Shown here: positions 1-64,000 of the stretch, piece by piece
How the letters are laid out: every line of letters begins with the position of its first letter
Position numbering within the stretch: position 1 is the stretch's first letter
Assembly: GCF_024159085.1 (NCBI RefSeq)
Contig: NZ_JAMZDE010000008.1
Coordinates: 124,001-188,000 of the forward strand
Length of the DNA: 64,000 nt
Reading direction: 5' to 3'
From: Idiomarina rhizosphaerae
GTDB lineage: Bacteria; Pseudomonadota; Gammaproteobacteria; Enterobacterales; Alteromonadaceae
Made by a program: the position numbers and the translations under genes
Notes under the pieces: generated by a model
Database searches by the model: none
The model's input: only the letters and a program-made list of their open reading frames with translations
What the model was told of the DNA's origin: nothing

Positions 1-282
1 TTGTTGCACCGCATTTTCATGGTTGCCGGGTTTACCTAAAATATTGCCATCACAAACAGCAACCTGGTCGGAACCAATAATAATGGCGTCATCGTAGGTC
101 ATTCTTTTTTCAACTGCCCGGGCTTTTGCTTCCGCTAACCGGCCAACTAATTGTTGTGGGCTTTCTGAGTTAATAGCACTCTCGTCTATATCCGGCTTCA
201 CAACATCGTAGTTCAAATGCAATCTATCTAGAATTTCGCGACGGTACTTAGAACCTGATCCCAGAATTAGTGGCAACGTCAT
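1..282 (-). CDS. yceF: Maf/YceF-type nucleotide pyrophosphatase (3' part off the left edge)
   Basis: The first 94 codons of a leftward gene are present; the rest lies left of the window. The start reads MTLPLILGSGSKYRRE, the Maf signature (a short strand, then a G/S-rich loop and an Arg pair), followed by a DESAIN-like stretch, ESPQQLVGRLAEAKA and IIIGSDQVAVCDG. These match the Maf family, which hydrolyses modified or non-canonical nucleoside triphosphates to monophosphates. The SDQV form and the neighbours rluC and rne point to the YceF (7-methyl-GTP) branch. The start ATG overlaps the stop of the upstream HAD gene in an ATGA tetranucleotide, so the two are probably translationally coupled. 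In E. coli yceF also sits beside rluC and rne. Family is clear; the exact substrate is inferred from similarity. Confidence 0.88.
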   Translation of the reverse strand, partial: MTLPLILGSGSKYRREILDRLHLNYDVVKPDIDESAINSESPQQLVGRLAEAKARAVEKRMTYDDAIIIGSDQVAVCDGNILGKPGNHENAVQQ

Positions 283-941
283 AATGTCTCCCTGACAAGT
301 TTATTACTGAGTTCTGAAAGCGAATCGACCACGATTGTAGCACCGGCTTCGCGCAAACGTTCAGCGTCATGTACGCCGAAGCTTACGCCAACTGCCTGTA
401 CACCGGCTGCAACCGCCATTTTCATATCGTGAACAGAGTCTCCAACCATTACGGTGTGTTCAGGCTGGGTTTTAAGTTCACTCATAATTTCATAAAGCAT
501 CTGGGGGTCAGGCTTGCCTTTAGTTTCACTGGCACACCGCGAAGTATCAAAGTAATGCTCAGTTTCACTTTCTGCCCAGACCCGTTCTAGCCCCCGTCGG
601 GCCTTGCCTGTAGCAACGGCTAAACGATAGCCAGCACTGGATAACTGAGAAAGCACCGCTTTTGCATCGTGAAATAATGGCGACGGAGTTGTATTCAAGT
701 CGACATATTCATCACGATACTGAGTTAAAAAGTTATTCATTTGTGTCGCGTTAAGCACGCCGAACAGTTTCTCTATTGCGGGTTCAAGGCTTAAACCGAT
801 AATATCTCTGACTGAAACCTCGGTCGGAACGGGTAACCCCGTGTGCTGCGCTGTATTTTGCATAGATGACACAATTCGGCCAATGGAGTCCATTAAAGTG
901 CCGTCCCAGTCAAACACCACAAGTCGCTTATCGTACATCAT
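279..941 (-). CDS. HAD-superfamily phosphatase, phosphoglycolate-phosphatase-like
   Basis: This is a 220-residue cytosolic HAD hydrolase. Motif I is FDWDGTLMDS near residue 10, with the nucleophile and acid/base aspartates. Motif II is the ATGK threonine region near residue 110, and motif III is a lysine followed by VGDSVHDMKMA near residue 165. The helical insert after motif I is a class I cap, as in Gph and PpaX-type enzymes. Two ATG codons stand in tandem; the first has AAGGA about 10 bases upstream. It lies 15 bp after rluC and overlaps the yceF start by 4 bp, so the three form one leftward operon. A different Gph homologue sits at 17942, so this one may act on another small phosphate ester. 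Substrate unknown. Confidence 0.85.
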   Translation of the reverse strand: MMYDKRLVVFDWDGTLMDSIGRIVSSMQNTAQHTGLPVPTEVSVRDIIGLSLEPAIEKLFGVLNATQMNNFLTQYRDEYVDLNTTPSPLFHDAKAVLSQLSSAGYRLAVATGKARRGLERVWAESETEHYFDTSRCASETKGKPDPQMLYEIMSELKTQPEHTVMVGDSVHDMKMAVAAGVQAVGVSFGVHDAERLREAGATIVVDSLSELSNKLVRETL

Positions 942-956
942 TATAAGCTGTCCTTA

Positions 957-1904
957 TTATTGTGCCGTCAGTTGCTTTAACGTTTGCTGTAAGTTGTCAT
1001 CCAGAGGGGCCTCAAAAGCCACTTCTTTTCCCGTAACAGGATGCAGAAAACGCAGCTGCCAGGCGTGTAAAAACAGTCTGCTTAACCCAAGCCCGGACAT
1101 CGTGTTATCGAAATCGGCATCACCATACTTAGGATCTTTCGCTATAGGATGACCGGCATGTAACGCGTGAACGCGAATTTGATGGGTGCGGCCAGTAACC
1201 GGCGACGCTTCAACTAATGTCCCTTCCTTATACCTTTGCTGAATTCTGAAACGAGTCAAAGAGGCTTTCCCTTCTGCATCAACCCGTACAATTCTCTCGC
1301 CTGATTTTAAGGTGTTCTTTTTTAACGGCGCTTCAACGCTGCGAACCCGCTTTTGCCATTGACCACGAACCAACGCCAGGTATTGCTTATTCATTTCTTT
1401 GTTACGCAGCTGTTCATGCAGGTTTCTCAGCACTGAACGTTTTTTAGCAACCAGCAACAAGCCACTGGTGTCCCGGTCTATTCGGTGAACCAGCTCTAAG
1501 CTTTTCTCTTTTGGGCGCAACGCTCTTAAGCCTTCAATAAGACCGAACTGCAGCCCGGAGCCGCCATGTACGGCGACTCCTGATGGTTTATTAATTAACA
1601 TCAACGCATCGTCTTCATAGAGGATCGCGTGCTCCAGAGCCGCAACCTGCTCTAAATTAGCAGACGGAAGGTCAGGCCTCTCACTCACTTTCACCGGAGG
1701 AATGCGAATGAGATCCCCTTCCTTCAACTTATAGTCCGGTTTTATCCGTTTTTTATTCGCCCGCACTTCACCTTTACGGACAATTCGGTACACCAAAGAC
1801 TTAGGTACACCGCGTAATTGCGCAATGAGAAAGTTATCTATTCGCTGCCCTGACTCTTCTGCAGAGACAGTATGCCAGCGTACTTCTTGTTGAATTGTTT
1901 TCAT
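957..1904 (-). CDS. rluC: 23S rRNA pseudouridine synthase RluC
   Basis: This 315-residue protein has an N-terminal S4 RNA-binding domain (about residues 18-80, with GQRIDNFL and KGEVRANKKRIKP) and a RluA-type catalytic domain with LVHRIDRDTSGLLLVAKK. The aspartate in HRIDRDTSG is the catalytic residue. Closely related E. coli RluC isomerises uridines 955, 2504 and 2580 of 23S rRNA. Length and the whole sequence fit RluC rather than RluA or RluD. The start is not preceded by a clear Shine-Dalgarno sequence; TAAAAT with a TGG extension lies just upstream and may be the -10 of a promoter giving a very short leader. It diverges from rne, as in E. coli. Confidence 0.95.
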   Translation of the reverse strand: MKTIQQEVRWHTVSAEESGQRIDNFLIAQLRGVPKSLVYRIVRKGEVRANKKRIKPDYKLKEGDLIRIPPVKVSERPDLPSANLEQVAALEHAILYEDDALMLINKPSGVAVHGGSGLQFGLIEGLRALRPKEKSLELVHRIDRDTSGLLLVAKKRSVLRNLHEQLRNKEMNKQYLALVRGQWQKRVRSVEAPLKKNTLKSGERIVRVDAEGKASLTRFRIQQRYKEGTLVEASPVTGRTHQIRVHALHAGHPIAKDPKYGDADFDNTMSGLGLSRLFLHAWQLRFLHPVTGKEVAFEAPLDDNLQQTLKQLTAQ

Positions 1905-2356
1905 GCCGCTATTTTACCATCATCTACAAGATTCAACAGCGAAATTGTTGCTTGTATTTTCAGTGGTTTTCATGGAATAATTAAGTGTCAAAGTCCATCG
2001 AAGATGGCAGACGAAGAATATATTTCGCGCAATCGAAATAACAGAGCGACGCATTATCCACATCAGCGTACGGTTTTAAAGTCTAATGAAGTGACTAGCC
2101 GAGATGTTGATGGCACGGAGAAGAACACAGCACATTGAATACGCTTTGTTTCATAATCGATTGCAGACGTAAAATTTAGCGACAATATGACACCGAACAG
2201 TTGGTGTTATCGGCACAGTCAAACTCATTTTAGTTACACGTTGTAGATGACGGGTAACGCAGGTCCCAAAGGGCCTGCAGCGACAGACGAATTCGATAAT
2301 TGCACGATCGCCATTGGGGCGTGTCATATTGTGGCCCAAAGAATTGAGTCACAGTA
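1905..2356 (+). promoter_or_regulatory. rne leader: Long non-coding leader between rluC and rne, probable RNase E autoregulatory 5' UTR
   Basis: This 452-bp gap separates divergent rluC and rne and holds no credible gene. It must carry both promoters and most of it may be the rne 5' UTR. A compact stem-loop is visible at 2259-2278: GCAGG and CCC pair with GGG and CCTGC around an AAA loop with one bulged T. In E. coli the rne leader is about 360 nt and its hairpins let RNase E cut and destabilise its own mRNA. Length and hairpin here suggest the same, but the E. coli hp2 sequence was not matched. No confident -35/-10 pair was found for rne. Confidence 0.45.
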
Positions 2357-5302
2357 ATGAAAAGAATGCTAATTAATGCCACGCAATTAGAAGAGTTGCG
2401 TGTTGCGCTGGTTGACGGCCAGCGCCTTTACGATTTAGATATTGAAAGCCCTGGTCACGAACAGAAAAAAGCAAACATATATAAAGGCAAAATCACGCGC
2501 ATAGAGCCAAGTCTCGAAGCTGCCTTTGTCGATTATGGCGCAGAACGTCACGGCTTCCTCCCTCTTAAAGAAATAGCTAAAACCTATTTTCCGCAAGGTT
2601 ATACCTTCCAGGGTCGCCCCAACATCAAAGATGTGGTTAAAGAAGGCCAGGAAGTTATTGTTCAAATAGACAAAGAAGAGCGAGGCCAAAAAGGCGCCGC
2701 CTTAACTACCTTTGTTTCTCTGGCGGGCAGCTATTTGGTGCTCATGCCGAACAACCCCCGAGCCGGAGGTATATCTCGCCGCATAGAGGGCGATGAACGT
2801 TCAGCACTAAAAGAAGCGCTATCCGACCTCAATGTTCCGAAAGAAATGGGACTGATTGTTCGTACCGCTGGTGTAGGCAAGTCAAAAGAAGAGCTCGAGT
2901 GGGACTTAAATGTTCTGCTTAATCATTGGGAAGCCATTAGCAAAGCGGCAGACGAGCGCCCTGCTCCTTTCCTTATTCATCAGGAAAGCAACGTTATTTT
3001 CCGCGCCTTACGCGATTATCTGCGCCGTGATATCGGTGAAGTTCTCATCGACAGTCCGAAAGTTTACGAGCAAGTCCGTAGTCATATACAGCTTATTCGT
3101 CCGGACTTTTTACAACGCGTAAAACAATACGAAGGCGATGTCCCGCTTTTCAGTCACTACCAGATTGAAAGCCAAATTGAATCTGCATTCCAGCGCGAAG
3201 TCCGCCTTCCGTCAGGTGGTTCAATTGTTATCGACCCAACCGAAGCACTGACATCCATCGATATTAACTCGTCACGTGCAACTAAAGGTGGCGATATCGA
3301 AGAAACGGCATTGCAGACCAACCTTGAAGCAGCCGAAGAAATAGCACGTCAATTGCGTTTACGCGACGTTGGCGGCTTAGTGGTTATCGACTTTATCGAT
3401 ATGACCCCTGCCCGCCATCAACGTGATGTTGAAAACCGTTTGCGCGATAGCTTATCTCAGGACAGAGCGCGCATTCAGGTCGCCCGCATTTCGCGTTTTG
3501 GCTTGATGGAAATGTCTCGTCAGCGCCTACGTCCTTCGCTGGGCGAATCAGCAAACAATGTTTGCCCTCGTTGTAATGGCCAGGGAACCATACGTTCGAG
3601 CGACTCTTTAGCTCTATCAATCTTGCGTTTGATTGAAGAAGAAGCCATAAAAGACAACACCATTCAGGTGCACGCTCAGGTTCCGGTCGATGTCGCAACT
3701 TATTTGCTCAATGAAAAGCGTCAATCCGTAAATCATATTGAAAAACGTCATAACGTGAAAATCGTTATTATCCCGAATCACCATATGGAAACGCCTCACT
3801 TTGAAGTGTTACGTATTCGTGATGACGAAGTTCCGGAATCGGCCAGTTTTGAGTTGGTGCAAAAACCGGAGCAAACTGAATCTACGGTTTCTATTACTTT
3901 GACTCAGGATAAAGCTAAATTCGAAGAGCCTGCACTAAAAGGCCTTCAGGCACCAAGTGCAGCTCCTACGCCAGCACCGGCTCCTAAAGTTGAAGAGAAA
4001 AAAGTAGCCCAACCATCCTTGTTGAGTCGTTTAGCAACCTGGTTCTCTGGCTTGTTTGGTTCAGATGAAGAACAGAAACAGGCTGAAGCTGAGAAAGAAA
4101 AAGAACGTAATGCTCAGAACCAGCGGAATCAGCAACGTCGTGGCCGTAATCGCCGCTCAGGGAACCGTCAGCAGCGAGGCCGCAACCAGTCAACGGGTAA
4201 GGACAAGGAAGCCAGTAAAGAAAGCACCTCTGCAACTACAGAAGATAAATCAACGGAATCCCGCGATGACGCAGGTAACCGTAATAGTCGCAACCGTAAC
4301 GATCGCAGACGTCGTGGCCGCAGCAATAAAAATCAGCAGCAGCCAAAACCAGAAGCGGCTAAGAACGAGCAAGTTGATAGCCCGGCTGAAGCAGAAAAGC
4401 CAAAAGAGACTAAAGCTGTTCAGGATAAACCACGTCGTCAACGTAAGCCGATTGAAAAATCCGTTCGCGTTTCATCGACTGGCGATTCAGTAGAAGCTAA
4501 AGAACCAACGCAGCCAGCTCAAAAGGCTGTTGATGCGTCGACTGATGGTGCAGATACTCAGAAGCCAGCCCAGGCTAAAGAGAAACCAGCACAGCAGTCT
4601 GGTTCTGGCAAGAGCGAAAATAAAGCAATTTCTGATAAAGTACTGGATCCGCGTATGCAGGCAGCCGCTGAATTAGTACAAAATCAGGCTCAATCTGCGA
4701 CTCCGGCAGAACAGAGCGAAGAGAAGAGTGTTGATGAGAGTACGGAAGAGAAAGCGCCTCAAGCGGACACTGAAGCAACTCAACAAACTGAAACCAGTAC
4801 AGACGAAACAGTAGAAAAGCCTGACACAGCGAAACCTGAAGCTGAGCCTGAAGTGGCATCTGATGACAAAGTAGAAGCATCAGTTGAGCAAGCCAGTGAG
4901 CCAGTATCTGAGCCAACTGAAGATGAACAAAGCAATAGCTCTGAAACGGCTGAAGAGGCGCCAAAGCCTACTGAAACAGAAGACGCTGTTGAAGAAAAAG
5001 CAGAGCCTAAGGCTGAAGAGAAGAAAAGCAGAGATCGCTCTCGCCGCTCTCCTCGTCATCAACGGGCTGCTGGGCAAAAACGCAAGCAAATGAAAACCGA
5101 AGCGGTTATACCTAACCGGTCATTGAGTGGTTCATCATTTTCTGCAATGACAAAGGCAACAGCTGAAGAGCGCAAAGAAGCCTTTAAGGCTCTGCCTGTA
5201 GCTTCATCAGATAATCGCCCTCAGTTTGTTAAAGACAGTCGTATCGCCAGTATTTCTCAGGCGCGCTCGACTTCTTATGCCGAAATGGCAAAATGTGATT
5301 AA
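2357..5302 (+). CDS. rne: Ribonuclease E
   Basis: This 981-residue endoribonuclease is the scaffold of the RNA degradosome and matures 5S rRNA and tRNA. The N-terminal half is nearly colinear with E. coli RNase [21 protein letters not shown] start, S1 domain (about 35-120), 5'-sensor/RNase H region, then the DNase I-like domain with catalytic aspartates in [15 protein letters not shown] and VVIDFIDM. The zinc-link CPRCNGQG lies near residue 404. From about residue 520 the protein is low complexity: an amphipathic [17 protein letters not shown] segment that resembles the membrane-targeting helix, an Arg-rich RNA-binding stretch ([18 protein letters not shown]), a long Glu/Ala/Pro/Lys tail, and a conserved-looking C-terminus that could bind PNPase. 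It is a little shorter than the E. coli protein (1061). Confidence 0.97.
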
Positions 5303-5338
5303 ATTCAGCTAAACGAAAGTTTAGTAAGAAAGTAAGAA

Positions 5339-5369
5339 GGCCGGTAGCAACCAACTACCGGCCTTTTTT
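5339..5369 (+). terminator. Rho-independent terminator of rne
   Basis: A perfect 9-bp stem, GGCCGGTAG (5339-5347) with CTACCGGCC (5355-5363), closes a 7-nt loop and is followed by six T residues. It lies 37 bp after the rne stop. The opposite strand has only a weak T-rich tail, so it mainly serves rne. Confidence 0.92.
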
Positions 5370-5393
5370 ATCTCTGGAGTCTGTTCGCCATTA

Positions 5394-5711
5394 CTACTTA
5401 ATCGTAATGAAGGCTCGGTTTTTCTCTAAAGTTTTAACACCAATACCTTTTACATCAAGTAACTGCTCAACTTCAGTAAAGCCACCCAGCTGTTCTCTTA
5501 ACTCGATAATCTGCTCAGCCCGTTTCTCACCGACCCCAACCAGGACAGCCGATATCTCTTGTGCTGAACCCGTATTGATATTAACGGTTTTAACCTCTTC
5601 AGCCTGTGCTACTGGCGATAAGTTTGGTAAGGCGGATAATGGAGTGGCTTGCGCCCCTGCTGCTAAAAACAGCGATGAGGCAACAAGTATGGGTATCAAT
5701 TTTAGCTTCAT
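5394..5711 (-). CDS. ComEA-like helix-hairpin-helix DNA-binding protein, exported
   Basis: This 105-residue protein has a typical signal peptide (MKLKLIPILVASSLFLAAGA, cleavage after AQA) and a C-terminal ComEA-type domain with two helix-hairpin-helix motifs: VNINTGSAQEISAVLVGVGE and LLDVKGIGVKTLEKNRAFI. Proteins of this kind bind double-stranded DNA without sequence preference. In naturally transformable gammaproteobacteria, periplasmic ComEA pulls DNA in through the secretin. The size and architecture also match E. coli YbaV, so a competence role is not proved. It stands alone between pyrF and rne, with no other competence gene nearby. Confidence 0.85.
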   Translation of the reverse strand: MKLKLIPILVASSLFLAAGAQATPLSALPNLSPVAQAEEVKTVNINTGSAQEISAVLVGVGEKRAEQIIELREQLGGFTEVEQLLDVKGIGVKTLEKNRAFITIK

Positions 5712-5817
5712 AGTGTCATTCCCTATTGAAAAATCACTGCGTCACTGCAGTAAGGACACTATAGCCGAAGTTTTTTGCCTTATTAGAAGATTACGACATT
5801 GCGAAGAGGTAAGTGAG

Positions 5818-6513
5818 TTATTCTCCTATAGAAGCCAATATCTCCGCAACTCTCGCGGTTGGATCAGCTGCCTGCGTAATGGGTCGCCCAATAACCATGT
5901 AATCGACTCCAGCCTCTATTGCGGCTTCTGGTGTCATAACCCGCTTTTGGTCACCCGCGGCGCTGTTGGCAGGTCGGATACCCGGAGTTACAAGCTTAAA
6001 TGACGTACCCAAATCACGTTTCAGCATGCGAGCTTCCTGAGCAGAACAAACCACTCCGTCCAGACCGGCCTGCTGCGCTAGTTTTGCCAGTTTTAACACT
6101 TGCTGTTCCGCAGTTGCCTGGACTCCGGTTTCTGCAAGATCAGAATCACTCATGCTGGTGAGTACCGTCACGGCTATTAATAAAGGAGGCTTATCAAATT
6201 GCTTTAATGCATCCCTTGCCGCGCTCATCATTTCGGTACCGCCGCTGGCGTGCACGTTCACTATATCAACACCGATTTTAGCTGCTGAGGTTACCGCCTT
6301 AGCCACTGTGTTTGGAATATCATGAAACTTTAAATCTAAAAATACTGAAAAACCTTGCTCAACCTGCTTTTTTACCCAGCTAGGTCCAATAGCGGTAAAC
6401 AATTCCTTACCCACTTTTAGCCCAACTTTTCCGGCTGGTAATTGACTCACTAAATTGTCAGCGGCTTCCTGTGTCTGGCAATCTAATGCAACATAAATTT
6501 TCGGTAACGCCAT
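5818..6513 (-). CDS. pyrF: Orotidine 5'-phosphate decarboxylase
   Basis: The enzyme removes CO2 from OMP to give UMP, the last step of de novo pyrimidine synthesis. The catalytic [10 protein letters not shown] motif (Asp-x-Lys-x-x-Asp) lies near residue 60. A VHASGG strand and VTPGIRP and VIGRPI phosphate-binding loops follow the usual TIM-barrel order. I chose the ATG at 6513 (231 residues, [11 protein letters not shown]), because GGTGA sits 9 bases upstream and the sequence aligns with the family from there; an ATG at 6528 would add five residues (MVNNN) and overlap the lapB stop. In E. coli pyrF also follows lapA-lapB. Confidence 0.95.
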
Positions 6514-6517
6514 GTTG

Positions 6518-7675
6518 TTATTCACCATCTAATCCAAAAATAGGTTTTGTTGTTGCCCAGCTCTTACACGAAGGACAACGCCAATATAAAGTATGTCCGG
6601 AGAAACCACAGTGGCGGCACTTATAGTTGGGCCGCTGTACTATGTGCTCGTGAACCATTTTACGCAGTCTCCGGAGGCTGTCACGCGCATTGCCCACATC
6701 AGCGGCTCTAATGTGCAACCCCATTAAATGATGGAACCCGCGCATTGTCGGGTGCTGCTCCAGAACATGAGTCATAAAGTGCTCTGCGTCTTCAATACTT
6801 TGCGATTCACAAATTTTTTCCGCCAATGTAATAGCAGCTGTTATCCCCGCATTGTGTTCAACGCAACTGTGTAGAAATTCGATAAACGTATGAGTATCCG
6901 ATGTTTTCTCGTACGCTTCCTCTAGCAAAGGAATGGTTTCGCAAACAAATGATTTGTCCTGTTCGAATACCCGGGTTAAGTAATTAATAGACTCCCCGTA
7001 CTCCCCTTCTTTCATATAAATTTTTCCCAGGGAGAGAACCGCTCTAACGCAATTACTGTCGTGTTTAAGCGCTTTGCTGTAATGCTTTATTTTACTCGGA
7101 ATATTGTCGTCTAGTTCGGCAAGCTCGCAATATAACTGAGCGAGAACGACTCGCGCGTGGCTGCTTTGCTTCGCCAGACGCAAAGCTATTTTAATGGCTT
7201 TGTCCCATTCGTGTGTGGATTCATAAAGCTCAAGAAGGTGCTTTTGGCTTTTTTCGCGGAATAATTTGTAGCTCTGTAAGCCGGCAAACATTTGTTCAGC
7301 GCGGTCATAGATTCCGGCAGAAAGGTAGTCTTTACCCAACTCGTACATAGCCGTTAAGCGATCGTGCTCAGACAGATTGGGAAGTGACGTCAGGTTTTTA
7401 TGAATTTTTATTGCACGGTCAACCTCGCCTCTGCGGCGAAATAACTTGCCTAAGGTCCAGTGAGTCTCAATGGTTTCGCTGTCGACGTCTAATAACTCGA
7501 CGAATAAATCAACTGCTTTATCTGGCTGGTCTGACAGCAAAAGGTTGATACCTGTGGCGTACTTTTTGGAGAAACGCTTCTGCTCTTTTCGCTCTTCTGT
7601 GCGAACACTATTGCGCCCCATGAACCAGCCATAGGCAGCAGCAATTGGTAAAAGCAGGAAGAGAAGCTCCAACAT
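6518..7675 (-). CDS. lapB: Lipopolysaccharide assembly protein LapB (YciM)
   Basis: This 385-residue inner-membrane protein (E. coli 389) has an N-terminal membrane anchor ([20 protein letters not shown]), about nine TPR repeats facing the cytoplasm, and a C-terminal rubredoxin-like knuckle CRHCGFSG...CPSCKSW with two CxxC pairs. In E. coli, LapB presents LpxC to the protease FtsH and so sets the LPS to phospholipid balance. It lies 6 bp after lapA and 4 bp before the favoured pyrF start, so lapA-lapB-pyrF form one transcript. All diagnostic residues are present. Confidence 0.95.
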
Positions 7676-7681
7676 GAGCCG

Positions 7682-7942
7682 TTAGCTCTCCTTGTCCAGT
7701 TTATTTAAACGCTTAACTAAACGGTTATACCGATAGCGCCAGGATAAACTCGATAAGCAAAGTAATAGAATACCAACCAGAAAACCGCTACCAAAAAAGA
7801 TAGCAAGCAGCGATGCAACAGCCATTTCTGTTTGCAGCACCAGTAGATTAACAACCACGGTTTGCGGGTTCTGAGCCCCAAAAGCCATTGCTAAAAGAAA
7901 TATGATTAATACAGGAATGAGAATAAGCAGCTTTTTAAGCAT
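7682..7942 (-). CDS. lapA: Lipopolysaccharide assembly protein LapA (YciS, DUF1049)
   Basis: This small 86-residue protein has two hydrophobic helices (about residues 5-22 and 40-64) separated by a short loop with the QNPQTVVVNLL sequence typical of LapA, and a basic, probably cytoplasmic tail. It is the partner of LapB in LPS assembly control. Position directly upstream of lapB matches E. coli. Confidence 0.9.
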   Translation of the reverse strand: MLKKLLILIPVLIIFLLAMAFGAQNPQTVVVNLLVLQTEMAVASLLAIFFGSGFLVGILLLCLSSLSWRYRYNRLVKRLNKLDKES

Positions 7943-7965
7943 AATTGCTTACCTGTTAGTTATAA

Positions 7966-7998
7966 AAAAACGGCATGCCAGTATAGCATGCCGTTTTT
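7966..7998 (-). terminator. Bidirectional-looking terminator between ihfB and lapA
   Basis: A perfect stem-loop has AAAAACGGCATGC (7966-7978) paired with GCATGCCGTTTTT (7986-7998) around a 7-nt loop. On the minus strand it is followed by further T residues, so it ends the rpsA-ihfB transcript. lapA therefore starts from its own promoter in the short gap at 7943-7965 or by readthrough. Confidence 0.9.
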
Positions 7999-8016
7999 AT
8001 CAATCGAGCGTAAAAA

Positions 8017-8298
8017 CTAACTTAATGTATCAACCCTCTCGCGAAGCTCTTTACCCGCTTTAAAATGCGGTACGTATTTCCCATCTAATTCAACAGGATC
8101 ACCTGTTTTTGGGTTACGACCAACACGAGGAGCCCGATAATGCAGAGAGAAGCTTCCGAAACCCCGAATTTCAACGCGCTTACCTTGCGATAAGGATTGC
8201 ACCATCTGTTCGAGTATCTCTTTTACCGAAGCTTCAACCTGCTTAGGAGGTAACTCGTGCTTCAAAGTTAACCTTTCAATCAGCTCTGATTTAGTCAT
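8017..8298 (-). CDS. ihfB: Integration host factor beta subunit
   Basis: This 93-residue nucleoid protein pairs with IhfA (gene at 48826) to bend DNA sharply at specific sites. The sequence begins [10 protein letters not shown] and contains the beta-arm [20 protein letters not shown] with the intercalating Pro region and the [11 protein letters not shown]-terminus, as in E. coli. Two ATGs are adjacent (8301 and 8298); I chose the second, as AAGGAGG is only 2-3 bases from the first but 5-6 from the second and family members start MTKSEL. It follows rpsA by 35 bp, the common gammaproteobacterial order. Confidence 0.96.
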
Positions 8299-8336
8299 CA
8301 TTACCTCCTTCTAATTGACTGCAAAATTACAGTAAA

Positions 8337-10019
8337 TTATTCGTCGTCAGTTTTTGCAGCTTTAAAGGCTTCAGCCATTGCGCTGTTAAGACCAGAACCA
8401 CTGTCCTGTTGCTTATTAACGCTTTCAACCGCTTCTTTCTCTTCAACTTCGTCTTTCGCACGGATAGACAAGCTCAGAGTACGGTTTTTACGGTCAACGC
8501 CCATGAAGCGAGCTTCAATAGAATCACCAACGCTCAGTTCAGTGCTTGCATCTTCAACGCGGTCGCGTGAAATGTCTGCGGCACGAACATAACCTTCAAC
8601 GCTTTCAGCTAATTCAACTTTAGCGCCTTTAGCGTCTACTTCAGTAACTGTACCTGTAACAATAGCACCTTTTTTATTGGCCGCCAGGTAGTTATTGAAA
8701 GGGTCTTCTTCAAGCTGCTTAATACCCAGAGAAATACGTTCACGTTCAGCATCAACCTGCATGACTACAGCGGTAACTTCTTCACCTTTTTTGTAATCAC
8801 GAACAGCTTCTTCGCCAGTAGCGTTCCAGCTAATGTCTGACAAGTGAACCAAACCATCAATACCGCCGTCAAGACCGATGAAGATACCAAAGTCAGTGAT
8901 TGACTTGATCTTACCAGTAACTTGCTCGCCTTTATTGTGGTTCTTAGCAAACTCTTCCCATGGGTTAGGCTTGCACTGTTTAAGGCCTAGTGAAATGCGA
9001 CGACGTTCTTCGTCAATTTCCAGAACCATAACTTCAACAGTGTCGTCCAGGTTAACCACTTTAGAAGGATGAACGTTTTTGTTAGTCCAGTCCATTTCTG
9101 ATACGTGAACAAGACCTTCAACACCCTCTTCGATTTCGACGAAGCAACCGTAATCAGTCAAGTTCGTAACACGACCAGTTAAACGATGCCCTTCTGGGTA
9201 GCGGTTTGCGATATCAGCCCATGGATCTTCGCCTAACTGCTTAAGGCCAAGAGATACACGAGTGCGTTCACGGTCAAACTTCAATACTTTAACAGTGATT
9301 TCATCGCCAACGTTTACGATTTCACTTGGGTGCTTAACGCGTTTCCAAGCCATATCGGTAATGTGCAATAAGCCATCGACGCCGCCTAAATCAACGAACG
9401 CGCCGTAGTCAGTCAGGTTCTTAACGATACCCTGAACTTCCTGGCCTTCCTGCAAGTTTTCAAGCAGCTCTTCACGCTCTGCACTGTTTTCTTTCTCGAT
9501 AACAGCACGACGAGATACAACAACGTTGTTGCGTTTCTGATCAAGCTTGATAACTTTGAATTCTAAATCTTTGTTTTCCAGGTGCGTTGTTTCACGTACT
9601 GGACGTACATCAACCAGTGAACCAGGCAAGAACGCGCGAACGCCGCCTAAGTCTACTGTAAAGCCACCCTTAACCTTACCAGAGATAATACCGATAACGG
9701 TTGCATTGTCTTCGTGTGCTTTTTCCAAAACCAGCCATGCTTCGTAACGTTTCGCTTTTTCGCGAGACAGGATAGTTTCACCGAAGCCGTCTTCGACTGC
9801 ATCAAGGGCTACGTCAACTACGTCGCCGACGCTGACTTCTAATTCACCTTCTGCATTACGGAATTGTTCTGCTGGAATCGCGCTTTCTGATTTAAGGCCG
9901 GCATCAACCAGGATCAAATCTTTTTCGATAGCAACGATAGTACCTTTAACAATGGAGCCCGGGCGTGTTTCAACTTCCTTTAGGCTTTCTTCAAATAATT
10001 CTGCAAAATTTTCTGACAT
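8337..10019 (-). CDS. rpsA: 30S ribosomal protein S1
   Basis: This 560-residue protein has six S1 OB-fold repeats; the recurring signature is [21 protein letters not shown], followed by a strand such as [16 protein letters not shown]. It binds mRNA to the 30S subunit and is needed for translation of structured or weak-SD messages. Length (E. coli 557) and start [13 protein letters not shown] agree with the family. It is the fourth gene of the leftward serC-hisC-aroA-cmk-rpsA-ihfB run, although a 114-bp gap before it suggests an additional promoter. Confidence 0.97.
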
Positions 10020-10133
10020 AGTAATTAACTTCGCTTATAAATAAGACGTCCACTGAACTTCCGTATACAGCGGGGTTATTAAAATAGTCTGTTCGCATCC
10101 TTACAACAGACACCTAATTAAGGTCACCTGACC

Positions 10134-10826
10134 CTAGCTAGTCTTTGAGAGTTTGCTGTGCGCAAACGTCAATACTTGTTCCAACACGTCCTCTATGGAC
10201 GTATCAGTGGAATCCAGATACAACGCATCCTCAGCTGGCTTAAGAGGTGCCACCGAGCGATTCGTATCACGATCATCTCTTTCTTTAATTTCGTTCACTA
10301 ATTGATCAATGTTAGCATCAAAACCTTTTTCCTTCAATTGCTCAAAGCGTCGTCTTGCACGCTCTTCGGCAGAAGCTGTCAAAAAGATTTTGGCATCGGC
10401 ATCAGTGAAAACGACAGTTCCCATATCACGACCGTCGGCTACCAGACCCGGAAGCTCCTTAAACCCACGCTGGCGGCGCAGTAAAGCTTCTCTGACTCTT
10501 GGTAAAGCCGCTATTTTTGACGCCATATTACCCACTTGTTCGGTGCGGATGGTCATGGTCACATCCTCACCTTCAAGAATAATATGTGTCAATGAGCGTT
10601 CTTCTTCTGCTTCAAACTTCACATCCAGATGCGCAGCCAAAGCCACCAGGCTTTCTTCATCTTCCGGCGTAAAGTCGTGATGCAAAGCCGCTAATGCCAG
10701 CACGCGATAAATCGCACCACTGTCCAGCAAGTGCCATCCTAGCTTTTCAGCCAATAATCGACTGATTGTTCCTTTTCCTGCCCCACTCGGCCCGTCAATC
10801 GTAATGACTGGAATATGAGTTGTCAT
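10134..10826 (-). CDS. cmk: Cytidylate kinase
   Basis: This phosphorylates CMP and dCMP with ATP. The P-loop GPSGAGKGT is near residue 12, LLDSGAIYR and [13 protein letters not shown] are the nucleotide-binding and core motifs, and [11 protein letters not shown] is the lid. I chose the ATG at 10826 (230 residues, [12 protein letters not shown]), since GAGGA lies at good spacing and E. coli Cmk starts at the same place; an ATG at 10859 would add 11 residues unlike the family. It follows aroA by about 97 bp and precedes rpsA as in E. coli. Confidence 0.95.
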
Positions 10827-10923
10827 AAAATCCTCTAATTGCTCTGCATTACGCAGCATTTAGCCGCGCAATTATACGCATTTGTAAAAAAATTGCATTA
10901 ATCAAAGTCAGCGAGTCTAAGAG

Positions 10924-12213
10924 TTAACTGTGACAGAGCCGTGAAAACTCGGAAAAATAGTCGGGGTAGGTCTTCGCACAACAACCGGGATCATTGATTG
11001 TTACGCCAACAGAGGAAAATGCCACCAAGGAAAAGCACATTGCCATGCGGTGGTCGTCATACGTATCAATTGCAGCATGTTGCCAGTGTTTCAGCGGTTC
11101 AATACGGAGAAAGTCCTCGCCCTCATCCACTGTGGCACCAAGCTTGCGCAACTCAGTCGCCATAGCATGAAGCCGGTCAGTTTCTTTAACCCGCCAGTTT
11201 GCGACATTACGAATTGTCGTCGGCTTATTTGCGAATAAAGCCAGTGGCGCGACTGTCATTGCCGCATCGGGAATATCATTAAAGTCCTGGTCAATGCCCT
11301 GTACACTTCCTGTGCCGGATACGGTAATGCTATTTTTATGGTAGCTCACTGACGCGCCCATGGCTTCTATGACTTCGGCAAAACGTTTGTCGCCCTGAAT
11401 AGAGTTTTTACCAACACCGATAATCTCAACCGGACCTTTACCTAACAACGCGGCAGCCATCCAATAAGACGCAGCACTGGCATCGCCTTCGACCCAGTAT
11501 TCGCCGGGCGACTGATAGCATTGCCCACCGGTAATAGCGTAGCGCTGAGGAGAGCATTCTTTTATCGAAATGCCAAAGTCTGCGAGCATTTGCAGCGTCA
11601 GTTCAATGTAAGGCCGTGAAACCACATTCCCTTTTAATGTCAGGGTTGAATTACCGGGCAGTAACGGAAGCGCCATCAGCAAGGCCGAGATAAACTGGCT
11701 GGATACCGAACCATCAATTTCAAAGTGACCCGACTTTAAACCAGAAGTCATTTCTAAAGGAGGAAACCCTGTCTCACCCAGATAGTTAACCCCGGCACTC
11801 TGAGGCTGTAAAGCATCAACTAAGTGCTTAACCGGGCGCTCATGCATTCGGGCATCACCTTTTAACACTACCGCTTGATGTTCGCTTTTTAATGTTGCCG
11901 CTAACACGGCTATGAGCGGCCGCATTGCCGTACCGGCGTTTCCCAGATAGAGATCAGAAGCAGATTTGTTCCAATGCCCTCCTAAACCATGCACCCGGGT
12001 AGTGAGTTTGTCATCTTCAAAGCTCACTCCCAATGCATTAAGAGCTTCACGCATGCGGCTAGTGTCATCGCTAACCAGTAAATTATGTAAGGTGACGGGA
12101 GTCTGGCATAAAGCAGCCATAAGCAATGCCCGGTTAGCAATGCTTTTTGAACCGGGTAAGGTGACAGTACCGCGACAATGCTGTCGCGGCTCTAACTGAA
12201 TAGAATTAACCAC
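10924..12213 (-). CDS. aroA: 3-phosphoshikimate 1-carboxyvinyltransferase (EPSP synthase)
   Basis: The enzyme joins phosphoenolpyruvate to shikimate 3-phosphate in chorismate synthesis. LPGSKSIANRALL near residue 20 and LGNAGTAMRPL near residue 90 are the substrate-binding motifs; VSSQF, RVKETDRL and YDDHRMAMCFS follow in the expected order. Length is 429 (E. coli 427). The start is a GTG that overlaps the end of hisC by 8 bp; no nearby ATG is available and alignment with E. coli begins about two residues later. The motif with unsubstituted GNAGTAMRP is the glyphosate-sensitive class I type by family knowledge. Confidence 0.95.
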   Translation of the reverse strand: MVNSIQLEPRQHCRGTVTLPGSKSIANRALLMAALCQTPVTLHNLLVSDDTSRMREALNALGVSFEDDKLTTRVHGLGGHWNKSASDLYLGNAGTAMRPLIAVLAATLKSEHQAVVLKGDARMHERPVKHLVDALQPQSAGVNYLGETGFPPLEMTSGLKSGHFEIDGSVSSQFISALLMALPLLPGNSTLTLKGNVVSRPYIELTLQMLADFGISIKECSPQRYAITGGQCYQSPGEYWVEGDASAASYWMAAALLGKGPVEIIGVGKNSIQGDKRFAEVIEAMGASVSYHKNSITVSGTGSVQGIDQDFNDIPDAAMTVAPLALFANKPTTIRNVANWRVKETDRLHAMATELRKLGATVDEGEDFLRIEPLKHWQHAAIDTYDDHRMAMCFSLVAFSSVGVTINDPGCCAKTYPDYFSEFSRLCHS

Positions 12214-13309
12214 GCAGCTTTTTCATTGCCTTAATAAAGGCTTGATTTTCTTCAGGCAGGCCAATGCTGACACGTAAATGATTAGGCAACTCATAGCCAC
12301 CTACAGGACGTACAATAACGCCTTCATGAAGAAGCTCGTCATAAAGCTTCTCAGCATCGGGCCCAACTTCTATGGTTAAAAAGTTACCATAAGATGGAAT
12401 GTAGTTAAGTCCTGAATCTTCACAAAAGTCAGTTAACTGCTTCATACCCTGTGCGTTTAATTCAACGGCTTTTTGCAAATAGGCATGATCATCTAATACC
12501 ACTTCAGCCGCTTTCAGTGACAACGAGTTCATATTGAACGGCTGACGAATACGGTTAAGGACATCTGCCACACCTTCGTCGCTGACGACGTAGCCTGCGC
12601 GCAAACCGGCTAAGCCATAAGCTTTAGAAAACGTCCGGCTAACCACCAGGTTAGGATATTCTATTATCCACTCTACCGACGGCGCTCGTTCGTCTTCCGG
12701 CACATATTCGTAATAAGCTTCATCCAGAACCACAATAATATGCTGCGGTATTTTATCCAGGAAGCTTTTCAGTGCTGAGGTTGATAAAAACGTACCCGTT
12801 GGGTTATTCGGGTTAGCAATAAAAATCATCTTGGTTTTATCGGTAACGGCTTTTGCCATACCATCAAGATCGTGCCCGTAATCTACTGCGGGAACAGCAA
12901 CAGGTTTAGCACCAATAGCCTGAGTCACCAGCGGATACACTACAAATGCGTGTTGTGAGAAAATAACTTCGTCTTTATCCGACACAAAGGTACGGGCTAA
13001 AATTTCCAGAACATCGTTAGAGCCGTTACCCAGAGTTATTTGCTGCGTTCCAACTTCATGTAACTCAGCCAGACGGCTTTTAAGGTAGTAACCGTTAGCA
13101 TCGGGGTAACGCACTAAATCAGTTAACTCGGCTTCCAGCGCGGTTTTTACTTTGTCACTCAAACCCAGAGGGTTCTCATTTGAAGCCAGCTTAACCACGT
13201 GCTGCAGACCTAACTCACGCTGTAATTCAGACGTAGGCTTACCTGCCTGATACGGACGTAATTGCTTCACTCCGGGATTAACCAGTTCTAATGCATTAAA
13301 TTCTGCCAT
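12206..13309 (-). CDS. hisC: Histidinol-phosphate aminotransferase (HisC family)
   Basis: This 367-residue PLP enzyme of fold type I has SNENPLGLS near the N-terminus, ANPNNPTGTF, VVLDEAYYEY and the lysine motif SRTFSKAYGLAGLRAGY. It transfers the amino group between glutamate and imidazole-acetol phosphate. It sits between serC and aroA and away from any other his gene, so it may instead, or also, work on aromatic substrates such as phenylpyruvate; HisC paralogues in this position are often so interpreted. It overlaps aroA by 8 bp and follows serC by 32 bp. Confidence 0.88.
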   Translation of the reverse strand: MAEFNALELVNPGVKQLRPYQAGKPTSELQRELGLQHVVKLASNENPLGLSDKVKTALEAELTDLVRYPDANGYYLKSRLAELHEVGTQQITLGNGSNDVLEILARTFVSDKDEVIFSQHAFVVYPLVTQAIGAKPVAVPAVDYGHDLDGMAKAVTDKTKMIFIANPNNPTGTFLSTSALKSFLDKIPQHIIVVLDEAYYEYVPEDERAPSVEWIIEYPNLVVSRTFSKAYGLAGLRAGYVVSDEGVADVLNRIRQPFNMNSLSLKAAEVVLDDHAYLQKAVELNAQGMKQLTDFCEDSGLNYIPSYGNFLTIEVGPDAEKLYDELLHEGVIVRPVGGYELPNHLRVSIGLPEENQAFIKAMKKLRG

Positions 13310-13341
13310 AGCGATTCACTACCTTTTTTTATTCTATTTAT

Positions 13342-14427
13342 TCAGCCAAGCTTGCGCTCGAAATCTGCCATATAACTTAGCAATGCTTCTACGCCTTCCA
13401 CCGGCATTGCGTTATAAATACTAGCTCTCATACCACCGACAAAGCGATGGCCTTTTAAACCCAGTAAGCCTTCTTCTTTGGCGCCTTTTAAAAACGCTTC
13501 ATCGAGTTTGTCGTCGGCCAACTGGAAAGGAACATTCATAATTGAGCGATAAGCGGGGTTAATTTTATTGCTGTAAAAATCGGACTTATCGACAAAGTCA
13601 TAGATAAGCTGCGCTTTATGACGATTGCGTTCGCCCATAGAGGTTAGTCCGCCCTGAGCTTTTAGCCACTTGAATACCAACCCAGCCAGGTACCAGGCAA
13701 AGGTGTTGGGCGTGTTGTACATAGACCCGTCTTTCGCCTGAAGCTGGTAATCCATAATAGACGACACCTGCTTCTGCGGCTCGCCTAATAGAGACTTTTT
13801 AACAATGGCAATGGCAAAGCCGGAAGGACCTATGTTCTTCTGAGCTCCAGCATATATGACGCCAAACTTAGAGACATCCAGTGGTTCAGAAAGGATGTTC
13901 GATGACATATCGGCGACAATTGGCGCTTTTACATCAGGAATCTCATGCAACGCAATACCATCGACGGTTTCATTAGGACAATAATGAAAATAGGCGGCAT
14001 TTTCAGACAATTTCCAGTCTTTTGGAGACTGAATTTCTTTGCCTTTAGCGCCTTCCTGAACTTGCCCGGCAACATTCACTCTGGAAACAAACTTCTCGGC
14101 TTCCCGGATAGCAAAACCGGACCAAATTCCTGTATCCAGATAATCTACGGTGGCATCCGGTGACGCAATATTTTGCGGAACCGCAGAAAACTGGCCGCGT
14201 CCACCGCCCTGCAAAAAGAGGACTTCATAGTCATCAGGTACGTTTAACAGGTCGCGCAGGTCTTGCTCAGCTTCACGTGCCATATGAACATAAGCAGGGT
14301 CGCGATGAGAAATTTCCATTACCGACACACCCTGCCCATTCCAATTCAATAACTCTTCCTGGGCTTGCTTCAAAACGTCGACCGGCAGCATTGCCGGTCC
14401 GGCAGAAAAGTTAAACAACTGACTCAT
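13342..14427 (-). CDS. serC: Phosphoserine aminotransferase
   Basis: This 361-residue fold-type I PLP enzyme makes phosphoserine from 3-phosphohydroxypyruvate and also serves pyridoxal phosphate synthesis. It starts [15 protein letters not shown], has ISHRDP near residue 40 and the cofactor lysine in [13 protein letters not shown] near residue 197. The start ATG overlaps the gyrA stop in ATGA, implying translational coupling with gyrase, a link seen as gene order in several gammaproteobacteria. Length matches E. coli SerC (362). Confidence 0.96.
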
Positions 14428-17060
14428 GACTCGTCGGAACCTTCTTGATTTTCGGTATTGTCTTCAGCTGCGGTTTCACCTTCTTCAGCAACCTCGCCGT
14501 CAATTAACACTTCATCTTCATCAATTTCATCAATTCGCTGCAGGCCAACGACTTTTTCGTCATCGGCGGTGCGAATTAAGCGCACGCCCTGAGTGTTACG
14601 GCCAACGGTTGAAACCTCGTTGACGCGAGTTCTTACCAGAGTGCCTTTATTACTGATAAGCATGATTTCATTGCCGTCAATAACTTCCATGGCACCTACA
14701 ACTGAACCATTACGTTCGCTGACTTTAATAGAGACAACACCTTTGGTGGCACGACTCTTAGCCGGATATTCAGTTAGCGGCGTACGTTTGCCGTAACCGT
14801 TTTCAGTCACGGTTAATACATTCGCTTCTTCCTCTTCGTATTCGCGAGGAACAATCAGTGATACAACACGCTGCCCGTCTTCCAGGCGAATACCACGTAC
14901 ACCAGTGGCGGTACGGCCCATTGAACGCACCTGCTCTTCAGCAAAACGCACCACTTTACCAGCGTCAGAGAACAGCATGATTTCTCCGTTACCGTCAGTG
15001 ATATCAACACCAATCAGTTCGTCGTCATCAACCAGGTTCAGTGCAATGATGCCGCCGTTACGAGGACGTGAGTACTCTGGTAATGGCGTTTTCTTAATTG
15101 TGCCTTTGCGCGTTGCCATAACAACGAATTTATCTTCCGGATAGTCCCGTGTTGGCAGAATAGCGGTAATACGCTCGTCGGCTTCCAGCGGTAACAAGTT
15201 CACTATTGGTTTACCACGAGACGCACGGCTTGCCAGCGGCAACTGGTAAACTTTCATCCAGTAAATACGACCACGGGTTGAGAAGCATAAAATGGTGTCA
15301 TGCGTGTTCGCTACCCAGAGTCTTTCTATAAAGTCTTCGTCTTTCATCTTAGTGGCGGCTTTACCTTTACCACCACGACGTTGTGCCTCGTACTCAGTCA
15401 GAGGCTGATACTTCACATAGCCTTCGTGAGAAAGTGTCAGAACAACGTCTTCTTCGTTGATTAAATCTTCCATGCTGATGTCGTGTGCAGCAGCAGTAAT
15501 ATCCGTTTTACGCTCATCACCGAAGTTGTTACGTATTTCTACCAGTTCTTCACGAATCACTTCCATCAGGCGTTCTGAGCTGTTCAGGATATGCAGCAGT
15601 TCAGCAATCTGCTCTAACAGGCCTTTGTATTCATCCAGAATTTTTTCGTGCTCTAAACCGGTCAGTTTGTGCAGGCGTAAATCCAGAATAGCCTGAGCCT
15701 GTTCTTCGGTCAGGTGATAGTTACCATCGCGAATGCCGTATTCTTCCGGCAGATGATCAGGACGCGCAGCATCAACGCCGGCAGTTTCCAGCATTGCGGC
15801 AACATCACCCAGCTGCCATGCGCAGGCAATTAGTCCAGCTTTAGCTTCAGCAGGCGTTGGTGAGCGACGGATAAGTTCAATAATTTCGTCGATATTAGCC
15901 AGCGATATCGCCAGACCCTCCAAAATATGAGCCCGTTCACGTGCCTTACGTAATTCGTAGACTGAGCGACGCGTGACTACTTCGCGACGGTGACGAATAA
16001 AGCAGTCCAGCATGTCACGCAGGTTAAACAAGCGCGGCTGACCTTTATCCAGGGCAACCATGTTGATGCCAAAGACAACCTGTAACTGAGTATTAGCGTA
16101 CAAATGGTTAAGAACAACTTCGCCAACATCACCACGACGAATTTCAATAACGATACGCATACCGTCTTTGTCAGACTCATCACGCAGTGCACTTATACCT
16201 TCAACGCGTTTTTCTTTAACCAGCTCAGCAATTTTTTCAATTAAGCGAGCTTTATTCACCTGATACGGAATTTCCGTAACAATGATGGTTTCTTTACCCG
16301 TTTTCTCATCAACTTCAATTTCAGCCTGAGCGCGCAAATGAATACGGCCACGACCCGTTTTATAAGCTTCGACAATACCGCTACGGCCAGAAATTGTCGC
16401 CGCTGTCGGGAAGTCCGGTCCCGGGATGTATTCCATTAACCCTTCAACATCAATCTCCGGGTTATCAATCATGGCAAGTGAACCGTCGATAACTTCGGTC
16501 AGGTTATGTGGTGGAATATTGGTTGCCATACCAACGGCAATACCGGAAGAACCGTTAACTAATAGGTTAGGTACGCGGGTAGGCAGAACGTCTGGAATAC
16601 GCTCAGTACCATCATAGTTGTCTACAAAATCAACCGTTTCTTTATCTAAATCGGCGAGTAACTGATGCGCAATTTTCGCCATGCGAATTTCGGTATAACG
16701 CATCGCGGCAGCGGAATCGCCGTCAACCGAACCAAAGTTACCCTGGCCGTCGACCAGCATATAACGCAAGGAGAAGTTCTGTGCCATACGTACAATAGTG
16801 TCGTAAACAGCACTATCACCGTGCGGGTGATATTTACCAATAACGTCACCAACGACACGAGCTGACTTTTTATAAGGTTTATTAAAGTCGTTGCGCAATT
16901 CGTTCATTGCGAACAAGACTCGTCTGTGTACTGGCTTCAGGCCGTCACGAACATCTGGTAAAGCACGCCCAACAATGACGCTCATGGCATAATCGAGGTA
17001 CGAGCTCTTTAGTTCGTCTTCGATATTTACCGGTGACACTTCTCTGCCTAGATCGCTCAT
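14424..17060 (-). CDS. gyrA: DNA gyrase subunit A
   Basis: This 878-residue topoisomerase subunit breaks and rejoins DNA. The catalytic tyrosine lies in [11 protein letters not shown] near residue 122. The quinolone-resistance region reads [19 protein letters not shown], so the residues equal to Ser83 and Asp87 of E. coli are wild type. After the breakage-reunion domain and coiled coil comes the C-terminal pinwheel with the GyrA-box QRRGGKGK, and then an acidic Glu/Asp-rich tail of about 35 residues. It is the first gene of the leftward run; the 149-bp gap to ubiG must hold its promoter. Confidence 0.97.
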
Positions 17061-17209
17061 AGTTTATTCCCTAAATATAGATCCGCATATTCATTGTTAT
17101 TTTGATCCAATCATTGTACCCATCCCAAACGCGTCTCGCACCCTCTTTTTCTTATTCTTTGCCTGAGGTAGACTAGCCGCGTTATCCATCTCTTAAAGAC
17201 GCATAATCT

Positions 17210-17941
17210 ATGACCACCAGTCGCTCTAAAAGTGAACAAAAAAACGTCGATCCGGAAGAGATCGCAAAATTTTCAGCCCTTGCCTCGCGCTGGTGGGCCC
17301 CCGATGGAGAATTCAAACCCTTACATAAAATAAACCCCGTTCGGCTGGGATTTATTGAAAACCATACTGAAGGCCTGTTCGGTAAAAAGGTATTAGATGT
17401 CGGCTGTGGTGGTGGGTTACTGAGCGAAGCTATGGCTGAGCGCGGCGCTCAGGTTACAGGGGTTGATTTAGCCGAACAGTCATTAAAAGTGGCACGTTTG
17501 CACGCCTTAGAAAGCGGGCGTCAAATCGACTACCAATGCATTGCTATCGAAACTCTGGCGCAACAGCAGCCAGCAAGCTTTGATGTGGTGACTTGTCTGG
17601 AGATGCTAGAGCATGTACCTGACCCTGAAGCTATTGTAAAAGCCTGTGCTAAAGCACTAAAACCTGGCGGGAAGATCTTTTTTTCCACGCTAAACCGGAA
17701 TGTAAAGTCCTGGCTGTTAGGTATTGTTGCCGCTGAGCATGTTTTAGGCTGGGTTCCCAAAGGAACTCATCAGCATCAACGTTTTATCAAACCATCAGAG
17801 CTACTGCGTATGACAGATGCCGCCGCGTTAGAAGATATCGCCATTAATGGTCTTATCTTTAATCCACTGAAAGGCTTTGTTCTTTCAGAAAAAGATGTTG
17901 ATGTGAATTACATTATCGCTTTAAAGAAGCCGGAGTCATAA
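17210..17941 (+). CDS. ubiG: Ubiquinone biosynthesis O-methyltransferase UbiG
   Basis: This 243-residue SAM-dependent enzyme makes both O-methylations of the ubiquinone ring. It has FSALASRWWAPDGEFKPLH near residue 22, the SAM-binding motif VLDVGCGGGLLSEAMAERGA near residue 62, CLEMLEHVPDP and LKPGGKIFFSTLNRN. The stop TAA is directly followed by the ATG of gph, so the two genes are tightly coupled. This gyrA/ubiG divergent arrangement is known from E. coli. Confidence 0.95.
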   Translation: MTTSRSKSEQKNVDPEEIAKFSALASRWWAPDGEFKPLHKINPVRLGFIENHTEGLFGKKVLDVGCGGGLLSEAMAERGAQVTGVDLAEQSLKVARLHALESGRQIDYQCIAIETLAQQQPASFDVVTCLEMLEHVPDPEAIVKACAKALKPGGKIFFSTLNRNVKSWLLGIVAAEHVLGWVPKGTHQHQRFIKPSELLRMTDAAALEDIAINGLIFNPLKGFVLSEKDVDVNYIIALKKPES

Positions 17942-18625
17942 ATGGCCTCATCAGACAAAAACTCTCCGGTAAAGGCGGTGTTATTCGATTTGGATGGCAC
18001 GCTGCTTGATACAGCCCCAGATCTGGGTGCTGCACTGAACGCCGTATGCGAACAATACGAACGCCCTGCCGTTACGGCTGAGGTGTTTACTCCAGTCGCG
18101 TCCCATGGTTCCAGAGGTATGCTGCAGCTAGCTTTTGCCAATGAGTACAGCGACATGGAAGCCGAACTGCGACACGCTTTTCTCAGTGCCTATAAAGAGA
18201 ATATAGCTACTCATACGCAACCCTATCCCGGAGTTCTGGAGCTACTTGCGGTGCTGCAGCGTGAATCCATTCAGGTTGCCATAGTCACCAATAAACCAGA
18301 GCGGCTCACTCAACAATTACTGCCTCACTTTCCGGAGTTTGAAGCTATTCGCGTGGTCGTAAGCGGTGATACCTTAAGCGTGGCGAAACCCTCGCCGGAA
18401 CCTTTATTCTATGCAGCTGAAAAACTGGGAATAGAACCTGCTGACTGTCTTTATGTCGGAGACGCAGAACGGGATATCGAAGCCGGTCGCAATGCCGGCA
18501 TGGTTACGGTGCTTGCCGAATATGGCTATATTAGCAATGAGGATCAGCCACAACGCTGGCAAGCCGACTATCATATCGCCTCACCACTGGAGTTACTTAA
18601 GTTACTTGCTATTGATAACTCTTGA
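17942..18625 (+). CDS. gph: Phosphoglycolate phosphatase (Gph family HAD)
   Basis: This is a 227-residue HAD phosphatase with motif I LFDLDGTLLDTAPDLG, motif II VTNKPERL and motif III KPSPEPLFY with VGDAERDIEAGRNAGM. It dephosphorylates 2-phosphoglycolate formed during repair of DNA ends. The ubiG-gph pair with no gap is typical of gammaproteobacteria, where some relatives are named MupP and act on MurNAc-6-phosphate in cell-wall recycling, mainly in pseudomonads. Gph-like function is favoured but the substrate is not certain. Confidence 0.87.
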   Translation: MASSDKNSPVKAVLFDLDGTLLDTAPDLGAALNAVCEQYERPAVTAEVFTPVASHGSRGMLQLAFANEYSDMEAELRHAFLSAYKENIATHTQPYPGVLELLAVLQRESIQVAIVTNKPERLTQQLLPHFPEFEAIRVVVSGDTLSVAKPSPEPLFYAAEKLGIEPADCLYVGDAERDIEAGRNAGMVTVLAEYGYISNEDQPQRWQADYHIASPLELLKLLAIDNS

Positions 18626-18757
18626 TCTATAAACATGTTTTGAAAGATCAAAAAAATATATAGCAGAATTACCAGCGCAAACTCACGCCAAACATAGGCT
18701 GACAAAAAATCAAGATTTCTAAATCAAAATTATTCCTGTTTTTGCCCGTAAATTTAC

Positions 18758-18786
18758 TTGATCGAAGTGGCAGTTAGACCTAGCAT
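18758..18786 (+). promoter_or_regulatory. Candidate sigma-70 promoter for the nrdAB operon
   Basis: TTGATC (18758-18763) and TAGCAT (18781-18786) are separated by 17 bp. The pair stands upstream of the two NrdR boxes and would start transcription about 105 bp before nrdA. Hexamer matches are moderate. Confidence 0.4.
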
Positions 18787-18802
18787 ACTCTTCATTCCCA
18801 AG

Positions 18803-18859
18803 ACACTAGATATTGTGTAATTATCGCCCTGTACAACTAATAAGCACAATATCTTGTGG
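18803..18859 (+). promoter_or_regulatory. Two NrdR boxes upstream of nrdA
   Basis: Two 16-bp imperfect palindromes match the NrdR consensus acaCwATATATwGtgt: ACACTAGATATTGTGT at 18803-18818 and GCACAATATCTTGTGG at 18844-18859. Their centres are 41 bp apart, close to four helical turns, as in known tandem NrdR sites. NrdR is the ATP/dATP-sensing repressor of ribonucleotide reductase genes, so nrdA-nrdB-yfaE should be under its control. The nrdR gene is not in this window. Confidence 0.85.
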
Positions 18860-18897
18860 CTACAAACATATAACAAAAAGCTAAGAGTCGGCGCAAA

Positions 18898-21228
18898 ATG
18901 AACGAGCAACTATATGTCACTAAACGCAGCGGCGAACGCGAACCGCTAAACCTTGATAAAATCCACCGGGTTATCATGTGGGCCGCTGAAGGTCTTAACA
19001 ATGTTTCAGCTTCTCAGGTCGAAATTAAGTCTCACATTCAGTTTTACGACGGTATTAAAACCGAAGATATCCACGAGACTATTATAAAAGCCGCAGCTGA
19101 TTTAATTTCAGAAGAAGCGCCCGACTATCAATATATGGCTGCGCGTCTGGCTATTTTCCACTTGCGTAAACGAGCCTACGGAAAGTTTGAGCCGCCGCGT
19201 CTTTACGACCAGGTGAAAAAGATGGTTGCAGAGCATCGCTACGATGAGCACCTGCTGGAAGACTACACTGAAGCAGAGTTTGACCAGATGGACGAAATTC
19301 TGGATCACTGGCGTGACATGAACTTCTCTTACGCGGCAGTTAAGCAGCTTGAGAACAAATATCTGGTTCAGAATCGGGTTACCGGCGACATCTACGAAAG
19401 CGCTCAGTTCTTATACATTCTGGTAGCGGCTTGTTTGTTCGCCAACTACCCGAAAAGCACTCGTATGGACTACGTTAAACGTTTCTACGACGCCGCTTCT
19501 GAATTCAAAATCTCGCTGCCAACACCTATTATGTCGGGTGTGCGCACGCCTACGCGTCAGTTCAGCTCCTGCGTTCTGATTGAAGCCGGCGATAGCCTCG
19601 ACTCTATTAATGCCACTTCAAGCGCCATCGTAAAATACGTATCACAGCGCGCCGGTATTGGCATTAACGCAGGGCGTATTCGCGCTCTGGGTAGCCCTAT
19701 TCGTAACGGTGAAGCTTTCCACACGGGTTGTATTCCCTTCTATAAATATTTCCAGACAGCGGTAAAAAGCTGTTCGCAAGGTGGTGTTCGTGGTGGCGCC
19801 GCTACCCTGTTCTACCCACTTTGGCATCTGGAAGTTGAAAGCTTATTGGTACTGAAAAACAACCGCGGTGTTGAAGAAAACCGCGTTCGTCATCTGGATT
19901 ACGGTGTGCAGTTTAACCGCACCATGTACCAGCGTCTGATTAAAGACGATTACATTACTTTGTTCAGCCCGTCGGATGTGCCAGGCCTTTACGACGCGTT
20001 CTTTGAAGATCAGGACGAATTTGAGCGTTTGTACCTTCAGTACGAGCAGGATGAGAGCATCCGCAAAAAACGTATTAAAGCCATTGAGTTGTTTGGTTTG
20101 TTTATGCAGGAACGCGCCAGTACTGGCCGTATCTACGTACAAAACGTTGACCATTGCAACACTCACAGCCCGTTCGATTCTAAAGTTGCTCCTATTCGTC
20201 AGAGCAACCTGTGCCTTGAAATTGCGTTACCAACTAAACCTCTAAGCCATGTGAATGACGAAGAAGGTGAAATTGCCCTGTGTACACTGTCGGCCTTTAA
20301 CTTAGGCAAAATTGAGAGCTTAAGTGAATTTGAAAACCTTGCCGACTTAGCTGTTCGTGCACTGGACAGCCTGCTGGATTATCAGGAATACCCGGTTCCG
20401 GCCGCTTACAATGCAACAATGAACCGTCGTACTCTGGGTATTGGGGTTATTAACTTTGCTTACTACCTAGCCAAGCACGGCGTTAAATATTCAGACGGCT
20501 CTGCAAATGGCCTGGTTCACCAGACCTTTGAGGCAATACAGTATTATCTGATGCAGGCGTCAATGAACCTGGCTAAAGAAAGAGGTGCGTGCCCTAAATT
20601 TAATGAGACCACCTACTCTCAGGGCATTATGCCAACCGATACCTACAAGAAAGACCTGGATAAGGTTTGTGATGAGCCTCTGCATCTGGACTGGGACAAG
20701 CTTCGTGCTGACATCAAACAACACGGCATGCGTAACTCAACGTTATCCGCGTTAATGCCTTCTGAGACATCGTCGCAGATTTCTAACGCGACCAACGGCA
20801 TTGAACCGCCTCGTGGCTTTGTCAGCATTAAGTCGTCAAAAGACGGTGTCACCAAACAGGTTGTTCCAGACTACGAAAACTTAAAAGACAAGTACGAGCT
20901 GTTATGGCAAATCCCTAACAATAAGGGATACCTTGAGCTGGTTGGTATTATGCAAAAGTTTGTCGACCAGACAATTTCTGCGAACACCAATTACGACCCA
21001 AGTAAATTCGAAGCCGGTAAAGTACCAATGAAGCAGCTTCTGCAGGACTTATTAACGGCCTATAAGCTTGGCGTTAAGACGCTTTATTATCACAACACCC
21101 GTGACGGTGCTGCGGATAACCAATCCGACATTGCGGCACGTAAAGGTGCTGCTGCGTCTCAAGCTCAGCCGACAACAGTGATCATTGAAGAAGATGATGA
21201 CTGTGCCGGCGGCGCCTGCAAAATTTAA
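18898..21228 (+). CDS. nrdA: Class Ia ribonucleoside-diphosphate reductase, alpha subunit
   Basis: This 776-residue large subunit reduces ribonucleoside diphosphates. An N-terminal ATP-cone (about residues 5-95, VTKRSGEREPLNLDKIHRV) senses ATP/dATP. The barrel has the active-site cysteines in FSSCVLIEAGDS, NLCLEI and the second redox cysteine in IALCTLSAFNLG, with the radical-path tyrosines in KTLYYHNTRDGA. The C-terminal shuttle pair is CAGGACKI. It is highly similar to E. coli NrdA (761) and followed after 18 bp by nrdB. Confidence 0.97.
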   Translation: MNEQLYVTKRSGEREPLNLDKIHRVIMWAAEGLNNVSASQVEIKSHIQFYDGIKTEDIHETIIKAAADLISEEAPDYQYMAARLAIFHLRKRAYGKFEPPRLYDQVKKMVAEHRYDEHLLEDYTEAEFDQMDEILDHWRDMNFSYAAVKQLENKYLVQNRVTGDIYESAQFLYILVAACLFANYPKSTRMDYVKRFYDAASEFKISLPTPIMSGVRTPTRQFSSCVLIEAGDSLDSINATSSAIVKYVSQRAGIGINAGRIRALGSPIRNGEAFHTGCIPFYKYFQTAVKSCSQGGVRGGAATLFYPLWHLEVESLLVLKNNRGVEENRVRHLDYGVQFNRTMYQRLIKDDYITLFSPSDVPGLYDAFFEDQDEFERLYLQYEQDESIRKKRIKAIELFGLFMQERASTGRIYVQNVDHCNTHSPFDSKVAPIRQSNLCLEIALPTKPLSHVNDEEGEIALCTLSAFNLGKIESLSEFENLADLAVRALDSLLDYQEYPVPAAYNATMNRRTLGIGVINFAYYLAKHGVKYSDGSANGLVHQTFEAIQYYLMQASMNLAKERGACPKFNETTYSQGIMPTDTYKKDLDKVCDEPLHLDWDKLRADIKQHGMRNSTLSALMPSETSSQISNATNGIEPPRGFVSIKSSKDGVTKQVVPDYENLKDKYELLWQIPNNKGYLELVGIMQKFVDQTISANTNYDPSKFEAGKVPMKQLLQDLLTAYKLGVKTLYYHNTRDGAADNQSDIAARKGAAASQAQPTTVIIEEDDDCAGGACKI

Positions 21229-21246
21229 TAAGAAGGATTTTAGCGA

Positions 21247-22380
21247 ATGTCGTACTCAACCTTTAATCAAGAGCAGAATAACCCGTTAACGGAGCCTATG
21301 TTTTTAGGCAACTCCGTTAACGTTGCTCGCTACGACCAGCAAAAACACAGCATTTTTGAAAAGCTGATTGAAAAACAAATCAGCTTTTTCTGGCGACCTG
21401 AAGAAATCGATGTCAGCCGCGACCGCATCGACTTTAACAAGTTAACAGCCAGTGAAAAGCATGTGTTTATTTCTAACCTGAAGTATCAAACACTGTTAGA
21501 TTCAATTCAGGGACGTTCGCCGAATATCGCGTTACTGCCTATTGTTTCTCTTCCGGAACTGGAAACCTGGATTGAAACCTGGTCATTCTTTGAGACCATA
21601 CATTCGCGCTCGTACACACATATTCTGCGTAACCTGTTTAGTGATCCCAGCGAAGTCTTTGAAGATATCGTCATTAATGAGCAAATTAAAATTCGCGCGA
21701 ATGACATCTCTAAGTACTACGATGATCTTATTTTCTATACTCAGCTGTTGCAGACGCACGGTGAAGGCGATGTCGTTGTTGAAGGCAAAACCCATACCGT
21801 AACGCAGCGGGAAATTAAGAAGAAACTGTTTTTATGCATTAACTCGGTTAACGCGCTGGAAGCTATTCGTTTCTATGTCAGTTTCGCCTGCACTTTCGCT
21901 TTTGCAGAACGTGAGTTAATGGAAGGCAACGCAAAAATTATTAAGCTGATTGCCCGCGACGAAAACGTTCACCTGACATCGACACAGCATATTCTTAATT
22001 TGTGGCAATACGGCGAAGACGACCCGGAAATGAAAGAAATTGCCGAAGAACTGCGTGACGATGCCTATGAAATTTTCATGACTGCAGTGAAGCAGGAAAA
22101 ACAGTGGGCGCACTACTTGTTTAAAGACGGCTCAATGATTGGCCTGAACGAGAGCATGCTCTGCCAGTACGTCGAATATATTGCTAACTTACGTATGCAG
22201 GCCATTGGCTTTGACGCACCGTTTGAGAACCAGCGTTCCAACCCACTACCGTGGATGAACAAGTACCTGGTTTCAGACAACGTTCAGGTAGCGCCGCAGG
22301 AATCAGAAATCACCTCTTACCTTGTTGGTCAGATAGACAGCGAAGTTAATGCTTCCGACCTTGGGGACTTTGATCTCTAA
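21247..22380 (+). CDS. nrdB: Class Ia ribonucleoside-diphosphate reductase, beta subunit
   Basis: This 377-residue subunit carries the diiron-tyrosyl radical cofactor. [11 protein letters not shown] holds a Glu and His ligand and the radical tyrosine (Tyr122 in E. coli); further ligands are in [18 protein letters not shown] and [14 protein letters not shown]. The C-terminal SDLGDFDL is the tail that docks in NrdA. AAGGA lies upstream of the ATG. The next gene, the ferredoxin that maintains this cofactor, begins 3 bp after the stop. Confidence 0.97.
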
Positions 22381-22383
22381 GCT

Positions 22384-22644
22384 ATGGCTAACACCTTTAA
22401 AGTCACTGTCAACGGTGGACCCGAACTTGCCGTTGACGCGACTGAAGGCACCTTACTCGAGGCCTTAGAAAAGCATCAGTTAGAAATGCACTACCACTGC
22501 CGCAGTGGTTTTTGTGGTGCCTGCCGTAGCACCCTGAAGTCCGGTAAAGTCCGTTATACAACAGAACCTCTGGCTTATGTCAGAAAAGGCGATATTCTGC
22601 CCTGCTGCTGTGTCCCGGAGTCGGATCTGGATATTGACCACTAA
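22384..22644 (+). CDS. yfaE: 2Fe-2S ferredoxin YfaE, diferric-tyrosyl radical maintenance
   Basis: This is an 86-residue plant-type ferredoxin. The cluster ligands are HCRSGFCGACRS (Cys-x4-Cys-x2-Cys) and a fourth cysteine in ILPCCC. It supplies electrons to reduce the diiron centre of NrdB during radical repair. Position right after nrdB and small size match E. coli YfaE. Confidence 0.92.
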   Translation: MANTFKVTVNGGPELAVDATEGTLLEALEKHQLEMHYHCRSGFCGACRSTLKSGKVRYTTEPLAYVRKGDILPCCCVPESDLDIDH

Positions 22645-22685
22645 GTATTATTCATTAAACCGATTGTGGCCATCGTGCAGAACAA

Positions 22686-22714
22686 TTGTTAACCAGCAAT
22701 AAAATCTGGATAAT
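22686..22714 (+). promoter_or_regulatory. Probable sigma-70 promoter of grxA
   Basis: TTGTTA (22686-22691) and GATAAT (22709-22714) are 17 bp apart, a strong match to the sigma-70 consensus, 32 bp before the grxA start. It implies grxA can be transcribed apart from the nrd operon. Confidence 0.65.
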
Positions 22715-22746
22715 GGCACCATAAATTTTTGTGAGAGAGGTATTTC

Positions 22747-23013
22747 ATGTTTACAGTCATTTTTGGACGTCCGGGTTGTCCTTTTTGTGTTCGTGCCGTA
22801 GAAGTTGCGGATAAATTAAAAGCCGATATGGAAGATTTTGATTATCGCTATGTCGACATTCACGCTGAAGGCATCAGCAAAGCTGACCTGGAAAAAACGG
22901 TAGGCAAACCGGTACAAACGGTTCCTCAAATTTTTGTCGACGAACAACACGTTGGCGGTTTCACAGAATTTGAAGCCTACGCAAAAGAGAACTTAGGGCT
23001 TTATACAGCATAA
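22747..23013 (+). CDS. grxA: Glutaredoxin 1
   Basis: This 88-residue thioredoxin-fold protein has the dithiol active site GCPFC near residue 14, the cis-proline TVPQIFVDEQHVGG and a C-terminal helix. It closely follows E. coli GrxA (85). GrxA reduces the shuttle disulfide of NrdA with glutathione, so its place after nrdA-nrdB-yfaE makes a complete dNTP-producing set. GAGAGG precedes the start. Confidence 0.94.
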   Translation: MFTVIFGRPGCPFCVRAVEVADKLKADMEDFDYRYVDIHAEGISKADLEKTVGKPVQTVPQIFVDEQHVGGFTEFEAYAKENLGLYTA

Positions 23014-23042
23014 CTCTGTGTAAGTAATGTAACCCTATCTTA

Positions 23043-23064
23043 GAGGCGGCTATTTAGCCGCCTC
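23043..23064. terminator. Hairpin between convergent grxA and hrpA, overlapping the hrpA stop
   Basis: A perfect 9-bp stem, GAGGCGGCT (23043-23051) with AGCCGCCTC (23056-23064), has a 4-nt loop. The tail on the plus strand (TATTGCTTGTTT) is only partly T-rich, and the minus side lacks a T-run. The hrpA stop codon (23050-23052) lies at the stem-loop border. It may end grxA or protect both 3' ends. Confidence 0.6.
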
Positions 23065-26000
23065 TATTGCTTGTTTAACCCGTTTTTCTGAAACGGGATA
23101 CTTGGTTCCGAGTGTCTGCGCGAAGAATGATACTCGCAGCTCCTCAATCATCCAGCGAATTTCAGCAACCTCATCTGAAACCACCGAACCTTTATTTTCA
23201 TAAGCTTTCACCACCGCTTTGTACTGCTCTTCAAGGTTTGCCAGAGTCAGAGTCATCAACCGGTCTTTATTCGGGTCAACCGGCAGTTTTTCTAGCCGAC
23301 GTTGAATAGCTTTTAGGTAACGTACTATGTCACTCAAACGTTCCCCGCCAAAAGCAGAGACAAATCCGGCGAACACTAAGTTATCCAGTTGGTCCTGAAT
23401 ATCGCCTCGGGACTGGATTTGATCCAGTGGGATTTTACCTTTAAGAGACTTTCGAACCTGTTGTGACAATAGAAGGCACTGTTCAACTTCCAGTGCTATT
23501 TGTTCAACACGATCATTCAAATTAGCACGAACAATATCTTTTAATTGCTCAAAGCCCTTTTGCTCCCGAAGCGTATTACCCTGCTCTATTTGTTCCTGAA
23601 CCAGGCCGTCTACCGCCGCTGCTATACAGTCAGCTATTAACGCATCCACTTTCCCCCAGGGGTTAAAGTACATGGCCAACTTGGCTTTATTCGACAGCGA
23701 CTTCTGTAAATGCTTGATAGGTGATGGTATTTGTTGCAGCAACAATTCCCGTACACCGGCTTTATGATGCTTCTTCGCCTGCTCCGGGTTATCGAACAAC
23801 TGCAAAGCAACCTGTCCTTTGCCTTTATTAATTAAGCCCGGATACGCCTTCAGCTCAAAACCTTGCTGGCGCTCGGTAATAACTTCCGGTAAGTCATCAA
23901 AGTCCCAGCTATCGACCTGCTCTCGACTAATATCGTCACCGGCAGTTTTCTCCAGTCGCTGCTGCACTTTACCCGACAATTGCTGCTGAAGGCTTTGCAA
24001 ATCACGCCCCTGGCTAACCAACTTTTTGCCGTCAAGAATCTTAAAGTTCATGCGTAAATGATCAGGCAGCGAGGACTCATCCCAACTTTCTTCCGGAACC
24101 GTTACGCCGGTCATACGGCGCAACTTAGTCGCCATAGCGTCGGTTAAGCGCCCTTGCAGCGGTTCAATATCGGCTATAATCGCGCCAGCGAAGTTAGGTG
24201 CAGGTACAAAATTCCGGCGTAAGGTTTTCGGCAGCGACTTAATTAAGTGAGCAATTCGTTCCTCACGGAGCGCCGGAATATGCCAGTCGAAACCTTCCGG
24301 CTTCACCTGGTTCAGAATACCTAACTGAATATTCACGCTGACACCATCGTCTTCGGCGTTAGGCTCAAAGTGATAACTTAATGGCAATCGCAGATTACCC
24401 TGGCGCCAAAATTCCGGATATTCATTTTCAGTAATGTGCTCGGTTTCGCCGGCAATAAGGTCGTCACGCTCAAAGAACAGCAGCTTAGGCTCTTTTTTGG
24501 CCGCCTTATGCCACCAGCCTGCCAGCAACTTTTCGTTGTATATGCCTTCGGGTATGGCGCGGTCGTAAGCCTCAAACAAAACCTCTTCGTCCACCAGAAT
24601 ATCGCGACGCCGTGACTTCGCCTCCAGCGCCTGAACATCTTCTATCAACTTTAAGTTGTGTTGAATAAAAGGCAGCTTACGTGTTAGCTGCGAATTAACC
24701 AGCCCTTCGCGGATGAAGATCTCCCGGGCTTTAACCGGTGAAACCGGACCAAACTGGACACGTCTTCTGGGTACCAGAATAAGTCCCAGTAACGTCACCT
24801 GCTCATCGGCAATCACACTGCCTTGCTTCTTCTCAAAATGAGGCTCAAGGTATTGTTTTTTCACTAAGTGTGGCGCGGCTTCTTCAATCCACAGCGGGTC
24901 AATATCGGCATTAATGCGCGCATACAATTTTGAAGTTTCCGCCAGTTCAGCAGTAACAACCCACTTGGGCGGTTTACCAAACAAACCTGAGCCCGGGAAA
25001 ATATGAAAACGCGTTTGCCGTGTTCCCTGATATTCGTGTCGGTCTTCTTTAAAGCCCACCTGAGACAATAAACCAGTAATTAACGCCCGGTGTACTTGTT
25101 CGAAAGTGGCAGGTTCTTCATTAATGGATAACCCCATTTCACGAACCGTTTGTCGGCTCTGCGTGTAAATGTCCTGCCACTCACGCAAGCGCATAAAATG
25201 AACAAACTCACGACCCATTTGCTTACGGAACTGATTTCCTGACAAGGCCTTCTGCTGCTCTTTGACGTAGTTCCATAAATTGAGAAACGCCATAAAGTCA
25301 GAGCTTTTGTCACGAAAACGCTGGTGCCATTCATCGGCTTTTTGCTGCGCATCGTGTGGCCGTTCACGAGGGTCCTGAATACTCAGAGCCGCGGTAATTA
25401 TCAGCATTTCACGGACACAACCATATTGCTGTCCAGCTATGACCATTCTGGCCAGTCGCGGATCCAGCGGCAGCCGCGACAGTTGACGTCCCGTATCCGT
25501 CAATTTCGGCTGTTCATTTTTACGTCCGGGCTTAATCGCATGCAACTCTTCCAGTAAGTTCAGGCCATCTTTAACAAAACGCTCGTCGGGCTTTTGCACA
25601 AAAGGAAACTGACGAATATCCCCCAGACGCAACGACGACATTTGCAGTATCACCGCCGCCAAATTGGTACGGAGAATTTCTGGATCGGTATATTCCGGAC
25701 GCTGCAAAAAGTCCTCTTCACTGTATAAGCGAATACAAATACCCGGACCTATACGGCCACAACGCCCTTTGCGCTGGTTGGCGCTGGCCTGTGAAATCGG
25801 TTCAATGGGTAAGCGCTGCACTTTAGTGCGATAACTGTAGCGGCTCATCCGCACTGTACCCGGGTCAATCACAAAGCGTATGCCCGGCACGGTTAATGAA
25901 GTTTCGGCCACGTTGGTGGCAATAACCACCCGGCGCTGACTGTGCGACTGAAATACACGGTTCTGCTCGTGCGACGACAAACGCGCATACAAGGGCAATA

Positions 26001-26976
26001 CTTCAGTATTTCGCAGCTGTAAATCCCCGATAGCATCCGCATAATCACGAATTTCGCGCTCACCGCTGGCAAAAATAAGAATGTCACCGCTTTCCCGCTG
26101 CAGTTCTTCCACCGCGTCACAAACACCCTGAAGTACGTCTGCGTCAGCAGCTTTGCCGTCTTCTCTTGGCGGTCGATACCGAACTTCCACCGGATAGGTT
26201 CGGCCGGTTACCGTCAGTACGGGAGCATCATGAAAGTGTTTGGAGAAACGTTCGGTTTCAATAGTCGCGGAGGTAATAACAACTTTAAGATCACGACGTT
26301 TGGGCAGCAGCGTATGCAGAACCCCCAGCAAGAAGTCGATGTTCAGACTTCGCTCGTGTGCTTCATCAATAATAATGGCGTCGTATTGCAGTAGCAGAGG
26401 GTCTTGCTGCAGTTCGGATAGCAGCATGCCGTCGGTCATCAGTTTTATTGCCGTAGTCGGTGCGGTCTCATCCTGAAAGCGGATTTTATAACCCACCTGC
26501 TTTTTAGCGTGGTCCTGCAGCTCATCCCCAATACGGGCAGCAACACTGCGTGCCGCCAGCCGTCGCGGCTGAGTATGACCAATGGTACCTTTGCGACCAT
26601 ACCCCAGTTCCAGCAACATTTTCGGTAGCTGCGTGGTCTTACCTGAACCCGTCTCACCGGCAATGACCACCACCTGATTTTGCTCAATAGCTTTCTTAAT
26701 GTCACCACGCTGCTGGGCAACCGGCAATTCTTCGGGGTAACTGATATGAAACTTTTGCTGCTGACGCTCCAGGTACGCCAACTCAGCAGTCTCGATATCG
26801 CCCGCTATCCGCTCCAGCACTTGCTGCTGTCGTTGCTCGTTTTTAATTTTACTCAGACCACGCAAACGACCGCGCAAAAGCGCGGCCTGTTGTGTTGTAC
26901 ATTGCTCTAATTGTGTCTGAAATTTATCAACAAAAGGCTGACTTTGTGATTTATCGTGCGATTTTTGACGACTCAT
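23050..26976 (-). CDS. hrpA: ATP-dependent RNA helicase HrpA
   Basis: This 1308-residue DEAH-box helicase (E. coli 1300) has motif I GETGSGKTTQ, motif II IIIDEAHERSLN, motif III ITSATIE and motif VI QRKGRCGRIGPG, followed by the HA2 and OB domains and a long C-terminal DUF3418 region that is specific to HrpA. E. coli HrpA rescues stalled or collided ribosomes and processes the daa fimbrial mRNA. It is probably a single-gene unit; the isoaspartyl peptidase gene upstream is only 11 bp away and could be cotranscribed. Confidence 0.96.
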   Translation of the reverse strand: MSRQKSHDKSQSQPFVDKFQTQLEQCTTQQAALLRGRLRGLSKIKNEQRQQQVLERIAGDIETAELAYLERQQQKFHISYPEELPVAQQRGDIKKAIEQNQVVVIAGETGSGKTTQLPKMLLELGYGRKGTIGHTQPRRLAARSVAARIGDELQDHAKKQVGYKIRFQDETAPTTAIKLMTDGMLLSELQQDPLLLQYDAIIIDEAHERSLNIDFLLGVLHTLLPKRRDLKVVITSATIETERFSKHFHDAPVLTVTGRTYPVEVRYRPPREDGKAADADVLQGVCDAVEELQRESGDILIFASGEREIRDYADAIGDLQLRNTEVLPLYARLSSHEQNRVFQSHSQRRVVIATNVAETSLTVPGIRFVIDPGTVRMSRYSYRTKVQRLPIEPISQASANQRKGRCGRIGPGICIRLYSEEDFLQRPEYTDPEILRTNLAAVILQMSSLRLGDIRQFPFVQKPDERFVKDGLNLLEELHAIKPGRKNEQPKLTDTGRQLSRLPLDPRLARMVIAGQQYGCVREMLIITAALSIQDPRERPHDAQQKADEWHQRFRDKSSDFMAFLNLWNYVKEQQKALSGNQFRKQMGREFVHFMRLREWQDIYTQSRQTVREMGLSINEEPATFEQVHRALITGLLSQVGFKEDRHEYQGTRQTRFHIFPGSGLFGKPPKWVVTAELAETSKLYARINADIDPLWIEEAAPHLVKKQYLEPHFEKKQGSVIADEQVTLLGLILVPRRRVQFGPVSPVKAREIFIREGLVNSQLTRKLPFIQHNLKLIEDVQALEAKSRRRDILVDEEVLFEAYDRAIPEGIYNEKLLAGWWHKAAKKEPKLLFFERDDLIAGETEHITENEYPEFWRQGNLRLPLSYHFEPNAEDDGVSVNIQLGILNQVKPEGFDWHIPALREERIAHLIKSLPKTLRRNFVPAPNFAGAIIADIEPLQGRLTDAMATKLRRMTGVTVPEESWDESSLPDHLRMNFKILDGKKLVSQGRDLQSLQQQLSGKVQQRLEKTAGDDISREQVDSWDFDDLPEVITERQQGFELKAYPGLINKGKGQVALQLFDNPEQAKKHHKAGVRELLLQQIPSPIKHLQKSLSNKAKLAMYFNPWGKVDALIADCIAAAVDGLVQEQIEQGNTLREQKGFEQLKDIVRANLNDRVEQIALEVEQCLLLSQQVRKSLKGKIPLDQIQSRGDIQDQLDNLVFAGFVSAFGGERLSDIVRYLKAIQRRLEKLPVDPNKDRLMTLTLANLEEQYKAVVKAYENKGSVVSDEVAEIRWMIEELRVSFFAQTLGTKYPVSEKRVKQAIEAAK

Positions 26977-26987
26977 AGACTCCGAAC

Positions 26988-28025
26988 TTATTCATCCTCG
27001 TTATAAATAGCAATATGGGCATCACCCTCGCCCTTAATGTAGCCACGATACATACCTTCGGTATTAAACGGCATAGCAATATTGCCTTCTGCGTCAATAA
27101 TAATAACGCCTCCGGTACCACCCGCTTGTTCCAGCACACCGTGAATGACTTCATCGCCGGCCTCACTTACCGAAAGCCCTTTATACTTAACCCGTGAGCA
27201 GATATCAGCCGCCACGTGGAAGCGAATGAAGTATTCACCGTGTCCGGTCGCAGACACCGCACAGCTGTCGTTATCCGCCCAGGTACCGGCACCAATAATG
27301 GGGGAATCGCCTATTCTACCATAACGTTTGGCTGTCATGCCGCCGGTTGATGTACCGGCACTTAATAGACCGTTTTTATCAACAGCCACAGCACCGACGG
27401 TACCGTATTTATAGTCTAAATCCAGATATTCCCAGGCCTGTTGCTCTGGCTGTTCACTTTTCTTAATGGTTTCTTTGGCGTTTTGCAACTGCTGATAACG
27501 GTGTTCGGTATTAAAGTAGCTGTTCTCTACCTGCTCCAGGCCTTGCTGACGGGAGAACTGTTCTGCGCCTTCACCACTTAGCATTACGTGTACCGACTCT
27601 TCCATTACTTCACGAGCCAGTTCTATTGGGCTTTTTACCGTTTTCACGCCAGCAACTGCACCCGCATTGCCGTTCAGGCCTTCCATCAGTGAAGCATCCA
27701 GCTCATGTTCTCCGTCCCAGGTATAAACCGCACCTTTGCCAGAGTTAAACAGCGGGGACTCCTCCATTACCTGAATAGCAGCAATAACTGCGGTGGTGCT
27801 ATCACCGCCTTCTTTCAATACCTTACGGCCAGCCTCTAAAGCTTCCGTCAGTTTATCTTTGTAGGCTTGCTCTTGTTCAGCGGTTAAATTCGCGCGAGTA
27901 ATAGTACCCGCTCCACCATGAATGGCCATAGCGTATTCAACATCATGATCATCCGCCTCTACGGCTGGTAATAGCGATCCAAACGCAGCAGTGGCAAGTA
28001 ATGCAGATAAATAAAGTTTTTTCAT
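26988..28025 (-). CDS. Isoaspartyl peptidase / L-asparaginase, Ntn-hydrolase, exported
   Basis: This 345-residue precursor of a plant-type asparaginase has the ATP-independent Ntn fold: AIHGGAGTITRAN at the mature N-terminus, SGKGAVYTWDGEHELDAS, and the autocleavage site YGTVGAVAVDKNG, where the Thr becomes the nucleophile of the beta chain. TSTGGMTAKRYGRIGDSP and GTGG complete the active site. I chose the ATG at 28025: GAGGT lies upstream and it gives a clean signal peptide (MKKLYLSALLATAAFGSLLP, ending VEA). A start at 28142 would put 39 unlikely residues in front. The E. coli relative IaaA is usually described as lacking a signal peptide, so export here is notable. Confidence 0.9.
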   Translation of the reverse strand: MKKLYLSALLATAAFGSLLPAVEADDHDVEYAMAIHGGAGTITRANLTAEQEQAYKDKLTEALEAGRKVLKEGGDSTTAVIAAIQVMEESPLFNSGKGAVYTWDGEHELDASLMEGLNGNAGAVAGVKTVKSPIELAREVMEESVHVMLSGEGAEQFSRQQGLEQVENSYFNTEHRYQQLQNAKETIKKSEQPEQQAWEYLDLDYKYGTVGAVAVDKNGLLSAGTSTGGMTAKRYGRIGDSPIIGAGTWADNDSCAVSATGHGEYFIRFHVAADICSRVKYKGLSVSEAGDEVIHGVLEQAGGTGGVIIIDAEGNIAMPFNTEGMYRGYIKGEGDAHIAIYNEDE

Positions 28026-28114
28026 TCTGACCTCGATTTTATTGTTATAGGCTAGATTGTTAGTCATAACATAGTCGCAGGAAAGCAACGAACTGACAAC
28101 GAGGAGATATGCAG

Positions 28115-28351
28115 ATGCCGACTTATCGCGTTGAGTACACACACTTAGGCGACAGACAGCAAATTACGCTGGAAGTAGATAATGAAGCACTAGATAACGA
28201 ACAAAAGTTCAGAGACGCCGTTGCACAACGTTTAGCAGAACGCATTCTGCCGCACGCTGAACTTGCTTTTCGCCACGAAGATGACCGCACACTGGAGCAA
28301 AAGCTGGACAAAGCTTACGATGTGCAAGTGAATAAGATTGAAAGGGAGTGA
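28115..28351 (+). CDS. Small conserved-looking protein of unknown function
   Basis: This 78-residue acidic-basic mixed protein begins MPTYRVEYTHLGDRQQITLE and ends in a charged helix. It has no cysteine, signal peptide or membrane segment; two predicted strands are followed by two helices. I do not recognise a family. The start ATG at 28115 is preceded by GAGGAG at 8 bases; an ATG at 28109 is too close to that site. It lies 62 bp upstream of sbcB on the same strand and diverges from the isoaspartyl peptidase gene. Good ribosome-binding site and uninterrupted codons support it as real. Confidence 0.65.
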   Translation: MPTYRVEYTHLGDRQQITLEVDNEALDNEQKFRDAVAQRLAERILPHAELAFRHEDDRTLEQKLDKAYDVQVNKIERE

Positions 28352-28413
28352 GTGGCTGAATTTATCTGCGGGCTCGTGCTATAGTTTTCCTTTTCCGCTG
28401 AGCAGTTAGGCTT

Positions 28414-29853
28414 ATGGCACACAACGAACAAGAAACTTTCTACTGGCACGATTATGAGACATGGGGCGCTAACCCTTTAGTGGACCGCCCTGCACAGTTT
28501 GCCGGCTTACGCACAGACACAGCTTTTAATGTAATCGGCCGACCCTTAACGCTTTACGCTCAGCCCACTCCGGACTTTCTGCCTAACCCGGAAGCCACTT
28601 TAATTACTGGCATAACCCCACAGCTCGCAGCAAAGCAAGGTGTCGGTGAGGCTGAGTTCAGCAAAGCCATAGCAAATGAGTTTCAAAAGCCTAATACCAC
28701 CATTATTGGTTACAACAACATTCGTTTTGATGACGAAGTTACCCGTTTGCTGTTCTATCGCAACTTTTATGACCCTTACGAATACAGCTGGCAAAACGGC
28801 AATTCACGCTGGGACTTAATTGATGTGGTGCGAGCCTGTTTTGCGCTGCGCCCGGACGGTATTAACTGGCCGGAGAATTCTGACGGACAACCCAGTCTAA
28901 AACTGGAGCACTTGAGTGTTGCTAATGGCATTGAGCACGGCCAAGCGCACGACGCCATGTCCGACGTTTATGCAACCATTGGTCTGGCAAAACTTATCAG
29001 CGAGAAGCAACCTAAGCTGTGGCAGTGGGCTTACAGTATTCGTCGTAAACAGAAGCTACTGAACTTATTTAACTGGCAGGCACCAGAGCCTCTGGCACAT
29101 GTCAGTGGGTTTTACGGTACGGCTAACCGCTATTTGTCGGCTATATTGCCGTTGGGCTTTCATCCTAAGCAAAATAGCAACGTTATTGCCTGGGACTTGC
29201 GCGTTCCTCCCATGGATTTTGCCGATAAATCGGTAGAAGAATTAACGGAGTTAACCTACACCAGTCGTAGAGAACTGGAAGAGCAAGGCTTACAGAAGAG
29301 TGGCATACAAAATATTCACTTGGGTCGCTGTCCTTTCTTAGCGCCCATTAAAACCATTTCTGCGGAAGCTGCTGATAGTGCCGCATTGGATACAGCCGCC
29401 CTGGAGACAAACGCTAAATGGTTACAGGAAAACAGCGACTTCCGTGACAAGCTCATGCAGGTGTTTGAACAAACCAAAGAGTTTGCTCCCAGAACCGACG
29501 TTGATCACCAGATATACGATGGCTTTTTCTCTCCTCAGGATAAAAAACATATGGAGATAATCCGTTCGTCAGAGCCACAGCAACTGGCCGGTCTGGAGCT
29601 GGATTTTCAGGACAAGCGTATGCCTGCACTGCTGTTTCGCTACCGGGCACGAAACTACCCATCGACTCTTAGCGACAAAGAACTAAATAAGTGGCGTCTG
29701 TTTTGTCAGCAGCGCTTAATTGAGCCGCCAGAAGGCTTATTGTCCGCAGAGGACTTTGCCCTGAAACTAGAAGACTTGGCGAACCAGCATCAGGAAGATG
29801 CGCATAAACTGCGGTTGCTGAAATCACTGTATGACTACGCCGCATCACTTTAA
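28414..29853 (+). CDS. sbcB: Exodeoxyribonuclease I
   Basis: This 479-residue 3'-5' exonuclease degrades single-stranded DNA and acts in mismatch repair and recombination control. The DEDDh residues are visible: FYWHDYETWG near residue 9, NNIRFDDE near residue 95 and HGQAHDAMSDVYATIGLA near residue 170. An SH3-like domain and a C-terminal helical domain (WRLFCQQRL) follow. Length matches E. coli ExoI (475). Confidence 0.95.
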   Translation: MAHNEQETFYWHDYETWGANPLVDRPAQFAGLRTDTAFNVIGRPLTLYAQPTPDFLPNPEATLITGITPQLAAKQGVGEAEFSKAIANEFQKPNTTIIGYNNIRFDDEVTRLLFYRNFYDPYEYSWQNGNSRWDLIDVVRACFALRPDGINWPENSDGQPSLKLEHLSVANGIEHGQAHDAMSDVYATIGLAKLISEKQPKLWQWAYSIRRKQKLLNLFNWQAPEPLAHVSGFYGTANRYLSAILPLGFHPKQNSNVIAWDLRVPPMDFADKSVEELTELTYTSRRELEEQGLQKSGIQNIHLGRCPFLAPIKTISAEAADSAALDTAALETNAKWLQENSDFRDKLMQVFEQTKEFAPRTDVDHQIYDGFFSPQDKKHMEIIRSSEPQQLAGLELDFQDKRMPALLFRYRARNYPSTLSDKELNKWRLFCQQRLIEPPEGLLSAEDFALKLEDLANQHQEDAHKLRLLKSLYDYAASL

Positions 29854-29870
29854 TAACTCACTATAGTTAT

Positions 29871-29905
29871 AAAAGAAAAAGCGCCGACTTAATAAAAGCC
29901 GGCGC
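29871..29905 (-). terminator. Terminator of the YCF48-RND operon
   Basis: GCGCCG (29881-29886) pairs with CGGCGC (29900-29905), extended by CTT/AAG with a bulge. Read on the minus strand the stem is followed by TTTTTCTTTT, a proper tail. It lies about 34 bp past the RND stop. The plus strand tail (CTTAATTC) is weaker, so sbcB may use it only partly. Confidence 0.8.
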
Positions 29906-29938
29906 CTTAATTCACTAACTCAAATTATAAAGTAAGAG

Positions 29939-32269
29939 CTAAGCTTTTTTATTCCCTACTCTGAACAACCTTGCCAGTGCCGGAATTAAGATAAGTGCGC
30001 CCAGCATATTCCACAGGAACATAAAGGTGAGCAATATGCCCATATCCGCCTGGAATTTAATGGGTGAGAATATCCAGGTGGCGACACCTATGGCCAGTGT
30101 CAAGCCAGTAAAGCCGACGGCCTTGCCGGTGTTATCCAGCGAGTACTTGTAGGTTTCCTGCAACGACATGCCCTGCTGCAAGCCCTCTTTCACTTTACTG
30201 TAAATATAAATACCGTAGTCGACACCAATGCCAACCCCTAAAGCAATAACCGGTAAGGTAGCCACTTTAATGCCTATGCCTAACACCGCCATAAGTCCCT
30301 GACTCATCACTGTGGTAAAGGCCAGCGGCAATACAATACAAGCCACCGTACGAACGCTTCGGAAGGTGATAAAGCACAGCACAATAACGACGCCGTAAAC
30401 CCACAAGAGCATCTTGTTCTGAGCTGCCTCTATAACTGAGTTTGTTGCCGCTTCAATACCTGAGTTGCCCGCTGCCATCAACAGTTCTAAACCTTCCTGC
30501 TGATAGTTCTGATTAAACTCGTTAACCGAGCCAACGACATTCTTTAATGTTTCCGCTTTATGATCATCCAGATAAATAATGACCGGCGCCATTGAACAGT
30601 CGTTATTAATCAAACCGTCCGGGATACGGCTTAACGAGGCATTAATAACGTATTTATTACGGTTTAAGCTAAACCACTTAAGGTTACCCTCGTTTATGCC
30701 GAACATACCCATTTTAGAAACGTAGACGACAGACTTGACGTCCTGAACACCGCTGGTATTTTCCATATGCCAGCTAAAACGTTCCATAATCTCAAGGTTA
30801 TCGTAGGCAATACATTGTTCAGGCGCAGAAGCCGCCATAACCACAAAAATATCGGTACTGGAGCTGTAGTTTTCAACAATAAAAGCATTGTCCTGATTGT
30901 AGCGACTATCCGGGCGAAGCTCCGGCGCGCCTTTATCAAGGTCACCAATTGCCATGTTTTGACTGTTGACCAAACCCCAGGCAAGCATAATGAGAGCAAC
31001 AACCAGTGCCGAATACGCCCATTTAGGCTGAGTAAACTTAGCGAAGAAATCAAATAAAGGATGACGTTCGCCTTCTATTTTCTTCTGGTAAGCAACACCG
31101 TTATCTGACGTTCCAAGGTAAGACATTAAAATAGGCAATAGAGCCAAGTTAGTCAGAACCACTACGGCGACACCGATACTGGCTGCTATTGCCAATTCTT
31201 TGATGACCTCAATATCGATAACCATCAAGGTCGTAAAACCAATGGCGTCACTAGCCAGAGCCGTTAACCCTGCAATATAGAGCCCGCGGAATGCTGTACG
31301 CGCGGCGGCGACTTTATCGAGCCCTGCCACCCGGTTAATGCCAATGGCATTAATAATTTGAACGCCGTGTGAAACCCCAATAGCAAACACCAGGAATGGC
31401 ACCAGCATTGAATAAGGATTAATGCCACTGCCTATCAGTTCGATAATGCCAAGCTGCCAGATAACCGCAATAATTGAGCAGCTAAGGACCATAAAGGTAC
31501 TGCGCCAACAGCGACTGTAGAAATAAAGCATGACCAGAGTAATCGCGATGGCTAATAAGAAAAATAAGCCAACCTGCTCAGCACCTTCGATAAGATCGCC
31601 TATCAGTTTCGCAAAACCAGTAATGTGAATTTCAATATCTTCACTTTGGTATTTATCGCGAACCAGGGTTTCCAGCTTTTCAGAGAACTCTTGATAATCC
31701 AGTTTCTCGCCAGTTTCAGGGTTAACTTCATCCAGCGGAATATAAACGATGGTTGATTCAAAGTTATTGGCAACCAGGTTACCTACTTCCCCCGAACGCA
31801 GAACATTGGTTCTTAATTGATCTAATGATTCTTCACTGCCGTCATAACCGTCGGGAATAACCGGGCCACCGACGAAACCTTCTTCGGTTACTTCCATCCA
31901 GCGAACATTGGGTGTCCATAAACTGCGAAGCCCGGAGCGGTTGACGCCCGGAATGAAGAAAATTTCATCTGTAATTTTTTGCAGTTCTCGTTGAAAATCG
32001 GCTTCAAAAATATCGCCGTCTTTATTTTCAACTGCCACCCTAACAACGTTCCCCAGGCTGGCTAAGTCGTCCTGATAATCAAAATAGTTTTGAATAAATG
32101 GATGGTTAGTCGGAATCATTTTGCTCAGGCTGGCGTCAGGGCGAACCTGCGAGGCGTGATAGCCCAGGAATAAAGTCAGTAACAAAAAGACGATTAGCCA
32201 GGGAGCACGCACCGTGAATAATAACTTCTCCAGCACTCCTGCTGGTTTATTCGCACTCGGATTATCCAT
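29939..32269 (-). CDS. RND/MMPL-family transporter
   Basis: This 776-residue inner-membrane protein has the RND half-transporter layout repeated twice: a first helix (VRAPWLIVFLLLTLFLGYH), a large periplasmic loop (about 40-225), five or six helices including GLFFLLAIAITLVMLYFYS, VPFLVFAIGVSHGVQIINAI and ASDAIGFTTLM, a second periplasmic loop, and a second bundle with VIALGVGIGVDYGIYIYSKV and TGKAVGFTGLTLAIGVATWI. This is the MMPL/HpnN-like type that moves lipids or hydrophobic compounds. It overlaps the stop of the YCF48 gene by 1 bp (TAATG). RND plus YCF48 plus DUF1329 is a recurring envelope module; substrate unknown. Confidence 0.88.
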   Translation of the reverse strand: MDNPSANKPAGVLEKLLFTVRAPWLIVFLLLTLFLGYHASQVRPDASLSKMIPTNHPFIQNYFDYQDDLASLGNVVRVAVENKDGDIFEADFQRELQKITDEIFFIPGVNRSGLRSLWTPNVRWMEVTEEGFVGGPVIPDGYDGSEESLDQLRTNVLRSGEVGNLVANNFESTIVYIPLDEVNPETGEKLDYQEFSEKLETLVRDKYQSEDIEIHITGFAKLIGDLIEGAEQVGLFFLLAIAITLVMLYFYSRCWRSTFMVLSCSIIAVIWQLGIIELIGSGINPYSMLVPFLVFAIGVSHGVQIINAIGINRVAGLDKVAAARTAFRGLYIAGLTALASDAIGFTTLMVIDIEVIKELAIAASIGVAVVVLTNLALLPILMSYLGTSDNGVAYQKKIEGERHPLFDFFAKFTQPKWAYSALVVALIMLAWGLVNSQNMAIGDLDKGAPELRPDSRYNQDNAFIVENYSSSTDIFVVMAASAPEQCIAYDNLEIMERFSWHMENTSGVQDVKSVVYVSKMGMFGINEGNLKWFSLNRNKYVINASLSRIPDGLINNDCSMAPVIIYLDDHKAETLKNVVGSVNEFNQNYQQEGLELLMAAGNSGIEAATNSVIEAAQNKMLLWVYGVVIVLCFITFRSVRTVACIVLPLAFTTVMSQGLMAVLGIGIKVATLPVIALGVGIGVDYGIYIYSKVKEGLQQGMSLQETYKYSLDNTGKAVGFTGLTLAIGVATWIFSPIKFQADMGILLTFMFLWNMLGALILIPALARLFRVGNKKA

Positions 32270-33441
32270 TACTGCGCTCCTTGTTGCGTTGCTAATGCAT
32301 CTTCTTCAGTGATTTTGGCCGGCCAGTGCAGCAAACCACTACGGCCGGTCATAATCCATTCACCGTCGGCTAGTTCAATAATATCGGTCATAACCGAGCC
32401 GCTCGGGTGAGTTCTCTTTTTAACTTTAAGGTTCTCGTCAACTTCAAGAATGGTTCCTGAATGCCCAACAATTAGCTGAGTACCATTTTCAGTATTTATT
32501 CCCGCAGAAAGATTTACTCTGGTGCCTGTATCAACGGTTGTAAAGCTTTGTCCTTTATCGTCTGAGACAAAAGCATTGCCACGCAAACCGTAAATCCATA
32601 CACGGCCACGGGCATCAATGTGTCCGCCAAAAAGCGAGCCGCGATAAGGCGAGTCAAGGGTCTCCCAGCTCTCACCACCGTCGTGACTCGCAAAGGCTAA
32701 CCCAGCTTCGCCGACAATATATAAATCATCACCCTGACCAAAAATGGTATTTAAATGATAACCCCCCGGGTTCTCCAAACGACCCGAAATAACCTGCCAG
32801 CTTTCGCCGCCATTTTCGGTTTTCAGGAAAGTACCATAAGCGCCAATCGCAAATACCGTTTGATTGTCTTTAGCATAAAGGTCTAAAAAGGGCTTGCTGG
32901 GGCCTTCCTCCTGGGCGACTTCTATATTACTGATCTGAAATTGAAGTTCTTCAAGCTGCCATTCAAGCTCACCTATCACGTCTTCATCGTCAGTTGATTC
33001 AAGTTGTTCTTTCAGTTTTTCAATACGCTGTTCAAAATAACGTTTTTCTAACGTCATTAGTTCAAAGCCATCTAACTGCCGCTTCCAGGTTTTACCACCG
33101 TCTTCGGTTTTAATAATGACACCATGATGACCGGTCGCCCACCCGTTCGATTCGTCGGCAAAAGCGACACTCGTCAAAAGCACACTGGTATCTACCTTAG
33201 CCTGTTCCCAGGTATCATTCTCTTTCCAGATAATATTTCCATGCGCGCCGACGGCTATAAGCCGCGCCCCAACAATCGTCACTTCAATAAGTACTTCGCT
33301 TTTAATCCTGTCGGATGACAATGCTGGTGCACTGATCACGTCATAATCAGTAATTGTTGTTGTGTCGCTATCCTGTGCGAGCACTGTGGTGCTAAAAATA
33401 GCTCCCAACAACACCCCTAATGGGGTTAAAGACAAGCGCAT
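32269..33441 (-). CDS. Exported YCF48/BNR-repeat beta-propeller protein
   Basis: This 390-residue protein has a signal peptide (MRLSLTPLGVLLGAIFSTTV, ending LAQ) and repeated propeller blades of the form WATGxxGVIIKTEDGGKTW: near residues 100, 190, 240 and 285, each with the Asp-x-Gly-x-x-Trp/Phe turn. Relatives are called photosystem II stability factor-like (YCF48) although the host is not photosynthetic. A heptad-rich, Glu/Lys-rich insert at about 129-177 looks like a coiled-coil hairpin between blades. GGAGG lies 4 bases before the start. It is translated with the RND transporter and probably acts as its periplasmic partner. Confidence 0.85.
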   Translation of the reverse strand: MRLSLTPLGVLLGAIFSTTVLAQDSDTTTITDYDVISAPALSSDRIKSEVLIEVTIVGARLIAVGAHGNIIWKENDTWEQAKVDTSVLLTSVAFADESNGWATGHHGVIIKTEDGGKTWKRQLDGFELMTLEKRYFEQRIEKLKEQLESTDDEDVIGELEWQLEELQFQISNIEVAQEEGPSKPFLDLYAKDNQTVFAIGAYGTFLKTENGGESWQVISGRLENPGGYHLNTIFGQGDDLYIVGEAGLAFASHDGGESWETLDSPYRGSLFGGHIDARGRVWIYGLRGNAFVSDDKGQSFTTVDTGTRVNLSAGINTENGTQLIVGHSGTILEVDENLKVKKRTHPSGSVMTDIIELADGEWIMTGRSGLLHWPAKITEEDALATQQGAQ

Positions 33442-33603
33442 GGAACCTCCCGGGTACTAAAAATGTCATAGGATTGTATAAGCTCAAGATAATTTGAAAA
33501 CCTTTTTTCGTTAAATTCGTGCTTTTTTTCGTTAAAGTATTGCTTGAGAGGTCAGTCCTCTGGCAAAGTGATGTTGGAAAGTAGAACAACAAGGAAAATT
33601 ATA

Positions 33604-34953
33604 ATGAATAAACTGATGCTAAAAGCTGGCGTTTTTGCCATGTCGGTGATTTCCGCGAGCGTTGCGGCTAAGGTATCACCGGAAGAAGCCGCAAGGCTTG
33701 GTCAGGATCTAACCCCAATTGGTGCTGAAAAAGCAGCAAATGCTGATGGCTCTATCCCGGCCTGGAACGGTGGTTACTCTGATCATTCGGTGGAAGTTGT
33801 TCGCGGTAATAACCCATTTGCCGATGATAAGCCGTTATTTACTATTACTCATGACAACTTAGATGAGCACAAAGAACACCTGAGCGAAGGCCAAATCGCC
33901 ATGTTCGATAAGTACTCAGACTATAAGATGATCGTCTATCCAACCCGCCGTTCGGCAACATACCCAGACGAGCTTTGGCCTAAAATTAAATCAAACGCTG
34001 AAAGTGCAGAAATGGTCGCTGGGGGTAATGGTGTCGAAAACTTTGATACCACCATTCCGTTCCCTATCCCGGAAAATGGGTTAGAGGCCGTATGGAATCA
34101 CATTACCCGTTACCGTGGCGGCGCTGTAACTCGTAACGTTGCCCAGTTCCCGGTTCTATCTAACGGTGACTACGTAACTGTTGAACTAAAAGAAACTTTG
34201 GTATTCCCCGAGTATCTTGAAACAGGCCGCCAGGAAGCCGACGACAACGTTCTGTTCTATTTTATGCAAGAAGTTGAAGCCCCTTCTCGCTTAACTGGCA
34301 CCGTTCTATTGGTTCATGAAACCATTAACCAGGTCAAAGAAGGCCGTCGCGCATGGATTTATAATGCAGGTCAGCGTCGTGTTCGCCGTGCACCTAATGT
34401 TGCTTATGACGGACCAGGCACAGCAGCAGACGGCTTACGTACTTCTGATAACCTGGATATGTACAACGGAGCACCGGATAAGTACAACTGGGAACTAAAA
34501 GGTAAGAAAGAAGTTTATATTCCTTACAACAACTTCAAAATCATGGATCCTGAACTTAACTATGACGACATTATAAAAGCTGGTCATATGAATCAGGACT
34601 TGATCCGCTATGAAAAACACCGTGTGTGGGTTGTTGAAGGCACGTTGAAAGATGGTGAACGCCATATCTATTCTAAGCGTACAATGTACCTTGATGAAGA
34701 TACATGGACGGCGTCACTCGTTGATCACTACGACGGACGCGGCGAGCTATGGCGTGTTGGTGAAGCTCTGAATACTCAGTTCTACAACCAGGACGTTCCA
34801 TGGATGGCAGCCGAGGCATTATATGACCTGAATTCCGGTCGTTACATATCTCTTGGGTTAGGGAATGAAGAAGACCCTTACATGGAATGGGATATTTCAC
34901 CAAGCCGTGAAGACTTCAGTACTAACGCATTACGTCGTAAAGGCTTCAGATAA
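33604..34953 (+). CDS. DUF1329 family exported protein
   Basis: This is a 449-residue precursor with a signal peptide (MNKLMLKAGVFAMSVISASV, ending AA). The mature part begins KVSPEEAARLGQDLTPIGAE and carries DGSIPAWNGGY, both hallmarks of DUF1329. The rest has regularly spaced strands such as GRRAWIYNAGQRRVRRAPN and RTMYLDEDTWTASLVDHYDGRG, like LolA/LolB-type half barrels. I chose the ATG at 33604, with AAGGAA upstream; a start at 33544 would add 20 residues before the signal peptide. It diverges from the YCF48-RND operon across 162 bp. DUF1302 is the usual outer-membrane partner but is not present here. Function of the family is not established in detail. Confidence 0.88.
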   Translation: MNKLMLKAGVFAMSVISASVAAKVSPEEAARLGQDLTPIGAEKAANADGSIPAWNGGYSDHSVEVVRGNNPFADDKPLFTITHDNLDEHKEHLSEGQIAMFDKYSDYKMIVYPTRRSATYPDELWPKIKSNAESAEMVAGGNGVENFDTTIPFPIPENGLEAVWNHITRYRGGAVTRNVAQFPVLSNGDYVTVELKETLVFPEYLETGRQEADDNVLFYFMQEVEAPSRLTGTVLLVHETINQVKEGRRAWIYNAGQRRVRRAPNVAYDGPGTAADGLRTSDNLDMYNGAPDKYNWELKGKKEVYIPYNNFKIMDPELNYDDIIKAGHMNQDLIRYEKHRVWVVEGTLKDGERHIYSKRTMYLDEDTWTASLVDHYDGRGELWRVGEALNTQFYNQDVPWMAAEALYDLNSGRYISLGLGNEEDPYMEWDISPSREDFSTNALRRKGFR

Positions 34954-34978
34954 GCTAATACCGTACCGCTTAAACGGA

Positions 34979-35009
34979 AAAAGGAGACTCATTCGAGTCT
35001 CCTTTTTTT
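34979..35009. terminator. Bidirectional terminator between the DUF1329 gene and the hydroxyacid dehydrogenase gene
   Basis: AAGGAGACTC (34981-34990) pairs perfectly with GAGTCTCCTT (34995-35004) around ATTC, with a T-run to 35009 on the plus strand and T-rich sequence on the minus strand. It serves both convergent genes. Confidence 0.92.
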
Positions 35010-35012
35010 AAA

Positions 35013-35882
35013 TTACTTTTCCAAACGAGCCAGAAGACTTGATGTGTCCCAGCGGTTGCCGCCCATCTTCTGAACGTCGGCATAGAATTGGTCCACTAAT
35101 GCTGTCGCCGGTAGTGACAAGCCCTGGCGATCGGCCTCAGCCAAGGCTATTTTTAGGTCTTTGCGCATCCAGTCTACAGCGAAGCCATGCTCGTAGTGGT
35201 TATCCCACATGGTCTTATAGCGGTTTTCCATCTGCCAGGAGCCTGCAGCACCCTGACTAATCGCCGCAATAAGCTTATCGGGATCTAAGCCGACTTTACG
35301 CGCTAATTGAAGTCCTTCTGATAACCCTTGCAAAACACCGGCGATACAAATCTGGTTCACCATTTTCGCTAATTGACCGCTGCCGACAGGCCCCATTAAC
35401 TGTCGTGTTTTGGCATAACACTGGAAAAGCTCATCTGCGGCCTCAAAAGTTTGTTGTTCGCCACCCACCATAGCGGTTAAAACACCGTTTTCCGCTCCGG
35501 CCTGTCCGCCTGAAACCGGTGCATCTAAAAAGGTGCCCTGCTTTTCCTTTACAGCTTGTTCCAGCTCTCGTGCCAATTCAGCAGAAGCCGTAGTATGGTC
35601 AATAACAACGGCGCCAGGCTTTAAATTAGCAAGAATACCGGCTTCACCGTAAAATACGCTGCGTACATCGTCATCGTTGCCAACACAAACCATAACAAAA
35701 TCAGCTTCTTTAACCGCTTCAGCCGGGGTTGGTTGGTAGCGTCCGGAGTACTCCTTTGCCCATTTTTCAGCTTTAGCCTGAGTGCGGTTATAAACTGTTA
35801 CCTTGTGATCCGCTTTTTGTAAATGACCGGCCATTGGGTAACCCATAACGCCTAATCCAATAAATGCACATTGCTTTGACAT
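35013..35882 (-). CDS. Beta-hydroxyacid dehydrogenase (GarR/MmsB family)
   Basis: This 289-residue NAD(P)-dependent enzyme of the 3-hydroxyisobutyrate dehydrogenase family has the Rossmann motif FIGLGVMGYPMAGHL, the substrate motif DAPVSGGQAGAENG near residue 120 and the catalytic lysine in GQLAKMVNQICIAG near residue 170. The arginine in YNRTQAKAEKW after strand 2 suggests NADP preference. Substrate could be tartronate semialdehyde, 3-hydroxyisobutyrate or succinic semialdehyde; no catabolic neighbours help. I chose the ATG at 35882, as AGGAGG lies 7 bases upstream; the two upstream ATGs overlap cmoM. It is the last gene after NIF3 and cmoM. Confidence 0.85.
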   Translation of the reverse strand: MSKQCAFIGLGVMGYPMAGHLQKADHKVTVYNRTQAKAEKWAKEYSGRYQPTPAEAVKEADFVMVCVGNDDDVRSVFYGEAGILANLKPGAVVIDHTTASAELARELEQAVKEKQGTFLDAPVSGGQAGAENGVLTAMVGGEQQTFEAADELFQCYAKTRQLMGPVGSGQLAKMVNQICIAGVLQGLSEGLQLARKVGLDPDKLIAAISQGAAGSWQMENRYKTMWDNHYEHGFAVDWMRKDLKIALAEADRQGLSLPATALVDQFYADVQKMGGNRWDTSSLLARLEK

Positions 35883-35884
35883 CG

Positions 35885-36673
35885 TCATTCCTCCTGACAA
35901 TTCGGTTTTTCTATAAGCCAGTGTTGATAACGCCCCAGCTCACGATAAGGGGACATTTGGTTGTATTTCATCTCCAGTGCCAGTAATTCATCGAACCGTT
36001 GCTGATGAGTCAGGTCGCGCAAGTAGTCATGGAAACAACGAACACCGGTCTTTTGATGAACTTTTAGCCCTTCTTGCTCTAGCCAGTCATCAACCTGTTC
36101 CGGTACCGCCGGGTTTTGAGGACTAAGACGAACCGTTTTCTTCACCTTCAGCCCGCGTTCAATATAATCAAAGTTGCCGTAAATGGCATTCGCAAAAAGC
36201 TTGGCGTGGTAGTTGTAGAACATAAGCGACAGTTTGCCGCCGGGTTTTAATAGCGAAGCCAGTTGATGAATGGCGAGCTCGGTATCCGGCAGCCATTCCA
36301 GCACGGCGTGGCAGAGAATAATATCGTACTGATTTAGCGGCTGCTGATTAGCAAGCTCCGTTAAGCTTGCCGAAACGTACCTGCATTTATGCCCCAGGCC
36401 TTCCGCTTTATGGCGGCGCTCAGCTTCTTCAACCATTTCGGTTGAAAGGTCAGAATGCACCACCGCAAAGCCTTTTTCCTGAAACCACTGGTTTACCTGA
36501 CCAAGCCCGGCTCCTACATCCAACACTAAACATGGCTCAGTCGCTAACAGAGGCGCTAAATCACGCTTGAGCACCTCAACCCTGAGTTGCCCCTTCGTGG
36601 TGTCATAAATGGATTTAGAGAACTTTTGGCTGATGCCGCTGAAGTCGCCGCGTTCTTGTTTCTTTTTATTCAT
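35885..36673 (-). CDS. cmoM: tRNA 5-carboxymethoxyuridine methyltransferase CmoM
   Basis: This 262-residue SAM enzyme was formerly called SmtA. It has FSKSIYDTTKGQLRVEVL, the family signature, SAM motif CLVLDVGAGLGQVNQW, ILCHAVLEWLPD, LSLMFYNYHAKLFANAIYGN and GVRCFHDYLRD, all aligned with E. coli CmoM. It methylates cmo5U at the wobble position of some tRNAs to mcmo5U. It starts 15 bp after the NIF3-family gene. Confidence 0.93.
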   Translation of the reverse strand: MNKKKQERGDFSGISQKFSKSIYDTTKGQLRVEVLKRDLAPLLATEPCLVLDVGAGLGQVNQWFQEKGFAVVHSDLSTEMVEEAERRHKAEGLGHKCRYVSASLTELANQQPLNQYDIILCHAVLEWLPDTELAIHQLASLLKPGGKLSLMFYNYHAKLFANAIYGNFDYIERGLKVKKTVRLSPQNPAVPEQVDDWLEQEGLKVHQKTGVRCFHDYLRDLTHQQRFDELLALEMKYNQMSPYRELGRYQHWLIEKPNCQEE

Positions 36674-36688
36674 TCCAGGCCTCTTCCG

Positions 36689-37450
36689 TCAGGCCGGACT
36701 GTCAATATCTATAAACTCAACATCAAGCGCGAATTGAGTCGCTAAATGCTCACCCAGTGCTTTTGCGCCGTAACGCTCTGTGGCGTGATGCCCAGCCGCA
36801 AAAAATGCGATACCCTGCTCGCGGGCGCTGTGTATAGTCGGCTCTGAGACTTCACCGGTAATAAAGGCGTCGACACCAAGCTGAGCCGCGCGGTCAATAA
36901 AACCTTGCCCGCCACCGGTGCACCAGGCAACTTTCTTAATTTGGTTTAAGCTATTCACGCGACAAACCAGCTGACGCCCTAGCCGCTGCTCTAATTCACT
37001 GGCAAATTCATAGCAGGAAACGGCCTGAGGTAAACAACCGGTTACCAGCGGGCATGCCGGATCAGAAGGATCCACCGGCCCATCGAATTGCCAATCCATC
37101 AGTTTGGCCAACTGCGCATTGTTTCCCAGTTCAGGATGAACATCGAGTGGTAAATGATAAGCAAATAAATTGATATCATGCTTCAACAACTGCTGTAAGC
37201 GCCGCTTTTTCATTCCGACAACTTCCGACGGCTCGCCCTTCCAGAAATAGCCATGATGAACCAGAATTGCATCGGCGTTCTCGTCGACTGCTCTGTCAAC
37301 CAACGCCTGGCAAGCGGTTACCCCGCTGACTACTTTGCGGATCTCGGATTTCCCCTCTACTTGCAGTCCATTGGGACAATAATCTTTAATCTGCTCACTG
37401 TTTAATAGCTTATTAAGATAATTCTGTAATTCATTTCTGTTTATCGGCAT
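36689..37450 (-). CDS. NIF3/YbgI family metal-binding protein
   Basis: This 253-residue protein has the dinuclear metal site motifs of YbgI: ILVHHGYFWKGE near residue 65, FAYHLPLDVHPELGNN near residue 100 and FAAGHHATERYGAKAL near residue 215. E. coli YbgI forms a toroidal hexamer; the family (GTP cyclohydrolase 1 type 2-like) still lacks a firm function. The ATG at 37450 (MPINRNELQNYL) aligns with the family; the open frame runs 52 residues further up, overlapping the divergent gene at 37590, which makes that start unlikely. Confidence 0.9.
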   Translation of the reverse strand: MPINRNELQNYLNKLLNSEQIKDYCPNGLQVEGKSEIRKVVSGVTACQALVDRAVDENADAILVHHGYFWKGEPSEVVGMKKRRLQQLLKHDINLFAYHLPLDVHPELGNNAQLAKLMDWQFDGPVDPSDPACPLVTGCLPQAVSCYEFASELEQRLGRQLVCRVNSLNQIKKVAWCTGGGQGFIDRAAQLGVDAFITGEVSEPTIHSAREQGIAFFAAGHHATERYGAKALGEHLATQFALDVEFIDIDSPA

Positions 37451-37589
37451 ATCTAAAAACCAAATTGCTTTGCTGAATGGCCTCAGTTTACCCGAAATTA
37501 GACAATAATCCGAAAAAACGGTATAAACGAATAGCGAAGCATTTTTATACAATACTTTTAAACCAAACCTTGAATAAAGGAACACTTGA

Positions 37590-38009
37590 ATGAGCAACCT
37601 GGACAAAGATAAGGTAATCGCTGAATATACGGAAGCTTATCAAAAAGCTCACGGTAAAAAGCCTAAAATTGAAAGCAGTAACGGCTGGTATAGCGTTGAT
37701 GGAGGCAAAAATGTGCGCCTGAGTCAGTTAGCTGACGACGCGAAAACGCTTGGTAAAGAGAAGAAGGCTGCGCCTAAAAAGTCGGAGTCGAAGAAAACTG
37801 AAACCAAAAAAACTGAAACGAAAAAGCCTGCGGCTAAAAAAGCTGAGACTAAGAAGCCAGCAGCTAAAAAACCTGCTGCGAAGAAATCTTCAGCTAAGCC
37901 ATCTCCGGCGAAAAAATCCAGCTCTGGCGGCTTAACCGCAAAAGAACTGTGGAAACAAAAGTTAGAAGGTAAAGACAGTGATTGTCGTTTACCTCGGGGC
38001 AGTGCATAA
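37590..38009 (+). CDS. Lysine-rich histone H1-like protein
   Basis: This 139-residue very basic protein has an N-terminal segment of about 57 residues (KVIAEYTEAYQKAHGKKPKI, then NGWYSVDGGKNVRLSQL) that looks folded, and a middle tract of about 60 residues made of KKTETKK and KPAAKK repeats like histone H1, AlgP or HctB tails. The C-terminal part is GLTAKELWKQKLEGKDSDC. Such tails bind DNA or RNA without specificity. The DNA of the tail is itself repetitive (AAGCCTGCGGCTAAAAAA-like units), so its length may vary between strains. It stands alone, with a good AAGGAA site and its own terminator. Function is not known. Confidence 0.75.
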   Translation: MSNLDKDKVIAEYTEAYQKAHGKKPKIESSNGWYSVDGGKNVRLSQLADDAKTLGKEKKAAPKKSESKKTETKKTETKKPAAKKAETKKPAAKKPAAKKSSAKPSPAKKSSSGGLTAKELWKQKLEGKDSDCRLPRGSA

Positions 38010-38026
38010 AAGCCACCGCCATAAGT

Positions 38027-38056
38027 AAAAAAAGCGACCTTAATGGTCGCTTTTTT
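38027..38056. terminator. Bidirectional terminator after the lysine-rich protein gene
   Basis: GCGACC (38034-38039) and GGTCGC (38045-38050) form a stem flanked by seven A residues and six T residues, so it works for both the plus-strand H1-like gene and the minus-strand gene ending at 38059. Confidence 0.88.
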
Positions 38057-38058
38057 CG

Positions 38059-38316
38059 TTATAGAACGTCCGGATTTTTGCCGGCAACGCGGTCAATTGG
38101 AACTTTTATTTTACGATAGCGATGCACTAAAAAGTCGCTACGTTTGAAAATAACTTTTTCAGAACCAAAGTCAGCCTGAGACACCAGGAAGCGGTCGTTA
38201 TCCAGTGTTTTTGCTATAATTCCTAACTTCCCCTGATGCGGTCCACGCTTAATAAAAATGGTCTGCCCTTGTATGCGGGGGTTGTTATAAGAAAATGTCG
38301 GATAATTAATTGCCAC
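38059..38316 (-). CDS. Small protein with KOW-like segment, unknown function
   Basis: This is an 85-residue basic protein starting at a GTG (AGGGA lies 8 bases upstream). Residues 20-48 (TIFIKRGPHQGKLGIIAKTL and following DNDRFLV) resemble a KOW motif, the small beta-strand RNA- or protein-binding unit of NusG and ribosomal proteins; the rest, with KRSDFLVHRYRKIKVP, is basic. It is a stand-alone gene with a TATAAT just upstream. I do not recognise a named family; nucleic-acid binding is an inference. Confidence 0.7.
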   Translation of the reverse strand: MAINYPTFSYNNPRIQGQTIFIKRGPHQGKLGIIAKTLDNDRFLVSQADFGSEKVIFKRSDFLVHRYRKIKVPIDRVAGKNPDVL

Positions 38317-38357
38317 TGCCGTTTCCCTAAACCTTTTAAGGCTATATCAATATCAGG

Positions 38358-38363
38358 ATTATA
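38358..38363 (-). promoter_or_regulatory. -10 element upstream of the KOW-like gene
   Basis: On the minus strand a perfect TATAAT lies about 42 bp before the GTG start. The -35 at 17-bp spacing (CTGTCG) is poor, so the call rests on the -10 alone. Confidence 0.45.
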
Positions 38364-38399
38364 CTCCTATTATCGGTCACCGACAGAGATTCTTGATAT

Positions 38400-38927
38400 T
38401 TATTTCTTACCAATATAGAGCGTTATCTCACCAACCGGGAAGCCCCATTTAGACATGTCGGTACGGTTAATCATATTGTTCTCGTCAATAAGATACAGCC
38501 AATCATCCAACGTCAATACCAGTGGCTCGCCGTCTACCACAACTTCAAGTTGGTACTCCCAGTTAAGAACATTGCCTGCTGTTGTACCTTTAGCAACACC
38601 TTCAACATCGTCTGCGCGCCCTTCATAGCTATTCGGGCCAGTTTTCGTTATGTGCCAGACGCGTTGCTGCTCACGACCATCGGCATAAGTAAAATGTTCA
38701 TCGAGAACGCCTTCGTTACCTTCCCAGGTACCTGTCATGGTTACCTCGAAACGCTGAATCACTTCACCGCTGTAGTCCTGCACCATACCGTAAGCAACCA
38801 GTTCACCGTTAAAGAATTCTTCAAGCTTTAACTTTGGCTCTGCTGACTTATAAGCATCAATGCCGGTTGAGCACGCCGCGAGTAAACTGAGTAAAACAGT
38901 AAAGCCTAAAACCTTTAAAGCCTTCAT
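38400..38927 (-). CDS. DUF3833 family lipoprotein
   Basis: This 175-residue lipoprotein precursor has signal MKALKVLGFTVLLSLLAACS, with LAAC as lipobox. The mature protein carries LKLEEFFNGELVAYGMVQDY and VTMTGTWEGNEGVLDEHFTY, the DUF3833 signature, and ends with LYIGKK. The fold is probably a lipocalin-like barrel. I chose the ATG at 38927 because GGGGAG precedes it and the lipoprotein signal starts there. It begins 1 bp after the stop of the chalcone-isomerase-like gene and is the last gene of the ten-gene operon, so a role in membrane lipid handling is inferred from context. Confidence 0.87.
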   Translation of the reverse strand: MKALKVLGFTVLLSLLAACSTGIDAYKSAEPKLKLEEFFNGELVAYGMVQDYSGEVIQRFEVTMTGTWEGNEGVLDEHFTYADGREQQRVWHITKTGPNSYEGRADDVEGVAKGTTAGNVLNWEYQLEVVVDGEPLVLTLDDWLYLIDENNMINRTDMSKWGFPVGEITLYIGKK

Positions 38928-38928
38928 T

Positions 38929-39435
38929 TTATTTCTCCCCAATGAGTTCATTACGCTCAGATTCAAAGCGGCTGTTTTCCGACAGCCAAATAGCTAAAAA
39001 CTGCTCAGTAAAGTCTTTATCTTCAATTTCGCCCAGCAACTTATCGCCCTGGTAAAATTCTGCTGTTCCATCTTCCTTTTCAACTAAGAGCAGGCAGTCG
39101 CCCTCTTTAATGTCAGGCCAGATTGAATTCAGTTTTTCTAACCATTGCTCGTGTTTATCACTATTCAGTTCCAGCTTCTGCCATTCTTCTTCCGTCGTTT
39201 CGATAAGATCTTCCGCCTTAATATCACGCAGGTATTCCAGTAACAGAGCTTGTCGTTCGTCCTGTTTATACTTACCTGTCGGACTATATAAAGTGGCATC
39301 ATAAACGTCCCAGAAATACACGCTGAGCCGAGTTTGCCCAACTTTAGAAAAGTCATCGGGTACGGAATCGGTGCATTCAGCGGCATACGAATTAAGGCTG
39401 AAAAGCGCAATAATTCCGCATAAAATGAATTTCAT
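38929..39435 (-). CDS. Exported chalcone-isomerase-like protein
   Basis: This 168-residue protein has a signal peptide (MKFILCGIIALFSLNSYA). The mature start (KVGQTRLSVYFWDVYDATLY) and the motif GDCLLLVEKEDGTAEFYQGD fit the bacterial chalcone isomerase-like family (Chalcone_3). Plant relatives of this fold include fatty-acid-binding proteins as well as true isomerases, so a lipid-binding role is more probable than flavonoid chemistry. It lies 3 bp after the DUF2878 gene and 1 bp before the DUF3833 gene, in the photolyase-cfa operon. Confidence 0.82.
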   Translation of the reverse strand: MKFILCGIIALFSLNSYAAECTDSVPDDFSKVGQTRLSVYFWDVYDATLYSPTGKYKQDERQALLLEYLRDIKAEDLIETTEEEWQKLELNSDKHEQWLEKLNSIWPDIKEGDCLLLVEKEDGTAEFYQGDKLLGEIEDKDFTEQFLAIWLSENSRFESERNELIGEK

Positions 39436-39438
39436 ACT

Positions 39439-39939
39439 CTACACTCCCTGTTCTTTCTTAGGTGACATGCAAAAAACAAAATACGCCATCATTAGTCCCC
39501 ATACAGCGGCATAACAAGCAATAACAATGGGCAGTGAGTCAACGGTTGCTGCATTAAGCTTTATTCCTGCAACATAGCTTAAAGGACCAGAAACAGCACC
39601 GAGCAGAACCGCTACTGCCGGTTTAGGTGCAAGCCAGTCCAGTGCTACCGGCGCCATAGATGAAAAGCCCAGCCACAGCATGACCAGCCACAAAGGAAAG
39701 TATCCTCCGGCAAAATCGATAACGCCCAGGCTAATCACTATAGCCTCCAGCAATAATCCAACCGCAAACAGCCGCAAAATTAGGGTCCAGCTGACCCTGG
39801 CTACGGCAATGCTGTAGAAAAACTGCGAGGCTAATAAAACGCCGCTAAGCACAATATAGTTCTCACGGCCGGAAACAGCACTGAACCAAAGTGCATTGAA
39901 CAGAACAAAACTGACAATTTTATGCTGAATAGATGTCAT
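39439..39939 (-). CDS. DUF2878 integral membrane protein
   Basis: This 166-residue hydrophobic protein has about five membrane helices; NALWFSAVSGRENYIVLSGV and the segment FPLWLVMLWLGFSSM are typical of DUF2878. The C-terminus MSPKKEQGV is basic and probably cytoplasmic. The start overlaps the stop of the cyclopropane-synthase-like gene by 1 bp. Function is unknown; the family commonly accompanies the DUF1365/cfa gene set. Confidence 0.82.
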   Translation of the reverse strand: MTSIQHKIVSFVLFNALWFSAVSGRENYIVLSGVLLASQFFYSIAVARVSWTLILRLFAVGLLLEAIVISLGVIDFAGGYFPLWLVMLWLGFSSMAPVALDWLAPKPAVAVLLGAVSGPLSYVAGIKLNAATVDSLPIVIACYAAVWGLMMAYFVFCMSPKKEQGV

Positions 39940-41177
39940 TAGTAGGCCTGCGATTTGCTGGCGGTAACCTGAACAACCGATACCCGTTGCTCCAGAAAGC
40001 CGCCTTCACAATAGCTGAAATAGTAGTTCCAAAGTCTGGAAAAGCGTTCATCGTAACCAAGCTTTTCTAGCTCGCTTTCATGGGCATTAAACCGTTCTTC
40101 CCACTGTCTCAGAGTTTTTGCGTAACTCAGACCAAAGTCGTGCACGTCACGTACCACCAAGTCGGTGTAACGTGTAAACAGTTGCGTCATTTGGCTTAAA
40201 GACGGAAGAAAACCACCGGGGAAGATATGCTTTTGAATAAAATCTACGGAGCGAGCATAGGATTTAGCCCGTTGGTCGGCAATAGTGATAGCCTGTAAGG
40301 ACATTCTTCCGTCTTCTTTTAACAATTTGTTGCAGGTTTTGAAAAAGGTCGGTAAGTATTCCTTTCCTACCGCTTCTATCATTTCAACCGAGACCAACTT
40401 GTCGTACTGTCCTTCTAAGTCACGGTAGTCACGCTTCAACAGTTCAATTCTGTCGGACAAGCCCGCCGCTTCAACTTGCTGCTTAGCGTACTGAAATTGC
40501 TCATCTGAAATTGTCGTCGTTGTTACCCGGCAACCATAATTCTTTGCCGCATAAATGGCCAGTCCGCCCCAACCTGTGCCTATTTCCAACAAGTGGTCTT
40601 GTGCTTTTAAATCAAGCGAATCGCATAAGCGCTGCATTTTATTGCACTGAGCTTGCTCCAGTGAGTCTGCAGGCTCTTTAAATAAGCCACTGGAATATTG
40701 CATGGCGCTATCAAGAAAACGGGTATAAAGCTCGTTACCCAGGTCATAGTGGGCTGATATATTCTTTTTTGCCTGTCCTTTATGGTTACGATTACTCCAG
40801 TGCTGGTATTTGTTAAAGGGAAAAGTTAACCAGGCCAGTCGCGTTTCTAGTTTATCTAAGGCCGGTAAGTTACGGGCAAAAATACGAATAACCGAGGTTA
40901 AATCGGGAGTATCCCAATGCTTATCAATATACAACTCGGCTGCACCAATACTGCCACCAGTAACCAGGCGACGGTAAAAAGACGAATCCTTCACGTCAAT
41001 TTCAGCGTTCAGGTCTTTATCGGGATGCCCGAAAGCTTCAATGAACGTGCCTTTTTCTTTTATCGTCAACTGCCCATACTGCAAATGAGCTAATAGCTTA
41101 AAAGCGATAGTACGGAAAAGCTTATCCAATACACCATACTGAATAGGCGCTACCATAGTTGTTTCACCACTGGACAT
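39939..41177 (-). CDS. cfa: Cyclopropane-fatty-acyl-phospholipid synthase-like methyltransferase
   Basis: This 412-residue SAM-dependent enzyme (COG2230 type) has an N-terminal lipid-binding domain, then KNISAHYDLGNELYTRFLD, QYSSGLF, SAM motif LLEIGTGWGGLAIYAA, TTTTISDEQ and VEMIEAVGKEYLPTFF, which carry the family's active-site positions. It would transfer a methylene or methyl group to unsaturated phospholipid chains. In Rhodobacter sphaeroides, members of this family in the ChrR/RpoE regulon are needed for cyclopropane or furan fatty acids, so this copy may make a photoprotective lipid rather than standard cyclopropane. It follows DUF1365 by 21 bp with AAGG upstream. Confidence 0.87.
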   Translation of the reverse strand: MSSGETTMVAPIQYGVLDKLFRTIAFKLLAHLQYGQLTIKEKGTFIEAFGHPDKDLNAEIDVKDSSFYRRLVTGGSIGAAELYIDKHWDTPDLTSVIRIFARNLPALDKLETRLAWLTFPFNKYQHWSNRNHKGQAKKNISAHYDLGNELYTRFLDSAMQYSSGLFKEPADSLEQAQCNKMQRLCDSLDLKAQDHLLEIGTGWGGLAIYAAKNYGCRVTTTTISDEQFQYAKQQVEAAGLSDRIELLKRDYRDLEGQYDKLVSVEMIEAVGKEYLPTFFKTCNKLLKEDGRMSLQAITIADQRAKSYARSVDFIQKHIFPGGFLPSLSQMTQLFTRYTDLVVRDVHDFGLSYAKTLRQWEERFNAHESELEKLGYDERFSRLWNYYFSYCEGGFLEQRVSVVQVTASKSQAY

Positions 41178-41198
41178 ACAAACTGCCTTCTAATTATT

Positions 41199-41921
41199 TT
41201 AGTTACCAGGGTTTCCGTAAAATGGAACCCGCTTGATAAAAAGCTTTAACGCCTGCCAATAAATGCCCCCAATAATTTTAAGAGCCATAACAGGTGTTGT
41301 TCTTAATACGCGGTAAACTTCACTACGGTTTAGCGGTTGTCTATTTAATTTCATGCCAGCAACAAAATCTTTCTCTTGTTGGTGGGCGCTTAGAGTGATT
41401 TTTAAACTCTCGGTGGGTGGCTCTATCTGCCAGTGGTAGGTCATATCCATAGGGTTAAACGGAGAAACGTGGAATTGTTTTACAGTTTCCGGAGACTCTT
41501 CTGACAAGTCGACCAGGTAATAATGACGTTGCAGCCAGGGCGTATTGCTGACTTCAGCTAGCATGTGCGTATATTCGTCATTGTCCTGCCGAAGAAAATA
41601 CAAATTAATGGGGCTAAAAAAAATTCCAAAGGTACGTAAGTTACCGACAAATAGAACCTGACCGGTTAAATCTTTTCCGGCAAGGGAGGACATTTTCTTT
41701 AGTGCCGCCCGGTGTAAACTGCCCTGTTCATCTTTTAGGTAGTCTTTTCGACGAAACCAAAGGGGAGCAAAATTGTTACAGGATAACCAGCGACTTATAG
41801 AGTTGACTTGGTCGAGTTCAGATAAATCGATACACCATTGTTGAAAACGGTAATTAAAAGCGTGGTGTTTGGGTCGATGTCTTACATGAAAAACATCGCC
41901 CCAATAAATGGCGCTCTTCAT
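41199..41921 (-). CDS. DUF1365 family protein
   Basis: This 240-residue protein begins with the DUF1365 signature AIYWGDVFHVRHRPKHHAFN and contains FGIFFSPINLYFL, HMLAEVSNTPW and FNPMDMTYHW. It has no signal peptide. Family members nearly always lie between an FAD amine-oxidase-like gene and a cfa-like gene, as here. A role in modifying fatty acyl chains is inferred from that company; no reaction is established to my knowledge. The start overlaps the stop of the FAD gene in ATGA. Confidence 0.88.
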   Translation of the reverse strand: MKSAIYWGDVFHVRHRPKHHAFNYRFQQWCIDLSELDQVNSISRWLSCNNFAPLWFRRKDYLKDEQGSLHRAALKKMSSLAGKDLTGQVLFVGNLRTFGIFFSPINLYFLRQDNDEYTHMLAEVSNTPWLQRHYYLVDLSEESPETVKQFHVSPFNPMDMTYHWQIEPPTESLKITLSAHQQEKDFVAGMKLNRQPLNRSEVYRVLRTTPVMALKIIGGIYWQALKLFIKRVPFYGNPGN

Positions 41922-43192
41922 GAGTTATCAATCGATTCAGTATTCAAACGGTTAACAACATCAATGGCACTTCTTACACCGTCTTCATGAAAACCGTTAT
42001 ACCAATAAGCACCAACAAAATGAGTACTATTTTTGCCACAAATTGCATTTCGTTCTGCTCTGGCTTTTAAAGACTGAACGGAATATTGCGGGTGCTCATA
42101 GGTAAAGGTTTTAATGATCTCATCAAAATCAATTGCAGCTGTATTGTTCAGTGTAACGCACACGGTTTTATCACATTGCAACCCTTGCAGGATATTCATA
42201 TTGTAGGTTACTGAACTGGGTTGCTCTTCTGCTGCATCATCTTCTCTTAATAAATAGTTCCAACTTGCCCAGGCACGTCGGCTTCTGGGTAACAAGTTCT
42301 CATCAGTATGCAGAACAACCTCATTCGGGCAGTATTTTATCTCATCAAGAATACGCCTTTCGTCGGGGCTAGCATCGTCAAGTAAAGCTAGCGCCTGGTC
42401 ACTGTGACAGGCGAAAATCACCTCATCAAAATAACGTTCCTCGCCACTACTAAAGACAAGAACAACCTGTTCCTGTTGGCGCTTAACCGCAACAATTTCA
42501 CTGTTTAGCTCAAGCCTTTCTTTAAACGGTTCTGTCAGCATTGGAATGTACGCGTGAGAACCACCAACCAAAGTATGCCACTGAGGACGGTCGCTAACAT
42601 TCAATAACCCATGGTTATCAAAGAAACGTAAGAAAAAGCCCAGAGGAAAGTCCTTCGCATCGGCCAGACTTGCAGACCATATAGCGGAAACCATTGGTAA
42701 TAAGTAGTAGTGCGAGACCGATTCCGGAATATCGTGCCGTGTAAGGAATTCTGCCAACGTAATATTGTCCGCCTCGTTGACATCCTCTTCTAACGCATTT
42801 TTAGCGGCCGCGTTAAATTTCAGAATACCCTGTAACAAACGGTAAAAAGACAAACTAAACAAATTTTTCCGCTGCGCAAACAGTGTATTAAGGTTATGTC
42901 CGTTAAACTCCAGTCCCGACTTAGGATCACGTACACTGAAACTCATTTCAGTGTCGCGCCAGGCCACTTTCAGCTCTGTTAACAGGCGTTTAAAACGTGG
43001 ATACGTCTTATCATTAAAAACAATAAAGCCTGTATCCACAGCATACATACTGCCATTAATTTTCACATCGCTGGTACAGGTATGCCCACCAATATAGTCA
43101 TTTTTTTCAAATACACTGACTTGATGTTCACGACTTAAATAATAAGCACTGGTAAGACCCGCAATACCACTTCCAATAACGGCTATCTTCAT
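41918..43192 (-). CDS. FAD-dependent amine-oxidase/desaturase-like oxidoreductase
   Basis: This 424-residue flavoprotein (COG2907 type) has the dinucleotide-binding motif IAVIGSGIAGLTSAYYLS, VFEKNDYIGGHT with the ribose-binding Glu, DTGFIVFNDKTYPRF near residue 53 and the C-terminal GAYWYNGFHEDGVRSA that closes the FAD site. It is related to phytoene desaturases and amine oxidases. In this operon it may oxidise an acyl chain next to the cfa-like methyltransferase; the substrate is unknown. It overlaps its neighbours by 4 bp on each side. Confidence 0.87.
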   Translation of the reverse strand: MKIAVIGSGIAGLTSAYYLSREHQVSVFEKNDYIGGHTCTSDVKINGSMYAVDTGFIVFNDKTYPRFKRLLTELKVAWRDTEMSFSVRDPKSGLEFNGHNLNTLFAQRKNLFSLSFYRLLQGILKFNAAAKNALEEDVNEADNITLAEFLTRHDIPESVSHYYLLPMVSAIWSASLADAKDFPLGFFLRFFDNHGLLNVSDRPQWHTLVGGSHAYIPMLTEPFKERLELNSEIVAVKRQQEQVVLVFSSGEERYFDEVIFACHSDQALALLDDASPDERRILDEIKYCPNEVVLHTDENLLPRSRRAWASWNYLLREDDAAEEQPSSVTYNMNILQGLQCDKTVCVTLNNTAAIDFDEIIKTFTYEHPQYSVQSLKARAERNAICGKNSTHFVGAYWYNGFHEDGVRSAIDVVNRLNTESIDNS

Positions 43193-43920
43193 GACGACTG
43201 CTTCCTTGCCATTTGTTCTGATAATTTCACTTGTAAGCCTTCCGGCAAAATAGACATTAACTTCAGAAGGCTACTAAATAGCCACGGAAATGCGATGTCC
43301 CGTTTGTTCTTATTAATACCTTTTATTATTGCCTTCGACGCAAATTCAACGTCAACGCGCATTGGCATCTCAAAATCATTGGCATCAGTCATTGGTGTTT
43401 TCACAAACCCGGGTGATACGGTTTGAACTTTGATTCCCTGAGGTTTCAAATCAACCTCCAACCCCCGGGCGATATAATGCATTGCTGCTTTTGAGCCACC
43501 ATAAGCCTGAGCCCGGGTAAACGGAAGAAGTCTCGCCAGGCTGTCAACAATCACCAGACGCGCCGAGTCACTGAACTGAGGAAGTAAAGCTTCCACGCAA
43601 TTCATTGTGCCGAACACATTCACTTTAAACACCCGCTCAAACATGTCCGCATCGAACGCTTTAACGTCGAGGTATTCACACACCCCCGCGCACAGTATGG
43701 CGACATCAATATCGTTAATTTGCGCTAACGCGTTTTTTGCCGACTCTTTATCGGTAATATCAAAGGCGCTGCAGGTTATTTTTTCAGGGTATTGTTTTTG
43801 TACCTCTGACAGTGCGTCGTTATTTCTTCCACACACAACAACGTCATTGCCGTCAGCTGCATAATCCAGAGCCAGCTGACGCCCAATACCTGATGAAGCT
43901 CCAGTAATTAAGACTTTCAT
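43189..43920 (-). CDS. Short-chain dehydrogenase/reductase
   Basis: This is a 243-residue classical SDR. The cofactor motif ITGASSGIGRQLA is at the N-terminus, ILCAGV at about residue 75, the catalytic Ser in LVIVDSLARL and the Tyr-x-x-x-Lys in AYGGSKAAMHY. SPGFVKTPMTDAN follows. The C-terminal basic part (MARKQSS) is short. It is linked by ATGA overlaps to the SnoaL-like gene before it and the FAD gene after it. An SDR accompanies related ChrR-controlled operons in other proteobacteria; substrate unknown. Confidence 0.88.
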   Translation of the reverse strand: MKVLITGASSGIGRQLALDYAADGNDVVVCGRNNDALSEVQKQYPEKITCSAFDITDKESAKNALAQINDIDVAILCAGVCEYLDVKAFDADMFERVFKVNVFGTMNCVEALLPQFSDSARLVIVDSLARLLPFTRAQAYGGSKAAMHYIARGLEVDLKPQGIKVQTVSPGFVKTPMTDANDFEMPMRVDVEFASKAIIKGINKNKRDIAFPWLFSSLLKLMSILPEGLQVKLSEQMARKQSS

Positions 43921-44351
43921 TCGTCTGTTAGCCTATTTTTAATTTTATCAATGACATAACCGACTAGCGGTACGTGTTCATAAAGCATTGCGCCAAGGTC
44001 GTAATAATCTCTCTGCTCTCTTATTTTGCCGTCTTCAAAGGTTAAATACGAAACTCCCGGCAGAATAATTTCCATGCCATTAGCGAGCTTGGGGTGTGCG
44101 TAACGCATCTGCCAAGTTAGAAACGCCTGTTCTTCTCCGACGCATTCATCGTCAAAAGCAAAGTGACAATACTCAACGTTTTCCATTGTGTGTTTTAGAT
44201 ACTTGCGAAAATCGTCCAGCCCGACAACATGTTGTATTGGATCAGTAAACGAAATTTCGTCATGGTATAACTCATCCAGGTCATCAAGGTTTTCGGTTTT
44301 CAGCTCATCGTAGAATTCTTTGAGTTTTTCGACTAATTCACTGTTATCCAT
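43917..44351 (-). CDS. SnoaL-like/NTF2-fold protein
   Basis: This 144-residue small cytosolic protein has an NTF2-like pattern: helical start LVEKLKEFYDELKTENLDD, then DEISFTDPIQHVVGLDDF, and strands FLTWQMRYAHPKL and ILPGVSYLTFEDGKI. This fold makes a cone with a hydrophobic pocket and is used by isomerases, hydrolases or binding proteins. The gene overlaps the photolyase stop by 8 bp and the SDR start by 4 bp. No specific activity can be read from sequence. Confidence 0.82.
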   Translation of the reverse strand: MDNSELVEKLKEFYDELKTENLDDLDELYHDEISFTDPIQHVVGLDDFRKYLKHTMENVEYCHFAFDDECVGEEQAFLTWQMRYAHPKLANGMEIILPGVSYLTFEDGKIREQRDYYDLGAMLYEHVPLVGYVIDKIKNRLTDE

Positions 44352-45750
44352 TTTTCACCTGCTTAAACGTTGTTAAGAATCGTTCACGAGCAAATTTGTG
44401 CTCGACCATGGGTTCGCAATAGTTATTACTACTTTGTTGCTGAAGCCAACTATGAGGCCAGTGAATATACTTTGTTGGTACTTCCTTAAGCTCGTCTACC
44501 CATTTACGAATGTACTGCCCGTCAGGATCAAATTTCTCACTTTGCTTAACCGGATTAAAAACACGAAAATACGGAACGGCGTCAGTTCCGACCGAAGCAC
44601 TCCATTGCCAGCCACCATTGTTTGCCGGAAAGCTCCCGTCAATTAAATGCTGCATGAAGAAGGCTTCGCCTTTTCGCCAATCCACTAATAGATCTTTTAC
44701 CAGAAAATTGGCTGTGATCATTCTTAAGCGGTTGTGCATCCACCCGGTTGATGTCAATTGACGCATTCCGGCGTCAACAATTGGATACCCGGTGCGACCG
44801 TTACACCAGCGTTGAAAAGCGTCATCGTCCTCTAACCACTGAATGCTGTCGGTTTCAGTCTGAAAGCTTTCACCTCTTGATAAACGCGGCACAAAGTACA
44901 TTAGATGCTGATAGAACTCTCTCCATGCCAGTTCGGTAAGCCAGGTATCGGCACCGGAAGCAAGTCCAAACGGAAATTCCGGCGAAAACTTATGTAGCGC
45001 CCGGACAGCCGTCTGCGGTCCGATAACACCCTGCGCCAAATAAGCGGAAAGTTGTGAGGTTCCGTTTTCAGCCGGTAAGTCTCTGGCTTGTTGATAATCA
45101 TCAACCCTGTGGCCAACGAATTGCCCTAGTTTCCCCAGAACTTGTTGCTCGCCGGCACTCCAGTCAGACGAGTCTTTTCTCGCCAGCGGGCATTCAGGGA
45201 GGCCTTTTGAGGTCACCGGAGAAAAAGGTTTAATCTGCAGCGGTTCGCTGTAAGCTTTTTCGCTTAACACTTGTCGCCAACGCCGGTTAAAAGGCGTGAA
45301 CTTTTTGTAGTAGTCCCCTTGTTGTGTTCTGACCTCTCCGGGCGCCACCAACAAGTTGCCATGATGCGAAATCAGTTCGATATCGTCATTACTTAGTACC
45401 GCATTGGTAGCTGCGTCTCTACGTTTTTCATCCAGCGCATATTCCGCATTAATATGTACTCGGTCGACTCTATTTTCCCGACAGAAGGATCGTAAAGCTC
45501 CCGGAACCTGACTGAATTTGGGTACTAATTGCACTTCCAGTTCAATGCCCTTTTCAGCTAAATCCTGCTGCAGGCAGTCTAAGTTTCGCCAGACAAAATC
45601 TACTTTTATCGGTGCCCAGTCATGGCTTTTCCAGGTTTCATGGCACACAAAAAAAATCGCCAACGGAGGCTCATCGCCCTGGTATGCAGAAAACACGGCC
45701 GGGTTATCTAATATTCTTAAATCACTACGAAACCAAATTGCTTCTCGCAT
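44344..45750 (-). CDS. phr: Deoxyribodipyrimidine photolyase (class I)
   Basis: This 468-residue photolyase uses light to split cyclobutane pyrimidine dimers. The N-terminal antenna domain begins with IWFRSDLRILDNPAVF; the FAD domain has ELAWREFYQHLMYF, GYPIVDAGMRQLTSTGWMHN and FPANNGGWQWSASVGTDAVP, with the tryptophans used in photoreduction and the asparagine near FAD. I used the ATG at 45750; an in-frame GTG directly before it at 45753 overlaps the previous stop. It lies in the ten-gene operon directly after the TudS/DUF1722 gene, and photolyase is a known target of ChrR-controlled sigma factors. Confidence 0.95.
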   Translation of the reverse strand: MREAIWFRSDLRILDNPAVFSAYQGDEPPLAIFFVCHETWKSHDWAPIKVDFVWRNLDCLQQDLAEKGIELEVQLVPKFSQVPGALRSFCRENRVDRVHINAEYALDEKRRDAATNAVLSNDDIELISHHGNLLVAPGEVRTQQGDYYKKFTPFNRRWRQVLSEKAYSEPLQIKPFSPVTSKGLPECPLARKDSSDWSAGEQQVLGKLGQFVGHRVDDYQQARDLPAENGTSQLSAYLAQGVIGPQTAVRALHKFSPEFPFGLASGADTWLTELAWREFYQHLMYFVPRLSRGESFQTETDSIQWLEDDDAFQRWCNGRTGYPIVDAGMRQLTSTGWMHNRLRMITANFLVKDLLVDWRKGEAFFMQHLIDGSFPANNGGWQWSASVGTDAVPYFRVFNPVKQSEKFDPDGQYIRKWVDELKEVPTKYIHWPHSWLQQQSSNNYCEPMVEHKFARERFLTTFKQVKNG

Positions 45751-45752
45751 CA

Positions 45753-46688
45753 CTACAGCCCATAACGTAATTTTAAATCATCGGGATACGGAGTCAGATA
45801 CCATTGCCCTTCTAAGTACTCTTTTGGAAACTCGCGCAAATAATGCCGTATTAACGTTAGAGGAGACATCAGAGGGAGAATGCCATCGTGATACTGCAGA
45901 ATGATATCGCTCAGCTCTTCTCGTCTTTCATGAGCAAGATCCGCTTTAAAATACCCCTGAATATGTTGGAGCACATTGGTGTGGTTCTTGCGGGAGGCCG
46001 GTTTTGATAAAGCATCCATCACATCAATGATATATTGCTCTGCAAAGGCACTGTCGATGCTTTCCTGTTCCCCCAGACGTTTACCCAACTCGCGGTAACG
46101 CTGCTGATTATGGGCTAACAAAAGTAGCTTGCAGCGCTGGTGAAACTGCAAAAGCTGATGTTTGGAAAGTTTCTGTGTCATTTCTTTCCATTGACTAAAC
46201 ACATAAACCCGCATAACAAAGTTTTCACGTAAATGCGGGTCATTGAGCCGACCATCTTCTTCCAAAGGCAAAGCGGGATTCTTTTCTTTTAGACGCGCGG
46301 CAAAAATTCCCATTCCTGCTTTTTGTGCATGCCCGGTTTCCGGATCATATAACTTGACCCGCTCCATACCGCAGCTAGGAGATTTCGCACATAGAATGTA
46401 GCCGCTTAACTGTTCTATTTTCACCTGAACCTTATCGGCAAAGGCTGCTAGCTGTGACGTAACATTTTCACCGGTTTTGGGCACTACCGCCTGTACATCG
46501 TCATGTTGCTCAAGCCGAATAGTCGGTCTTGGCACCGGCATTCCAATACCTACTTCAGGGCAAAAGCGCACCAGTTCAATGTGTCGATTTAATTCATCAA
46601 CGCAGAATGCGGATTTCTTGTGTCCTCCGTCAAACCTGACCTCATCGCCCATTAAACAGGAACTAATACCCACTTTTAATTTTGTCAT
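45753..46688 (-). CDS. rudS: TudS (DUF523) + DUF1722 (YbgA) fusion, RudS-like tRNA 4-thiouridine desulfidase
   Basis: This 311-residue protein has two domains. Residues 1-150 are DUF523, with three conserved cysteines in GISSCLMGDEVRFDGGHK, RFCPEVGIGMPVPRPTIRL and CAKSPSCGMERVKLYD, expected to hold a [4Fe-4S] cluster for thiouracil desulfuration. Residues 160-311 are DUF1722 (YbgA), ending GQWYLTPYPDDLKLRYGL. This fusion is the architecture described for RudS, which removes sulfur from 4-thiouridine in tRNA. s4U at position 8 is the near-UV sensor in bacterial tRNA, so a place ahead of photolyase is sensible. It is the first gene of the ten-gene operon; AGGGG precedes the start. The specific activity is inferred from domains. 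Confidence 0.85.
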   Translation of the reverse strand: MTKLKVGISSCLMGDEVRFDGGHKKSAFCVDELNRHIELVRFCPEVGIGMPVPRPTIRLEQHDDVQAVVPKTGENVTSQLAAFADKVQVKIEQLSGYILCAKSPSCGMERVKLYDPETGHAQKAGMGIFAARLKEKNPALPLEEDGRLNDPHLRENFVMRVYVFSQWKEMTQKLSKHQLLQFHQRCKLLLLAHNQQRYRELGKRLGEQESIDSAFAEQYIIDVMDALSKPASRKNHTNVLQHIQGYFKADLAHERREELSDIILQYHDGILPLMSPLTLIRHYLREFPKEYLEGQWYLTPYPDDLKLRYGL

Positions 46689-46766
46689 TTTAACCCCTGT
46701 TGAATTTCACTGACAATAATGTACGGTATATTGCTAAAAATAGTTTGGCATTTATTCGATAAAAAA

Positions 46767-46794
46767 GATCCAACCAGACCCGCCTCAACGTAAT
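46767..46794 (+). promoter_or_regulatory. Candidate ECF-sigma promoter upstream of the LON-domain gene
   Basis: GATCC (46767-46771) and CGTAAT (46789-46794) are separated by 17 bp, 40 bp ahead of the LON gene. GATCC matches the -35 core (TGATCC) known for ChrR-linked RpoE sigma factors. The same two elements recur before the sigma gene itself, but with 15-bp spacing. It is an inference from two examples. Confidence 0.45.
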
Positions 46795-46833
46795 GTTTCT
46801 TAATTGTTCAAACTACTAGCCAAATGAGGTTAT

Positions 46834-47412
46834 ATGCAGCAGTATCAGCAGTTACCGCTATTTCCGCTTACGTCGCATATAATGCCGGGCGGACGCATGA
46901 AATTGAAGGTGTTCGAGCCCCGCTACACCAGGCTGGTAAAAGAGTGTCTGCAAAATGACAGTGAGTTTGTGGTGGCCATGTTTAACAACGAACATGCAAC
47001 GACATCAAGCGATTACCTTCTTCCTTACGCCACCACCGTAAAGATTATTGATTTTGAGCCAAGAGATGATGGTTTACTCGGTATAACCGTTGAAGGAAAA
47101 AGTCGGGTTCGCATTGACGAGCATTGGTCTGAAAGCGATAAATTAAGGTTTGGGAAAATAGAGTACCTCGAAAACTGGCCTGAACTTTCTCTGGATAACG
47201 CAGCCGATAAACTCAAAACTCGATTACAGGAAGCTTTCGAGACCTACCCGGAACTTTCCGAGTTGTTACCTGATCTCGGCTACGAGAAACTTGATTGGGT
47301 TTGTTCAAGGTGGCTTGAAATACTGCCTCTGGACGTCTATACAAAACAAGAGCTGATAAGATGCGAAAGTTGTCTAAAAGCAAAAGAATATCTGTTAGAC
47401 TTAATTCGTTAA
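46834..47412 (+). CDS. LON substrate-binding-domain protein
   Basis: This 192-residue cytosolic protein has the LON N-terminal (PUA-like) domain: LPLFPLTSHIMPGGRMKLKV, FEPRYTRLVKECLQND, ATTVKIIDFEPRDDGLLGIT and VEGKSRVRI. The C-terminal helical part is as in stand-alone LON-domain proteins; no ATPase or protease domain follows. GAGGT lies before the start. It is divergent from the TudS/DUF1722 gene and 88 bp upstream of the sigma-factor gene, so it could be the first target or a member of the regulatory set. Biochemical role unknown. Confidence 0.85.
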   Translation: MQQYQQLPLFPLTSHIMPGGRMKLKVFEPRYTRLVKECLQNDSEFVVAMFNNEHATTSSDYLLPYATTVKIIDFEPRDDGLLGITVEGKSRVRIDEHWSESDKLRFGKIEYLENWPELSLDNAADKLKTRLQEAFETYPELSELLPDLGYEKLDWVCSRWLEILPLDVYTKQELIRCESCLKAKEYLLDLIR

Positions 47413-47437
47413 TTGAGTAAACATTCTGCCATCTGGG

Positions 47438-47464
47438 TGATCCATTTTCTCAACACCCCGTAAT
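47438..47464 (+). promoter_or_regulatory. Candidate autoregulatory ECF-sigma promoter before the rpoE-like gene
   Basis: TGATCC (47438-47443) matches the -35 of ChrR-associated sigma factors, and CGTAAT (47459-47464) lies 15 bp downstream. It is about 37 bp ahead of the first start codon of the sigma gene and resembles the element at 46767, suggesting the sigma factor activates its own operon. Confidence 0.5.
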
Positions 47465-47500
47465 AGTTAGAACATTGTGTGAAAAGAAGCAGGTCTAATT

Positions 47501-48121
47501 ATGCAAATGGTGTCAGAAAGAACATCGAATCGGGGGTCTATGGCTACCACCCAGACAGACGCTGCCGAGAAAGCAGCGGAACTGCTGGCAAAGATTGCAG
47601 AAAATAGAAATCGCGCTGCCTTTAGTGAACTCTTTAGGTTATTCGCACCCAAACTGCAGTCTTACGCTACAAGACAATTTGGAAATGAACAAACGGCTAT
47701 GGATCTCGTCCAGGAAACCATGACTAACGTCTGGCATAAAGCTCACTTGTTCAAGCCTGACCGTGGCTCTCCTTCCACTTGGATATTTACCATAGCTCGT
47801 AACATCCGCTTCGATTTGCTTCGTAAGAACAAAAAACGTAAAGATGATATTAGTGCAGATGAACTCTGGCCGATTCTTTCAGAGCAGAACGATAGCCTCG
47901 ACGACGGTTACGCATTGGATCACGATGTTCTGATGCAGGAAATTTCTTTCTATTACGCTCAATTGCCCGATGCACAACGGGTTGTTATTGAGAAGATTTA
48001 TATTGAAGGTAAATCTCAGCAGGAAGTCTCTGACGCCCTGGGAGTGCCTTTAGGGACAATTAAGTCCCGAACTCGTCTAGCATTAAAAAAATTGAAAGAG
48101 TTGATAGTCGATGATGATTAA
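47501..48121 (+). CDS. rpoE: ECF sigma factor of the ChrR-controlled (RpoE, ECF11-like) group
   Basis: This 206-residue sigma-70 family protein has only regions 2 and 4. Region 2 spans LFRLFAPKLQSYATRQFGNE to GSPSTWIFTIARNIRFDLLR, with DLVQETMTNVWHKA between; region 4 has EKIYIEGKSQQEVSDALGVP and TIKSRTRLALKKLKELI as the helix-turn-helix. The open frame has three possible ATGs (47501, 47507, 47540); the first has AGGT at suitable distance, the last GGGGG. It overlaps chrR by 11 bp. The pairing with a ChrR-type anti-sigma makes this the singlet-oxygen/photo-oxidative stress sigma factor. Confidence 0.9.
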   Translation: MQMVSERTSNRGSMATTQTDAAEKAAELLAKIAENRNRAAFSELFRLFAPKLQSYATRQFGNEQTAMDLVQETMTNVWHKAHLFKPDRGSPSTWIFTIARNIRFDLLRKNKKRKDDISADELWPILSEQNDSLDDGYALDHDVLMQEISFYYAQLPDAQRVVIEKIYIEGKSQQEVSDALGVPLGTIKSRTRLALKKLKELIVDDD

Positions 48122-48788
48122 ATCACACCCAGGCGAAGGCCTTTTATATCAGTACGCCTCTGGCGATCTTAGCGCGGCAATGACGTTAGTTGTAGGCACA
48201 CACATCGATATGTGTAAAGCGTGTCGTCAAACCGTGTGTGAAATTGAGCAGAAGCTGTGTGAAGAAAATTTGGATACATTGGTTAGTGTTGCCAGTACAA
48301 CAATGAGCAAGTCTCAATGTGACCAAATGCTGGAAGCCATTTTCGCGTCTTCTGCATGTAATAAACAAGCACACCAGCCAAATGAGATACTGTCTCTGGA
48401 AGGTCGTCGCTTTACACTGCCTCGTACCCTGGCTCACAACAGTCATCGCATTGGGGAGTGGTCGAAACTGGTCGGTAAACTCTGGCGCGCACCGTTAACT
48501 CTGGACAATGGGAATCAGACGAACTTGATTTACATGGCGCCAGGAGCAAAACTCCCGGAGCATACGCACAAAGGAAAAGAAGCGACGCTGGTTATTGATG
48601 GTGTTTTTAATGACGAGCAGAGCGAGTACCGGGACGGCGATTTTATTTTGCTAGACCCTAGTCGTACCCATACTCCGGAAACTCAGGATGAAGACTGTTT
48701 AACTCTGGCTACGCTGGATGCGCCCTTACACTTTACTTCTGGTATCAGCCGGTTACTGAATCCCTTTAGCCAGCTCTTCTTTCGTTAG
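48111..48788 (+). CDS. chrR: ChrR-type zinc anti-sigma factor with cupin domain
   Basis: This 225-residue cytosolic anti-sigma factor has N-terminal zinc ligands His6, His31, Cys35 and Cys38 (HPGEGLLYQYASGDL, then GTHIDMCKACRQTVC). These are the same residue numbers as in Rhodobacter ChrR. The C-terminal cupin domain has HTHKGKEATLVIDG and RDGDFILLDPSRTHTPE, which carry the second metal site that senses singlet oxygen or hydroperoxides in that family. An ATG at 48114 is an alternative start that would shift these numbers by one. Overlap of 11 bp with the sigma gene couples their synthesis and keeps sigma inactive without stress. Confidence 0.92.
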   Translation: MMIKSHPGEGLLYQYASGDLSAAMTLVVGTHIDMCKACRQTVCEIEQKLCEENLDTLVSVASTTMSKSQCDQMLEAIFASSACNKQAHQPNEILSLEGRRFTLPRTLAHNSHRIGEWSKLVGKLWRAPLTLDNGNQTNLIYMAPGAKLPEHTHKGKEATLVIDGVFNDEQSEYRDGDFILLDPSRTHTPETQDEDCLTLATLDAPLHFTSGISRLLNPFSQLFFR

Positions 48789-48809
48789 TTCCAAACGCTA
48801 AGTACAAAT

Positions 48810-48840
48810 AAAAAAGAACCCGAGGTTAATCCTCGGGTTC
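48810..48840 (-). terminator. Terminator overlapping the 3' end of ihfA
   Basis: GAACCCGAGG (48816-48825) and CCTCGGGTTC (48831-48840) form a perfect 10-bp stem; the 5-nt loop holds the ihfA stop codon (48826-48828). Reading leftward, the stem is followed by TTTTTTATTTG. It ends the thrS-to-ihfA operon and may also stop the convergent chrR transcript. Confidence 0.92.
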
Positions 48841-49122
48841 TGCGTTTTCAACTCGACTTTTAAACTTCTGACCAGGTTTGAAGGTGACAACCCGACGCGC
48901 TGAAATTGGAATTTCCTCGCCCGTTTTCGGGTTGCGCCCAGGGCGCTGATTTTTAGTTCGCAGTTCAAAATTGCCAAAACCTGACAACTTCACCTGCTCC
49001 CCTTTTTCCAAAGCAACTCTGATTTCTTCAAAAAAATCTTCAACTAACACTTTGGCATCTTGTTTACTAACACCGTATTTGTCGAACAGCACTTCTGCCA
49101 GTTCTGCTTTGGTCAGCGCCAT
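48826..49122 (-). CDS. ihfA: Integration host factor alpha subunit
   Basis: This 98-residue partner of IhfB starts [20 protein letters not shown] and has the beta-arm [20 protein letters not shown] and [19 protein letters not shown]. It binds and bends DNA at IHF sites. The gene starts 3 bp after the pheT stop, the standard pheS-pheT-ihfA order. Confidence 0.96.
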
Positions 49123-49125
49123 AGT

Positions 49126-51513
49126 TTAATCCCTCAATGTTGCATTAAACTCACTCTTTAATGTCTCAATAAATTTAGTCATAAGCTCAGTGACTTCCGC
49201 TTCTTCCAAAGTTTTGTCGCTGTCTTGCAGAGTAACGGATAGAGCCAGGCTTTGTTTACCTTCTGCCACACCATCACCGATGTAAACGTCAAACAAGTTT
49301 AGGTCAACTAACTGTTTTACGCCAACATTTTCCATCGCAGCGATCAGCTCACCCGCCGCAAGGTCTTTATCAACCACAACCGCAAGGTCTCGACGAATAG
49401 AAGGATAACGAGATACCGGCTTAGCTTGCGGTAAAGGTCGCTCAGTCACGGCTGATAACGCCAGTTCAAACACAAAGGTGCGCTGGTTAAGCCCTAAAGC
49501 CTTGTCAAACTTAGGGTGCAGAGCGCCGATATCACCGACTTTTTCAGAGCCGCGGTAAATTGCTGCTGATTGGCCTGGGTGCAGTGCTGGATTTTGCGAT
49601 GCAACAAAACGAAACGCTGCAGCATTGCCTGTTTGAGCCAACAAAGCTTCAACATCACCTTTTACGTCATAAAAATCAACCGCGCGGTCACCTTCCGACC
49701 AGTGCTCTGAGTGCGCTTTACCAGAACGTATGCCACTAATAACCGCTTCCTGACGAACACCGTTTTCAGCTGACTCGTCTGGAATAAAGCGTAAACCCGT
49801 TTCTACGAAAGCCAACACAGACTGCTGACGCTTCTGATTATGAGCAACCGCGCCGACTAATCCCGGCCATAGGCTCACTCGCATAGAAGACATATCAACC
49901 GAAATTGGGTGTGGCAAAGTCAGCGCTGCGGTCTCATCAAACATCAGTGCCTGATGTTTTGGATCAACAAAGCTGTAGGTTATCGCTTCCTGATAACCAC
50001 GGCTGACCATAGCATCCATCAATTGATGGGCGCTAAGCTGGCTTTCTTTACGCTCAGTCATGCGCAGTTGCGCTGCCGGCGGAGCTGCCTGAATTGAGTT
50101 ATAACCGTAAACTCGGGCTACTTCTTCAATTAAGTCTTCTTCAATACTCAAATCAAAACGGTATGACGGAATGCCCACCTGCCACTGTTCACCGTCAAAT
50201 GAAACATTGAAGCCTAAACGCTCAAGAATTTCAGTGACATTGTCATTAGCAATGCTGACACCCAGTACTTTAGCCAACCGGCTGGCTCTTAACGTAATAC
50301 CATCACGCTTAGGTAAGAATGCTTCTGCAACCGCTTCGGTTACCGGTCCTGCTTCACCACCGCAAATCGCCAACAATAATTCTGTCGCTCTTTCCATTGC
50401 CGTACGTTGCAACTGAGGGTCTACGCCGCGCTCATAACGATGTGACGCATCTGTATGTAGACCGTAACGGCGTGCTTTCCCTAAGATGGCATCGGGTGCG
50501 AAGAATGCGCTTTCCAGAAAAATATTTTTGCTGTTTTCTGTTACACCACTGTTTTTACCACCGTAGACACCCGCCATGGCTAGTGCTTTTTTCTCATCAG
50601 CAATAACCAGAGTATCGTCGTCCAGCTCAACTTCTTGCTCATCAAGCAAAGTAAGTTTTTCTTTAGGCTTGGCTAAGCGAACATCAATGTTCCCTTCAAG
50701 TGAATCGAGGTCAAATGCATGCATGGGGTGACCCAGTTCAAGCAACACGTAGTTAGTGACATCAACTACCGGGTCAATGCTACGAATACCGCTGCGTCTT
50801 AATTTTTCTGTCATCCATACCGGCGTTGGGCGAGTTAAATCGACACTTTTAATAACGCGGCCTAAATAACGCGGACACTGCTCAGCAGCAGACAAAGTAA
50901 TGCTTAGCGTATCTTCAATACTGGCCGCTACTTTGTTGCTCTCTGGCACTTTAACATCCATACGATTCAACACACCCACTTCACGGGCGATACCGCGAAT
51001 ACTCAGGCAGTCGCCACGGTTAGGTGTTAAGTCGATATCAATGCTGTTGTCATCAAGTTGCAAGTATTTACGGTAATCTTCGCCTACCGGAGCATCTGCC
51101 GGTAGTTCAATAATACCGTCGTGCTCATCAATAAGACCCAGCTCTTTGAACGAGCACAGCATGCCATTAGACGGTTGCCCGCGAAGCTTCGCTTTCTTAA
51201 TTTTGAAATCACCTGGTAGTACCGCACCAACTTTAGCTACCGCAACTTTAATACCCAGACGGCAGTTAGACGCGCCACAAACAATATCAACCGGCTCACC
51301 GTCGCCAACATCAACTTTGGTCACTTGTAGTTTATCTGCGTCTGGATGAGGGCCGCACTCAATCACTTCACCAACGACGACAGTATGGAATTCATCGGCA
51401 ACCGGCTCAACAGCATCTACTTCAAGACCAGCCATGCTGAGCTGTTCACTCAATTCATGACTGCTGATGTCGGGGTTAACCCATTCCCTTAACCATTGTT
51501 CACTGAATTTCAT
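49126..51513 (-). CDS. pheT: Phenylalanine-tRNA ligase beta subunit
   Basis: This 795-residue subunit has exactly the E. coli length. It starts MKFSEQWLREWVNPDISSHE and has the OB-fold tRNA-binding domain (GEVIECGPHPDADKLQVTKV), the B3/B4 editing domain, the B5 region (LTPNRGDCLSIRGIAREVG earlier, VLLELGHPMHAFD later), the core-like domain and the C-terminal FDX-ACB anticodon-binding domain (SRYPSIRRDLAVVVDKDL). It lies 13 bp after pheS. Confidence 0.96.
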   Translation of the reverse strand: MKFSEQWLREWVNPDISSHELSEQLSMAGLEVDAVEPVADEFHTVVVGEVIECGPHPDADKLQVTKVDVGDGEPVDIVCGASNCRLGIKVAVAKVGAVLPGDFKIKKAKLRGQPSNGMLCSFKELGLIDEHDGIIELPADAPVGEDYRKYLQLDDNSIDIDLTPNRGDCLSIRGIAREVGVLNRMDVKVPESNKVAASIEDTLSITLSAAEQCPRYLGRVIKSVDLTRPTPVWMTEKLRRSGIRSIDPVVDVTNYVLLELGHPMHAFDLDSLEGNIDVRLAKPKEKLTLLDEQEVELDDDTLVIADEKKALAMAGVYGGKNSGVTENSKNIFLESAFFAPDAILGKARRYGLHTDASHRYERGVDPQLQRTAMERATELLLAICGGEAGPVTEAVAEAFLPKRDGITLRASRLAKVLGVSIANDNVTEILERLGFNVSFDGEQWQVGIPSYRFDLSIEEDLIEEVARVYGYNSIQAAPPAAQLRMTERKESQLSAHQLMDAMVSRGYQEAITYSFVDPKHQALMFDETAALTLPHPISVDMSSMRVSLWPGLVGAVAHNQKRQQSVLAFVETGLRFIPDESAENGVRQEAVISGIRSGKAHSEHWSEGDRAVDFYDVKGDVEALLAQTGNAAAFRFVASQNPALHPGQSAAIYRGSEKVGDIGALHPKFDKALGLNQRTFVFELALSAVTERPLPQAKPVSRYPSIRRDLAVVVDKDLAAGELIAAMENVGVKQLVDLNLFDVYIGDGVAEGKQSLALSVTLQDSDKTLEEAEVTELMTKFIETLKSEFNATLRD

Positions 51514-51526
51514 TGCTTACTGCCCG

Positions 51527-52591
<1,065 letters not shown>

Positions 52592-52630
52592 CTAAATCTG
52601 TTTATTCGAACCCCTAAAGGTTTTGAATAA

Positions 52631-52984
52631 TTACAGTGCGCCTTTTGCTTTCTCAACCAAAGCGGCAAAACCGTTTTGATCATGAACAGCGATATCGGCT
52701 AGGATTTTACGATCGATTTCAATAGATGCTTTTTTCAGACCATTGATAAAGCGGCTGTAAGACAGACCGTTTTGACGAGCCGCAGCATTGATACGAACAA
52801 TCCATAATTGACGGAATTGACGTTTCTTGTTGCGACGGTCACGGTATGCGTATTGACCTGCTTTAGTTACTGCCTGGACCGCTACGCGATAAACGCGACT
52901 ACGGGCACCATAATAACCTTTCGCCTGCTTCAGGACTTTTTTGTGACGCGCTCTCGCGATTACACCACGTTTTACTCGTGCCAT
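52631..52984 (-). CDS. rplT: 50S ribosomal protein L20
   Basis: This 117-residue basic protein (E. coli 118) begins [20 protein letters not shown] and contains [17 protein letters not shown] and [20 protein letters not shown]. It is an early 50S assembly protein. In E. coli L20 represses translation of the rpmI-rplT message; whether the RNA pseudoknot needed for that exists here was not checked. It follows rpmI by 13 bp. Confidence 0.97.
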
Positions 52985-52997
52985 TTGCTATCTCCCC

Positions 52998-53195
52998 TTA
53001 TGCGTACGGTAACATGCGAGCGACTAATTGAACGTCGGCCTCATGGACCATGTTCTTCGCGCGAAGCTGACGCTTACGCTTAGGGCTCTTCTTAGTCAGA
53101 ATGTGACGCAAGTGAGATTGCTTGCACTTAAAACCACCAGAAGCAGTCTTCTTAAAGCGCTTGGAAGCGCCTTTGTTCGATTTCATTTTTGGCAT
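52998..53195 (-). CDS. rpmI: 50S ribosomal protein L35
   Basis: This 65-residue basic protein begins [20 protein letters not shown] and has [20 protein letters not shown]. Length and sequence match E. coli L35 (65). The ATG at 53195 is the family start; a longer frame to 53246 is not supported. It lies between infC and rplT. Confidence 0.97.
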
Positions 53196-53268
53196 GAAAT
53201 TAAACTCCGCATTGTTGATAAAAGTGTGAAAGGGTGAGCCTGACAATCAGACTACTTGTAAACCACGA

Positions 53269-53814
53269 TCACTTCTTGTTGGGTGCCAAGACCATAATCA
53301 TCTGGCGCCCTTCGGCACGTCTTGGGAACGACTCAACAATTGAGATTTCTTCTAAATCGTCTTTAACACGGTTTAGCAATTCAATACCCAACTCTTGGTG
53401 TGCCATTTCCCGGCCACGGAAACGGATAGTGACTTTGGTTTTGTCACCTCCCTCGAGGAAACGACGCAGGTTGCGCAGTTTTACCTGGTAGTCGCCCTCA
53501 TCAGTACCAGGTCGGAACTTAACTTCCTTAACCTGAATCTGTTTCTGTTTTTTCTTCTGCTCTTTCTGTTCTTTACTCTTTTCAAAGAGGAACTTGCCGT
53601 AATCCATCAAGCGGCAGACTGGTGGTTCTGCGTTAGGGCTCATCTCCACCAAATCAACACCAGCTTCCGCTGCTGCATCAAGAGCCTCGTTAATACTGAC
53701 GACACCAGCTTGTTCACCATCGGTTCCGATTAAGCGAACTTCATCAACGCCTGTAATCTGTTCGTTGATACGGTTTTTATCTGCAGCTTTCTGAGTTCTT
53801 TTTCCGCCTTTAAT
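53269..53814 (-). CDS. infC: Translation initiation factor IF-3 (AUU start codon)
   Basis: This 181-residue factor (E. coli 180) keeps the ribosomal subunits apart and checks the start codon. The coding region begins at ATT (53814-53812), with GGAGG 8 bases upstream, giving [20 protein letters not shown] as residues 2-21, aligned with E. coli MKGGKR. The first in-frame ATG is at 53652 and would cut off 54 residues of the N-domain. AUU is the known autoregulatory start of infC, because IF-3 itself rejects it. The C-domain has [20 protein letters not shown] and [13 protein letters not shown]. Confidence 0.96.
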
Positions 53815-53833
53815 GGTTTATTCCTCCAAACAA

Positions 53834-55750
53834 TTAATCAATTTTGCGAGTACGGACTTCGTCCTCTACACGAGTAATGAAGTCTTCTAACGGGAATTTG
53901 CCCAAGTCTTCACCACCACGTGTACGTACCGCAACCTCACCAGCTTCGACTTCTTTATCGCCGACAACCAGTAAATATGGAACACGTTTTAATGTGTGTT
54001 CACGGATTTTAAAGCCTATCTTCTCATTTCTCAAGTCGGCTGATGCACGAATTCCCTTTTCGTTCAGGGTTTTGACAACTTTTCGTACATAATCGCTTTG
54101 ATTATCCGTGATATTCATTAACACAACTTGCGTTGGCGACAACCACAACGGGAAGTGCCCTGCGTACTCTTCAATGAGAATACCCATGAAGCGTTCAAGT
54201 GACCCTAAAATAGCACGGTGAATCATAACTGGCGTGTGTCGCTCGTTATCTTCACCCACGTATGTGGCACCTAAACGTCCTGGCAACGCAAAATCGAGCT
54301 GTATTGTACCACATTGCCACGCTCTGCCCAGACAATCGAACAAAGTAAATTCTATTTTCGGGCCATAGAAGGCACCTTCACCCGGTAAATAAGAAAAATC
54401 AATGTCATTATTTTTCAAAGCCTGAGCTAGAGCAGTCTCCGAGCGATCCCATGTCGCATCGTCGCCTAAACGCTTTTCAGGGCGAGTTGAAAGTTTCACA
54501 TCGATGTTCTCAAAACCAAAGGTTTTGTAGGTTTCGTACACCATTTTGATGCAACCAGCGACTTCTTCCTGAACCTGCTGTTCGGTACAGAAAATGTGCG
54601 CATCATCTTGTGTGAAACCACGAACACGCATCAGACCATGCAAAGCACCTGAAGGTTCATTACGGTGACAACTTCCAAATTCCGCCATGCGTAACGGCAA
54701 ATCGCGGTATGACTTTAAGCCCTGATTAAAGATTTGAACATGGCCCGGGCAGTTCATCGGCTTAACGGCGTATTCCCGGTTTTCCGATGACGTAGTGAAC
54801 ATCAGTTCTGAGAATTTCTCCCAGTGACCTGATTTCTCCCACAGCACCCGGTCCATCATCATTGGACCTTTAACTTCCTGATACTCGTATTCGCGCATTT
54901 TTTCGCGAATGTAAGTTTCTAACTCACGGAAAATGGTCCAGCCATTATGGTGCCAGAACACCATGCCCGGCGCTTCTTCCTGCCAGTGGAATAAATCCTG
55001 GGCTTTAGCAATTTTACGGTGGTCACGCTTTTCCGCTTCTTCTAAACGCTGTAAATAGGCTTTTAACTGTTTCTTATCTGCCCAGGCCGTACCGTATATA
55101 CGCTGTAGCATTTTGTTATCAGAATCACCACGCCAGTAGGCACCGGCCATTTTCATGATTTTAAAATGCTGACAAAATTTCATGTTCGGTACGTGCGGAC
55201 CACGACACATGTCGATATATTCTTCGTGGTGATAGAGCCCCGGGGTGGCATCGGTTGGGATGTCTTCGTCCAGGATTTCTATTTTATAAGGTTCATGGCG
55301 TTCTACGAAAGTTTCACGGGCTTCTTTCCAGCTGGCTTTTTTCTTTATAACGGCATATTCCGTTTTAGCCAGTTCTTTCATCCGCTTTTCAATCTTCTCC
55401 AGATCTTCCTGAGTAAAGGTATGGTCAACATCGATGTCGTAGTAAAAACCGTTGTCGATGACCGGGCCTATTGCCATTTTTGCGTCTGGCCACATCTGCT
55501 TCACCGCGTGCCCCATTAAATGAGCACAAGAGTGACGAATAATGTGTACGCCGTCGTCATCTTTTGGTGTCACAATTTCAATGCGAGCGTCATGTTCAAT
55601 GAGTTCACAGGCATCAACCAGTTCACCGTCAATACGGCCAGCAACTGTTGCTTTCGCAAGGCCGGCACCGATATCGGCGGCAACTTCCATAATGCTTACA
55701 GGTTTATCGAATTCGCGTTGACTTCCGTCAGGGAGAGTAATTACAGGCAT
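53834..55750 (-). CDS. thrS: Threonine-tRNA ligase
   Basis: This 638-residue class II synthetase (E. coli 642) has a TGS domain (about 1-60), the editing domain with [13 protein letters not shown], then the catalytic core with [15 protein letters not shown] (zinc cysteine), [25 protein letters not shown] and [20 protein letters not shown], and the anticodon domain at the C-terminus. The ATG at 55750 has AAGGAAG upstream and begins [18 protein letters not shown]. The gene heads the operon with infC 19 bp downstream. E. coli ThrRS binds an operator in its own leader; that was not identified here. Confidence 0.97.
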
Positions 55751-55916
55751 GAAACTTCCTTTCCAACCAGTGGTGACACCTACCAAGTGCCACGTGCTCT
55801 ATTTTGGTTTTATCTGCTTTATAGAAAAAACCTACGAAATTTTTGCGTTCGGTACCATCGAACGCGAGACGCTACTATAATCGACCGCTTACATTTGAGC
55901 AACCGCCGAGCCTGTT

Positions 55917-56810
55917 TTGACATCAGACATTACCGGAGAATTAACCGGACAACTTGCCGCTTTATTAGCCGCTGGCTTCTGGGCGGTCGCCACCGTGTTG
56001 TACCATCGCGCCGGTAGCCACTTCTTGCCCTTACAAATGAACTTAGTTAAAGGCGTTGTTGCCACTCCCCTGCTTTTAACTATGAGTTTGTTGCTGGGCA
56101 ACTCGTTAGAGCTAAGCTCAGGCCTGTGGTTACTCGCCCTAAGCGGCATTATAGGTATAACCATTGGCGACAGTTGTCATTTTGCCGCGCTGCGGCGTTT
56201 AGGCCCCTGGCATGCTATGTTGCTGGAGTATATGGCACCACCACTGGCTGCGTTCATGGCCTGGGTGTTTTTAAATGACGGTTTATCCACCATTGAAATT
56301 ACCGGTGCAGTCATAACCTTAAGCGGTGTTCTGTGGGTCGTTACTGAAAAAGCCCCAGACAAACAGCCTGCGCTTTCCCTATCAGGTATATTCTTCGGCT
56401 GCGGCGCAGCACTCTGCCAGGCCACCGGTTTAGTCATGGCTTTTGCAGTGCTAATGCAATCCAGCGTAAACGCTATAGATGCGGCATTTGTGCGTCTTGC
56501 CGCCGGCTCTTTTTTACTCGCCATAATTGTCGGACTTTCAAAACGCGGCGCGTACAGCGCAATCATAAAACAAGTTCGTTCTATCAACCCATTGCCGTTA
56601 CTCGGCGCCATTGTATTCGGTACGTTCCTGGCTATTTGGTTACAGCAAATTTCTATCGCCAATATCAACCCGGGTCTTACCCAGACTTTGCTCTCCACCG
56701 CACCACTCTTTTTAATACCGATTTCTTTACTGAAAAAACAACGAATTACCCCGCGTTCTATAACCGGAGCCTTAATCTCATTGGGCGGAATCAGTATTTT
56801 ATTTCTATAG
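55917..56810 (+). CDS. EamA/DMT-family transporter
   Basis: This 297-residue integral membrane protein has ten hydrophobic helices in two EamA repeats (GQLAALLAAGFWAVATVLYH for the first, FGCGAALCQATGLVMAFAVL for the start of the second). It is a drug/metabolite exporter of unknown substrate. The start is a TTG at 55917: an in-frame stop lies 21 bases upstream and the first ATG would remove the first helix. No strong ribosome-binding site is visible, so the exact start is uncertain. It diverges from thrS. Confidence 0.8.
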   Translation: MTSDITGELTGQLAALLAAGFWAVATVLYHRAGSHFLPLQMNLVKGVVATPLLLTMSLLLGNSLELSSGLWLLALSGIIGITIGDSCHFAALRRLGPWHAMLLEYMAPPLAAFMAWVFLNDGLSTIEITGAVITLSGVLWVVTEKAPDKQPALSLSGIFFGCGAALCQATGLVMAFAVLMQSSVNAIDAAFVRLAAGSFLLAIIVGLSKRGAYSAIIKQVRSINPLPLLGAIVFGTFLAIWLQQISIANINPGLTQTLLSTAPLFLIPISLLKKQRITPRSITGALISLGGISILFL

Positions 56811-56843
56811 TTACAAGCAGGACTTTATAGGGATGAGTGAATT

Positions 56844-57053
56844 ATGAACGAAGAAAACTTACAAAGTGTGCCGGTGAAATGCCCGCACTGTGGGCACAAT
56901 ACCTTTTTAGATATTGATGCATCGGAGGGAAATCAGGATTATCAGGAAGAATGTGCTGCCTGCGGTGACCTCATTCATGTTCAGTTACAAGTTGATGAGG
57001 CCAATCAGCAGGCGCGAGTGAAGGTCGACGGGAACGATGAGCAGTTTTACTGA
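56844..57053 (+). CDS. CPXCG-motif cysteine-rich zinc-ribbon protein
   Basis: This 69-residue protein has two Cys-x-x-Cys knuckles, KCPHCGHNTFLDIDAS and EECAACGDLIHVQL, 25 residues apart, which form a single zinc ribbon. The architecture matches the small CPXCG family of unknown function, common in marine gammaproteobacteria. It is 33 bp after the EamA gene and overlaps the 3' end of the convergent riboflavin synthase gene by 7 bp. Confidence 0.85.
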   Translation: MNEENLQSVPVKCPHCGHNTFLDIDASEGNQDYQEECAACGDLIHVQLQVDEANQQARVKVDGNDEQFY

Positions 57054-57655
57054 CGTTTAGCCAGTACACGCTCAACCGTTTCAACAATAGTGATGGTTTG
57101 CTGATCAAGCTCAATATTCAAACTGTCGCCCACCTGCGTTGATTCTAAATTGGTCAAGCGCAAGGTTTCAGGAATTAAATGCAGACTAAAACAATTATCT
57201 TCTACCTGGCCTACCGTCAAGCTGGCACCGTTAACAGCAATAAAGCCTTTGGCAAACAAATATGGGGCGTATTGCTCTGGTAGTTCTATCCACATAGCAA
57301 CATTATTCTCAGAGGTATCAATTTTAGTCACTTTGCCCTGGCAGTGAATATGACCTGAAACTGCATGCCCGCCAATTTCATCGCCCACTTTAAGCGACCG
57401 TTCGAGATTAACCTTGTCGCCCTCACCTAACAAACCCAAATTCGTTAGCCTCAGGGTTTCATCAATAACGTCAAAGTGCGCTTGAGTATCGCTAAATTCG
57501 ACCACCGTTAAACAGCAACCATTTATCGCAATACTTGCACCAATAGCCAGGTTTTGTAGAAATTGGGGCTCAGTTTTAACAACCAGGTGTCGAAAAGATC
57601 CTTGGTCAGAGACTGAAAATATCGTAGCTTGGGTTTGAACAATACCGGTAAACAT
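57047..57655 (-). CDS. ribE: Riboflavin synthase alpha chain
   Basis: This 202-residue enzyme converts two lumazines to riboflavin plus a pyrimidinedione. It is two tandem lumazine-binding domains: MFTGIVQTQATIFSV, GASIAINGCCLTVVE and ETLRLTNLGLLGEGDKVNLE in the first; GGHAVSGHIHCQGKV, FIAVNGASLTVGQV and ETLRLTNLESTQVGDSLNIE in the second. The E. coli orthologue is named ribC (ribE by some authors). It is remote from other rib genes and 31 bp divergent from the DUF3080 gene. Confidence 0.95.
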   Translation of the reverse strand: MFTGIVQTQATIFSVSDQGSFRHLVVKTEPQFLQNLAIGASIAINGCCLTVVEFSDTQAHFDVIDETLRLTNLGLLGEGDKVNLERSLKVGDEIGGHAVSGHIHCQGKVTKIDTSENNVAMWIELPEQYAPYLFAKGFIAVNGASLTVGQVEDNCFSLHLIPETLRLTNLESTQVGDSLNIELDQQTITIVETVERVLAKRQ

Positions 57656-57686
57656 CGATAAGAACCTTGTTGCAAGGAATAATACA

Positions 57687-58721
57687 ATGAAGCGAAGTGT
57701 ACTGATTTTCCGCTCTTTTGGCTATGCGTTCGTCGCTTTAGGGTTATCCGCCTGTTCAGATGACCAGGGTCTAACGGAATACGCAGATGAACTGCATAAC
57801 CGTATCCAAAGTACACTCAAGCTCCCCGATAACTCAATAGAAGCCCCTAAACCTCAAATCCAGTATCCGGCCAAGCGCGCACTAACCCGAAATATTGAAC
57901 GAACAAGCATGGGGTTACTGGAAAGCCTCCGGCTTAATCATTGTCAATTAGGCCAGCTGATTGCTGAAAACAATAGCGCACTGGGAAGGCTAAAAGATGG
58001 ATTTAGTCGCTACCATGCTGACCTGACCATGATTCAGGCGCTGAAAGAATGCATTGAGCACCCTGAGTCAGCCGATGTTAAAGACAAATTGAAAGAAGCC
58101 TTGGCGCACAAGAAATCGCAACTGCAAAACAGCCTGGCGAATGCCTTTGCCCAAGAAGAAGGGTTGAGAAAAGCTCTGTCTGTAGGCAATAACTCTTTAC
58201 CCAAAATACATGTGACAGAGTACAACTACGCTGTAAATGCGCTGGAGCGCTTTACCCGCATATTAGAACGCTGGAACTACACAAAAGAAGCGGATGACCC
58301 GGATGAGCTAATAAAAATGCTCGGTCGTTTAGAGCGCAGTGACTACCTTCCTGACTTGTTCCGTACTATGTTGGATTACTCTTATAAACTGGAGAAAATG
58401 ACCGAACTGCTGCCTGAAATCCCCGAGTCAGCTTATTGTCAAAATGGAAAAGTGCCAGATGACGCAGTAGCACTAAAAGAAGCTTTTAACATCATCTATC
58501 TCGAAGAAATGCAAGGCGATATAGCAGAAATGATTGAACAACATCAGCGCTTACTGATGATTCTGGATAACCTGAAAGGTATAGCCCCTCAACCGGAGCT
58601 AAAAGCTTATATTGCAGAGCTCGGCTCGCTTAGTAAAAAACTCACCGATGCGTCAGTGTATTTTGTGCGCCCATGGCAAAAGTTCTACAGCGCCTGTGAC
58701 TTTACACCAGGGCTCGATTAG
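57687..58721 (+). CDS. DUF3080 family lipoprotein
   Basis: This is a 344-residue lipoprotein precursor with signal MKRSVLIFRSFGYAFVALG and lipobox LSAC, followed by Ser-Asp. An Asp after the cysteine region is at +3, so sorting is not decided by the +2 rule. The mature part is almost all alpha-helical (for example LMGRLERSDYLPDLFRTM-like and EEMQGDIAEMIEQHQRLLMI), fitting DUF3080, with a conserved LGQLIAENNSALGRL segment. The family is restricted to marine gammaproteobacteria and has no known role. AAGGAA precedes the start. Confidence 0.83.
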   Translation: MKRSVLIFRSFGYAFVALGLSACSDDQGLTEYADELHNRIQSTLKLPDNSIEAPKPQIQYPAKRALTRNIERTSMGLLESLRLNHCQLGQLIAENNSALGRLKDGFSRYHADLTMIQALKECIEHPESADVKDKLKEALAHKKSQLQNSLANAFAQEEGLRKALSVGNNSLPKIHVTEYNYAVNALERFTRILERWNYTKEADDPDELIKMLGRLERSDYLPDLFRTMLDYSYKLEKMTELLPEIPESAYCQNGKVPDDAVALKEAFNIIYLEEMQGDIAEMIEQHQRLLMILDNLKGIAPQPELKAYIAELGSLSKKLTDASVYFVRPWQKFYSACDFTPGLD

Positions 58722-58729
58722 CATCTAGC

Positions 58730-58993
58730 TTACAGATGCCAGTATTTAGTTAGGCCTGGGTGTGGCTTACCTTGCTCTGTTTGGTGAATTTCATTGATAA
58801 CGTACCGTAAACCAATAAAGACCCAAAGCCAGAACGCAGCGTGTAAAGCCCCCGCCATAACGACAATGACGGATGAGCGCATCAAAATATCGACATGTAA
58901 TATATTAAAAGCAAGCTGTGCAATAATGCCGACGATAGTCGCCAAAAAAAGAAGCCCTGCAACGGCACGTATTACTCGTAAAAAAGTAAACAT
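58730..58993 (-). CDS. Small two-helix membrane protein, unknown function
   Basis: This 87-residue protein has a hydrophobic helix at about 8-30 (RAVAGLLFLATIVGIIAQLA) and a second at about 40-66 (SSVIVVMAGALHAAFWLWVF), with a polar C-terminus (HQTEQGKPHPGLTKYWHL). GAGGTGG lies 4-5 bases before the ATG, a strong site. I do not recognise the family. It stands alone between the DUF3080 gene (convergent, 8 bp apart) and tRNA-Val. Confidence 0.7.
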   Translation of the reverse strand: MFTFLRVIRAVAGLLFLATIVGIIAQLAFNILHVDILMRSSVIVVMAGALHAAFWLWVFIGLRYVINEIHQTEQGKPHPGLTKYWHL

Positions 58994-59126
58994 TTAACCA
59001 CCTCTTTTTCGTCAGTAAAAACTGAGTATAGTGAACATTTTAGCAAAGGCCCTCTTAAGAAAGTAAGCATAGCCATTCAAAGCTGAATAGAATTTCGACA
59101 AACAAATGCATTTAGTAAAAAATCGC

Positions 59127-59155
59127 TTGCACCTGTGAGCGCAAATCACTAATAT
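59127..59155 (+). promoter_or_regulatory. Promoter of tRNA-Val with GC-rich discriminator
   Basis: TTGCAC (59127-59132) and TAATAT (59150-59155) are 17 bp apart, followed by a GC-rich discriminator (ACCGCCCG) typical of stable-RNA genes under stringent control. Transcription would begin about 25 bp before the mature tRNA. Confidence 0.7.
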
Positions 59156-59188
59156 ACCGCCCGTCGTTAACGACATTCCCCATAAAGT

Positions 59189-59265
<77 letters not shown>

Positions 59266-59521
59266 TTCTAAGTATCCGGTTTACCCCATAGAAAAATAGC
59301 TTTACTCGGTTAATTGAAATACCCCCAAGTTTTATTCATTTACTTTGAATTTGATGGAAGCACAACGGTTAAAGCCTGGACGGGTTCTGTTTGATGGTTT
59401 TCTTAATGGAGATGAAACATTTATTGAAGTTTACTAGCGCGGGCTTTAAGAAGGTAAGGAAAGCTTTTAAAGTAAATTGCCGCCCGTCTATAACAACAGG
59501 CGGCGGGCTTAACTGGATTGC
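59266..59521. other. Gene-poor stretch between tRNA-Val and the outer-membrane barrel gene
   Basis: No convincing gene. A 27-codon frame (59354-59437, MEAQRLKPGRVLFDGFLN...) has no good ribosome-binding site and may be chance or the remains of a decayed gene. A GC-rich inverted repeat (GCCGCC at 59479-59484 with GGCGGC at 59499-59504, or GCCCG with CGGGC at 59482/59504) lies just past the barrel gene's stop and may terminate it, although the T-rich tail is weak. Confidence 0.4.
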
Positions 59522-60091
59522 TTAGAAGTGCCAAGCAGCGCCAAGGAAGTAGCCATCGCGGTTATCACTATCAAAGCTATCAGCGTAAGTTGCACTTAAG
59601 CTGAATTGGCTATTGATGTACCAACGAGCAGCCAATTCAAATTGTTGGTCATCATCATCAATATCGATGTGACGTACCAGACCTGAGAACTCAACTGCTG
59701 GGGTTAAACGATAAACACCACCAATTTGCACTGCGTAGCCAGTATCGTCATCGCCATATGACTGGCCATTCACGTCAAAATCAACATCCATGTAAGCAAG
59801 GTTCACATCAGCAAAGCCAGTGAATTTTTCGCTAAACTCGTGTTTGTAACCAACACCAGCCAAAACTTCATCCATATCCAGACTGCTTACGCTAGTGTGA
59901 GCGTAATCTGCAGTGAAATAGATAGATTCACTCAGCATGACACGACCATCAAGGCCAAAACCATCGACATCATCGCCATAGTCGATAAAACGCGCTTCTA
60001 CGCGATCAAAGTCAGAACCCTGGTCTGCTGCTAAAGTTGCACCACTGAATAACGCGGCGCCGATAAGTGTAGCTAATACTGCTTTTTTCAT
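59522..60091 (-). CDS. Small outer-membrane beta-barrel protein
   Basis: This 189-residue precursor has a signal peptide (MKKAVLATLIGAALFSGATL, ending AA). The mature part is made of alternating strands with acidic turns, such as FTADYAHTSVSSLDMDEVLA, KHEFSEKFTGFADVNLAYMD and YAVQIGGVYRLTPAVEF, and it ends with Trp-His-Phe, the terminal aromatic of outer-membrane barrels. About eight strands are expected, like OmpA/OmpX-type or Ail/OmpW-like porins. Asp-rich loops are unusual and may reflect marine, high-salt life. Ligand or role is unknown. Confidence 0.83.
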   Translation of the reverse strand: MKKAVLATLIGAALFSGATLAADQGSDFDRVEARFIDYGDDVDGFGLDGRVMLSESIYFTADYAHTSVSSLDMDEVLAGVGYKHEFSEKFTGFADVNLAYMDVDFDVNGQSYGDDDTGYAVQIGGVYRLTPAVEFSGLVRHIDIDDDDQQFELAARWYINSQFSLSATYADSFDSDNRDGYFLGAAWHF

Positions 60092-60413
60092 TCTTTAATA
60101 CTCCGTTATGTCGTGCGTGTCCCGCACATACTACTTCCAAGCTGCCAGGCAGCACTGCTTCATTCAGCGAAGCAATGTATGTAATAATAACGAAATAAAC
60201 TTATATTTTTTGTTGTTTTTTAGTTGATTATCATATGATTAACGGCAGGTTACTACGACAAAAAGTAGAGAAGCATACAGACACAACTCCCCCTGAATCT
60301 CGAATAAGTGTGTGAGGCAGTTCAATACCTGGCACCATTTGAAAATCTCCTTCCGGTCTTCTAAATTGAATACTTTAGGCTCATTCAGCATTTCAACAGA
60401 AGTTGACCGAAGC
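60092..60413. promoter_or_regulatory. Divergent regulatory region between the barrel gene and an EamA gene
   Basis: This 322-bp region holds no gene I can support. On the barrel side (minus strand) the leader contains two small hairpins: GTGCG with CGCAC around 60114-60128, and GCTGCC/GGCAGC around 60141-60153. They are typical of stabilising 5' UTR structures of abundant outer-membrane protein mRNAs. A/T-rich DNA (60180-60240) is the likely promoter zone. A 35-codon minus-strand frame (60231-60338) with a good AAGGAG site may be a spurious or tiny gene. Confidence 0.4.
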
Positions 60414-61286
60414 ATGACGAATTCAGGCATCATACTGGTGGCGTCAGCGGCGCTTTTCTGGGGACTGTCCGGTGGAATAGCCGGCATTCTCATCAACGAC
60501 GATTGGAATGCCGTTCTAGTATCTTTTTGCCGGGGTGCTGTCGGGCTTATATTTGTGCTGATGTGGTTGATTTTAAGACCTCGCAATAGTGGGCTCACTA
60601 ACGGTAAGTTATGGTTGTGGTCTATCATCGCCGGGCTTGGAGTCTCCGGAAATTTCGCTTTTTATTTCTTCAGTATTTCTGAAAGTAGCGTTGCCGTTGC
60701 AGCGACACTCATGTATTGCGCGCCCATATTTGTTTACCTAATTTCTTTCGCCATTAAAATTGAACGTCCGACACTAACCAAATGTGCCGCAATACTACTG
60801 GTAATGGTTGGTGTCGTATTACTCACCCGCGTGTATCAAATTGACAGCGGTGGTATTACTTATATAGGCGTCATAGCCGGGCTTCTCTCGGGTATGTCAT
60901 TGGCACTTTTTATTTTTGGTTTTAAATACGCAGCCAGGCAAGGCAGTCCTCAGGCCGTTCTTGCAATCGCGTTTTCTACCCTGACAGTGGTTCTGGGCAC
61001 CTTAATCGATATTGAGGAAGCAGGCAGAGTCGTCAACTCCGTGGACTGGCCGCTCTTTGCTATTCTCGGAGTACTGGGTGGCGGTGCATCCTTTATTCTT
61101 TATATTATTGGGCTGAGAAGAACATTGCCAGCGCTGGCCTCTATAGTGGCGACAATAGAGCCCGTTACGGCAGCACTATTCGGCGTCATTATTTTAGGTG
61201 AGGTGCTGGCTTACACGCAGGTACTCGGAATGCTGATAATACTGGCTACGGTAACTGCTCTGGGCGTTTATTCCAGCAAACAGTGA
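60414..61286 (+). CDS. EamA/DMT-family transporter
   Basis: This 290-residue membrane protein has ten helices in two EamA halves. It begins MTNSGIILVASAALFWGLSG and includes FCRGAVGLIFVLMWLIL, AATLMYCAPIFVYLISFAIK and in the second half ALASIVATIEPVTAALFGVI, the family's strongest signature. The ATG at 60414 matches the usual N-terminus close to helix 1; a longer frame starting 60312 is not supported. It is unrelated in detail to the EamA gene at 55917. Substrate unknown. Confidence 0.87.
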   Translation: MTNSGIILVASAALFWGLSGGIAGILINDDWNAVLVSFCRGAVGLIFVLMWLILRPRNSGLTNGKLWLWSIIAGLGVSGNFAFYFFSISESSVAVAATLMYCAPIFVYLISFAIKIERPTLTKCAAILLVMVGVVLLTRVYQIDSGGITYIGVIAGLLSGMSLALFIFGFKYAARQGSPQAVLAIAFSTLTVVLGTLIDIEEAGRVVNSVDWPLFAILGVLGGGASFILYIIGLRRTLPALASIVATIEPVTAALFGVIILGEVLAYTQVLGMLIILATVTALGVYSSKQ

Positions 61287-61373
61287 AGCTTTTGCTCAGA
61301 TTACCTCAGCATATTTGTCCAGAACCCTGTTACAATAACCACAGAAACCTGACACAGAAAGTGGCCCCCTTTA

Positions 61374-62798
61374 ATGCCTATAAATACGCCTGAAAATATC
61401 TCGGATAACACTCCTGAGAATTCACCTGAACTCCTTCATTTTAATCAACTGAACCTGCCGTCGGCGTTACTGACACGGCTTGATGAAATTGGTTACCAAC
61501 AAATGACACCGGTGCAGTCCTTAAGCTTGCCGGTCATTTTAAATAACACCGACGCCGTTGTTCGCGCAGATACCGGATCTGGAAAAACCACCGCTTTTGC
61601 GCTGACTTTGTTGGCAAAGCTGGAGGCAAAAAGCTTTTCGCCACAGGCGTTGGTATTGTGCCCTACTCGTGAACTCGCTCATCAGGTTGCTGACGAGGTT
61701 CGTAAGCTGGCTAAATCAATGCTTAATATAAAAATACTGACCTTGTGCGGTGGCGAACCATCGCGTATTCAGACCAACTCGCTTGAGCATGGCGCTCATG
61801 TATTGGTTGGTACGCCAGGGCGGGTACTTGATCATCTTGAGCAACGCAATGTCGATTTGTCCATGTTGACGACTCTGGTTCTTGATGAAGCCGACCGAAT
61901 GTTAGAAATGGGGTTTCAGGACAGCCTGAGTGCTATCGTTAAGCACATTCCAAAAACACGACAGACATTATTATTCAGTGCCACCTACCCTAAAAATATC
62001 GCCGCGTTAGCAGAACAGGTGACAACTAAAGCAAGAAATATTGAGGCCATTCAAGAGCAGGCAAAGCCACAAATCGAACAGCTCTTTTATGCCATGAATA
62101 ATGAAGACAGCGCACAGCTGGTAATGAATTTACTGGGCGATCATCAACCCGAAAACTGCCTGGTTTTCTGCAACACTAAAAACGAAGTAAAAGACATTTT
62201 TAATACACTTCGGGCCAATAAGTTCAGCGTGTTGGCTCTGCATGGTGAGCTTGAGCAAAAAGATCGCGATCAGGCAATTATACAGTTTAGTAATGGCAGT
62301 GCCCGGGTGCTTGTTGCGACCGACGTAGCCTCCCGCGGCTTAGATATCGCCGAACTTGATTTAGTGATTAGCGTTAATATGGCTCATGATTTAGACACTC
62401 ATACACACCGCATAGGTCGTACTGGCCGCGCAGGTAAAAAAGGCGTCGCAATAACCCTAATTGCCGAAAAAGACGATTATAAAATGCGCTTGCTTGAGGA
62501 TACTTTTGCGGAACCTATTCATGTACAGCCTGCGCCAGCGCTGTCTAACAACACACCGTTGAAAGCTAATATGTCCACCATACAAGTCAGTGGTGGGAAA
62601 AAGGACAAGTTGAGACCGGGTGACATTGTTGGCGCGCTAACGAAGGATAACGTTTTAAGTGCTGACGACATTGGAAAAATAAAGCTGGAAAGTACCTTTG
62701 GTTTTGTTGCCGTAAACTCCCGTTTGGCTAAGCACGCTTTAGGGCTTATCAATAATAATAAAATAAAAGGTAAGAAGTTTCGGGCGAAAGTACTTTAA
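61374..62798 (+). CDS. dbpA: ATP-dependent RNA helicase DbpA
   Basis: This 474-residue DEAD-box helicase has YQQMTPVQSLSLPVI (Q motif), ADTGSGKTTAF (motif I), PTRELAHQ, GTPGRVLDH, LDEADRMLEMGF (motif II), FSATYP (III) and HRIGRTGRAG (VI). The C-terminal domain KKDKLRPGDIVGALTKDN to IKGKKFRAKVL is the DbpA RRM that binds hairpin 92 of 23S rRNA, so a role in 50S subunit assembly follows. The N-terminus carries a short near-repeat (NTPENIS/NTPENSP) not found in E. coli DbpA; a slightly later start is possible. The site before the ATG is weak. Confidence 0.93.
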   Translation: MPINTPENISDNTPENSPELLHFNQLNLPSALLTRLDEIGYQQMTPVQSLSLPVILNNTDAVVRADTGSGKTTAFALTLLAKLEAKSFSPQALVLCPTRELAHQVADEVRKLAKSMLNIKILTLCGGEPSRIQTNSLEHGAHVLVGTPGRVLDHLEQRNVDLSMLTTLVLDEADRMLEMGFQDSLSAIVKHIPKTRQTLLFSATYPKNIAALAEQVTTKARNIEAIQEQAKPQIEQLFYAMNNEDSAQLVMNLLGDHQPENCLVFCNTKNEVKDIFNTLRANKFSVLALHGELEQKDRDQAIIQFSNGSARVLVATDVASRGLDIAELDLVISVNMAHDLDTHTHRIGRTGRAGKKGVAITLIAEKDDYKMRLLEDTFAEPIHVQPAPALSNNTPLKANMSTIQVSGGKKDKLRPGDIVGALTKDNVLSADDIGKIKLESTFGFVAVNSRLAKHALGLINNNKIKGKKFRAKVL

Positions 62799-62835
62799 TT
62801 CGCGGTGCCTCAGCCTGCTCTCTTAAATGACAATG

Positions 62836-62881
62836 TAAAAAGCGGTGATACTCTCTTTTTTATGAAGAGAATACCACCGCT
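62836..62881 (-). terminator. Terminator of katG
   Basis: AGCGGTG (62841-62847) pairs with CACCGCT (62875-62881), and inner CTCTCTT pairs with AAGAGA with small bulges. On the minus strand the stem is followed by TTTTTACATTG. It ends katG about 15 bp past its stop; the plus side has no T-run, so dbpA may not be stopped strongly. Confidence 0.78.
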
Positions 62882-62895
62882 CACACGCTTAGATA

Positions 62896-64000
62896 TTATT
62901 TCAGATCAAAGCGGTCTAACTGCATGACTTTCGTCCATGCCTGAACAAAGTCATTAACGAACTTCTCGTCTGCATCACTCATTGCATACACTTCTGCAAC
63001 GGCACGCAATTCAGAGTTTGAACCGAAAATCAGATCAACCGTTGTCGCGGTATATTTCTTCTCACCGGTTTTACGATCAAAGCCTTCGTATATCGCTTCG
63101 TTGTCCGGTGACTTTTTCCATTCGTTATCCATGCTTAGCAGGTTAACGAAAAAGTCATTATTCAACGTGCCCGGCTGGTCTGTGAAAACACCATGATCAC
63201 TGTCGTTATAGTTAGCGTCCAGCGAACGTAAGCCACCCACTAATACCGTCATTTCCGGTACCGTTAAGGTTAGCTGGTCAGCTTTATCTACCATATGTTG
63301 AGCTGGTGAAACACGATTGCCTTCAGCATAGTAGTTGCGGAATGCATCAGCTTTAGGTTCAAGGAACGAGAACGAGTTAACGTCCGTCATTTCCTGAGAG
63401 GCATCGGTACGACCCGGCTCAAAAGGCACCGTCACATCGTAACCGGCATCTTTCGCCGCTTTCTCAATAGCCGCAGCGCCGCCTAAAACAATAACATCCG
63501 CCAAAGACACGTACTTGTCGCCAGACAGCTCGTCATTAAAGCCTTCCTGAACGTCTTTCAACGTATCCAGCACCTTTTTAAGCTCTGCAGGATTATTTGC
63601 ATCCCAGTTAATTTGCGGCTCTAGTGCGATACGAGCTCCGTTAGCACCACCACGCATGTCGGTACCACGGAAACTTGATGCAGAAGCCCAGGCGGTACGA
63701 ACTAACTGAGGCACGCTAAGGCCTGAATCCAGAATAGCGGCCTTAAGTTGTTCAACGTCATTGTCGTTAATCAACTCAAAATCAACTTCCGGAATCGGGT
63801 CTTGCCAAATCAAGTCTTCTTCCGGTGCCATGTCACCAAGGTAACGCTGCTTAGGACCCATATCGCGGTGCGTCAGCTTGAACCAGGCTTTTGCAAAAGC
63901 CAGTTCAAACTCTTTCGGGTCTTCGTGGAAACGCTTCGCAATTTTGCGATACTCAGGGTCTTCCTTCAGCGAAAGATCCGTCGTAAACATAATAGGCGCG
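62896..64000 (-). CDS. katG: Catalase-peroxidase KatG (C-terminal part, runs off the right edge)
   Basis: The last 367 residues of KatG are visible; the gene continues right of the window. The visible part starts [20 protein letters not shown] and includes [92 protein letters not shown] and [20 protein letters not shown], the last two being hallmarks of the C-terminal pseudoperoxidase domain. The heme-binding N-terminal half is outside. An internal ATG at 63990 is not the true start, as the frame continues upstream to the edge with matching sequence. KatG removes H2O2 and also acts as peroxidase. Confidence 0.95.

Follow-up and report, generated by a model that had tools for sequence, protein, structure and literature searches.

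The 64,000-nucleotide stretch of Idiomarina rhizosphaerae DNA analyzed here (the window) carries ten closely packed genes on one strand and, on the other, an ECF sigma factor gene with a gene for a ChrR anti-sigma factor. This arrangement raises the question of whether repair, tRNA and lipid functions are run by the sigma-ChrR pair as one photo-oxidative program, as a preliminary description had proposed. Homology, canonical-type promoters at the sigma and LON genes, and published experiments with the counterpart operons of Shewanella and Pseudomonas support the proposal well, and we consider it very probable that the cluster represents, in Idiomarina, the photo-oxidative stress regulon of RpoE-ChrR (ECF11). 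Direct control of the operon is less certain, its promoter being a degenerate variant without the TGATCC -35.

Pfam recovered the ten operon families in the order first described, with junctions from rudS to DUF3833 of -1, -8, -4, -4, -4, +21, -1, +3 and +1 bp, the final value holding if DUF3833 starts at its assigned ATG (Table 1). The tight packing of ten genes opposite sigma-ChrR was thus borne out. The operon had also been described as divergent from the pair; the strands are indeed opposite, but the two do not adjoin, as a LON-domain gene that had been overlooked is the direct divergent neighbor of the operon and the sigma-ChrR pair lies behind it. The block is kept in all 19 Idiomarina genomes (window included), so the cluster is not a product of chance. 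All ten operon genes are retained in 18 of these; I. zobellii has lost most of the segment from the SDR gene to DUF3833 and has kept sigma-ChrR. No terminator was found after DUF3833 on the operon strand between 38000 and 38420.

Table 1. Genes and promoter sites of the cluster, in window coordinates.
Feature	Position	Strand	Basis
DUF3833 lipoprotein, lipobox LAAC, start ATG 38927	38400..38927	-	PF12915, 224 bits; lipobox
Chalcone-isomerase-like protein, signal-peptide-like N-terminus	38929..39435	-	PF16036; N-terminus judged by eye
DUF2878 hydrophobic protein, probably membrane	39439..39939	-	PF11086; sequence read
CMAS methyltransferase, UfaM-like rather than Cfa	39939..41177	-	PF02353, 285 bits; NCBIfam; residues
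DUF1365, UfaO-like, predicted O2-dependent furan-forming enzyme	41199..41921	-	PF07103, 243 bits
UfaD-like flavin oxidoreductase, predicted methyl-fatty-acyl desaturase	41918..43192	-	PF01593, PF13450; gene order
SDR oxidoreductase	43189..43920	-	PF00106
SnoaL/NTF2-like protein	43917..44351	-	PF12680
phr, CPD photolyase	44344..45753	-	NCBIfam PRK10674, 511.1 bits, cut-off 506
rudS, TudS desulfidase-DUF1722 fusion, predicted tRNA 4-thiouridine eraser	45753..46688	-	PF04463, 140 bits; PF08349, 136.6 bits
Candidate operon promoter, CAAACT-N16-CGTACA (31 nt before rudS)	46720..46747	-	site class in 18/19 Idiomarina
LON promoter, AGATCC-N17-CGTAAT	46766..46794	+	site type in 19/19 Idiomarina; exact in window
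LON substrate-binding-domain protein, 192 aa, without protease domain	46834..47412	+	PF02190, 84 bits, sole family detected
sigma-chrR promoter, TGATCC-N15-CGTAAT	47438..47464	+	site type in 19/19 Idiomarina; exact in window
ECF sigma factor, R. sphaeroides RpoE (ECF11) type	47501..48121	+	2q1z chain A, E 3.1e-33
ChrR anti-sigma factor	48111..48788	+	2z2s chain B, E 5e-23; PF12973; H31xxxCxxC; H151xHxxxE

In the PDB, both the sigma factor and ChrR find their best match in the R. sphaeroides complex; for the sigma factor this was 2q1z, the runner-up standing at E 3.9e-14. Its partner has HxHxxxE at residue 151, which we take to be the ligands of the C-terminal cupin. It also has HxxxCxxC, the zinc motif of ChrR (PMC11976125), and with an RpoE-type sigma factor, zinc motif, cupin and a TGATCC-type promoter before the sigma gene itself, the pair belongs to the ECF11 RpoE-ChrR group. 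A ChrR-cupin profile was tried as a presence marker for this system across genomes and set aside: it matched 56 of 65 DUF1365 genomes, and is weak because it matches other cupins too, up to six per genome.

At the head of the operon, the rudS product is related to TudS (6z92) and contains the motifs SSCLMG, FCPEV and SPSCG, with C11, C43 and C106 aligned; by analogy with TudS, these cysteines are presumably the cluster ligands. The photolyase scores above the PRK10674 cut-off and is assigned to class I CPD photolyase PhrB, while a second photolyase gene has no ECF11-type site within 300 nt. The view that half of the genes lack a known reaction is outdated, since roles have been assigned in print to RudS, UfaD, UfaM and the DUF1365 protein UfaO.

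The genes for the flavin oxidoreductase, DUF1365 and CMAS proteins are contiguous, as are ufaD-ufaO-ufaM of R. palustris, and UfaO contains DUF1365 according to the available text of PMC7380195. By family and gene order, these three operon genes, formerly "unknown", can be likened to UfaD, UfaO and UfaM. The CMAS protein could instead be an ordinary cyclopropane synthase, and cyclopropanation would then be the protective step, an idea put forward for V. cholerae VC1122, which the authors of that work interpreted as Cfa. The top PDB match of the CMAS protein is in fact E. coli Cfa. This reading is nevertheless improbable. The protein scores 291 against the NCBIfam Cfa cut-off of 400, its neighbors belong to the UfaD and UfaO families, and in all 26 operon-linked orthologs C139 and H266 of E. 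coli Cfa are replaced by S and Q, so that the residue set of an E. coli-type cyclopropane synthase is incomplete (S139, Q266). E239, I268 and Y317 are retained; all five residues presumably form the bicarbonate site of E. coli Cfa. In addition, E. coli with Halomonas UfaM formed the intermediate of the furan pathway, though the strain contained cyclic acids too. As the CMAS protein is without two E. coli Cfa residues, furan fatty acid synthesis is the most likely form of lipid remodeling, and the operon probably makes protective furan fatty acids. The earlier, general statement that the program remodels membrane lipid can be sharpened to predicted furan fatty acid synthesis on the strength of the Ufa-family trio and the CMAS residues. 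Against this, one paper describes Idiomarina lipids as mainly iso-branched C15 and C17, and the word "furan" is absent from its available text (PMC13272253).

The last three genes may belong to the same pathway. Across the order, DUF3833 and DUF1365 go together (56 of 57 genomes; Fisher p 4e-23, uncorrected for relatedness), which suggests that DUF3833 is an unstudied envelope component of the furan pathway. Structures predicted for DUF1365 and DUF3833, each from five close sequences, reached a mean pLDDT of 61.1 and 59.2 and were discarded; Foldseek searches with these models returned nothing below E 0.001, with lipocalin-like barrels among the top matches. A tentative and rather doubtful extension is that DUF2878, the chalcone-isomerase-like protein and DUF3833 constitute a second half of furan metabolism, an envelope system for carrying or clearing furan lipids and what singlet oxygen makes of them, and that the drifted -35 puts the Idiomarina operon on a second, slower tier of sigma-ChrR control. 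We flag all three proteins as furan-lipid candidates worth study.

Control of these genes was approached through their promoters. In all 19 Idiomarina genomes TGATC[CT] or AGATCC with an ECF11-kind -10 precedes the sigma and LON genes; at the sigma gene, the -35 is TGATCC in 17 and TGATCT in two, spacers are 15-17, and the -10 is CGT in 15 and AGT in four. The ten-gene operon has no TGATCC but a CAAACT-type -35 with ECF11-like -10 and spacing. CAAACT-N16-CGTA is present exactly in the window, CAAACC is the form in four Idiomarina genomes, and the variant [CGA]AA[AT]C[TC]-N16-CGT, a pattern picked after the alignment was viewed, occurs in 18 of 19; with the same post-alignment choice of pattern, it reached at most two of six clade representatives throughout 2000 Markov samples. 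Within 300 nt upstream of rudS, none of the 19 genomes has an NGATC-type site with CGTA, and a bare TGATC was seen only in L064, at -291. Outside the genus, TGATCC-N16-CGT lies upstream of rudS in two relatives (L069 and L080), while neither kind of site was found before rudS in 8 of 13 regions, in four of which rudS stands directly behind chrR. In the genome that holds the window, TGATC-CGTA[AT]T gave eight matches versus two for the reversed control; besides the sigma promoter, a single match precedes an oxidoreductase ORF, and the others are inside genes or away from gene starts. A broad CAAACT regulon was rejected (23 variant matches versus 26 for the reversed pattern, no excess), as were internal operon promoters: one TGATCC-type match in phr coding DNA and five loose variant matches on the operon strand were taken as chance.

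In P. syringae, according to the available text of PMC5507510, ChIP peaks of the sigma factor PSPTO_1043 include CAAACT-N16-CGTA at PSPTO_4675 (4.23-fold on overexpression) and GAAACG-N16-CGTA at PSPTO_4723 (4.19-fold), while AGATCC-N16-CGTA precedes phrB (14.29-fold). ChIP scores were low at the CAAACT and GAAACG sites (7.98 and 4.26, versus 67.29 at phrB), and PSPTO_2853, with a CAAACC-N16-CGTA site, was not significantly induced. Because the P. syringae sigma factor acts, if weakly, at such variant sites, sigma-ChrR control of the Idiomarina operon is likely, but altered.

One or more other ECF sigma factors, for example general RpoE, might drive the operon, with sigma-ChrR merely a neighbor. 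The AAACT of the operon -35, with T-rich DNA after it, resembles the GAACTT-type RpoE promoters listed for S. oneidensis (available text of PMC4336711), and the genome has 13 PF08281 matches (12 above cut-off), some of which are not ECF genes. Immediately before a second ECF gene lies CAAACTATTTT...CGTCT, and this gene has relatives with 41-47% identity in 8 of the 15 other Idiomarina genomes searched. In the remaining seven, however, its best matches are merely 26-29% identical, yet all seven have rudS and six (not L054) keep the operon site, and this second sigma factor was rejected as the operon regulator in spite of its similar site. The operon -10 CGT[AT] and 16-base spacing are moreover of the ECF11 type, and a gene with CAAACT-N16-CGTA is a target of the ECF11 sigma factor of P. 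syringae (PMC5507510, available text). We judge control by another sigma factor to be quite unlikely. Highly improbable is light control by a B12-dependent MerR/LitR repressor, as for Pseudomonas phrB-litR-rudS: Pseudomonas RudS and photolyase are under LitR (available text of PMC11417400) and V. cholerae employs both MerR and ChrR, but no merR gene is among the cluster genes and the three genomic MerR_1 matches include no candidate, the 352-aa one being a TipAS match without a B12-binding domain and the others (156 and 136 aa) apparently too short for one.

Under sigma-ChrR control, light and a photosensitiser would yield singlet oxygen or organic peroxides, upon which sigma would be freed from ChrR and would transcribe its own gene, chrR and the LON gene from the TGATCC/AGATCC-CGTAAT promoters, and probably the ten-gene operon from the degenerate CAAACT-N16-CGTACA promoter. 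The photolyase would then repair pyrimidine dimers, and RudS would remove photoreactive 4-thiouridine from tRNA. In three predicted steps, the UfaM methyltransferase, UfaD desaturase and UfaO oxygenase would convert phospholipid acyl chains to furan fatty acids, compounds that react with singlet oxygen and may in turn influence the turnover of ChrR. Handling of furan lipids in the envelope would probably fall to DUF2878, the chalcone-isomerase-like protein and the DUF3833 lipoprotein. DNA repair, tRNA de-modification and putative furan lipid synthesis would thereby be joined in one transcript of a heterotroph with a small genome, and a single mutant could probe all three together. I. zobellii offers a natural test of a furan-lipid requirement for ChrR release, because it has lost the lipid genes and retained sigma-ChrR.

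The module is already described in bacteria, and the Idiomarina cluster is its version in this genus; the novelty implied in the preliminary description is not supported, given counterparts in Shewanella (PMC4336711), P. syringae (PMC5507510) and Pseudoalteromonas sp. CF6-2, the first two as far as the available texts extend. In S. oneidensis, RpoE2, a sigma factor with a ChrR partner, raises SO_3386, the first gene of the ybgA-phrB...cfa operon (SO_3386-SO_3374), and the LON gene SO_1987 from TGATCC-N16-CGTAAT promoters, with induction by sigma shown there (available text of PMC4336711); the likeness of the operon rests on the three genes named in that text. By its locus tags the S. oneidensis operon is apart from the sigma gene and has the canonical TGATCC, whereas the Idiomarina operon adjoins the sigma-ChrR block on the other strand and has a degenerate -35. 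P. syringae shares the sigma-ChrR pair (PSPTO_1043/1042), AGATCC- and CAAACT-type sites, and a phrB-cfa locus, which the homologous sigma controls there and which, unlike in Idiomarina, is separate from the sigma gene (PMC5507510, available text). Pseudoalteromonas sp. CF6-2 (NZ_CP091443.1, 433-443 kb) has all 13 genes in identical order within blocks, with TGATCG-N16-CGTAAT before LON, TGATCC-N16-CGTATT before sigma, and neither promoter pattern in the 220 nt before rudS; unlike in Idiomarina, the genes are co-directional and the operon genes come right after chrR. RudS as described in PMC11417400 is likewise a TudS-DUF1722 fusion inside a photolyase operon, under LitR there and probably under sigma-ChrR in Idiomarina. 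With the furan pathway that PMC7380195 describes for R. sphaeroides and R. palustris, Idiomarina shares the three corresponding families, their contiguity in the gene order of R. palustris and RpoE-ChrR in the genome, again as far as the available texts extend, and to these the Idiomarina operon adds DUF2878, the chalcone-isomerase-like protein and DUF3833.

The genome around the window (2.87 Mb, 9 contigs) has Idiomarina species as its nearest named relatives. The preliminary description had proposed ten packed genes in one direction, and this was borne out, with the families in the order it gave and eight of nine junctions overlapping or at most 3 bp long (DUF1365-CMAS, 21 bp). It had also set an ECF sigma factor and ChrR opposite this operon; the pair is on the plus strand, but a LON-domain gene that had been overlooked lies between pair and operon. 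Both the sigma factor and ChrR have the R. sphaeroides RpoE-ChrR complex as their best PDB match, and ChrR retains the HxxxCxxC and HxHxxxE motifs. Adjoining the operon are genes for a Lys/Ala-rich histone-like protein (37590-38009; HC2, under the Pfam cut-off) and a KOW-motif/DUF3912 protein (38059-38316), both kept in 19/19 Idiomarina genomes (the window and 18 others).

Genes and promoter sites of the locus (positions within the window)
Feature	Position	Strand	Description
Ten-gene operon	46688-38400	minus	RudS (TudS+DUF1722), CPD photolyase, SnoaL/NTF2-like, SDR, flavin oxidoreductase, DUF1365, CMAS methyltransferase, DUF2878, chalcone-isomerase-like, DUF3833 lipoprotein, in that order
LON promoter site	46766-46794		exact match
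LON-substrate-binding-domain gene	46834-47412	plus	
Sigma promoter site	47438-47464		exact match
ECF sigma gene	47501-48121	plus	
ChrR gene	48111-48788	plus	

A RudS search of 40 genomes, own included, gave a match in 34; 31 regions were compared after exclusion of the own genome, already represented by the window, and of two weak matches to TudS alone. The PheT-IHF-ChrR-ECF-LON-RudS-Phr-SnoaL block was present in all 18 other Idiomarina, and the rest of the operon through DUF3833 in 17, the exception being I. zobellii, in which SDR, flavoprotein and DUF3833 are left as in-place remnants and a search for DUF1365 elsewhere in the genome gave no match. In this one draft genome (KMM 231; L049:12600-13300) the furan-lipid half is eroded, with RudS, photolyase, SnoaL, LON, sigma and ChrR retained. 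Among 13 genomes outside the genus, RudS was followed by photolyase in 10, flavoprotein-DUF1365-CMAS lay further along in eight, and LON-ECF-ChrR lay immediately upstream on the same strand in four (region L078 is cut off by a contig end). Because of these four, and because Pseudoalteromonas CF6-2 carries all 13 genes on a single strand, the LON-ECF-ChrR block seems to have been inverted relative to the operon in Idiomarina.

Upstream of sigma, TGATC[CT]-N15-17-[CA]GT was found in 19/19 Idiomarina, as was AGATCC-N16-17-CGT upstream of LON. Elsewhere in the own genome, TGATCAATTCCCCTTGAATTCTGCGTAAT (L126/L015; G000:C8:425732-425760, minus strand) stops 28 bp short of a 378-aa ORF whose product by eye resembles NADH:flavin oxidoreductases (old yellow enzyme), a possible further sigma target judging from this site. 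In the 300 nt preceding the genome's second photolyase/cryptochrome-family gene (L125:4809-6170), no ECF11-type site was present.

No TGATC[CT]/AGATCC-type site occurred within 300 nt upstream of the operon in any of the 19 Idiomarina. The aligned upstream DNA showed [CGA]AA[AT]C[TC]-N16-CGT, starting about 58-93 nt before rudS, in 18/19; the lone exception (L054) deviates at the first base of the -10. This pattern was picked after the alignment was seen; it appeared in at most two of six clade representatives across 2000 Markov-1 samples, and its reverse in 0/19. Ahead of seven further genes in the region it was found in 0/19 (DUF3833 0/18, absent in I. zobellii), save HC2-like in 1/19. It also matched before sigma (6/19) and LON (7/19), since the GATC sites of both fit it. 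In the 13 rudS upstream regions from outside the genus, TGATCC-N16-CGT was found in two (L069, L080), TGAACT-N16-CGTATT in one (L075) and looser GATC sites in two (L071, L081); eight had neither kind of site, rudS directly following chrR in four of these. A second ECF sigma, encoded with a zinc-finger anti-sigma factor at L123:5088-6397 and preceded at about 25 bp by CAAACTATTTTAGTTCCTTCCGCGTCT, which resembles the operon site, is unlikely to be the regulator because it is patchily distributed: of the 15 further Idiomarina genomes searched, 7 gave no match above 29% identity. For the P. syringae ECF11 sigma, low-score ChIP peaks with CAAACT and GAAACG -35 elements were reported at genes induced about 4-fold, and a CAAACC site with no significant change (PMC5507510). 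Given this binding and induction at CAAACT and GAAACG, together with the variant sites in Idiomarina, the operon is most likely under the sigma partnered by ChrR, through a weaker or altered promoter.

The CMAS enzyme has S at C139 and Q at H266 of E. coli Cfa, which we take to be the residues that hold bicarbonate there, in 26/26 operon-linked orthologs. For the last three genes, DUF2878, chalcone-isomerase-like and DUF3833, we infer a part in handling furan lipids. Across 119 genomes of the order, DUF1365 was present in 65, DUF3833 in 57 and both in 56 (Fisher p 4e-23, kinship ignored), lying at most 12 kb apart in 41 of the 56. DUF3833 and the chalcone-like protein are predicted envelope proteins because of a lipobox and a signal-peptide-like N-terminus, respectively. 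In Aeromonas, a predicted NTF2, SDR, FAD, DUF1365, cfa, DUF2878 operon decreased with riboflavin, and a LON gene is tabulated alongside it (PMC10012899).

RudS erases 4-thiouridine, which is a target of near-UV light, and RudS genes are reported to lie frequently alongside photolyase genes in light-responsive operons (PMC11417400). Since ChrR turnover in singlet oxygen requires furan-lipid genes in R. sphaeroides, and furan fatty acids are destroyed by singlet oxygen (PMC6852236), the operon may, by analogy, feed the ChrR sensor through furan lipids. Idiomarina membrane fatty acids are described as chiefly iso-branched C15 and C17 (PMC13272253); the pathway's natural substrate might accordingly be either a low-abundance 18:1 chain or an iso chain of an unusual kind. 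In R. palustris, ufaD, ufaO and ufaM are contiguous, and UfaD (phytoene-desaturase-like), UfaO (carrying DUF1365) and UfaM are enough to make a methylated furan fatty acid (PMC7380195); the corresponding Idiomarina genes resemble these in protein family and in order. In a literature search on four of the operon's families (DUF1365, DUF2878, chalcone isomerase-like, DUF3833), a single paper turned up that names two of them. The corresponding Shewanella oneidensis operon is under the same type of sigma, with induction of SO_3386, SO_1987 and chrR seen by RT-PCR (PMC4336711), and a core regulon comprising sigma-chrR, the genes for furan lipids and a photolyase has been described (PMC6852236, PMC5507510); the Idiomarina locus is therefore a further example of an already reported regulon rather than a new system.
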